A DNA stretch of 32,074 nucleotides from Sporichthya brevicatena (GTDB lineage: Bacteria; Actinomycetota; Actinomycetes; Sporichthyales; Sporichthyaceae), in contig NZ_BAAAHE010000048.1 in NCBI RefSeq assembly GCF_039525035.1, forward strand, positions 1-32,074, read 5' to 3'. Shown here one piece after another: positions 1-32,074 of this stretch. The translations under genes and the position numbers were made by a program. The notes beneath the pieces were generated by a model. That model searched no databases, was not told where the DNA came from, and saw nothing but the letters and a program-made list of their open reading frames with translations. The first letter of the stretch is position 1. Every line of letters begins with the position of its first letter.

Positions 1-1
1 C

Positions 2-61
2 GGCGGCGCGGTCCTGCGGGCGATCGTCATCTGGGCCACCGGGTTAGGAGACACGCCCTAG
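2..61 (+). CDS. Possible 3' end of an upstream gene
   Basis: Frame 2 is open from the window edge and ends at a TAG at 59-61. It would read GGAVLRAIVIWATGLGDTP. The stop lies 12 bases before the stop of the convergent Uma2 gene, a normal layout for two convergent genes. Only 19 codons are visible, so neither the family nor the reality of the gene can be established from this fragment. Confidence 0.25.
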   Translation, partial: GGAVLRAIVIWATGLGDTP

Positions 62-73
62 GTCCGCGGCTCC

Positions 74-652
74 TCAGCGCGGGCGGCGACCGTCGAGCAG
101 TCGGGCCGGCGTCAGGTCCAGCAGGAACGGTTCGCTGACGCCGACGACCTCCTCGCCGCACGCGGAGGCGATCAGGTCGTAGGTGCCGTCCGGTGCGAGC
201 CGGTGAACCTCGATCGCGCCCGGCTCGCGGGGATCGAGGATCCAGTAGGACGGGACGCCGATCCGCGCGTAGTGCGCCATCTTGGTGTTGCGGTCGTGCA
301 GCTCGGTGCTGGGCGAGAGCACCTCGACGGCGAGCACGGGTGCCGTCGGCAGGTAGTCCTCGGCCAGCTCGGTGAACCGAGCGACGAGGACGTCCGGCTG
401 CACCTCGTTCTGCGGCGAGGTCCGCACCCCGAACGGCGCGAGGAGCACCCGGAACTCCGGCGGGCACGCCCGGCGCAGTTCGACGTAGACCGACGCGACC
501 ATCTCCTGGTGCGACCAGGTGGGCCCCGGGCTCACCAGCAGCATCCCGTCGAGGAGCTCGTAGCGACGGCCGTCATCGGGCATCGTCTCCAGGTCCGCCA
601 CGGTGAACGGGCGACCCTCCGCGAGCCCCAGCTGATCCGTCATGCCCACCAT
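74..652 (-). CDS. Uma2 family (DUF820) PD-(D/E)XK nuclease-fold protein
   Basis: This 192-residue protein is typical in length for the Uma2/DUF820 family, a restriction-endonuclease-like fold that is abundant in actinobacteria and cyanobacteria and whose cellular role is mostly unknown. Family marks are visible in order: an N-terminal MPDDGRRYELLDGMLLVSPGP segment type, a QPDVLVAR strand with a candidate metal-binding Asp, the LAVEVLSPST strand with a candidate catalytic Glu, a DRNTKMAHYARIGVPSYWI block and a closing ILDPREP turn. The ATG at 652 is preceded by a strong purine-rich GGAAGGGGGA site. A second in-frame ATG (Met4, 643) is possible but worse placed. It is the last gene of a minus-strand series, downstream of the winged-helix regulator. 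Function in the cell is not inferable. Confidence 0.88.
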   Translation of the reverse strand: MVGMTDQLGLAEGRPFTVADLETMPDDGRRYELLDGMLLVSPGPTWSHQEMVASVYVELRRACPPEFRVLLAPFGVRTSPQNEVQPDVLVARFTELAEDYLPTAPVLAVEVLSPSTELHDRNTKMAHYARIGVPSYWILDPREPGAIEVHRLAPDGTYDLIASACGEEVVGVSEPFLLDLTPARLLDGRRPR

Positions 653-715
653 GGTCCCCCTTCCCTGTCCCGAGGGCCAGGGTTCACGAGGGCACCGACA
701 GTGCGCGGGCGCGCG

Positions 716-1252
716 TCAGGCGACGGCCTCGGCGACGGCGTAGCGGCCGGTGGTGCTGTCGAACCGGTAGCCGGTGCCGCGGACCGTGACGATGTGCGCT
801 CCGGCATCCCCGAGCTTGCGGCGCAGGCGACGGACGTGGACGTCGACGGTCCGCTCCCCGATCCCGTGCGAGTGCGGGATGTTCCAGACCGCCGCGAGCA
901 GCTGGCCGCGGCTGTAGACCCGGCGGGGCGAGGTCGCGAGGTAGGCGAGGAGCCCGAACTCCTTGTGCGTCAAGGGAATCTCGACTCCGTCGACGGTGAC
1001 GATGTGCCCGGCGAGGTCGATGAATAGCCCGGCGGCCTCGGGTGCGGGCGCCGGTGCCGCAGTAGCCGGCAACGGGGCAGTCGGCAACGGCGGCGAGACG
1101 GTGAGCTCGGTGCGCGCGATCGGCAGCGCCTCCCCCACCAGTTCGCGCAACGACTCCGCAGCCCCGAGGACCGCGCGCAGCACCTCGGGCGTCACCACCC
1201 CGTCGAGGTGCGCGCGGATGGTGACGGTGACCCCGTCACCCTGGACCGGCAT
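716..1252 (-). CDS. Orphan winged-helix DNA-binding protein (OmpR/PhoB C-terminal type)
   Basis: The C-terminal half carries a trans_reg_C winged helix: LTHKEFGLLAYLATSPRRVYSR, then ERTVDVHVRRLRRKLGD (recognition helix) and IVTVRGTGYRF (wing). This is the effector domain of OmpR/PhoB response regulators. There is no receiver domain: the N-terminal part has no phospho-acceptor Asp motif, and a Pro/Ala-rich linker joins a short alpha/beta segment to the DNA-binding domain. The reading frame stays open to a TTG at 1300, but that codon lies inside an inverted repeat. The ATG at 1252 has a GGGGAA site about 10 bases upstream and is preferred, giving about 178 residues. Such orphan winged-helix proteins are common in actinobacteria. 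The signal it answers to is unknown. Autoregulation through the repeat at 1299-1323 is plausible. Confidence 0.85.
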   Translation of the reverse strand: MPVQGDGVTVTIRAHLDGVVTPEVLRAVLGAAESLRELVGEALPIARTELTVSPPLPTAPLPATAAPAPAPEAAGLFIDLAGHIVTVDGVEIPLTHKEFGLLAYLATSPRRVYSRGQLLAAVWNIPHSHGIGERTVDVHVRRLRRKLGDAGAHIVTVRGTGYRFDSTTGRYAVAEAVA

Positions 1253-1298
1253 CGTCAGCAAGTTCCCCACGGCGACGAGTGTGGCACCGTCCCGCCTC

Positions 1299-1323
1299 AA
1301 TGTCTACTTGTCCACTAGACATT
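1299..1323. promoter_or_regulatory. Inverted repeat upstream of the winged-helix gene (candidate operator)
   Basis: AATGTCTA (1299-1306) and TAGACATT (1316-1323) are perfect 8-bp inverted arms around a 9-bp spacer. The element is much more AT-rich than its surroundings and its near edge lies 46 bases upstream of the preferred ATG at 1252. The size and position fit a dimeric regulator site in the promoter of the winged-helix gene. That the adjacent regulator binds it is inference. Confidence 0.5.
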
Positions 1324-1352
1324 CGCCTCTCTGGGGCCTGTGAGGTCGAGCA

Positions 1353-1383
1353 CTGGGCCCCGCCCGCCGCGCGCGGGGCCCAG
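1353..1383 (-). terminator. Terminator-like hairpin after the small exported protein gene
   Basis: CTGGGCCCCGC (1353-1363) pairs perfectly with GCGGGGCCCAG (1373-1383) around a 9-base loop. It sits 11 bases past the stop of the minus-strand gene 1395-1757. There is no clear U-tract, which is common in GC-rich actinobacterial terminators. Confidence 0.55.
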
Positions 1384-1394
1384 CTGATGGTCCG

Positions 1395-1757
1395 TCAGGT
1401 CAGGGAGCCGGACAGGACGAACGAGGCCGGGCTCGCGCCCTGCTCCGCCGCGCCGCCCCGCTCGCCAGGCGCGACGCCGCGACGGCTCTCCCCTCCGATC
1501 CCCTGCCCGCGGCCGCCGTTCTCGTCGTCCGGGCACGGGTGCTGCCGGGCCGCCCCGTCGGGTGTGACCCCGCTGCGGGCGCCCGGGGTTGCCTTCGGGG
1601 TCGTGTCCCCCGACGGCTCCGACGGCGCGCTGCTCGGTGCCGGCGTCCCCGCCGGCTCGTCCGCCGCGACGGCCCCGACCGCCGAGAACAACACGCCACC
1701 CGCGACCAGGCCGGCAGCGACCAGCCCGACCGAACGGCTGTACTGACCGATCTTCAT
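1395..1757 (-). CDS. Small exported Pro/Ser/Gly-rich hypothetical protein
   Basis: This is a 120-residue protein. Residues 1-32 look like a Sec signal peptide: a basic start (MKIGQYSR), a hydrophobic core (VGLVAAGLVAGGVLFSAVG) and an AVAA-type cleavage site. The mature part is low-complexity, rich in Pro, Ser, Thr, Gly and Glu, with one cysteine, and no recognisable domain. The ATG at 1757 has a very good GGAGGGG site just upstream. It lies between the DUF2786 gene and the winged-helix gene on the same strand, and a GC-rich hairpin follows it. It is probably secreted or wall-associated. No function is assigned. Confidence 0.65.
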   Translation of the reverse strand: MKIGQYSRSVGLVAAGLVAGGVLFSAVGAVAADEPAGTPAPSSAPSEPSGDTTPKATPGARSGVTPDGAARQHPCPDDENGGRGQGIGGESRRGVAPGERGGAAEQGASPASFVLSGSLT

Positions 1758-1854
1758 GTCCCCTCCTTCTCGGGCCCCTGCGGCCCATGAAGATCAGGGA
1801 ATCGACCGCACCTTCGCCCGGCCTTGGAGGACGATTCGGAGTCGCTCTCGACCC

Positions 1855-3156
1855 TCAGTTGGCGACCTGGTCCCGGACGTCGAGGCGGGCGAGGTCCGCG
1901 GCGGCGCGACCGGCGGCCCAGCCCTCCGGGTCGCTGACGCGCGTCGGTCTGGTGACGATGTGCGGGAAGACGCGGGCGAACTCGCGCTCGACGTCCTCAC
2001 TCGCCGCGCGGAGCACGGGCAGCAGCCGGTCGCGATCCGGTGTCTCGGCCAACGCCGACTCCCCCACCGCGCGCAGGCGCTCACCGATGCGCTGCGCGAA
2101 GGAGATGAGGAAGGCGCGGCGGAACGCGCGCGTGCGCGACGTCCCCGACCGGTCCATCTGCCGACCGTGGCGCAGCATCGCCGTGTCGGCCTGGACGAGC
2201 AGCGAGGTCGCGAGCAGTTCGACCGCGTCGAGGTCGTGCGGGTCGCCCACCAGCGAGACGAACCCGAGCGCCTCGCTGAGCACCGTGCGGCACCGGTTCG
2301 CACCGGCCACAGCGTCGACGAGCATCGCCTTCGCGCCGACGTAGGGGGCGTCGATCCAGAGCCGCCGGGTCGTCACACCCGGGACAGCATCGGAGGTCTG
2401 ACTCTGCGTCAGCAGCCGGTCGAGGGCGTACCGAGCGATCAGCTCCTGGGCCTTGGCGGTCAGAGCCTCGGCCTCCGCGTCGTACTGGGTCGACTCGGCC
2501 TTGGCCAGCAGGGCACGGACCTTCGCGAGCTGCCGCGCGGCGTCGGCGCCCGCCGGGGCGGCGCGCGATGCGGTGCCCTGCCCCGGCGGCGCGACCGTGA
2601 CCGCGATGGCGGGCAAGGGCCGCAGGGTCGCGACCACACGCAGGGTCAGCGCGAGGTCCGCCGGGTCGGCGAGGTTCGGCACGAAGGTCGGCGGCAGGTC
2701 GTCGAGCTCGCGCCGCCACCGGTCGTCGATCCGGGACGGGCTGAACGCCTGCGCGTGGGCGCGCAGCAGGCCGGCGTACAGCGCCGGCGCGTCGCCCCCG
2801 ACGCGGCGACGGAGCACCTGCCCGAGGTCGTCGGGCGTCCATCCACCGGCGACCATCGGTTCGACCAACGAACTCAGCGCGTCCGCGACCACGATCGCCA
2901 GGAGCTCGCGGTCCCACCGGAGCAGGTCGACGGCCGCGCGGTCCGCCTCCGCGGCGTCGTCCATGATCCGGTGCACCCAGCCCACCACCGCCGTCGCGAC
3001 CTCGCGGCGGCCGTACGGCTCGCGCCGTCCCGCCTGCTCCTGCCCGCGGTGCTCGCGCCCCACACCGAGCGCCGCGCCCGAGCCGTGGCCCGCTGCCCGC
3101 GCCTTCGCCCGCTGCTTCGCCTTCGCGGCCCGCCGGGCCCGGTTGTTCATCCCCAT
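1855..3156 (-). CDS. DUF2786 domain protein
   Basis: The 433-residue product starts with a very basic stretch (MGMNNRARRAAKAKQRAKAR), which may bind nucleic acid. It holds a DUF2786 domain around residues 205-250, recognised by RQLAKVRALLAKAESTQYDAEA followed by ALTAKAQELIARYALD. The region after it (LWIDAPYVGAKAMLVDAVAGAN and on) matches the conserved tail of actinobacterial DUF2786 proteins, rich in Ala and Arg helices. The biochemical function of the family is unknown. Two in-frame ATGs (3156, 3150) are equivalent; an AAGGA site lies upstream of both. The ERCC4 nuclease gene lies 43 bases upstream on the same strand, so the two may be co-transcribed. Confidence 0.85.
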   Translation of the reverse strand: MGMNNRARRAAKAKQRAKARAAGHGSGAALGVGREHRGQEQAGRREPYGRREVATAVVGWVHRIMDDAAEADRAAVDLLRWDRELLAIVVADALSSLVEPMVAGGWTPDDLGQVLRRRVGGDAPALYAGLLRAHAQAFSPSRIDDRWRRELDDLPPTFVPNLADPADLALTLRVVATLRPLPAIAVTVAPPGQGTASRAAPAGADAARQLAKVRALLAKAESTQYDAEAEALTAKAQELIARYALDRLLTQSQTSDAVPGVTTRRLWIDAPYVGAKAMLVDAVAGANRCRTVLSEALGFVSLVGDPHDLDAVELLATSLLVQADTAMLRHGRQMDRSGTSRTRAFRRAFLISFAQRIGERLRAVGESALAETPDRDRLLPVLRAASEDVEREFARVFPHIVTRPTRVSDPEGWAAGRAAADLARLDVRDQVAN

Positions 3157-3199
3157 ACCCGCATCCTTGCCGTCGGTGCCGACAGTCCGATTGGCGCCC

Positions 3200-4003
3200 T
3201 CACCCCGGCTGCTCGGCGGTCCAGATCAGGGCCGCGGCGAGGTAGCGGTAGGTCCACTCCTCCGCGAGTTTGCGGGTCTCGCAGAAGACGATCGGGACCT
3301 CGGGATAGCGCACCTGCAGCTCGGCGATCCCGTCGGCGACGACGGACGGCCGCTGGTGCGCCAGGGTGAAGATGCGGGAGTAGCGGTCCTCGACGACGAC
3401 CGCCGCGCGGGGAACGGCGGCCAGCTCGCCGAGTGCGAAGCGGAGCTTGCCGTTCATGACGCTGCTGACGAGGTCGTCGAGGGACTTGCGCTCCACCACC
3501 GCGAGCAGCTTGCCCTCGGCCTCGACGCCGTAGTCGCCGCAGGGCAGGGCGCGCTTGGTCGTCGTCACCTGCTGGTTCGCGAACTTGTAGGCGTACCGCT
3601 CGTGGGCGTCGACGACGATCTCCATCGTCGCGAGCCCCGCCGCCCGCGCGGTCGGGGTGCTGACGGCCGGCCGGGCCTGCTTGCGCGTCCGGGGCGACTG
3701 CCAGAAGACCATCTCCCGACCGCGGGCGCGGGTGAAGACGATCTGCGAGCGGGACTCCCGCGTCCGGTCGGCGACGACGTCGATCGCCGCGCCGCGGCGG
3801 GTGCAGGCGGTGAGCGGCACGGTCTCGACCAGGTCGGGCTCGGCCGGCCACTCCGCGAGCGGGACGGGATAGCAGAACAGCGCGTTCGTCCGCGGCCACG
3901 TGTCCTTCGTCCGGAAGACGAGATCCTCCCGACCGGCCGGGACGCGGATCAGGAACGGCAGCGAGCTGTCGGCGTCAGGGTTGCGCGCGATCAGCAGCTC
4001 CAC
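3200..4003 (-). CDS. ERCC4 (XPF-type) nuclease domain protein
   Basis: The C-terminal half of this 267-residue protein is an ERCC4 nuclease domain. The signature acidic and basic residues are visible: Asp132 in IVVDAHER, Asp147 in PCGDYGV, and Glu161-Arg162-Lys163 with Asp166/Asp167 in VVERKSLDDL. This corresponds to the GDx(n)ERKx3D core of the XPF/Mus81 nuclease family, so structure-specific DNA cleavage is likely. Residues 1-125 form a separate N-terminal domain that I do not recognise. There is no helicase and no obvious HhH2 domain, unlike archaeal or eukaryotic XPF. The GTG at 4003 is preceded by AGGAAGG. A perfect 20-bp palindrome starts 18 bases upstream. A role in DNA repair is inferred from the fold only. 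Confidence 0.88.
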   Translation of the reverse strand: MELLIARNPDADSSLPFLIRVPAGREDLVFRTKDTWPRTNALFCYPVPLAEWPAEPDLVETVPLTACTRRGAAIDVVADRTRESRSQIVFTRARGREMVFWQSPRTRKQARPAVSTPTARAAGLATMEIVVDAHERYAYKFANQQVTTTKRALPCGDYGVEAEGKLLAVVERKSLDDLVSSVMNGKLRFALGELAAVPRAAVVVEDRYSRIFTLAHQRPSVVADGIAELQVRYPEVPIVFCETRKLAEEWTYRYLAAALIWTAEQPG

Positions 4004-4021
4004 CCGCCCTTCCTACCGGAG

Positions 4022-4041
4022 AACGCTTCCGCGGAAGCGTT
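4022..4041. promoter_or_regulatory. Perfect 20-bp palindrome upstream of the ERCC4 gene
   Basis: AACGCTTCCG followed directly by its reverse complement CGGAAGCGTT forms an uninterrupted 20-bp palindrome. It lies between the divergent ERCC4 (start 4003) and PadR (start 4156) genes, close to the nuclease start. It does not match the actinobacterial SOS box (TCGAAC-N4-GTTCGA). A regulator site is the likeliest reading. The cognate protein is unknown. Confidence 0.5.
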
Positions 4042-4082
4042 TCGGCTCGCGGCGCCGTCGCTGTTCGGTGCGCCACACCACG

Positions 4083-4111
4083 TTGCATCGCGATACGTTT
4101 CGATATATCGT
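4083..4111 (+). promoter_or_regulatory. PadR promoter with CGATATATCG operator
   Basis: A 10-bp palindrome CGATATATCG (4101-4110) and a nearby ATCGCGAT (4087-4094) lie 46-69 bases before the padR-like start, in an AT-rich island. TTGCAT (4083-4088) and TATCGT (4106-4111), 17 bases apart, could be -35 and -10 elements overlapped by the operator. ATATCG-type palindromes are known autoregulatory sites of PadR-family repressors, so self-repression is likely. The exact promoter call is tentative. Confidence 0.6.
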
Positions 4112-4155
4112 GACTGCATCGACCCCAGGGAGGGGTCGGAACCAAGGAGAATCGA

Positions 4156-4818
4156 ATGCATGACTTCCACAACGGCCGTACCTACGGCCACCCGGGCCGG
4201 CGCTACCGCGCCGAAGACCCGTCCGAGCGCGGCTACGGCCGGCGCGGCGGCGGACGGGGCGGCATGAGCCCCCGCGGCCGCGACGGCGACTTCGAGCGGG
4301 GCGAACCCCGCGGGCGCCGGGGCGGACGACCCGATCTCGGACACCCGCACTTTCGCGGCCACCGCGGTCGCGCGCAGCGGGGCGACGTCCGCGCCGCGGT
4401 GCTCCGCCTCCTCGCCGAGCACTCGATGCACGGCTACCAGATGATGAATGCGATCGCCGAGCGCACCGGCGGCAGCTGGCGCGTCTCCCCCGGCGCGATC
4501 TACCCGACGATCGCCCAGCTCGAGGATGAGGGCCTCGTCCGCACCGAGGCCGAGGGTGGCCGCAAGCTCGTCGTCCTCACCGACGCCGGCCGCACCTACG
4601 TCGAGGACGAGACGACCGCCCCCGCCGACCCCTTCGCCGCCATGACCGACGAGAAGGGCACCGGCCTCCGCGACGTCTTCGAAGGCCTCGCCGTCGCCAG
4701 CAAGACCCTCGGCCGCACCGGCACCCCGACCCAGATCGCCGCCGCCCGCGAGGTCCTCGAGAAGGCCCGCCGCGACCTCTACCTGATCCTCGCCGACGAC
4801 CCCGGCGCGAAGGGCTGA
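4156..4818 (+). CDS. PadR family transcriptional regulator
   Basis: This is a 220-residue protein. The PadR winged helix covers about residues 74-145: RGDVRAAVLRLLAEHSMHGYQMM, then SPGAIYPTIAQLEDEGLVRTE and GRKLVVLTDAGRTYVED, the canonical YxI/YPTL-type recognition and wing segments. The N-terminal 70 residues are a low-complexity Gly/Arg/His-rich tail found in many actinobacterial PadR proteins. The C-terminal helix (TQIAAAREVLEKARRDLY) is the short PadR-s2-like dimerisation element. The ATG at 4156 follows AAGGAGA with a 5-base spacer. PadR proteins are usually repressors of adjacent genes and of themselves; the CGATATATCG palindrome upstream supports this. No transporter lies next to it, so its target beyond itself is unclear. 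Confidence 0.92.
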   Translation: MHDFHNGRTYGHPGRRYRAEDPSERGYGRRGGGRGGMSPRGRDGDFERGEPRGRRGGRPDLGHPHFRGHRGRAQRGDVRAAVLRLLAEHSMHGYQMMNAIAERTGGSWRVSPGAIYPTIAQLEDEGLVRTEAEGGRKLVVLTDAGRTYVEDETTAPADPFAAMTDEKGTGLRDVFEGLAVASKTLGRTGTPTQIAAAREVLEKARRDLYLILADDPGAKG

Positions 4819-4839
4819 CCCCAGCCCTCGCCCGCCCCA

Positions 4840-5127
4840 CTTCACCAGCCGCCCCGCGCACTTCACCAGCCGCCCCGCGCACTTCACCAGCCAGGACCTC
4901 GCTTCACCAGCCAGGCAGGGCCGGTGAAGATGGCCTCGGCCAGTGAAGACGGGGAGCGGCGCCAGGCGCGAGGCGCGCCGACGTGCTCGCCAACCGGCCG
5001 AGCGGGCCTGGGACGAGGCTCCCCCACCCGTCCCGCCAGCTTCACCAGCCGGGACCACCTTCACCCGCCCCGCCCAGCGCGTGAAGAGCAGGCTCAGCCA
5101 GTGAAGCCGGCGGGGTGGCTGGTGAAG
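4840..5127. repeat. Phased array of 11 TTCACC(AGCC)/(GGCT)GGTGAA repeats
   Basis: Two clusters of a short motif, core CTTCACCAGCC, lie in the space between the convergent PadR and coiled-coil genes. Forward copies start at 4840, 4861, 4882, 4902, 5040 and 5059. Inverted copies (GTGAAG) lie at 4924, 4943, 5081, 5101 and 5122. Measured between motif centres, the steps are 21, 21, 20, 21 and 19 in the first cluster and 19, 21, 20 and 21 in the second, close to two helical turns. Each cluster runs forward copies then inverted copies; the outermost pair of the second cluster is a perfect 11-bp inverted repeat (5040-5050 with 5117-5127). The 90 bases between clusters show no copy. A multi-site protein-binding array, a set of nested RNA hairpins or a degenerated tandem duplication are all possible. 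Confidence 0.85.
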
Positions 5128-5232
5128 CGGCAGGCGGGGCGGCGGCGACGACGACGAGGCGCCCGGGCCCGGACGCGCGTCAGCCGGCGACCCAGGGAGG
5201 GGGGCCGCCGGCCGACCGGGATGGCTCAGGTT

Positions 5233-5272
5233 CTGGCCGGCCGCCCGGAGGGGGGCCCGGGCGGCCGGCCAG
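5233..5272 (-). terminator. Strong hairpin terminator of the coiled-coil gene
   Basis: A perfect 16-bp GC-rich stem (5233-5248 with 5257-5272) encloses an 8-base loop. It begins 3 bases beyond the stop codon of the minus-strand coiled-coil gene. No U-tract follows on either side. It separates that gene from the TTCACC array. Confidence 0.7.
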
Positions 5273-5275
5273 GGT

Positions 5276-7033
5276 CTACTTGTCCGCGGCGGTGTACTGG
5301 GCTCCGCCGAGGACGGCGGTGGTGACCGCGAACTGGGACCGGAGCTCGACGACCTGCTCCCGCATCCGCTCGATCTGAGCCTCCGCGGCGGTGACGCGGT
5401 CCGCGGACTTGACCAGTTCCGACTCCAGGCCCTTGGCGCGGGCCTCGGCGGCGCCGCGGGCGCGCTCGGCGAGAGCGAGCTTCGCGGCCATCTCCTCCAG
5501 CTTCGCGGCGAGGGCGTCCTTCTCACCGTCGACCGCGGCCTTGGCCTGGTCGGCGGTGTCGCGCTCGGCGGTGAGGAGCTCGATGCGCTCGCGGATCGCG
5601 GCCGCGGTCGCGGCGGACTCACGGGCGGCGGCGCCGGCCTCGGCCGCGGCGGCCTCGGCCTCCAGCGCGCGCTGCTTGAACTCGGCGATCGCCTTCTCCG
5701 CAGCCTCGCGGCGGGCGATCTCCGCGTTCAGGGCGGCCTCGGCGGCCGCGGACTCCTGGGCGTGGGCCGTCGCCGCGGCGAGGGTTTGCGCCCGGGCCGC
5801 GTCGACCTTCGACGCCGCGTCGGCGCGGGCCGCCTCGATCAGGCGGGCCGTCTCCATGCGGGCGCCCTCCATCTTCGCGGCGGCCTCCTTGCGGACCGCG
5901 TCGATCGCCGCGGCGGCCTCGGTGCGCGCCTTCTCGACGGTGCGAGCCGCCTCGGTGCGCACCTCCTCGGCGCGGGTCTCGGCGACCGACTTGGCCTGCT
6001 CGCTCGCGGCCACCGCGGCCTTGAGCTCGGAGATCTGGGCCAGCAGACGCTCGGCCTCGGCCTCGGCGGCCGCGGTCGAACGCTCGGCCTCGGACTTCTG
6101 CGCGGCGAGCTGCGCCGTCAGCGCCTCGACGCGGTGACGGGTCGACGCCAGCGACGCCGCCGAGCGACGCGCCTCGGCCTGAGACTCCGTCAGAGCAGCG
6201 GTCGCCTCGTCGGCACGGGCCTTGTCGGCGGCGGCAGCCTCGGTCGCCTTCACGCGACGCTCGACCTCGGCGAGACGCGCGGTCTCGGACGCCTTGCGCG
6301 CCGACTGCTCGGCGGCGAGGGCCTTCTCGGTCGCGTCGAGCCGGCCGGTGAGCTCCTCCACCGACTTCAGCGCCGCGACGAGCGCCTCGTTCTGCGCCGC
6401 GAACTCCTTCTGCATCGTGTCGCGCTCGGCGGACATCAGACGGACCGCGGCCTGGGCCTGCTCGACCTTCTCGGCCAGCGCGGCAGCCTGCGCCGCGGCC
6501 TCCACCGCGGCGGCGTCGGCCTGCGCGCGCTCGTTCTCGGCCTGCAGCTGCGCACGCTCGGCGCGGGCGACGCGGGCGTTCGCCTCGGCGACCTTCTCCG
6601 CGGCCTCGGCGGAGACCGCCTCCATCTGCGCGGCCACGGCCTCCGGGTCGGCGGTCTGCTTCAGCGCCTCGTTCAGCTCGCCGAACTGGCCGAGCAGGTG
6701 CTCGACCATCCCGACGACCTGACGACGGATCTCGGACGCACGCTCACGCGCGCTGTCGACGGGACGCTCGTCGATCGGGGCACCCGTCAGCTTCGACTTC
6801 AGCTCCTGGCGGGCCTTCCAGGCCGCGGCCGGGTTGTGCTCGGGGTCGCCGCAGTAGCGGGCCACCCCGTTGGCGCCGTCCGCGGCGCTCGGGACCGGGG
6901 TCCGCATGCAGTTCGGCATGGCGCAGGTGGGACGCGTCTGCGCCGGGACCGCCTCGGCGGCCACGGGACGGGCCGGCGTACGCGCGGCCCGGTTCAAAGG
7001 AGCGGAGCTGCGGGAGGTCGTCTGCTCGGTCAT
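5276..7033 (-). CDS. Long Ala/Glu-rich coiled-coil protein with N-terminal zinc-knuckle-like motif
   Basis: This is a 585-residue protein. Residues 37-66 hold Cys37-x4-Cys42-x18-Cys61-x4-His66 (CAMPNC ... YCGDPEH), a likely single zinc-binding knuckle. From about residue 95 to 575 the chain is almost uninterrupted Ala/Glu/Lys/Arg heptad-like sequence (for example EKVAEANARVARAERAQLQ), predicted to be a very long coiled coil. There is no signal peptide or membrane segment, so it is cytosolic. A zinc module plus long coiled coil recalls, in layout only, KfrA-type plasmid proteins and other nucleoid or cytoskeletal organisers; I cannot assign a family. The frame stays open to 7213, but codon use upstream of 7033 is less coding-like, and the start MTEQTTSRSS is preferred although its ribosome site is weak. 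The TTCACC array lies just downstream. Confidence 0.8.
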   Translation of the reverse strand: MTEQTTSRSSAPLNRAARTPARPVAAEAVPAQTRPTCAMPNCMRTPVPSAADGANGVARYCGDPEHNPAAAWKARQELKSKLTGAPIDERPVDSARERASEIRRQVVGMVEHLLGQFGELNEALKQTADPEAVAAQMEAVSAEAAEKVAEANARVARAERAQLQAENERAQADAAAVEAAAQAAALAEKVEQAQAAVRLMSAERDTMQKEFAAQNEALVAALKSVEELTGRLDATEKALAAEQSARKASETARLAEVERRVKATEAAAADKARADEATAALTESQAEARRSAASLASTRHRVEALTAQLAAQKSEAERSTAAAEAEAERLLAQISELKAAVAASEQAKSVAETRAEEVRTEAARTVEKARTEAAAAIDAVRKEAAAKMEGARMETARLIEAARADAASKVDAARAQTLAAATAHAQESAAAEAALNAEIARREAAEKAIAEFKQRALEAEAAAAEAGAAARESAATAAAIRERIELLTAERDTADQAKAAVDGEKDALAAKLEEMAAKLALAERARGAAEARAKGLESELVKSADRVTAAEAQIERMREQVVELRSQFAVTTAVLGGAQYTAADK

Positions 7034-7282
7034 GCGCTTGATCGTTCCGAAGTCGATCACCGGACGTGCCGGACATTGCGAATCCTTGAGAGCGGAGCAT
7101 TCGGACATCCGCGACATCCCCGGACGATCATGGTCATCTGACGAACCCTCAGTCGATCGCCGCAGCGCGGAGTCATGTCTCCTCCTCGGTGCGTTGCGTC
7201 GGCATTCAGACACCGACCGGAGCGGGTCTGTGACACCTCTCCCGAGCTACATTGGGGAAGCCGACGACGACGGAGGTCAGCC

Positions 7283-7528
7283 ATGGTTCGCGTGATCACC
7301 GATCGCCGGTCGCGGCCGATCAGCGTCACCATCAGCGTGATCCTGACGATCTGCACCCTGGGCTACTTCCTGCCGTGGATGGTGGCCTCGCTGCGGGGGA
7401 AGTCGAACGCCTGGGCGATCTTCTGGCTCAACCTGCTCCTGGGCTGGACGGTCATCGGGTGGATCGCCGCGCTCGTCCTCGCGTGCACGGCGCACCAGGT
7501 CGCGGGGATCGCGCCGGGGCGGCGATAG
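7283..7528 (+). CDS. Superinfection-immunity-family small membrane protein
   Basis: This 81-residue protein has two transmembrane helices: roughly residues 12-35 (ISVTISVILTICTLGYFLPW) and 42-68 (AWAIFWLNLLLGWTVIGWIA). The block LPWMVASLRGKSN followed by NLLLGWTVIGWIAALVLA matches the Imm_superinfect family, named after a T4 Imm-like phage superinfection immunity protein. In bacteria these proteins are widespread short membrane proteins, and most have no proven antiphage role. The ATG at 7283 follows GGAGG with a 6-base spacer, which decides the start over upstream in-frame codons. The 249 bases back to the coiled-coil start hold both divergent promoters. No phage genes lie nearby, so immunity is not claimed. 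Confidence 0.8.
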   Translation: MVRVITDRRSRPISVTISVILTICTLGYFLPWMVASLRGKSNAWAIFWLNLLLGWTVIGWIAALVLACTAHQVAGIAPGRR

Positions 7529-7612
7529 CGGCCACCCCGGTGTGACCGAACCGGTCGCCGACACGGGAAGTCATGCCGCCGGACGGGCCGACCGCCCTGT
7601 CAGGGTGGGCGG

Positions 7613-8173
7613 GTGAAGCGCACCTGGGTCCGGGCCGTAGCCGTTGCCACGCTGGTCGGAGGGCTGACCGCCTGCGCGGACGACGAGGAGCCGAGCACCC
7701 CGACGCCGGCGCCGACATCCGCGGCGACGAGCGCGAGCCCGACCGCGACCGCCACGGACAGCCCCGCGGTCACGGTCCAGAACGACCCGACGTTCGCATC
7801 GGTCCTGCAGGCGACGGACTCGTGCAACGACGAGGTCGGGGCGTTCGCGACGGCCTACGCGGGCCGGACGATCGAGTTCGACGGGTCGGTCGCGGCGATG
7901 GCGGGCGGGCTCTCGATCGTCGAGCGGACCGACCCCGACGACGGGCAGGGGTTCTACGACATCCTCGTCGTCCCCGGCGACCAGGGCCCCCTGACCGAGG
8001 TCGGGCCGTCGTTCCAGTTCCACGACGTCACGCTCGCCGATCTCAACCTCGTCGGCGAGAAGGTCCCGGACTCGATCGGCAACGGCGACCGGCTCCACGT
8101 CGTCGCGCAGGTCGGCGAGTACACGATGGGCTGCCTGATCCGGCTCGTGCCGGTGTCCACCGAGTTCCGCTAG
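7613..8173 (+). CDS. DUF4839-like lipoprotein
   Basis: This is a 186-residue predicted lipoprotein. A basic start (MKRTWVR) and hydrophobic core lead to the lipobox LTAC with lipidated Cys21. A Thr/Ser/Pro/Ala-rich linker (about residues 25-50) follows, then a globular domain with ATAYAGRTIEFDGSVAAM, a FYDILVVPGD segment, GPSFQFHDVTLADLNL and a closing LIRLVPVSTEFR. These blocks match my memory of the DUF4839 family, whose function is unknown. The start is a GTG preceded by AGGGTGGGCGG. Its stop overlaps the stop end of the convergent VOC gene by 4 bases, so neither transcript can end before the other gene. It is anchored at the outer face of the membrane. Confidence 0.75.
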   Translation: MKRTWVRAVAVATLVGGLTACADDEEPSTPTPAPTSAATSASPTATATDSPAVTVQNDPTFASVLQATDSCNDEVGAFATAYAGRTIEFDGSVAAMAGGLSIVERTDPDDGQGFYDILVVPGDQGPLTEVGPSFQFHDVTLADLNLVGEKVPDSIGNGDRLHVVAQVGEYTMGCLIRLVPVSTEFR

Positions 8174-8895
8174 GCCTTCCGCGCCGCCAGCACGCAGAAC
8201 TCGTTGCCCGACGGGTCGAGGTAGTACCGCCAGGGCAGGTCGCCCCACTCGGGGTGGAAGACCTCCCGCCCGCCGCGTTCGGTGATGCCGGCCGCGACCG
8301 CGTCGGCGTCGTCCCCGGCCTCGAGCCGCAGGTCGAGGTGCCAGCGGTTCTTCCGCTCGTCCTTCGGCGCAAGCTCCGGGATCCACTCCAGCCACGGCCC
8401 GAGCCCGGACGGGTGCCGCACCGACGCGAACTCGCCGTCCTCGACGAGTTCCCAGCCGCTCAGCCAGGCCCAGAACGCCCCGTCGCGCGCCGGGTCCGCG
8501 GACCGCAGCACCACCGCCGCCAGCGGCCCCGTGTCGGCGTACACCGCCCGGTCCTCCAGGACGCAGAACGCGTTGCCCTCCGGGTCCGCGAGCACGACCC
8601 ACGGGACGTCCCGCTGGCCGATGTCCAGCGGCCGCGCGCCGAGGTCCACGACCCGCGCCACCTCGGCCTCCTGCGCCGTCCCGCCGCGCAGGTCCACGTG
8701 CACGCGGGGCGAAGGGAACGGCGGCTCCGCGACCTGCTGGAAGCACAAATCGAGCGCCGGCCCACCCTCGACGCTCAACCGCGTCTCGAAGAGGCCGGGC
8801 TCGTCGGTCAGCCGCTCGCAGCCGAGCGCCGCCTCCCAGAACGCGCCCAGCCGCTGCGGCTCCTGGGCGTCGATGACCAGGTTCTCCAGGTACAT
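8170..8895 (-). CDS. VOC family (glyoxalase-like) protein, two-domain
   Basis: This 241-residue protein contains two tandem glyoxalase-like halves. Half one runs from YLENLVIDAQEPQRLGAFWEAAL to WVVLADPEGNAFCVL. Half two runs from AAVVLRSADPARDGAFWAWLSG to YYLDPSGNEFCVL. The repeated 'DPxGNxFCVL' ends and 'FW..LG/SG' helices are typical of the Glyoxalase_6 type VOC proteins, common in actinobacteria. Members include enzymes, drug-binding proteins and proteins of unknown role. No substrate can be read from the sequence. The ATG at 8895 starts the conserved strand directly. It is convergent with, and overlaps by 4 bases, the DUF4839 lipoprotein gene. The MFS gene lies 21 bases upstream on the same strand, suggesting an operon. 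Confidence 0.85.
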   Translation of the reverse strand: MYLENLVIDAQEPQRLGAFWEAALGCERLTDEPGLFETRLSVEGGPALDLCFQQVAEPPFPSPRVHVDLRGGTAQEAEVARVVDLGARPLDIGQRDVPWVVLADPEGNAFCVLEDRAVYADTGPLAAVVLRSADPARDGAFWAWLSGWELVEDGEFASVRHPSGLGPWLEWIPELAPKDERKNRWHLDLRLEAGDDADAVAAGITERGGREVFHPEWGDLPWRYYLDPSGNEFCVLAARKA

Positions 8896-8916
8896 GCGCC
8901 CAACCTAGGCGCCGGG

Positions 8917-10122
8917 TCAGACACCCGAGCGCCGCATCCCGGTGCTCGCCACCGCGGCGGCGACCACGATCCCGACGCTGACGAACAGCGCCGAGCGGTA
9001 GCCGGAGTCGAGCATCGGCGTGACGACGAGCGGGCCGAGCATCTGCCCGATGCTGTAGCCCGTGGTGAGGATGGCGACCGCGCCGGGGATCCGCATCTGG
9101 TTGCCGATGGCGAGGGCCATCATCGCGATGCCGAGGAACGTCGCGCCGAACAGCACCGCGGCCACGAGCGCGGCGACCGCTCCCCCGAAGATCGGCGGCT
9201 GCGCGACGCCGATCGCCTGCACGGCGAGCGCCGCCACGAACAGCGTCGACCGCGGCGTGAACCGCGCCAGCCACGCCCACAGCGCCGCCGACGGGGCGGC
9301 GGCCAGGCCGACCAGCACCCATGCCCACGTCCCGACCGAGCCCGGGGTGTTCTGCTCGATCGCGGCCACCAGGAACGTCCCGGCGATGATGTACCCGACG
9401 CCCTCGAGCGCGTAACCCGACGCCAGCGCGACGAACCAGCGCCGCGGCGCCGCCGGACGCGCTGACCCACCGTCAGCTCCGTTGCCTTTCGGCACTGGCA
9501 GAGCCCACGCGGTCACCGCGCACACCGCCGCGGCCACCGCCGCCCACCACCAGGCCTGCTCCCACGTCCCGCGCGACCGCAGGGCCAGGACGAGCGCTCC
9601 GGACAGGGCAATGCCCGTCCCGACGCCGCTGAACACCCACCCCACCCAGTGGTGCGCGTGCTCGCGCAGGGTGTGCAGCACCGCGCCCGCGCAGACGATG
9701 AAGATGACCGCGCTGCACGCCCCGGCGACGAACCGGAGCACCAGCCACGGCCCGACCTCGGGCCACGCCGGCATCAGCGCCAGCGACGCGACGAGCGCGA
9801 CCAGCGCCACCCGGTACGCCCACCGCGACCGGGCCAGGCCGGGGACCACCATGGTCGCGAGCGCCCCGGCGAAGTACCCGGCGTAGTTCGCGGTCGCGAG
9901 GTGCGCGCCGTCGGTCGGCGAGAGGCCGGCCTGGGCGTTCATCAACGGCAGGATCGGCGTGTAGACGAACCGCCCGATCCCCATCGCGGCCGCCATCGCG
10001 GCGGCCCCCTGCGCGACGAGGAGCCAGGGCCGCACAGCGATCGCGGTCGCGAACTGCTCGCGCTCGACGGTCAACGCCACGCTCCCGATGGTGGGGCCGG
10101 TCGCCCCCGGTGGCCACGACAC
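8917..10122 (-). CDS. YbfB/YjiJ-type MFS transporter
   Basis: This 401-residue integral membrane protein shows about 12 hydrophobic helices. The helix-1 segment AAAMAAAMGIGRFVYTPILPLM, with the GIGRF-Y-PILP block, is the hallmark of the YbfB/YjiJ branch of the major facilitator superfamily, which are predicted exporters of unknown substrate. A cytoplasmic loop near residues 205-225 (PVPKGNGADGGSARPA) separates the two six-helix bundles. The GTG at 10122 follows AGGAG with a 6-base spacer. It is divergent from a LysR regulator with 50 bases between starts, the classic layout of a LysR protein controlling its neighbour. The VOC gene follows 21 bases downstream and may act on the same compound. 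Confidence 0.88.
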   Translation of the reverse strand: MSWPPGATGPTIGSVALTVEREQFATAIAVRPWLLVAQGAAAMAAAMGIGRFVYTPILPLMNAQAGLSPTDGAHLATANYAGYFAGALATMVVPGLARSRWAYRVALVALVASLALMPAWPEVGPWLVLRFVAGACSAVIFIVCAGAVLHTLREHAHHWVGWVFSGVGTGIALSGALVLALRSRGTWEQAWWWAAVAAAVCAVTAWALPVPKGNGADGGSARPAAPRRWFVALASGYALEGVGYIIAGTFLVAAIEQNTPGSVGTWAWVLVGLAAAPSAALWAWLARFTPRSTLFVAALAVQAIGVAQPPIFGGAVAALVAAVLFGATFLGIAMMALAIGNQMRIPGAVAILTTGYSIGQMLGPLVVTPMLDSGYRSALFVSVGIVVAAAVASTGMRRSGV

Positions 10123-10172
10123 GTCTGCTCCTGACTGGTAGGCACAGCCTCTCAGGGAGTTAGCCTGCCCGG

Positions 10173-11090
10173 ATGGAGCTCCGTCAGCTGCGCTACTTCG
10201 TGGCCGTCGCCGAGGAGCTGAACTTCGGCCGGGCGGCCGCGCGGCTGCTGATCGCCGGCCCGTCCCTGTCCCAGCAGATCAAGGCCCTCGAGCGCGACCT
10301 CGGCGTCCGCCTCTTCGACCGCGACCGCCGCTCGGTCGCCCTCACCCCCAGCGGCGCCGCGCTGCTGCCCAAGGCCCGGGCGCTGCTGGCCCAGGCCGAG
10401 GACCTGCGCCGCTCGGCCGCGGGCCTGGCCGCGAGCGCGCCCGTCCGGCTCGGGTACGTCCACTGGCTCCCCGCCGACCTGACCGCGCGGGTGTTCGGGC
10501 TGGCGGACGTCCACGTCGACACCTGGGTCCTGCCCTCGCACACCCAGGCGCGCCGGGTGGCCGAGCACAGCCTCGACCTCGCGGTCTGCTGGATCCGGAC
10601 GAGCGACCTCGCCGAGCTCGGCCTCGCCTCCCGTCTGGTCGGCGCGCACCGGCTGCACGCGATCGGCCCGGCGCCGGAGGCCGGCGCGGTCCGGGCCGCG
10701 GACACCGTCGTCCTCGTCGACGCCGACACCGCCAACTGGGAGTCCTGGAACGTCTTCGTCGAGGAGTTCGGCGCCGACACCGGGGCGAAGGTCGTCCGCA
10801 TCGAGGACGGCGGCATCACCGGCCCGGCGTACTTCGCGCACGTCCGCCGCCTCGGCCGGCCGGTCCTGAACTCCCCGAAGGGCGAGGGCGTCCCGCTCCC
10901 GGCCGACCTCGCCGCCCGGGCGGTCGTCGACCCGACGCCGTTCTACACGTGGTCGCTGGTCTGGCGGGCCGACGAGACCCGACCCGCCGTCCTCGCGACC
11001 GTCGACGCCCTCGCCGTCGAACCCACCGCCCTCGGCCTCGACTCCCCCGCCGCCTGGCTCCCCGCCGGGGACCCGAGCCGGAAAGCCTGA
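10173..11090 (+). CDS. LysR family transcriptional regulator
   Basis: This is a 305-residue protein. The LysR helix-turn-helix is at residues 1-60: [22 protein letters not shown], then [22 protein letters not shown] and [11 protein letters not shown]. The remaining 220 residues form the usual effector-binding domain, here with a divergent sequence and no recognisable ligand signature. It is divergent from the YbfB/YjiJ MFS gene and very likely regulates it, with the 50-bp shared region holding the site. No good ribosome site precedes the ATG; a TAGCCT (10161-10166) placed 6 bases before the ATG could be a -10 element for a leaderless mRNA, which is common in this phylum. That reading is tentative. 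Confidence 0.93.
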
Positions 11091-11111
11091 CCTTGTGTCA
11101 GCTGAAGGACC

Positions 11112-11618
11112 TCAGCACTCGGCGGGGTACCACTTACCGTCGATCAGGCGCCACTCGTCGCCGGTGTCTTCTTCGCCGGTGTCCGCCAGGTTATTGAGCA
11201 TCTCGGCCCCCGGCCCGGTCGCCTCCGCGAAGACCCGGCCCGTGTCGCCTGCGATCGTGATCTTGGTGATCTTGAAGCCCGTGACACCCGGAGCGAAGAG
11301 CTTGGCCATGGCCGGCGCGGCGAGCAGCGCCTTCTTGTCGTCCTCAGTGCACTGCGGTGCGAGGAACTTCAGGAGGTTCTTCGCCGGTGCCTTTCCGATC
11401 ATCGCGTTGTTGTACTCGGACGACGCTGCACGGAGCGCTCCCTCGGGAGTTGACGTGTCGGCGCCGCCGCCCGTGAGCGCAACAGCCGTGGCGACACCGG
11501 CCAGAACGGTGACGGCGGCCGCGCCCCCCACGATGAACTTCATGCGCGAGTCGAAGGGCTTAACCGACTCAGCCGAACCGGCGATCTCGTCGATCGAGTT
11601 GCCCGTCACGTCGTCCAC
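11112..11618 (-). CDS. Membrane-anchored hypothetical protein with extracytoplasmic domain
   Basis: I take the start as the GTG at 11618 because GGGAG lies 5 bases upstream; the frame is open further to 11762 but that part looks non-coding. The 168-residue product has a short acidic cytoplasmic tail, one transmembrane helix at about residues 28-49 ([23 protein letters not shown] is split by Gly), and a roughly 115-residue outer domain. The domain begins [17 protein letters not shown] and ends [15 protein letters not shown], a pattern like lumazine/NTF2-type or other small secreted actinobacterial domains, including a '[10 protein letters not shown]' motif often seen in such proteins. I do not recognise the family. 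It is convergent with the LysR gene, 21 bases away. Confidence 0.7.
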
Positions 11619-11797
11619 AATTTCTCCCACACCAAGAGGCCGAGGCTGGTCCTCGGACCTTGATTGGACGAGCGCCCGCTTCGCCACGTTTCGGCCCTTC
11701 GGGCAGGTCGACCCCGGCCGATCGGATGGTTCGCTGCTCACGACGCCCCTTCGCGCGTGCACCAGGTCACAGCACGAGAGGCGAATCCGCTGAGCGG

Positions 11798-12556
11798 TCA
11801 GGCCTTCTTACGCGCCGTCAGGAGGGTGAAGGAGAGCATCTGGCCGCCGTCGGCGGCGAGCATGCGGCCGACGGAGCCGGCGTGGGGGTCCTCGCCCCGG
11901 AGCGAGCAGGTGACGTCGTGCCAGAGCCACCAGTCGGCCCAGCCGTCGGGCTGGAGGCGGGCCTTGACGTCCTCGACGAGACCGGTGAGCTCCCAGCTCT
12001 GCTTCCACCAGCCCGGGGTGTGCCAGGCGAGGGCCTCCCAGCCGACGCACTCGGCGATGTAGTGCGGGATCGCCCCGAGGGTGCGGATCTCCTTCGTCAT
12101 CCCCGGGGTCGCGACCGCGAGCGTCCCGCCCGGTCGGAGGAACCGCGTCAGGTACCCGAGGTAGTGGTCGTCGGTGCCGAAGTACTCGAAGGCGTCGACG
12201 CTGACGATCGCGTCGAACGACTCGGGCTCGAACGGCAGGTCGTGCGCCTCGGCACGCACCGCCGTGACCGAGGACCCCACCCCGGCGGCGTCGAGGACCT
12301 TCTGGACCTCCTCGGCCGGGGTCCACCAGTCGGCGGCGACGACCTCGACGTCGTACTCCTTGGCGAGGAACACCGACGTCGCGCCCCGGCCCGCGCCGAG
12401 GTCGAGGACCCGGGCGCCGGGGGTCAGGTCGAGGTCGAGGTTCTCCAGGAGCCAGAGCGGGTGCGGCCCCATGTCGAGGGAGACCACCCACGCCGGGTCG
12501 TAGTTGAGCGAGCGCGGGTACCGCTCCGGGCGGATCAGGTCTTCGAGGGACGCCAC
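11798..12556 (-). CDS. SAM-dependent class I methyltransferase
   Basis: The GTG at 12556 gives a 252-residue protein. The SAM-binding motif I is [16 protein letters not shown], followed by the acidic end of strand 2 (VVAADWW), motif II-like [22 protein letters not shown] and the post-motif [13 protein letters not shown]. This is the Methyltransf_11/25 type. The long C-terminal part, rich in Trp ([26 protein letters not shown]), looks like a substrate-specific cap. Substrate is unknown. The frame stays open upstream to 12916 but that overlaps the divergent oxidoreductase gene and is not coding. Alternative starts near MGPHP would cut conserved N-terminal sequence. Divergent with the LLM gene, 70 bases between starts. 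Confidence 0.88.
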
Positions 12557-12626
12557 GCAGGCATCCCACCACGCCGCGGGCCGCCCGACTTGGTTGACTG
12601 GCCCCGTCCCCAGCGAAGGAGTCCGT

Positions 12627-13661
12627 GTGCAGATCGACGTGATGGTCGGGCCGACCCCGTGGAACGAGGTCGCGCAACTCGCCCGGGACCTCGAGAGCGC
12701 CGGCTTCACCGGCATGACCTTCACCGACACGACGCAGACGCCGTGGATGTCGATCGCCGCCGCCGCGACCGCCGCGCCGCAGCTGAACTTCACCACCGGC
12801 ATCGCGGTCGCGTTCCCCTCGAGCCCGATGGTGCTCGCCGGGATCGCGTGGGAGCTCGCCGGCAACACCGGCGGCCGGTTCCGCCTCGGCCTCGGGAGCC
12901 AGATCAAGGCCCACATCGAGCGCCGCTACGGCGTCGACTACGACCCGCCGGGTCCGCGGCTGCGCAGCTACGTCCTCGCGGTGCGCGACATCCTCGCCGC
13001 GTTCCGGGGCGAGACGAAGCTCGACCACCACAGCGAGTACCACGACCTGACGCTCCTGCCCCCGGCCTGGGCGCCACCCGCCCACGAGCACGGGGACATC
13101 CGCATCGACGTCTCCGCCGTCGGGCCGTGGATGTGCAAGATGGCCGGCGAGCACGCGGACGGCATCCACGTCCACCCGCTGCACTCGATGCACTACATCT
13201 CCCATCGGCTGCTGCCGCAGGTCCGCGAGGGCGAGGCGAAGGCGGGCGCGGGCAAGACGACGGACCTGCTGATCCCGGTCTTCATCGTCCCCGGCGACAC
13301 CCCCGAGGAGCGGGCCGCGCTGACCGCCAAGGCCAAGCAGCAGATCGGCTTCTACGGCTCCACGCCGAACTATCACTTCCAGTTCGACGACCTCGGCTAC
13401 GAGGGCACGACGGAGAAGGCCCGCCTCGCCCTGCGCAACAACGACATGGAGGCGCTGCGGGCCTGCATCACCGACGAGATGCTGGAGCACTACGCCGTCG
13501 TCGGGCCGTGGGACTCCATCGCCGACACCCTGATCTCCCGCTACGGCGACCTCGCCGAACGCGTCATCTCCTACCTGACCGTCGACGACCTCGCCACCCA
13601 CCCGGAGAACCTCGGCCGCTGGGGCGAGATCGCCCGCGCGGTCCGCGACCACATGAACTGA
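12627..13661 (+). CDS. LLM class F420-dependent oxidoreductase (TIGR03617-like)
   Basis: This 344-residue protein has a luciferase-like TIM barrel: the start [23 protein letters not shown], the [23 protein letters not shown] strand-helix block, and [19 protein letters not shown], which are characteristic of the F420-dependent LLM branch. The segment [24 protein letters not shown] completes the cofactor pocket. Such enzymes use coenzyme F420 for hydride transfer; the substrate is not deducible. The sequence resembles the TIGR03617 subfamily by memory. GTG at 12627 follows AAGGAG with a 5-base spacer. It heads a plus-strand cluster with an enoyl-CoA hydratase 35 bases downstream and an SDR that overlaps it by 1 base, so it probably feeds a CoA-thioester degradation path. 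Confidence 0.88.
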
Positions 13662-13696
13662 CGTCCCATCACCTGACTGACACCCCAGGAGAGCCC

Positions 13697-14518
13697 GTGC
13701 CGTTCGACTACGCCGCCGCCTACCCGTCGCTGAAGTTCGACCGTCCCGGCGACGGCATCCTGCGCATCACGCTCGAGGGCCCCGGCCTCAACGCCGTCAG
13801 CCCGGACGGGCACCGCGAACTCGGGGACGTCTGGGTCGACGTCGACCGCGACCCCGAGACCCGCGTCGCGATCCTGCAGGGCGCCGGGAAGGGCTTCTCC
13901 GCCGGCGGCAGCTTCGACCTGATCGACTCCATGATCGCCGACTACGGCACCCGCATCCAGGTCATGCGCGAGGCCCGCGACCTCGTCATGAACGTCATCA
14001 ACTGCTCGAAGCCGATCGTGTCGGCGATGCACGGGCCGGCCGTCGGCGCCGGGCTGGTCGCGGGTGTGCTCGCGGACATCTCGATCGTCAACCGCTCGGC
14101 GAAGATCATCGACGGCCACACCCGCCTCGGCGTCGCGGCCGGCGACCACGCCGCGATCTGCTGGCCGCTGCTGTGCGGCATGGCGAAGGCCAAGTACTAC
14201 CTGCTGACCTGCAAGCCGCTCACCGGCGAGGAGGCCGAGCGGATCGGCCTGGTCTCCCTCTGCGTCGACGACGACGAGAACGTCCACGACAAGGCCCTCG
14301 AGGTCGCGACCGAGCTCGCCGCGATGGCCCAGCCGGCGCTGCGGTTCACCAAGCACGCGCTCAACCACTGGTACCGGCAGGCCGGCCCGATCTTCGACGC
14401 CTCCCTCGGCCTGGAGTTCATGAACTTCACCGGCCCGGACGTGCTCGAGGGCGTCGCCTCCCACCGCGAGAAGCGGGCCCCGAACTTCCCGAGCGTCTCC
14501 GACACCCGGCGGATCTGA
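13697..14518 (+). CDS. Enoyl-CoA hydratase/isomerase (crotonase) family protein
   Basis: This 273-residue crotonase-fold protein carries both oxyanion-hole regions: [15 protein letters not shown] and the [19 protein letters not shown] block. The next signature ([21 protein letters not shown]) shows Asp-His where classical hydratases have the catalytic Glu, so the chemistry may be a variant such as isomerisation, hydrolysis or another crotonase reaction. [20 protein letters not shown] is the usual C-terminal helix. GTG at 13697 follows AGGAG with a 5-base spacer. It ends in TGATG, sharing one base with the SDR start, so the two are translationally coupled. It acts in the cytosol on a CoA ester, probably in catabolism with its neighbours. 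Confidence 0.88.
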
Positions 14519-15258
14519 TGAACCTCGACGACCGCGTCGCCGTCGTCACCGGCGGCGCCTCCGGCATCGGCCGGGCGATCGCGCAGGCCCTCGGCGCGGC
14601 GGGCGCGAAGGTGGCCGTTCTCGACCGCGACGAGGCCGGCGCCCGCGCCACCGCCGAGACGTTGCCGCACGGGGGCGACGCCTTCGTCGTCGACCTCGCC
14701 GACCCGGCCGCGATCCTGCGCGTCCGGGACGAGGTCGTCGACCGGTACGGCCTGCCCGACGTCCTCGTCAACGCGGCCGGGTTCGACCGCATCGAGCCGT
14801 TCATGTCGAACGACGACGAGCTCTGGCAGTCCCTCACCGCGGTGAACTACCTCGGCCCGGTCCGGATGTGCCACGCCTTCCTGGAGCCGATCCTCGCCGC
14901 CGACCGGCGCGCGAAGATCGTCAACATCTCCTCCGACGCCGGCCGCGTCGGCTCGATGGGCGAGACCGTGTACTCCGGGACCAAGGGCGCGGTCATCGCG
15001 TTCACCAAGTCCCTCGCCCGCGAGATGGCCCGGCACCGGATCAACGTCAACTGCGTCTGCCCCGGGCCGACCGACACGCCCCTGTTCGCCGCGGTCCCGG
15101 AGAACATCCGGACCGCCCTGGTCAAGGCGATCCCGTTCCGCCGCCTCGCCGAGCCGAAGGACATCGCCGACGCGGTCCTGTTCTTCTGCTCCGACCGCTC
15201 GGACTACATCACCGGCCAGGTCCTCTCCGTCAGCGGCGGCCTGACGATGGCGGGCTGA
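14518..15258 (+). CDS. SDR family oxidoreductase, BadH-like
   Basis: This is a 246-residue classical short-chain dehydrogenase. It has the cofactor motif TGGASGIG (residues 11-18), the NAAG motif (85-88), the NISSD segment with the catalytic Ser near 138-139, and Tyr152-x3-Lys156 in VYSGTKGA. The signature SSDAGRVGSMGETVYSGTKG with VNCVCPGPTDTPLF recalls 2-hydroxycyclohexanecarboxyl-CoA dehydrogenase (BadH) and related beta-hydroxyacyl-CoA dehydrogenases; this is from memory, not from a search. The short beta-2 loop ends in Asp36-Arg37 (VLDRDEA), favouring NAD over NADP. It overlaps the crotonase gene by 1 base. With hydratase and dehydrogenase side by side, these two steps would fit consecutive reactions on a CoA ester. 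Confidence 0.9.
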   Translation: MNLDDRVAVVTGGASGIGRAIAQALGAAGAKVAVLDRDEAGARATAETLPHGGDAFVVDLADPAAILRVRDEVVDRYGLPDVLVNAAGFDRIEPFMSNDDELWQSLTAVNYLGPVRMCHAFLEPILAADRRAKIVNISSDAGRVGSMGETVYSGTKGAVIAFTKSLAREMARHRINVNCVCPGPTDTPLFAAVPENIRTALVKAIPFRRLAEPKDIADAVLFFCSDRSDYITGQVLSVSGGLTMAG

Positions 15259-15276
15259 GATCGTCCACAGGCCATA

Positions 15277-15311
15277 CATGCATATGCATAAACGAGTAAT
15301 ATGTATGCATG
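15277..15311 (+). promoter_or_regulatory. vapBC promoter and AT-rich operator, probably leaderless
   Basis: CATGCATA (15277-15284) and TATGCATG (15304-15311) are 8-bp inverted arms around 19 bases, and ATGCATATGCAT (15278-15289) is itself a perfect 12-bp palindrome. Between the arms TAATAT (15297-15302) is a good -10 element whose expected start point is the A of the antitoxin ATG (15309). No ribosome site precedes that ATG, so the mRNA is likely leaderless. The AT-rich block stands out from the GC-rich surroundings. Binding by the VapBC complex is the normal mode for the family; here it is inferred. Confidence 0.6.
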
Positions 15312-15533
15312 CGCCGGACGACGATTGAACTCGACGAGGACCTGGTCGCGCGGGCGAAGCGCGCACTCGGCCTGACCACGACCCGCGCGACCGTGGAGGA
15401 AGCCCTGCGCCGCGTCGTGGAGAGCGGCGAAGCCGCACGTGCAGAGCGCACGGAACGGCAGCTGGCTGACCTGGAAACGATGACCACCCACGTCGACGTG
15501 GACGTCCTGTCGTCGGACGCCATGTGGCGGTGA
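15309..15533 (+). CDS. vapB: Type II antitoxin, VapB family
   Basis: This is a 74-residue antitoxin. The N-terminal MRRTTIELDEDLVARAKRAL is a ribbon-helix-helix DNA-binding motif of the actinobacterial VapB (MazE/VapB antitoxin, 'TTIxLDxxLvxxA') type, and ATVEEALRRVVES is its second helix. The C-terminal part (LADLETMTTHVDVDVLSSDAMW) is the flexible toxin-binding tail ending in the usual aromatic-basic residues. It overlaps the start of the VapC toxin gene by 10 bases, so toxin translation depends on it. It should neutralise VapC and repress the operon through the palindromes that include its own start codon. Confidence 0.9.
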   Translation: MRRTTIELDEDLVARAKRALGLTTTRATVEEALRRVVESGEAARAERTERQLADLETMTTHVDVDVLSSDAMWR

Positions 15534-15943
15534 AGCGACCGCGGGCGGTCGCGGGCTGGATCTTGGACAAGAGCGCGGCTGCGCGTGCACACCTGCCGGA
15601 TGTTCGGGATCAGCTGGCGCCGCTCGCCGGCTCCCTCTACCTCTGCCCAGTCGGCGAGCTCGAACAGCTGTACTCGACGAAGTCGGCCGGAGACTACGAC
15701 CTGCGGGCTCGACAGATTCGCGACGTCTACCTGCGCGCCGAACCTCCCGTGGACCTGCTCGACCGCGCCCTCGTGCTTCAGCACGACCTCGCGCGTCATC
15801 ACGGGATGTGGCATCGGCTTCCGATCCCGGACCTGCTGATTGCCGAGACCGCGCTGCACCTCGGACTCGGCGTCCTCCACGTGGACCGCGACTACGACCG
15901 GATAGCCGCGGTCCGCCCGCTCATCCATCGCCGCGTGGGCTGA
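15524..15943 (+). CDS. vapC: Type II toxin, VapC family PIN-domain ribonuclease
   Basis: This 139-residue PIN-domain protein shows the four acidic metal-binding positions: Asp15 (ILDKS), Glu45 (PVGELEQLY), Asp103 (IPDLLIAE) and Asp121 or Asp123 (HVDRDYDRI). VapC toxins cleave specific RNAs, often tRNA or the 23S sarcin-ricin loop, halting translation; the target here is unknown. Two GTG codons (15524 and 15530) are possible starts; both overlap the end of vapB. There is an Asp-Lys-Ser instead of the common Asp-Thr-Ser at the first motif, which is also seen in functional family members. The gene pair sits alone between a catabolic cassette and a convergent minus-strand operon, typical of a mobile addiction module. 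Confidence 0.92.
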   Translation: MAVKRPRAVAGWILDKSAAARAHLPDVRDQLAPLAGSLYLCPVGELEQLYSTKSAGDYDLRARQIRDVYLRAEPPVDLLDRALVLQHDLARHHGMWHRLPIPDLLIAETALHLGLGVLHVDRDYDRIAAVRPLIHRRVG

Positions 15944-15959
15944 CCCGCCCGCCCTCGTT

Positions 15960-16331
15960 TCAGAACAGGCCGCGCGGGGCCGGGGTCGGGGTGGGCTCCG
16001 GGGTCGGGTCGGGGGTGCCGAAGAGGTCCGCGACACCCCCGGCCGGGGTGGGCGCGGGCGTCGGCGTGGCCTGCGGCGCACCGGAGGGGCGCGGGGTCCG
16101 CGAGGGCGTCGGGGTCGGGCGCGGGGTCGCGGCCGGGGCTGGAGTGACCGTCGGCTCGGGCCGCGGGGTCGGGGTGGCGCGGGTCTTGCGGACCGTCACA
16201 ACCTCCTCGGTGTAGCCGAGGGGCTCGGGGCGGATCAGGATCCACAGCGTCAGGACGGCGAGGAAGGCCGCCATCAGCCCCACCGTCGAGGTGCGGACGC
16301 GGCCACCGAACAGCGTGCGGGGCAGGTTCAC
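15960..16331 (-). CDS. Single-pass membrane protein with Pro/Thr-rich extracytoplasmic tail
   Basis: This is a 123-residue protein. A basic start (MNLPRTLFGGRVR) is followed by one transmembrane helix at about residues 15-33 (TVGLMAAFLAVLTLWILI). The rest is a low-complexity tail dominated by TPTP, PTPTPS and APTP repeats, probably an extended wall-spanning stalk. No catalytic domain is present. Its ATG overlaps the stop of the MscS gene by 4 bases (ATGA), so it is translationally coupled to the channel and may be an accessory of it. The stop is 17 bases from the convergent vapC stop. The composition strongly biases codon use, so the reading frame is supported mainly by the overlap and the membrane helix. 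Confidence 0.7.
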   Translation of the reverse strand: MNLPRTLFGGRVRTSTVGLMAAFLAVLTLWILIRPEPLGYTEEVVTVRKTRATPTPRPEPTVTPAPAATPRPTPTPSRTPRPSGAPQATPTPAPTPAGGVADLFGTPDPTPEPTPTPAPRGLF

Positions 16332-17242
16332 GGCGTCCCCGGGGCGTTGGCGATGACCGTGCCGGTCGGCAGCGAGATGCCCTGCTCCCGGAAGGCGGTG
16401 ATCACCCGCGCGCGCAGGGCGCGGCCGACCTCGTACTGCCGGTCCGGCAGCGTGCGCGCCACCATGCGGACCTTCACGAAGCTCGTGCTGATCGTCTCCA
16501 CGCCCATCACGGTCGGCTCGTCGAGCAGCAGCGGGCGCAGCTTCGGGTCGCGGTAGACGTCCGCGCCGACCTCACGCAGGATCCGCTGCGCCTCCACGAG
16601 GTCCGAGTTCGGCCACAGCGGGATGTCGACGATGGCCCGCGCCCAGTCGCGGGAGAGGTTCGTGACCTGCACGAGCTGGCCGTTCGGCACGATGACGAGC
16701 TCGCCGGTGAACGTCCGCATCTTGGTGATGCGGAGCGAGACCTCCTCGATCGTGCCGGTGACACCGGTCTCCGAGCCGAGCGTCGAGATCCGGACCAGGT
16801 CACCGAACCCGTACTGTCGCTCGGCGATGATGAAGAACCCGGCCAGCAGGTCCTGCACGATGCGTTGCGCGCCGAAGCCGAGCGCGACGCCGAGGACCGC
16901 CGCCGGCGCGACGAACCCGGTCAGGGAGAACCCGAGCAGCGTCAGGCACCGCACGATCGCGATGCAGACGACGATGACGTTGGCGAGCCAGATCAGCACC
17001 TGGACCAGCGCGTGCCGGTGCTTGCCGCGCTCGGTGCGGACGACGTCGTCGAGCTCGGCGGTGCCCGCGTCGATGTGCCGGGTCGCGTAGTGCCCGACCG
17101 CCGCGACGGCCCGGCAGGCCAGGATCGCGCCCAGGACGACCAGCACGATCTCCAGGCCGTCGCCGCGGGCCCAGGTCGTCAGGTCGTCGGTCTGGGCGGC
17201 CGCGACGAGCACGTCGCCGGCCGGCGGGGAGGCAATGCGCAC
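16328..17242 (-). CDS. MscS-family mechanosensitive channel
   Basis: This is a 304-residue protein. Three hydrophobic helices precede the pore-lining helix and its gate region, VLGVALGFGAQRIVQDLLAGFFIIAE, which is the MscS TM3 signature rich in Gly and Ala. The beta domain follows: YGFGDLVRI, GVTGTIEEVSLRITKMRTFTGELVIVPNGQLVQVTNLSRDW, matching the conserved MscS 'G.V..I..R.T.l...dg..v.iPNg' block. A mixed alpha/beta C-terminal domain ends the protein. It should open under membrane tension and release solutes after osmotic downshock. The start (GTG at 17242) lies 8 bases after the epimerase stop, and its stop overlaps the Pro/Thr-rich protein start, so all three are co-transcribed. Confidence 0.93.
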   Translation of the reverse strand: MRIASPPAGDVLVAAAQTDDLTTWARGDGLEIVLVVLGAILACRAVAAVGHYATRHIDAGTAELDDVVRTERGKHRHALVQVLIWLANVIVVCIAIVRCLTLLGFSLTGFVAPAAVLGVALGFGAQRIVQDLLAGFFIIAERQYGFGDLVRISTLGSETGVTGTIEEVSLRITKMRTFTGELVIVPNGQLVQVTNLSRDWARAIVDIPLWPNSDLVEAQRILREVGADVYRDPKLRPLLLDEPTVMGVETISTSFVKVRMVARTLPDRQYEVGRALRARVITAFREQGISLPTGTVIANAPGTP

Positions 17243-17250
17243 GCCTCAGA

Positions 17251-18276
17251 TCAAACCAGTTGGAGCGCCGGTGTCGGGCCCTGGGCACCGTCGGCGAAGC
17301 CGTCGAGCAGCTCGGCCGCCGCGTGGGCGGAGGAGTGCCGCGGCTCCCAGCCGAGCTCGGCGCGGGCGCGGGTGGAGTCCAGCGACGCGCCGGTGACCAG
17401 CATGTCCAGCCAACCGGGCGAGGTCGGGATCGCCCGGGCCTTGTACGCGACGCCCACCGCGGCGCGCGTCAGCTGACGCGGGACCCCGATCGGGCGCGCC
17501 CCGCCCATGACCTCTCCGAGGTCCTGCGGGCCGAGCACCTCGGCGGCGAGGTTGAACGGGCCGGCGGCCTTGCGCTCCAGGATCCGGACGATCGCGTCCG
17601 CGACGTCGTCGGCGTGAACCAGCTGCATCTGCAGACCCGCGGGCAGCGGCAGCAGCGGCAGCCGCCCCCGCAGCGCGGCCAGCGCCTTCATCGGCAGCCG
17701 GGAGCCCACGAACAGCGACGCGATCTCGGCGGCCGCGTTCCGTTGGACGACCAGCGTCGGCCGCACGTACGCGAACGTCATGTCCGGGTTCGCCAGCTCG
17801 GCCTGGCCCACCAGCCGTTCGGCCTCGACCTTCTGCCGGCTGTACGAGGACGTCTCGACGCCGGTGGTCGGCCAGGTCTCGTCGACCGGACTCGTCTCGT
17901 TCGGCGCGTACACCGCGAGCGAGGAGCCGTGCACCACGTGCGGCACCTTCGCCGCCGCCGCGGCGCGCAGCATCCGCGCTGTCCCGCCGACGTTGACGCC
18001 GTGCAGGCGCTCCTCCTCACGGACGGGCTGGATCGCCCACGCGAGATGGACGACCGCGTCGACGCCGGTGAAGGCGTCCGCGAGCAGCGGTTCGCACTCC
18101 GGCACCGACAGGTCGATCGCACGCCAGTCGACGGCGCCGAGCGACTCCCCCGCCGGCCCCTCGGCCGGCGGGCGACGGCAGATGCCGACGATGTCGATGC
18201 CGGGGTCGGTGCCGCGCAGCGCGCGGATCAGGGCCGTCCCGAGATTCCCGGACGCGCCGGTGATCGCAACGCGCAC
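17251..18276 (-). CDS. NAD-dependent epimerase/dehydratase family protein
   Basis: This is a 341-residue extended SDR. The Rossmann motif is at the start (VAITGASGNLGTALIRAL, TGxxGxxG). The middle shows AVVHLAW, HVVHGSSLAVYAP with the catalytic Ser, and YSRQKVEAERL with the Tyr-x3-Lys pair. The C-terminal region carries a substrate loop (PAGLQMQLVHADDVADAIV) typical of nucleotide-sugar epimerase-like proteins, many of which in actinobacteria act on other substrates. The substrate cannot be predicted. GTG at 18276 is 1 base after the preceding stop, and the MscS gene starts 8 bases after its own stop, placing it in the middle of a stress-flavoured operon. Confidence 0.9.
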   Translation of the reverse strand: MRVAITGASGNLGTALIRALRGTDPGIDIVGICRRPPAEGPAGESLGAVDWRAIDLSVPECEPLLADAFTGVDAVVHLAWAIQPVREEERLHGVNVGGTARMLRAAAAAKVPHVVHGSSLAVYAPNETSPVDETWPTTGVETSSYSRQKVEAERLVGQAELANPDMTFAYVRPTLVVQRNAAAEIASLFVGSRLPMKALAALRGRLPLLPLPAGLQMQLVHADDVADAIVRILERKAAGPFNLAAEVLGPQDLGEVMGGARPIGVPRQLTRAAVGVAYKARAIPTSPGWLDMLVTGASLDSTRARAELGWEPRHSSAHAAAELLDGFADGAQGPTPALQLV

Positions 18277-18277
18277 G

Positions 18278-18601
18278 TCAGCGACCGACCGCGCGCTCGA
18301 GCTGGGCCTTGTTCATCTTCGAGCGGCCCTTGATGTTCTTGTGCTTGGCCTCGTTGTAGAGCTGCTCCTTGGTCCGGCCGCCCGAGCCGCTGTGCGACCG
18401 GAGGCCGCCGCGGCGGCTCGACGACATGTCCTTGGTCGAGCTGCGGCTCGACTGTTTCGACTCGCCGGAACGGGCGCGCTCCTTGTTGACCGTCCGCGCC
18501 GCGATCTCCTCGGCCACGTCGGTCGACTTGCCGCGCTTCTTCAGACCGGCCTTGATGTGCTCGTACTGCCGCTCACGCTTCGGGCTCGAACCCGCGGGCA
18601 T
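18278..18601 (-). CDS. 'Plasmid stabilization' family protein with Rho_N-like C-terminus
   Basis: This is a 107-residue, very basic protein. It opens with MPAGSSPKRERQYEHIKAGLKKRG and EEIAARTVNKERARSGES, and continues with RRGGLRSHSGSGG and TKEQLYNEAKHKNIKGRSKMNK. These blocks match a family usually labelled plasmid stabilization protein in actinobacteria and proteobacteria. The last 30 residues look like a Rho N-terminal/SAP-like helix-extended-loop-helix that binds nucleic acid. The label is historical; the genes are mostly chromosomal and may belong to stress responses. ATG at 18601 follows GAGGAGGTG. It lies between DUF3140 (83 bases upstream) and the epimerase (1 base downstream). Confidence 0.85.
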   Translation of the reverse strand: MPAGSSPKRERQYEHIKAGLKKRGKSTDVAEEIAARTVNKERARSGESKQSSRSSTKDMSSSRRGGLRSHSGSGGRTKEQLYNEAKHKNIKGRSKMNKAQLERAVGR

Positions 18602-18684
18602 GGCGCACCTCCTCGATGGTGTCCTCGTCCCCGGAGGTCTGCCCCGCCCGCTGCCGCTCGAACGTGCCGCGCGTCGCCGGGTCG

Positions 18685-19038
18685 TCACTTGCAGGGGTCG
18701 TGGCCCCAGTTCATCAGCGAGTACCGCCACCGCGAGGCGGTGATGTCACCGGACGGCCGCTGCTTCCCGTGCCGATGGACGTAGCCCACGACCTTGTTCA
18801 TGTGCTCGTAGTCGGCATCGGTCAGGTCGTCGACCTTCTTCTCCAGGATGTCGACGATCCGCCGGCCGGACCGGTGCCCGGTCGACTCCCCGCCGCCCGT
18901 CCCGGACTTCGTGCTCTCCCCCGCCTGGCCCACCGACCGCGACTCGTCGGTCTGCAGCCACTTCTCCAGCTCGCGGCGGGTCATGTTCACCGCGTCCTGG
19001 AACTCCCGGCGGACCTGCTGGGTGTCGGTGTCGGCCAT
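18685..19038 (-). CDS. DUF3140 family protein
   Basis: This is a 117-residue protein. The N-terminal helix VRREFQDAVNMTRRELEKWLQTDESR and the C-terminal block GRRIVDILEKKVDDLTDADYEHMNKVVGYVHRH, ending SRWRYSLMNWGHDP, are the two conserved parts of DUF3140. The acidic and Gly-rich middle is variable. Function is unknown; the family often occurs next to ChaB-like, CBS and 'plasmid stabilization' genes. The ATG at 19038 has GAGG about 8 bases upstream; a GTG three codons earlier (19047) is the alternative. It is the first gene of the minus-strand run 19038-15960 and is divergent from the CBS-pair gene. Confidence 0.88.
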   Translation of the reverse strand: MADTDTQQVRREFQDAVNMTRRELEKWLQTDESRSVGQAGESTKSGTGGGESTGHRSGRRIVDILEKKVDDLTDADYEHMNKVVGYVHRHGKQRPSGDITASRWRYSLMNWGHDPCK

Positions 19039-19114
19039 GTCGGCCACCTCGTCTCCTCGGCGTCGTCGTTCCCGACGTCAGCTGCCCGGGTCCGGACGGA
19101 TTCAGTCGTCGCCC

Positions 19115-19138
19115 GTTTCCGGCCCCGGTGCCGGGTAG
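19115..19138 (+). promoter_or_regulatory. SigB/SigF-type promoter upstream of the CBS gene
   Basis: GTTT (19115-19118) and GGGTAG (19133-19138) are 14 bases apart. This fits the GNNT-N14-16-GGGTA pattern known for SigB of Streptomyces and the related SigF sites of mycobacteria. It lies 46 bases before the start codon of the CBS-pair gene. A matching sigma factor gene is in this window (23298). Motif match only. Confidence 0.55.
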
Positions 19139-19183
19139 TCCGAGATCAGGCCGATCTTCATCCAGCGCACGAGGGAGGACCGC

Positions 19184-19600
19184 ATGACCAAGGCACGCGA
19201 GATCATGACGCCGAATGCCGAGTGCATCCGCGCGGACCAGACCGTCGCCGAGGCGGCCCGCAAGATGGCTGAACTCGACGTCGGCGCCCTGCCCATCTGC
19301 GGCGAGGACGACCGTCTCAAGGGCATGATCACCGACCGGGACATCACCGTGAAGGTGATCGCCCAGGGCAAGGACCCGAACAGCGTCAAGGCCGGTGACC
19401 TCCAGCAGGGCGAGGCCGTGACGATTGGTGCCGACGACGGCATCGAGGAACTCATGAAGACGATGGGCCAGCACCAGGTACGGCGGCTGCCGGTCATCGA
19501 CGGACACAAGCTCGTCGGCATCGTCGCGCAGGCCGACGTCGCCCGCGCGATGCCCGACCAGCCGGTCGGAGACCTGCTCGACGCCCTGTCCGCGCCCTAG
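19184..19600 (+). CDS. CBS-pair domain protein (Hrp1-like)
   Basis: This 138-residue protein is just two CBS domains. CBS1 is AREIMTPNAECIRADQTVAEAARKMAELDVGALPI, ending in GMITDRDITVKV. CBS2 covers VTIGADDGIEELMKTMGQHQVRRLPVIDG and LVGIVAQADVARA. The 'MITDRDI' and 'RRLPVID' blocks match the stand-alone actinobacterial CBS proteins similar to hypoxic response protein 1 of Mycobacterium. CBS pairs bind adenine nucleotides and act as energy or redox sensors; the partner is unknown. The ATG at 19184 follows a GAGGGAGGA site. It is the first gene of an operon with DUF72 and the FAD-Rieske protein. Confidence 0.92.
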   Translation: MTKAREIMTPNAECIRADQTVAEAARKMAELDVGALPICGEDDRLKGMITDRDITVKVIAQGKDPNSVKAGDLQQGEAVTIGADDGIEELMKTMGQHQVRRLPVIDGHKLVGIVAQADVARAMPDQPVGDLLDALSAP

Positions 19601-19605
19601 ACCGC

Positions 19606-20355
19606 ATGCCCGTTCTCGTCGGCACCTCGGGCTGGCAGTACAAGGACTGGCGCGGCGTGCTCTACCCGCCGCGCTGCCCGACGCCGCGCTGGCTCGCGGA
19701 GTACTCCCGCCAGTTCGGCACGGTGGAGAACAACAACGCGTTCTACCGCCTGCCCGAGACCGAGACGTTCGCCCGGTGGCGTGAAGCGACGCCACCGGGC
19801 TTCGTCATGGCCGTGAAGGCTTCGCGGTTCCTCACCCACATCAAGCGGCTGAAGGAGCCGGAGGAACCGGTCGCGCGGATGATGGACCGCCTCACTGGCC
19901 TCGGCGACCGCCTCGGCCCGGTCCTGCTCCAGCTGCCGCCGAACCTCAAGGCCGACCTCGACAAGCTCGACGCCTGCCTGCGCCTGTTCCCCACCGAGGT
20001 CCGGGTCGCGGTCGAGCCACGGCACGAGACGTGGTGGACTCCCGAACTGCGCGATCTCCTGACGGAGCGTAAGGCGTGCCTGGTGTGGGCCGACCGGAAC
20101 TCGAAGCCGATCAACCCGCTGTGGCGCACCACGGGCTGGGGCTACGTCCGCCTCCACGAGGGCCGAGCCAAGCCCTGGCCGAACTACGGCCGGCACTCGC
20201 TGCACTCCTGGGCCGACCGCGTCCGCGAGACCTACACCGTGGACGAGGACGTCTACGTGTACTTCAACAACGACCCGGGCGGCGCCGCCGTCCGCAACGC
20301 CCGCACCTTCGCCCGGCTCGTACCGACGGCCGACGTACCGACAGGATCGCCATGA
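19606..20355 (+). CDS. DUF72 domain protein
   Basis: This 249-residue TIM-barrel protein begins [22 protein letters not shown], the DUF72 opening with the GTSGW.Y..W...YP motif. [19 protein letters not shown] follows, with the conserved VE-N-FYRLP block, then [17 protein letters not shown] (K.sr..TH..r), [13 protein letters not shown], and near the end [17 protein letters not shown] (YFNND..G.A). These features define the family. The biochemical activity is not established; some members sit with Fe-S or DNA-repair genes. It starts 5 bases after the CBS stop and its stop overlaps the FAD-Rieske start by 4 bases (ATGA), so the three genes are tightly coupled. Confidence 0.93.
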
Positions 20356-21845
20356 CCACCGTCTCCGCCACCGGCTCCCCGTGGCTCGCCGACACCACCC
20401 GGACCGCGCCCCCGGCCTCCGGCGCGCTCACGTGCGACGTGCTCGTGATCGGCGCCGGGATCACCGGCGTCACCACCGCGCTGCTGCTCGCCCGCGCCGG
20501 GCTCGACGTCGTGATCTGCGAGGCGGCGACCGCGGTCAGCGGCACCTCGGGGCTGAACACCGCGAAGGTCTCCGCACTGCAGGGCACGATCTACACGACC
20601 CTGACGCGCCGTCACGGGGCCGACACCGCCGCTGCGTACGCGGCCGCGAACCTCGCCGGCGTGGCGACCGTGGCCGAGCTCGCCGAGCAGTTCGCCCCCG
20701 ACGCCGGGCTGTCCCGCCGGACCGCCGCGACCGTGGCCGGCTCCGTCGACGACGTCTCCTCGATCGAGCAGGAGCTCAAGGCTGCCCGGGCCGCGGGGCT
20801 GCGCGTCACCCGCGCGGACTCGGTGGACGCTCCCCTGCCCTGCTACGGCGCCGTGGTGCTCGAGGACCAGCTGACGCTGCACCCGGTCCGCTACGTCCGC
20901 GGTCTGCTGCGCGCGGCCCAGGACGCCGGGGCGCGCCTGTTCGAGGACAGCCGCGTCACCGGCCTGCGCGGCGGCGACCCGTACCGGGCGCGCACCGAGC
21001 ACGCCGAGATCACCGCGCGCCACGTCGTGGTCGCCGCGCACTACCCGATGTTCGACCGCGGCCTGTACTTCGCGCGGATGGAGGCCAAGCGCTCCTACTG
21101 CGTCGCCGGTCCGCTCGCCGGGGAAGCCGGGCAGACCCTCGCCATCACCGCCGGGTCGCCGACCCGGTCCTGGGCGCTGCTCGACGGGATCGCCGTCCTC
21201 GGCGGCGAGGGCCACGCGGCCGGTGACCGCGGGGTCGGGCCCGACCGCTTCGAGGCCCTCGAGGACGACCTCCGGGCCTGGACCGACGTCCGCGAGGTCC
21301 CGTACCGCTGGTCAGCCCAGGACCCGGTCGCCGCCGACCACCTCCCGATGATCGGGCCGTACGTCCCCGGCTCGAACTCGCTCTGGGTCGCGACCGCGTA
21401 CGGCAAGTGGGGGCTGAGCAACGGCACCGTCGCGGCCGGCATCCTCACCGATCTGGTGATGGGGCGTCAGAGTCCTTATGGAGAAACGTTCCGGCCGACC
21501 CGCTTCAACGTGAAGTCGGTCCACAGCCTGGCCCGACTGCAGGCGAAGGTCGGCGCGGACATCGTCGGCGACCGGCTCCGCCCGGGTGAGGCCTCCTCCC
21601 CCGACGCCGTCGAGCCCGGCACCGCCGCCGTCGTCCGCTCCGGCCACAAGCAGGTCGGGGTCTACCGCGACGAGGCCGGCGCCGCCCACTGCGTCTCGCT
21701 GCGGTGCACCCACCTCGGGTGCCTGGTCCGCTTCAACGCCGCCGAGACCAGCTGGGACTGCCCGTGCCACGGCTCCCGCTTCGACGTCGACGGCAACGTC
21801 CTCGAGGGCCCCGCCGTCCACCCGCTCGCCCCGGAATCCCTCTAG
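20352..21845 (+). CDS. FAD-dependent oxidoreductase fused to a Rieske [2Fe-2S] domain
   Basis: This is a 497-residue fusion. Residues 1-390 form a DAO/GlpO-type FAD oxidoreductase: [27 protein letters not shown], an [16 protein letters not shown] flavin-contact segment, an Ala-rich helical region, the [12 protein letters not shown] segment and the FAD-binding [17 protein letters not shown] near the end. Residues about 400-497 are a Rieske domain with CTH and CPCH cluster ligands plus the paired cysteines in LGC and CPC that form the stabilising disulfide. Electrons could pass from substrate through FAD to the 2Fe-2S cluster or back. Substrate is unknown. No signal peptide is seen, so it is cytosolic. 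The gene ends an operon and is followed by a strong terminator. Confidence 0.92.
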
Positions 21846-21891
21846 CCCCACCCGTTTCCGAAGGGGTGAAACCCCTACGTTGCGGCGTCAG

Positions 21892-21940
21892 AAAAGGGTG
21901 ACACCCCTTACTTACGAGTAAGGGGTGTCACCCCTTTTTT
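21892..21940. terminator. Bidirectional nested-palindrome terminator
   Basis: Left arm 21892-21912 pairs with right arm 21917-21938 around a TACG loop, with one bulged base, then a run of T follows (21935-21940). Both arms are themselves near-palindromes (AGGGTG-A-CACCCCT and AAGGGGTG-T-CACCCCTT). Another small hairpin, AGGGGT-GAA-ACCCCT, precedes it at 21862-21876. The A-run at the left gives a T-run on the other strand, so it can stop both the FAD-Rieske transcript and the convergent alcohol dehydrogenase transcript. Confidence 0.85.
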
Positions 21941-21998
21941 GACAGCGGGAGCGGGAACGGCGGCGGGCCGACCGACCAGCGGACCGACCGACCGCGTG

Positions 21999-23183
21999 TC
22001 AGGGCTTGAGGACGACCTTGAAACAGTTGTCGGTCTTCTTCTGGAACATCTCGTACGCGGCGGGGGCGTCCTCGAGCGGGACGCGGTGGGTGGCGAAGTC
22101 CTCCAGCCCGAGCGGGTCGCCGTCGGCCTCGACGACGGGGAGGATGTCGTCGATCCAGCGCTTGACGTGGCACTGGCCCATCCGGAGCTGGATGCCCCGG
22201 TCGAACATCTCCATCAGCGGCATCGGGTCGGTCTCGCCGCCGTAGACGCCGGAGAGCGAGACGGTGCCGCCGCGCCGGACGGACTTGACCGCGGTGTGCA
22301 GCGCGGCGAGGCGGTCGATGCCCATCTTGTCCATCATCGGCTCGGCGAGCTTGTCCGGCAGCATGCCGACCATCGTGTGCGCGGCCTTCTCCAGCGGCGA
22401 GTGCGCGGCCTCCATGCCGACGCCGTCGATCACCGCGTCCGGGCCGCGCCCGGCGGTCATCTCGATCAGCGCGACGGAGACGTCGTCGACCTCCCGCGAG
22501 TCGACGACCTCGATGCCGTCGGCCTTCGCCCGTGCGAGCCGGTCGTCGACGAGGTCGACGCCGATGACCCGCTCCACCCCGAGGTGCTTGGCGATCCGGG
22601 TGCACATCAGGCCGATCGGGCCGAGGCCGAGAACAGCGAGCGTCCCGTCCTTGGGGACGTCCGCGTACGCGACCGCCTGCCACGCCGTCGGGACGACGTC
22701 GGAGAGGTAGAGGTACCGCTCGTCCGGGACGCCCTCGGGGACGACGATCGGGCCGAAGTGCGCCTGGGGCACCCGTAGGTACTGCGCCTGCCCGCCGGGC
22801 ACGGAGCCGTAGAGCGAGGTGTAGCCGAAGAGCGAGGCGCCCTTGCCGGTCGCGGTGTTCTGCGTCGTCTCGCACTGGGCGTAGAGCGCCTTGCTGCACA
22901 TCCAGCACGTGCCGCAGGAGATGTTGAACGGGACGACGACGCGGTCGCCCGGTTTGATCTGGGTCACCTCGGGGCCGACCTCCTGCACGATGCCCATGGG
23001 CTCGTGGCCGAGGACGTCGCCGGGCTCCAGAAACGGGCCGAGCACCTCGTACAGGTGGAGGTCGGAGCCACAGATCGCCGTGGAGGTGATCTGGATGATC
23101 GCGTCCGTGGGGGCCTCGATCCGCGGATCGGGCACGTCTTCGACGCGTACGTGACGTTTACCTTGCCAGGTGAGTGCTCTCAT
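21999..23183 (-). CDS. Zinc-dependent alcohol dehydrogenase (MDR), glutathione-independent formaldehyde dehydrogenase type
   Basis: This is a 394-residue medium-chain dehydrogenase. Catalytic zinc ligands are visible: Cys in STAICGSDLHLYE, and HE in GDVLGHEPMGIV. Structural zinc cysteines are in FNISCGTCWMCSKALYAQC. The cofactor motif is LAVLGLGPIGLMCTRIAKHLG, followed by acidic VDLVDDR, so NAD(H) is likely. The insertion between the cofactor domain and the C-terminus (MEAAHSPLEKAAHTMVGMLPDKLAEPMMDK) is that of the long glutathione-independent formaldehyde dehydrogenase-like branch, common in actinobacteria. The ATG at 23183 begins MRALTWQGKRHVRVEDVPDP, the usual family start; the frame is open further but not coding. 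Its stop lies 59 bases from the terminator hairpin. Confidence 0.9.
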   Translation of the reverse strand: MRALTWQGKRHVRVEDVPDPRIEAPTDAIIQITSTAICGSDLHLYEVLGPFLEPGDVLGHEPMGIVQEVGPEVTQIKPGDRVVVPFNISCGTCWMCSKALYAQCETTQNTATGKGASLFGYTSLYGSVPGGQAQYLRVPQAHFGPIVVPEGVPDERYLYLSDVVPTAWQAVAYADVPKDGTLAVLGLGPIGLMCTRIAKHLGVERVIGVDLVDDRLARAKADGIEVVDSREVDDVSVALIEMTAGRGPDAVIDGVGMEAAHSPLEKAAHTMVGMLPDKLAEPMMDKMGIDRLAALHTAVKSVRRGGTVSLSGVYGGETDPMPLMEMFDRGIQLRMGQCHVKRWIDDILPVVEADGDPLGLEDFATHRVPLEDAPAAYEMFQKKTDNCFKVVLKP

Positions 23184-23297
23184 GGCCGAACACTGCCCGT
23201 GCTGAGCGTGCCGATGCCGAAACCCGCTTCGGATTGCTTGTCCTGAATCACAGTCAGCCCTCGTTTCACTGCTGGTCAGCGACGGAATCCTCCGGTC

Positions 23298-24113
23298 ATG
23301 AACGCGACCCCCACGATGACCTCCGCCCCGGCGGCCACCCTGACCCGCGCCGCCGTGAACGCCGACAGCACTGACGACGACCTTTTCCGCGCTCTCCGCG
23401 CCGCCACCGAGGACGCCGAGCGCGAGCGCATCCAGGAGTTCATCGCCGTCCGGTACGCCGGGCTGGTCAAGTGGCTCGCCAGCCGGTACGCCGGCCGCGC
23501 CGTCGAGACCGACGAGCTCGAGGCCGTCGGGTTCGTCGGCCTCGCGCTGGCGATCAGCCGCTTCGACCCGGACCACGGCTCCGACTTCGCGGCGTACGCA
23601 AAGCCGACCATCCAGGGCGAGATTCGCCGCTACTTCCGCGACAAGCGTCGCTGGATCCGGCTCCCCCGCCGCCTGCAGGAGACCAAGGCGGTTCTGCGGG
23701 ACGCCACGGAGTCGCTCGCGCACGAGCTCGGCCGCGCCCCCACGGTCAACGAGCTCGCCGAGAAGCTGGCCGTCAGCCCGGACCTGGTCCTGGAGGCCAT
23801 GACCGCGGAGGACCACTTCTCGGTCACCTCGCTGGAGTCCCCGGTCAGCGGCAGCGACGAGGACGGCCAGACCGTCGCCGACACCGTCGCCTTCACCGAC
23901 GGCCGTTTCGAGCTCTTCGAGGACATGGAGGCCCTGCGCCCCCTGATCGAGCAGCTGAGCGAGCGCGACAAGCGCATCCTGCACCTGCGCTTCTACGAGG
24001 AGAAGACGCAGTCGCAGATCGGTGAGGAGCTCGGCATCTCCCAGATGCACGTCTCGCGGCTGCTGGCCCGCACCCTGGCGCAGCTGCGTCAGGGGATGCT
24101 GGCCGACGCCTGA
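23298..24113 (+). CDS. SigB/SigF/SigG-family stress sigma factor
   Basis: This is a 271-residue sigma-70 factor of group 3. Region 2 is LVKWLASRYAGRAVETDELEAVGFVGLALAISRFDPDHGSDFAAYA, with the KPTIQGEIRRYFRDKRRWIRLPRRLQE end of 2.4. Region 3 is ESLAHELGRAPTVNELAEKL, and region 4 ends with ERDKRILHLRFYEEKTQSQIGEELGISQMHVSRLLARTL. The TIxGEIRRYFRDKxWxxRxPRR block is diagnostic of the SigB/SigF family. These direct general-stress, osmotic or sporulation genes and are normally held by anti-sigma proteins; none is in the window. The start at ATG 23298 has no strong ribosome site. The topoisomerase IB gene follows 16 bases downstream. Confidence 0.95.
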   Translation: MNATPTMTSAPAATLTRAAVNADSTDDDLFRALRAATEDAERERIQEFIAVRYAGLVKWLASRYAGRAVETDELEAVGFVGLALAISRFDPDHGSDFAAYAKPTIQGEIRRYFRDKRRWIRLPRRLQETKAVLRDATESLAHELGRAPTVNELAEKLAVSPDLVLEAMTAEDHFSVTSLESPVSGSDEDGQTVADTVAFTDGRFELFEDMEALRPLIEQLSERDKRILHLRFYEEKTQSQIGEELGISQMHVSRLLARTLAQLRQGMLADA

Positions 24114-24129
24114 GCGCCGGAGCGCCGCG

Positions 24130-25140
24130 GTGAAACTGCGCCGCAGCGATCCTGCGGCGCCCGGAATCCGACGGATCCGGTGCGGCAAAGGTTTCCGCTA
24201 CCGCCACGACGACGGCTCAGCCGTCAGCGCCGAGGACCGGGCCCGCGCCCAGGCCCTAGTGATCCCGCCGGCCTGGACGGACGTCTGGATCTGCCCCGAC
24301 CCCCGTGGCCACCTGCAGGCCACCGGCCGTGACGCCGCCGGGCGCCTGCAGTACCGCTACCACGACGAGTGGCGGACGGTCCGGGACGCGGCGAAGCACG
24401 ACCGGATGTTCGAGTTCGCGAAGGTCCTGCCGCAGATCCGGGCGACGGTGGCCGAGCACCTCGACCAGCGGGGCTTCCCGCGCGAGCGGGTGCTCGCCGG
24501 GGCGGTCCGGCTCCTGGACCTGGGCTTCTTCCGCTCCGGCAGCGACGCCTACACCGTCGAGCACGGGACGTTCGGGCTGGCCACCGTCCGCCGGGAGCAC
24601 GTCACGTGCCGGCGCGGCGTCGTCGAGTTCGACTACCCGGCCAAGCACGGGATCCAGCGCGAGCAGGCGGTCGCCGACGAGGCGATCTGCCGCCTGATCA
24701 CCGGGCTGCGCCGCCGCAAGGACGACAACCCCGAACTGCTCGCCTGGCGGGACAGCACGGGCTGGCACGACGTCAAGGCCGCGCACATCAACGCCTACCT
24801 GCGGGAGATCTCCGGCGGATCCTTCACCGCCAAGGACTTCCGCACCTGGCACGCCACCGTGCTCGCGGCCGTCGGGCTGGCGGTCTCGGCGGAGGTCACG
24901 TCCCCGACCGCCCGCAAGCGCGCCGTGGCCCGGACCGTCCGCGAGGTCTCCGAGTACCTCGGGAACACCCCCGCCGTCGCCCGCCGGTCGTACATCGACG
25001 CCCGCGTCATCGACTGCTACGACGACGGCCGGACCGTCACCGGAGCCCTCGACGACCTCGGCGAGGGCGTCGAACCCGGCTCGCTCGCCACCGCCGGCCC
25101 CGTCGAGGAGGCCGTTACCAAGCTCCTGCGCTCGGCCTGA
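24130..25140 (+). CDS. DNA topoisomerase IB
   Basis: This is a 336-residue bacterial type IB topoisomerase of the poxvirus-like kind. The N-terminal domain runs from GIRRIRCGKGFRYRHDDG to LGFFRSGSDAYTVEHGTFGLAT. The catalytic set is visible: Arg135 (FFRSGSD), Lys172 (AKHGIQ), Arg238 and His241 (KDFRTWHAT) and the nucleophile Tyr288 (ARRSYIDARVI). The enzyme nicks one strand through a 3'-phosphotyrosyl bond and relaxes supercoils without ATP. GTG at 24130 follows GGAG with about 7 bases. It lies 16 bases after the sigma gene, so the two are likely co-transcribed and the enzyme would be made with the stress sigma factor. Confidence 0.94.
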   Translation: MKLRRSDPAAPGIRRIRCGKGFRYRHDDGSAVSAEDRARAQALVIPPAWTDVWICPDPRGHLQATGRDAAGRLQYRYHDEWRTVRDAAKHDRMFEFAKVLPQIRATVAEHLDQRGFPRERVLAGAVRLLDLGFFRSGSDAYTVEHGTFGLATVRREHVTCRRGVVEFDYPAKHGIQREQAVADEAICRLITGLRRRKDDNPELLAWRDSTGWHDVKAAHINAYLREISGGSFTAKDFRTWHATVLAAVGLAVSAEVTSPTARKRAVARTVREVSEYLGNTPAVARRSYIDARVIDCYDDGRTVTGALDDLGEGVEPGSLATAGPVEEAVTKLLRSA

Positions 25141-25161
25141 CGAACTCGCGGCCGGGCGCGG

Positions 25162-25187
25162 GGTTGAAACCGCGTTCCGGCGGGTAA
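25162..25187 (+). promoter_or_regulatory. SigB/SigF-type promoter-like motif
   Basis: GGTT (25162-25165) and GGGTAA (25182-25187) are 16 bases apart, matching the GNNT-N14-16-GGGTA pattern. It lies in the 103-base gap after the topoisomerase gene and about 55 bases before the small hypothetical gene at 25244. Motif match only; GGGTA occurs often by chance in such GC-rich DNA. Confidence 0.35.
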
Positions 25188-25243
25188 CTCACGTTAGCCA
25201 CCTCCAGAACCGGGGTTGCTCGACGTCTCGGAAATCGGAGTCC

Positions 25244-25492
25244 TTGGCCCCCACGCCTCGTTCGCGCGCCGACATGGTCGCCGTGCTCTCGACGGAGTTT
25301 CCCGCGCTGGACGCGGAGACCGTCGCGCACGCCGTCGACCACGCGGTGCACGTCGCCCAGCAACTGAACGGCGGGTCCGAAGACCTGGTCTGGGTCCGGG
25401 CCGGAGTGCTCGCGCGCGACCACCTCGACGTCGCCGTCCACCGGGCCCGTCGCGGAATCGAGTTGCCACCCGAGGCACCGCTCGCGGTCTGA
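25244..25492 (+). CDS. Small hypothetical protein
   Basis: This is an 82-residue, mostly helical, acidic protein: residues 9-45 (ADMVAVLSTEFPALDAETVAHA and on) and 50-75 look like two or three helices, ending IELPPEAPLAV. I recognise no family, though similar short proteins are common beside actinobacterial stress genes. The start is uncertain: TTG at 25244 has GGAG only 3 bases upstream, and the ATG at 25274 has no site. Codon use is typical of coding DNA here. It lies between topoisomerase IB and the HemK2-like methyltransferase on the same strand. Confidence 0.6.
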   Translation: MAPTPRSRADMVAVLSTEFPALDAETVAHAVDHAVHVAQQLNGGSEDLVWVRAGVLARDHLDVAVHRARRGIELPPEAPLAV

Positions 25493-25553
25493 GTCACCCT
25501 CAGACACAGGTGGCGTCCAGCATTGCCGGCGCATTTCCGGGTAGGTCCGCTGC

Positions 25554-26204
25554 GTGCTGCTGCTGAGACTTCCGGGTGTGTACGCCCCGCAGGAAGACAC
25601 CCTCCTGCTCCTCAACACCGTCCTCGCCGAGCCGCTGCCGCCCAACGCTCGCGTGTGCGAGCTCGGGACCGGCAGTGGCCACATCGCCCTCGAACTGGCC
25701 GCCGCCGGCGCCGGTGAGGTCGTGGCCGTCGACATCGCGCGCCGCGCGATCCTCGGCACCCGCATCAACGCCATGCTCCGCCGCCTCCCCGTCCAGGCGC
25801 GGCGCGGCGACCTGCTCTCCGGCGTCGCGGGCCTGTTCGACCTGATCGTCGCCAACCCGCCCTACGTGCCGACCTGCGACGGCCCGCCGCCCGCCCACAG
25901 CCGGGCGCGCGCCTGGGACGCCGGCCGCGACGGCCGCGCCCTCCTCGACCGGATCTGCCGCGACGCCCCGGGCCGGCTCGCGCCGGGCGGGTCCGTGTGG
26001 CTGGTCCACTCCGCCCTGTGCGACCCGGGCCGCACCGTCGCGCTCCTGAGCGAGCAGGGCCTGACCGCCGAGGTCGTCAAGAAGGACGAGATCCCCTTCG
26101 GCCCCGTCATGCGCTCCCGCGAGGCCTGGCTGCGTGCCGAGGGCCTGATCGGCCCCGGCGAGAACACCGAGACCCTGGTGGTCGTCCGTGGCACTCGCGC
26201 CTGA
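25554..26204 (+). CDS. HemK2/MTQ2-type protein methyltransferase
   Basis: This is a 216-residue class I methyltransferase. It begins PGVYAPQEDTLLL, the HemK2/MTQ2 opening. The SAM motif is ELGTGSGH (residues 36-43), the strand-2 acid is Asp60 (VVAVDIA), and NPPY is at 101-104 (IVANPPYVP), the signature of enzymes that methylate a glutamine or related amide nitrogen. HemK2/MTQ2 and PrmC act on the Gln of the GGQ motif of release factors; the short form without an N-terminal PrmC helical domain is the MTQ2 branch. Its true substrate in actinobacteria is not known to me. The first codon is at 25554. It overlaps the CDGSH gene by 17 bases. Confidence 0.9.
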   Translation: MLLLRLPGVYAPQEDTLLLLNTVLAEPLPPNARVCELGTGSGHIALELAAAGAGEVVAVDIARRAILGTRINAMLRRLPVQARRGDLLSGVAGLFDLIVANPPYVPTCDGPPPAHSRARAWDAGRDGRALLDRICRDAPGRLAPGGSVWLVHSALCDPGRTVALLSEQGLTAEVVKKDEIPFGPVMRSREAWLRAEGLIGPGENTETLVVVRGTRA

Positions 26205-26430
26205 GACCGTCCCCGACGCCGGGCCCGGCGACGAGTCCTTCCCCCGCCGGGCCGCCGAGGTCCGCCGGGTCACCTGCAACCGCGGTGGGCCGGTTCTCGT
26301 CGACGGGCCCATCGAGGTCTGCGTCGGTGACGGCCCGCCCGAGCGGATCGACCGCTTCCGCGTCGCGATCTGCGCCTGCGGCCAGAGCGGCCGCTACCCC
26401 CTCTGCGACGGCACCCACCGCCGCCTCTGA
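26188..26430 (+). CDS. CDGSH iron-sulfur domain protein
   Basis: This is an 80-residue protein. Residues 62-77 read C-A-C-G-Q-S-G-R-Y-P-L-C-D-G-T-H, the exact CDGSH pattern C-x-C-x2-S-x3-P-x-C-D-G-T-H, which binds a [2Fe-2S] cluster through three Cys (62, 64, 73) and His77. The N-terminal 25 residues are a disordered acidic lead. Small CDGSH proteins carry or transfer electrons or clusters. It overlaps the HemK2-like gene by 17 bases and is clearly co-translated with it, but no functional link is known. The stop at 26430 lies 31 bases before the composite repeat element. Confidence 0.93.
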   Translation: MALAPETVPDAGPGDESFPRRAAEVRRVTCNRGGPVLVDGPIEVCVGDGPPERIDRFRVAICACGQSGRYPLCDGTHRRL

Positions 26431-26460
26431 GCGCCCCTTCCTTCCCGGCCAGGCCCACCC

Positions 26461-26603
26461 CTGCGGGATGACGTCCCACAGCAGTGCCCTGTCGGCCCTC
26501 GTGCGGGCTGACACTCACCTCCCCGGGATGACGTCCCGCAGCAGTGCCCTGTCGGCCCTCGTGCGGGCTGACAGGGCAGGCCTGCGGGACGTCATCCCGC
26601 AGG
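26461..26603. repeat. Composite palindromic repeat element, copy 1 (A-B-A-B-A')
   Basis: The element consists of two 60-bp tandem units and an inverted half unit. Hairpin A (GCGGGA-TGACG-TCCCGC type) is at 26461-26481 and 26521-26541, and in inverted form (loop CGTCA) at 26581-26603. Hairpin B (GTCGGCCC-TCGTGC-GGGCTGAC) is at 26491-26512 and 26551-26572. It fills the gap between the convergent CDGSH gene and the haem-oxygenase-fold gene; the last A' lies 2 bases beyond the stop of the latter, so it may also act as terminator. A related copy is at 29286-29429. Confidence 0.9.
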
Positions 26604-26605
26604 AG

Positions 26606-27625
26606 TCAGATCGGGCCGAGGAGGCTGGAGCGGCCGGCGGTCCAGGAGCTCAGCAGGTGCTCGTCGAGGCGGGTGTCGAGGTACCCGGCGGCGCAGATGC
26701 CGAAGACGACGTCCTCGGCGAGGTGGGGCTCGTGCTCCAGCAGGGTGCCGATCACGTCCGCGCGCATGACCTGCTCGTGGACGGAGTCGGCGACGACGTG
26801 CTCGGCGTAGAACTCCTCGGCGATCTCGCAGCCTCCGGCGCGACGGATCGCGGCGACCATGCGCATCGACCCGGGCGGGGAGGTGATCTCGACGGCGGCG
26901 AGCTGACCCAGCAGCGCGCCGCGGCGGGCGCGGTGCAGCCCGCACAGCGACATGAAGTTGACGACGGCGAGCATCGGCCCCGGCACGACGTCGATGTAGA
27001 CCCCGTACCGGGCGTCGAGGTCGAAGGCCCGCATCAGGGACGCGAACAGCTCCGCGTGCATGCGGGCAGCGCGGCCGCCGCCGTACTCGTCGAACTCGAC
27101 GGCGGCGACGCCCGCCTTCGTCGCCCCGGAGAGCCGGGGCAGCACGAACGCCTGGGGGTCCGCCTCCTTGAGGTGGTACATCGAGCGGTGGACGAGCATC
27201 TCCCGCACCTGGGCGCGGGTGCCGTTGCGGGCGAGGAAGTCCGAGACCCCGCCCTCGCCGTCGACGGCAAGCAGGTCGGCGATCGCGGCGTCGACGTCGG
27301 CGCTCGGGGAAATCTGCTCCCGCAGCGCCCCGGCGAAGCGACGCTCCAGCGCGGTGCGCAGCGCGAGGACGTCGGCGTCCCACTCGCGGTCGTCGTCGAC
27401 GCCGGCGAAGCCCCGGTAGTGCAGCTCGTACGCCATGTAGAGCGCGAGCTGCAGGTCGTCGCCGAAGGGATCGGCGTCCCCGACGGCGCCGGCGTGCCGG
27501 TTCCCGGTCGCGCGACCGCAGATCAGGTCGAGCATGTGGGCCGAGATCGACCCTCGGGCGGCGGGCAGCGGCGGGCCGACGGCCTCCGGGCAGGCGGGCA
27601 GCTCAGTAACCGTCATGTGGCGCAT
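26606..27625 (-). CDS. Iron-containing redox enzyme family protein (haem-oxygenase-like diiron fold)
   Basis: This is a 339-residue all-helical protein of the Haem_oxygenas_2 / HDO type. Likely metal-site segments are: VEFDEYGGGRAARMHAELF (Glu, Asp and His), AAVEITSPPGSMRM (Glu) and FYAEHVVADSVHEQVM (Glu, His, Asp, His). Members studied elsewhere (UndA, BesC, SznF central domain) bind a labile diiron centre and oxidatively cleave or oxygenate small molecules. The substrate is unknown. Two ATGs (27625 and 27616) are possible; neither has a clear ribosome site. It is divergent from a phytoene-desaturase-like oxidoreductase with only 42 bases between them, so the two probably share a promoter region and a pathway. 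Confidence 0.85.
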   Translation of the reverse strand: MRHMTVTELPACPEAVGPPLPAARGSISAHMLDLICGRATGNRHAGAVGDADPFGDDLQLALYMAYELHYRGFAGVDDDREWDADVLALRTALERRFAGALREQISPSADVDAAIADLLAVDGEGGVSDFLARNGTRAQVREMLVHRSMYHLKEADPQAFVLPRLSGATKAGVAAVEFDEYGGGRAARMHAELFASLMRAFDLDARYGVYIDVVPGPMLAVVNFMSLCGLHRARRGALLGQLAAVEITSPPGSMRMVAAIRRAGGCEIAEEFYAEHVVADSVHEQVMRADVIGTLLEHEPHLAEDVVFGICAAGYLDTRLDEHLLSSWTAGRSSLLGPI

Positions 27626-27658
27626 CTACCCAGGTAAACGTACGGAAAGCGTGGGTAG
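27626..27658. promoter_or_regulatory. Symmetrical divergent promoter/operator
   Basis: CTACCCA (27626-27632) and TGGGTAG (27652-27658) are inverted arms around 19 bases, with CGTACG (27639-27644) at the centre. Each arm places a GGGTAG reading outward toward its gene, like divergent SigB/SigF-type -10 elements; on the minus strand a GCTT lies 15 bases before GGGTAG. The whole shared region is 42 bases. It may be two back-to-back promoters, one operator, or both. Confidence 0.5.
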
Positions 27659-27667
27659 GGCCAGGAC

Positions 27668-29260
27668 ATGAACTCCTCCGTGGATGCCGTGGTCGTCGGG
27701 GCCGGCCCGAACGGTCTGGTCGCGGCCAACCTGCTCGCCGACGCGGGCTGGGACGTCCTGGTCCTGGAGGCCGAGGACGAACCCGGCGGCGCCGTCCGCA
27801 GCGGCGAGTACGTGGCCCCGGGATTCGTGAACGACCGGTTCAGCTCGTTCTACCCGCTCGGCGCGGCCTCCCCCGCCCTCGCGGCGCTCGACCTGCCCGC
27901 CCACGGCCTGCGCTGGACCCACGCCCCGACCGCGCTCGCCCACCCCCTGCCGGACGGCCGGACGGTCGTCCTCAACCGGGACGTCGACGTCACCGCCGAC
28001 TCCCTCGGTGCCTTCGACCGCGGCGACGCCGCGGCCTGGCGGGCGCTCGTCGACCAGTGGAACGAACTCGGCCCGACGTTGATGGACGCGTTGCTCACGC
28101 CGTTCCCGCCGGTCCGCGCCGGGGCGAAACTGGCGCGGCAGCTCAAGGTCCACGGCGCGCTGAGCTTTGCCCGCTTCGGTCTGCTCTCGGTCCGCGCCTA
28201 CGGACGCGAGCGCTTCGCCGGCGAGGGCGGGCCGCTCCTGATCGCCGGCAACGCCATGCACACCGACCTCGGCCCCGAGGAGGCCGGTAGCGCGATCTTC
28301 GGCTGGCTGCTCGCGATGCTCGGCCAGGACGTCGGCTTCCCCGTCCCCGTCGGCGGTGCCGGCGAGCTCACGGCGGCGATGGTCCGCCGCCTGACTTCCC
28401 GCGGCGGACGCGTGCGCTGCGGCACCCGCGTCGAGCAGGTCCTGGTGCGGGACGGCCGTGCGGTCGGCGTCCGCGCCGACGGCGAGACGTTCACGGCCCG
28501 CACCGTCCTCGCCGACGTCACCGCACCCGATCTGTACCTGCACCTGCTCGGACCCGACCAGGTCCCGGCCCGGCTGCGCGACGACCTGCGCCGGTTCTCC
28601 TGGGACGACGCGACGATCAAGATCGACTGGGCGCTGTCCGGTCCGATCCCCTGGAAGAACCCCGAGGTCGTCGGGGCGGGCACCGTACACGTCGGCGGGG
28701 ACTTCGACTCCCTCTCGGAGTTCGCCCACGAGCTCGCGATGGGCCGCGTCCCGCGGGACCCGTTCCTGTTGCTGGGTCAGATGACGACGGCCGACCCGAC
28801 GCGCTCCCCCGCCGGCACCGAGTCCGCGTGGGCGTACACGCACGTCCCCGCCCGGCCGGGCGGCATCGACGGCTGGCGCGACCCCGACCTGCAGAAGCGT
28901 GTGCTGGCGGCCGTCGATCGACGCATGGAGGAGTACGCCCCGGGGTTCACCGATCTCGTGATCAACCGTCACGTCAGCTTCCCGCCCGACCTGGAGGCGG
29001 AGAACGCGAACCTCGTCGAGGGCGCGATCAGCGCCGGGACCAGCGGCCTGCACCAGCAGCTCGTCCTGCGTCCGCTGCCCGGCCTCGGCCGGCCGGAGAC
29101 GCACATCCGCGGGCTCTATCTCGCGTCCGCCTCGGCCCACCCGGGCGGCGGGGTCCACGGCGCCCCCGGCGCGAACGCCGCCCACGCCGCGCTCCGGGCC
29201 GGGACCTCCGGTCGCCTCGCGACCGCCGTCATCCGCGCCCTCGCCTCGGGCCGCGGCTGA
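27668..29260 (+). CDS. Phytoene-desaturase-like NAD(P)/FAD-dependent oxidoreductase
   Basis: This is a 530-residue flavoprotein. The FAD motif is at the start: AVVVGAGPNGLVAANLLADAGWDVLVLE, followed by the PGGAVRSGEYVAPGFVNDRFSSFYP segment of the phytoene-desaturase/PYROXD2 group, which includes CrtI-like and other amine or carbon-carbon oxidases. GGAGELTAAMVRRLTSRGGRVRCGTRVEQVLVRDG is the usual second dinucleotide-contact region, and the C-terminal LYLASASAHPGGGVHGAPGANAA is the conserved FAD-ribityl block. No carotenoid gene is nearby, so carotenoid work is not implied. ATG at 27668 is preceded by a weak GGACC-type site. It is paired head to head with the haem-oxygenase-fold gene, and a repeat element follows its stop. 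Confidence 0.9.
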   Translation: MNSSVDAVVVGAGPNGLVAANLLADAGWDVLVLEAEDEPGGAVRSGEYVAPGFVNDRFSSFYPLGAASPALAALDLPAHGLRWTHAPTALAHPLPDGRTVVLNRDVDVTADSLGAFDRGDAAAWRALVDQWNELGPTLMDALLTPFPPVRAGAKLARQLKVHGALSFARFGLLSVRAYGRERFAGEGGPLLIAGNAMHTDLGPEEAGSAIFGWLLAMLGQDVGFPVPVGGAGELTAAMVRRLTSRGGRVRCGTRVEQVLVRDGRAVGVRADGETFTARTVLADVTAPDLYLHLLGPDQVPARLRDDLRRFSWDDATIKIDWALSGPIPWKNPEVVGAGTVHVGGDFDSLSEFAHELAMGRVPRDPFLLLGQMTTADPTRSPAGTESAWAYTHVPARPGGIDGWRDPDLQKRVLAAVDRRMEEYAPGFTDLVINRHVSFPPDLEAENANLVEGAISAGTSGLHQQLVLRPLPGLGRPETHIRGLYLASASAHPGGGVHGAPGANAAHAALRAGTSGRLATAVIRALASGRG

Positions 29261-29285
29261 GCCGCCCTCCGTCGAGCCCTCTCTC

Positions 29286-29429
29286 TCTGCGGGATGACGT
29301 CCCGCAGAGGTGGGATGTCAGCCCGCACCAGGGCCGACACAGGGGTACTGCGGGATGACGTCCCGCAGAGGTGGGGTGTCAGCCCGCACCAGGGCCGACA
29401 CGGGGGTGCTGCGGGACGTCATCCCGCAG
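29286..29429. repeat. Composite palindromic repeat element, copy 2 (A-B-A-B-A')
   Basis: Hairpin A is at 29286-29308, 29348-29368 and, inverted, 29409-29429, exactly 61 bases apart each time. Hairpin B in the opposite orientation to copy 1 (GTCAGCCC-GCACCA-GGGCCGAC) is at 29317-29338 and 29378-29399. It fills the gap between the convergent FAD oxidoreductase and SRPBCC genes, and A' ends 8 bases past the SRPBCC stop. B units differ from copy 1 by a loop change. Confidence 0.9.
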
Positions 29430-29437
29430 AGAAGGGC

Positions 29438-29884
29438 CTAGCGGTGGACGACCATCTGCCGGATGCGCTGCTCGAGACGGCGGAGGGTCTCGACGTTGCG
29501 GATCTTGATCAGCAGGTCGAGGACCGGGTTGTGGAGGGTCGCGGCGACGCCGCGCAGCGGGTGCTCGTCGATGTGGACGACGCAGCCGCCGTCGACCTCC
29601 TCGACGGTGAAGCAGATCCGCGCGGTGCCCGCCGGCCAGGCGTGCGCCTCGAGCTCGAGCTTGACGTCCGGCTCGTAGGCGCAGGCGACGGTCTTGTCGT
29701 CCTTGCGCAGCGGGGCATAGCCGATCGTGTAGTGGATCTCGGTGCCCGGCGTCGGCCACTCGGGGTCGGCGGAGCGGATGTTCCGCGTCCCGACCACCCA
29801 GCGGTCGTAGGTGTAGCCGTCGTGCAGCGCGAGGAAGACCTGGGCGGGGCTGAGGCCGGTCATCGTCCGGGAGGTGCGTGCCAT
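29438..29884 (-). CDS. SRPBCC (START/Bet v1-like) family protein
   Basis: This is a 148-residue protein with the helix-grip layout. MARTSRTMTGLSPAQVFLALHDGYTYDRWVVGTRNIRSADPEW covers the first strand and helices; ARICFTVEEVDGGCVVHIDEHP is a central beta hairpin; VLDLLIKIRNVETLRRLEQRIRQ is the long C-terminal helix. This matches polyketide-cyclase-type SRPBCC proteins, which bind small hydrophobic ligands, and lacks a signal peptide. The ligand is unknown. It follows the CinA-like gene by 49 bases on the same strand and is convergent with the FAD oxidoreductase. Confidence 0.88.
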   Translation of the reverse strand: MARTSRTMTGLSPAQVFLALHDGYTYDRWVVGTRNIRSADPEWPTPGTEIHYTIGYAPLRKDDKTVACAYEPDVKLELEAHAWPAGTARICFTVEEVDGGCVVHIDEHPLRGVAATLHNPVLDLLIKIRNVETLRRLEQRIRQMVVHR

Positions 29885-29933
29885 GTCCGAGGTCTGCCCC
29901 GCTCCCCGCGGCGCAACCGTCCTGCTCAGCAGG

Positions 29934-30404
29934 TCAGCCGATGTGCATCCGGTCCCGGACGGCCTGCAGCGCGGCCTCGCAGGTCTGCGAGCAGATCTCG
30001 TCCGGCTCGCCGCCGAACTTGTACTCCCAGGCCTCGATCGGGATGCCCTCCCACGCCAGGCCGATCCACACCGTGCCCGGGGACTGCCCCTCCTCCTCGC
30101 CGGGGCCGCCGACCCCGGTGGTGGAGATCCCGATCCGGGCCCCGAGAACCCGGCACGCGCCGGCCGCCATGGCCATGGCCGCCGGCTTGCTCACGACGGG
30201 CCCGTGCGGGACGTCGAGCACGTCCCGCTTGACCTCGGAGCTGTAGGCGACGACACCGCCGCGGAACCAGCTCGACGCGTTCGGCGCCGCGGCGAGCTGC
30301 ACCGTCAGCTGACCGCCGGTCAGGGACTCGGCGGCACCGACGGTGTGGCCGTGTTCTTCGGCGAGGGCGGCGATTTCTTCGGCAAGTTTGTTGGTGGGCG
30401 ACAC
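29934..30404 (-). CDS. CinA C-terminal family (nicotinamide-nucleotide amidohydrolase) protein
   Basis: This is a 156-residue stand-alone CinA C-terminal domain (PncC type). AESLTGGQLTVQLAAAPNASSWFRGGVVAYSSEVKRDVL contains the conserved AES(C/L)TGG and GG(V)VAYs...K blocks, and GISTTGVGGPGEEEGQSPGTVWIGLA has the glycine-rich GPgG segment of the active site. The domain deamidates nicotinamide mononucleotide in NAD salvage in E. coli and related proteins; here the family call is firm and the activity inferred. The start is the GTG at 30404. It and CorA (divergent) share a 91-base region. The SRPBCC gene follows 49 bases downstream. Confidence 0.9.
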   Translation of the reverse strand: MSPTNKLAEEIAALAEEHGHTVGAAESLTGGQLTVQLAAAPNASSWFRGGVVAYSSEVKRDVLDVPHGPVVSKPAAMAMAAGACRVLGARIGISTTGVGGPGEEEGQSPGTVWIGLAWEGIPIEAWEYKFGGEPDEICSQTCEAALQAVRDRMHIG

Positions 30405-30441
30405 GACTGGTACCTACCGCGGTTCGCCGCACTTCAGTCCT

Positions 30442-30466
30442 GGGTGAATCGCGATCGGACGGGTAG
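30442..30466 (+). promoter_or_regulatory. SigB/SigF-type promoter-like motif before corA
   Basis: GGGT (30442-30445) and GGGTAG (30461-30466) lie 15 bases apart, fitting GNNT-N14-16-GGGTA. The expected start point, about 30473, lies just before the GGAGG ribosome site at 30485. Motif only. Confidence 0.35.
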
Positions 30467-30495
30467 AGCGACCTCCGGAGTTCCGGAGGTGTCCC

Positions 30496-31542
30496 ATTTC
30501 CCGTACCGCCCCACCGAAACCCGGCGCCTCCGACCGCGGCGCCGGTAACGCGCTGCGCGCCTACCTCTACGACAAGAACGGCGAGGACCACGCCGTCGAC
30601 CCCGAGCAGGATCGCCTCGGCCGGATCGGCAGGAACCAGCTGCTCTGGGTGGACCTGTGCCTCGGCGACGGCGACCTGGAGGACTCCACCGCCAAGCTGC
30701 TGAGCGAACTCCACGACGGCCTGCTCGACGACGAGGAGCTCATCTGGCTCCAGGAGCGGGACAAGGCCGCCCTCTCCGAGGACGCCGAGGGCCATATCCT
30801 CATCGCCGCTCTCGCCTACGCCGACGGACCGGACCCGGTCGCGATCCGCTGCGTGGTGGGACGCGGCTGGATCGTCACCGCGCACACCGAGCAGGTCGAT
30901 CTCATCGAGCTGCTCAACGAGCCGATCAGCTCCCAGTTCAACCTCGGCCGCATGGACGGCCCGCGTTTCCTCGCCGTCCTCATGGACTGGCACCTGAGCA
31001 CGTTCTTCGATCGTGTCGAGCAGCTCGACCGCGAGGTCGACGACCTCGACGAGCAGCTCATCGCGCCCGAGTTCAACCGCCAGGACCGGGAACTGATGGA
31101 TCGTCTGATCGACCTGCGCCACCGCGTGGGCCGGCTCCGGCGGACGGTCGTCGACCACCGCGAACTGCTGACCCGCCTGGCCGACCCGGAGCTGATCGTC
31201 CTCTCGAACTCCGAGTCCGCGCACCGCTTCGCCGAGCTGACGAACCGGCTGGAGACGGCCGTGGGCTCGATCGACAGCACGCGGTCGGCGATCACGGGCT
31301 CGCTCGAGATCTTCATGAGCCGCACCGAACAGCGGACCAACGACGTCATGAAGGTGCTGACGGTGATCTCCGCCGTCCTCATGCCGGCGACGGTCATCGC
31401 CGGCGTCCTCGGCATGAACTTCGAGCTCGGCTTCTTCTCCAATCTCGTCGCGTACTGGATCGTTCTGGGCGCGATGCTCGCCATCGCCGCGGGCACGCTC
31501 GTCGCCGCGCATCGCCGCGGCTGGATCGGAGGACCGCAATGA
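30496..31542 (+). CDS. corA: CorA family magnesium/divalent cation transporter
   Basis: The reading frame encodes a CorA family protein, about 348 residues from my proposed start. The cytoplasmic funnel begins RAYLYDKNGEDHAVD and LLWVDLCLGD. The long helix includes FFDRVEQLDREVDDLDEQLI. Two C-terminal membrane helices follow: MKVLTVISAVLMPATVIAGVLGMNFELGF with the GMN selectivity motif, and LVAYWIVLGAMLAIAAGTLVAAHRR. It should take up Mg2+ as a pentamer. The start is odd: no ATG, GTG or TTG lies in frame between the stop at 30445-30447 and GTG 30649, which would lose the conserved N-terminus. ATT at 30496 sits 6 bases after GGAGG (30485-30489). A one-base indel in the CCC at 30493-30495 would instead join GTG 30489 to this frame. 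The stop overlaps the next gene by 4 bases. Confidence 0.88.
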   Translation: MSRTAPPKPGASDRGAGNALRAYLYDKNGEDHAVDPEQDRLGRIGRNQLLWVDLCLGDGDLEDSTAKLLSELHDGLLDDEELIWLQERDKAALSEDAEGHILIAALAYADGPDPVAIRCVVGRGWIVTAHTEQVDLIELLNEPISSQFNLGRMDGPRFLAVLMDWHLSTFFDRVEQLDREVDDLDEQLIAPEFNRQDRELMDRLIDLRHRVGRLRRTVVDHRELLTRLADPELIVLSNSESAHRFAELTNRLETAVGSIDSTRSAITGSLEIFMSRTEQRTNDVMKVLTVISAVLMPATVIAGVLGMNFELGFFSNLVAYWIVLGAMLAIAAGTLVAAHRRGWIGGPQ

Positions 31543-32069
31543 GCACCGAGGCGATCCCGGCGAACGCCGTCGAGGACTTCCACGCCGTCATGGGCCAGCT
31601 CGACTGGCCGATGCACCTCGTCACCGCCGTCTCCCGCGACGGCGAGCGGAACGGTTGCCTGCTCGGGTTTGCGACGCAGTGCGCGATCCACCCGCCGCGC
31701 TACTTCGTCTTCCTGTCGAAGAACAACCACACGTTCGACGTCGCCGAGCAGGCCGAGGCGCTCGGAGTGCACTTCCCCGACCCGGGCCAGATCGACCTCG
31801 CGATCCGCTTCGGCACCCGCACCGGCGACGAGGTCGACAAGCTCGCCTCCGAGACCTGGCACGACGGGCCGCTCGGTGTCCCGATCCTCGACGAGGTGAC
31901 GCGCTGGTTCGTCGGGCGCATCCTCGACCGTCTCGAGGTCGGCGACCACATGGGCTACCTGCTGGAGCCCGTGGCCGCGTCGTCCGCCGGGCACCCCCGG
32001 GGGCAACTCGGATTCCAATCCGTCAAGCACCTCGACGCCGGGCACGACGCGGACCCGGACGAGGACTGA
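31539..32069 (+). CDS. Flavin reductase-like FMN-binding protein
   Basis: This 176-residue protein matches the split-barrel flavin reductase family in layout: VMGQLDWPMHLVTAVSRDGERNGCLLGFATQCAI is the first strand-loop with the conserved GCLvGFaTQ block, HPPRYFVFLSKNNHTFDVAEQAEALGVHF is the FMN-contact segment, and GDEVDKLASETWHDGPLGVPIL follows. The C-terminal 25 residues are acidic and disordered. Such proteins bind FMN and reduce flavins or act as flavin-dependent enzymes. The substrate is unknown. Its ATG overlaps the CorA stop (ATGA), and its stop lies 5 bases from the window end, so it is complete and co-transcribed with corA. Confidence 0.87.
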   Translation: MSTEAIPANAVEDFHAVMGQLDWPMHLVTAVSRDGERNGCLLGFATQCAIHPPRYFVFLSKNNHTFDVAEQAEALGVHFPDPGQIDLAIRFGTRTGDEVDKLASETWHDGPLGVPILDEVTRWFVGRILDRLEVGDHMGYLLEPVAASSAGHPRGQLGFQSVKHLDAGHDADPDED

Positions 32070-32074
32070 GCCGG

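Follow-up and report, generated by a model that had tools for sequence, protein, structure and literature searches.

A two-turn CTTCAC array in Sporichthya is one copy of a dispersed intergenic family with an AbiEi-type nuclease gene as candidate partner

What are the short mirrored repeats at positions 4840-5127 of the window (the whole 32,074-nucleotide stretch of Sporichthya brevicatena DNA analysed here), and which protein might read them? The initial annotation described eleven repeats, six forward and five inverted, in two clusters. Indeed, eleven exact copies of the hexamer CTTCAC were found, six forward and five as GTGAAG (CTTCAC on the minus strand), and each of the two clusters is mirrored: with > for CTTCAC and < for GTGAAG, the order of sites is > > > > < < in cluster 1 and > > < < < in cluster 2. 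The 11-mer core that had been proposed, CTTCACCAGCC, is exact in only six of the eleven units (five forward, one inverted), whereas the hexamer is exact in all of them. When up to two mismatches are allowed, the 11-mer matches the window 34 times; 100 shuffled versions gave 8.81 matches on average and 16 at most. The spacing of 19-21 bp applies to same-direction steps; across each dyad, however, the step is 22 bp. The features of the region are as follows.

4156..4818, plus strand: PadR-family regulator gene (PF03551, E 6.6e-17)
4840..4948, no strand: cluster 1, hexamers at 4840, 4861, 4882, 4902 (+) and 4924, 4943 (-), steps 21, 21, 20, 22, 19
4861..4948, plus strand: 88-bp five-site element A-21-B-20-C-22-D'-19-E' inside cluster 1, from the alignment; genome model match 4873-4948
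5040..5127, no strand: cluster 2, hexamers at 5040, 5059 (+) and 5081, 5101, 5122 (-), steps 19, 22, 20, 21
5040..5127, minus strand: 88-bp five-site element of opposite polarity, from the alignment; genome model match over all 88 positions (E 2.3e-21, this copy having belonged to the model's own training set)
5233..5272, minus strand: perfect 16-bp G+C-rich hairpin at the 3' end of the coiled-coil ORF, separate from the array (z -6.3)
5276..7213, minus strand: long coiled-coil ORF, convergent on the array, start uncertain, without a Pfam family (scored ORF 5276-6964)

The stop of the PadR-family gene lies 21 bases from cluster 1. Its product was considered as a reader and rejected, since the PadR orthologue in another genome of the genus (G002) has no array in its 3.3-kb locus. 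The coiled-coil protein, which the initial annotation had put forward as reader, is unsupported because arrays occur at numerous loci whose neighbouring genes are unrelated; moreover, Pfam finds no domain in it. The hairpin at the end of its ORF is conserved in the second Sporichthya species (G001), and a terminator scan of window positions 4000-6000 found no T run at it.

The window array belongs to an intergenic family that is scattered over the genome. In the 5.23-Mb genome that contains the window (G000), 51 pairs of CTTCAC at 19-21 bp were counted, compared to 3 for the reversed pattern (CTTCACN{13,15}CTTCAC, 28 + 23 versus 3 + 0 matches). The two-turn spacing of the initial annotation is supported in that such pairs are clustered genome-wide. 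The wider pattern CTTCACN{5,35}CTTCAC gave 54 + 47 matches, and its reversed form 7 + 5. Of 121 arrays examined, 4 overlap an ORF by more than 30 bp (ORFs from our own caller). The recurring five-site form is the 88-bp element listed above, in either polarity. A sequence-only model of this element matched 63 times in G000, 102 times in G001 and 4 times in G002, 0 and 1 times in two sister-genus genomes, 36 times in G043, 12 times in G060, and 0 and 1 times in two further genomes of the class. A near-palindrome may enter these counts on both strands. An array was found at the start of contig C57 of G002, and likewise in a contig of a named Sporichthya MAG. Chromosomal clustering of the arrays in G001 was not significant (1449/5000, 21 loci).

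Among steps of up to 60 bp, same-direction steps measured 19-21 bp in 48 of 57 cases at the G000 loci and in 83 of 102 in G001. For mirrored steps, 13 of 18 in G000 and 22 of 37 in G001 measured 21-22 bp, and the remaining ones 41-42 bp, as though one site were absent. No 10.5-bp preference was found among longer steps. These distances bear on the idea that the arrays are operators of the PhoP type, for which the Streptomyces motif is GTTCACC. As far as the excerpt of PMC4415409 goes, the two share a TTCACC core in direct repeats, but PHO boxes are 11-nt direct repeats as opposed to the 19-21 bp seen here, and none of the same-direction steps in the six sets counted is near 11 bp. We therefore give this explanation next to no credence.

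Some loci carry variant forms. A further dialect, CTTCCCTCG, occurs near CTTCAC arrays in L182, L186, L191 and L196, in the first two also at steps of about 20 bp. Long runs of tandem units are present in L189 and L213, and a 25-bp tandem repeat with GTGAAG, off the two-turn step, in L184:4359-4414. At L175:3966-4033 and L216:3963-4030, the array takes a nearly perfect hairpin form; its left spacer differs between the species, its right arm hardly.

Arrays and their two-turn spacing are kept in the second Sporichthya species, which bears out the annotated spacing in a relative. All 14 matched loci (matches of more than 1 kb, 89-95% mean DNA identity) have arrays in both species; 17 G000 loci were given, and those outside the matched set are L173 and two fetched as probable coding hits, L176 and L177. 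Copy number and polarity vary locally, so that the two clusters of the window locus correspond to three in G001. Between the species, 182 of 205 hexamers are wholly identical, compared to 580 of 1938 spacer six-mers. In eight simple spacers at seven loci, identity was 0.992 for the hexamer, 0.814 for the spacers and 0.908 for the flanks. Per base, it reached 0.97 at the third base after the hexamer (G) and 0.67-0.69 at the two bases before it. Recombination among copies that share the hexamer could mimic this conservation or partly give rise to it. Steps were kept in orthologues in 45 of 59 cases, not clearly better than control intervals (830 of 1222). That arrays stay at the same places with their hexamers intact might be due to ongoing binding or to a function at gene ends.

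Spacers with arrays were convergent in 42, divergent in 11 and codirectional in 42 cases, compared to 41, 101 and 217 for spacers without arrays; orthologous Sporichthya loci are counted twice here. In 33 of the 42 codirectional spacers, the array is closer to the upstream stop. Such positions near stop codons would suit RNA hairpins acting at transcript 3' ends, as terminators or mRNA stabilisers. This possibility had been raised before, and the part of it that stands is that the arrays lie mostly near stop codons and that transcripts of the window clusters would form folds, with z of -2.9 to -4.6 relative to shuffles; the copy in L175 and L216 is even a nearly perfect hairpin. The arms of the Sporichthya elements, however, do not covary. 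Arms matched those of their own copy no better than those of other copies (0.644 versus 0.630, with 717 of 2000 permutations as high, and 0.649 versus 0.645, with 880 of 2000). In Jiangella the values were 0.548 for the own copy and 0.578 for other copies, and in Pseudonocardia CNS-004 a weak own-arm excess was seen (0.658 versus 0.606, 33 of 2000 permutations). Pair counts on 23 elements agree, with 75.7% of cells paired compared to 75.9% in shuffles. In addition, the outer units on one side are partnerless, and some arrays lie between divergent genes. No terminator-like site (hairpin plus T run) was found in window 4000-6000, where Rfam gave three matches, all far below the gathering score. 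At gathering score, Rfam searches of seven array loci did not match the arrays; the one match returned was a TPP riboswitch outside the array. This lack of covariation speaks against a hairpin that is maintained, and we regard a role as RNA hairpins as improbable. For double-stranded protein sites, in contrast, missing covariation, as seen in Sporichthya, is to be expected. A later role of the arrays at gene ends, such as the blocking of read-through, is possible.

Which protein, then, could bind these sites? To judge from its sequence context, the gene of an AbiEi-type nuclease, situated elsewhere in the genome, is likely a better candidate reader than the coiled-coil protein. In G001, a 319-aa AbiEi-type gene (L187:4258-5217) is directly flanked on both sides by class I arrays (CTTCACC dialect) of opposite polarity. 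On one side of its orthologue in G000 (L165:4081-5040; 88% identity) lies a complete array, and on the other an array of which the contig end leaves only the beginning. The related gene L292 (orthologue L293) is likewise bracketed, here by two class II arrays (CTTCACTCG dialect); in L293, the upstream array is partly N. Where the L292 gene starts is uncertain because its first possible start codon shares bases with the array upstream. L187 and L292 are mutual best matches among 26 family proteins (41-43% identical), and both have CTTCAC words. Element-model matches also adjoin a second AbiEi/MTES_1575-family gene. In G002, a class II array is present, and none of the five PF18741 genes found there is the L292 orthologue.

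The protein is predicted to combine an AbiEi winged helix with a Vsr/homing-endonuclease-like domain. Residues 206-311 have the predicted fold of Vsr and I-Bth0305I-type homing endonucleases, and this nuclease-like domain has invariant acidic residues. PADLOC AbiEi models match the AbiEi-type proteins. A sequence search of solved structures returned one weak match in the nuclease part (3hrl, E 0.0085), and none when L187 alone was used. NCBIfam has no family for five proteins, and the search for plasmid relatives gave one weak match. In their sources, family proteins are named AbiEi antitoxins or very-short-patch-repair endonucleases.

The bracketing by a gene's own word extends to other members of the family. 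A word of at least 14 bp shared by the upstream and downstream flanks was found for 19 of 31 family genes, compared to 2 of 151 control genes (600-1500 bp, from Sporichthya loci); the other 12 family genes had none. The 31 genes, orthologues counted apart, are those with full 300-base flanks, namely 30 of 43 listed family rows plus L187. Left out were seven rows in long helicase-size ORFs, five with a contig end within 300 bases and one that was not fetched. The 14-bp cut-off was reported along with the first gene set and kept for the second, which taken alone gave 9 of 17. Flanking words include the following.

GAAAGCGCA: L299/L302 and L300/L303 genes
GGAGATGACATCTCC: L301 gene
GGGGTGACACC: L297 gene
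CATGGAGAAGGTCGGCTC: L298 gene, in G060

CCGAAAGCGCA and GGAGATGACATCTCC also occur in L174, L175, L190 and L216, at a distance from their own genes, and GGAGATGACATCTCC additionally in L166 and L188. In the same 56 Sporichthya stretches (460,822 bases), three reversed control words occurred 1, 1 and 0 times. Similarity between proteins and similarity between words were weakly correlated (rho 0.13, 29 of 2000 permutations as high, 26 genes), a value that arises partly through homologous flanks. Lone copies of the L297 word AAGGGGTGACACC were seen distant from the L297 gene, at window position 21924 (-), L169:6526 and L216:6834 (-).

The own-word rule bears on a further explanation, according to which the arrays mark host boundaries: some cooperative protein would bind them as a two-way boundary at gene ends, and the AbiEi-type gene would be a mere neighbour. 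Such a protein would fit the enrichment of arrays in convergent spacers (42, compared to 11 divergent), their nearness to the upstream stop in 33 of 42 codirectional ones and the hexamers kept between species. However, it leaves the rule, with its unrelated words at many family genes, unexplained, and according to the excerpt of PMC3733652, REPs are placed likewise. We consider a host boundary unlikely.

On balance, we think that the window array is a solo copy of the dispersed element and that its CTTCAC words are the likely docking sites of the array-bracketed AbiEi-type nuclease. The bracketing and the biochemistry of AbiEi suggest that the AbiEi half would read the word, with the units bound on one helix face. 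Its fold and conserved residues suggest that the Vsr-like half may cut or nick at the arrays. Finally, the dispersal would be accounted for if repair or recombination copied arrays into further intergenic gaps; the window array would be one of the solo copies left behind.

AbiEi proteins themselves offer another use for the flanking arrays. In the excerpt of PMC3985639, AbiEi is reported to bind inverted repeats and to repress its own promoter through them. Since AbiEi of S. agalactiae acts as antitoxin and autorepressor, the flanking arrays could be mere autoregulatory operators of an AbiEi-type regulator, the dispersed copies having arisen otherwise. An array does lie upstream of the L187 gene. 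Nevertheless, arrays also lie downstream of it and at many loci without such a gene, and the protein carries a fused nuclease-like domain with invariant acidic residues. Autoregulation as the whole explanation is thus rather improbable. Compared to type IV AbiE antitoxins, the family shares the winged-helix fold, the match to PADLOC AbiEi models and the inverted repeats reported, in that same excerpt, as AbiEi targets, but differs in the fused domain, the arrays on both sides of the gene and the dispersed solo arrays. Similarly, Vsr and I-Bth0305I-type homing endonucleases share the predicted fold, but here it is fused to an AbiEi-type half, and the likely recognition arrays bracket the gene.

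In layout, the docking-site reading leads to a known kind of system. In the excerpt of PMC3733652, REPs are reported as intergenic palindromes near gene 3' ends, with a dedicated gene that has copies of its own repeat on either side. The spread of REPs is generally credited to RAYT transposases. The system described here resembles REP/REPIN-RAYT in these dispersed palindromes and the dedicated gene, and in having lineage-specific sequence beside a short conserved tag. It differs from it in tag, transposase and pairing. The invariant blocks of the element are the CTTCAC words and not a GTAG or CGTC tag beside a stem; these units are direct half-sites two turns apart, and the arms do not covary. 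The predicted enzyme is an AbiEi plus Vsr-like nuclease and not a Y1 transposase, for which PF01797 had matches in 0 of 11 genomes, while the same search was positive in 5 of 14 control genomes. In addition, one genome here has several words. The best reading is that every such gene makes up, together with the repeat dialect around it, a unit like REP-RAYT but built on another enzyme, and that the solo arrays are its dispersed sites. More tentatively, actinobacteria may harbour a whole class of so far unrecognised REP-like systems, in which many AbiEi-Vsr fusion nucleases, bracketed by their own helically phased or palindromic words, cut and copy the word genome-wide, with several private dialects and writers per chromosome.

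No description of such a system was found in open PubMed Central papers, the literature covered (subscription journals lie outside it). For a repeat family not described before, the analysis thus puts forward a candidate reader. The rule that a gene lies between its own words would also allow each member's binding site to be predicted from the sequence. If the proposal is true, proteins named AbiEi antitoxins or very-short-patch-repair endonucleases acquire a testable role, and a second enzyme type is added to REP-like systems.

Arrays resembling those of Sporichthya were also found in Pseudonocardia, Jiangella, a Nocardioidaceae MAG and Auraticoccus. A scan of 84,980 species genomes gave 90 stretches, 64 from Actinomycetota and 26 from elsewhere as counted from titles; many of the 26 may be due to chance. 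Repeated matches came from Nocardioidaceae MGR_bin201 (23), Pseudonocardia CNS-004 (16), Auraticoccus cholistanensis (4) and Acidothermales bin_12 (3). The bases after the hexamer depend on the lineage. The same-direction step is 19 bp in Jiangella (41 of 45) and 20 bp in Pseudonocardia (34 of 36), the Nocardioidaceae MAG (23 of 26) and Auraticoccus (8 of 14), these lengths being partly fixed by the search patterns. The distribution is patchy, with a strict three-site pattern in 7 of 393 class genomes, and a four-site pattern had no match in viral contigs, where a phage origin was looked for. Among 809 called proteins beside arrays across genera, the families shared by at least two groups were mostly common ones, and most were not adjacent to arrays; the AbiEi-type family model matched only L165 and L187. 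No cognate gene was found for the CTTCAC arrays of Jiangella or other genera, and the flanking words of Jiangella PF18741 genes, where present, differ from CTTCAC.

The other genera also bear on whether the arrays are functionless tandem repeats produced by slippage, or worn tandem copies, as had been suggested. Some units are indeed exact tandem copies (for example 4840-4881), and L189 and L213 have their long runs. Nevertheless, conservation is specific to the hexamer, and the identical hexamer and step recur in other genera, which makes slippage very improbable.

In L210:3640-4260 (G060), a different palindromic block, about 130-150 nt long and likewise present in many copies, flanks the Jiangella arrays. 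The L210 query had 16-159 matches in 10 of the 11 genus members searched and 3 in the eleventh. The L210 locus also carries a TPP riboswitch on the minus strand (L210:358-450, 67.5 bits). In a relative, at G143 C38:49837-50481, the L210 composite of about 700 bp is absent between the same flanks, an apparent empty site in a comparison that is only partly readable, with matches to query positions 1-205 and 905-1301 lying about 55 bases apart.
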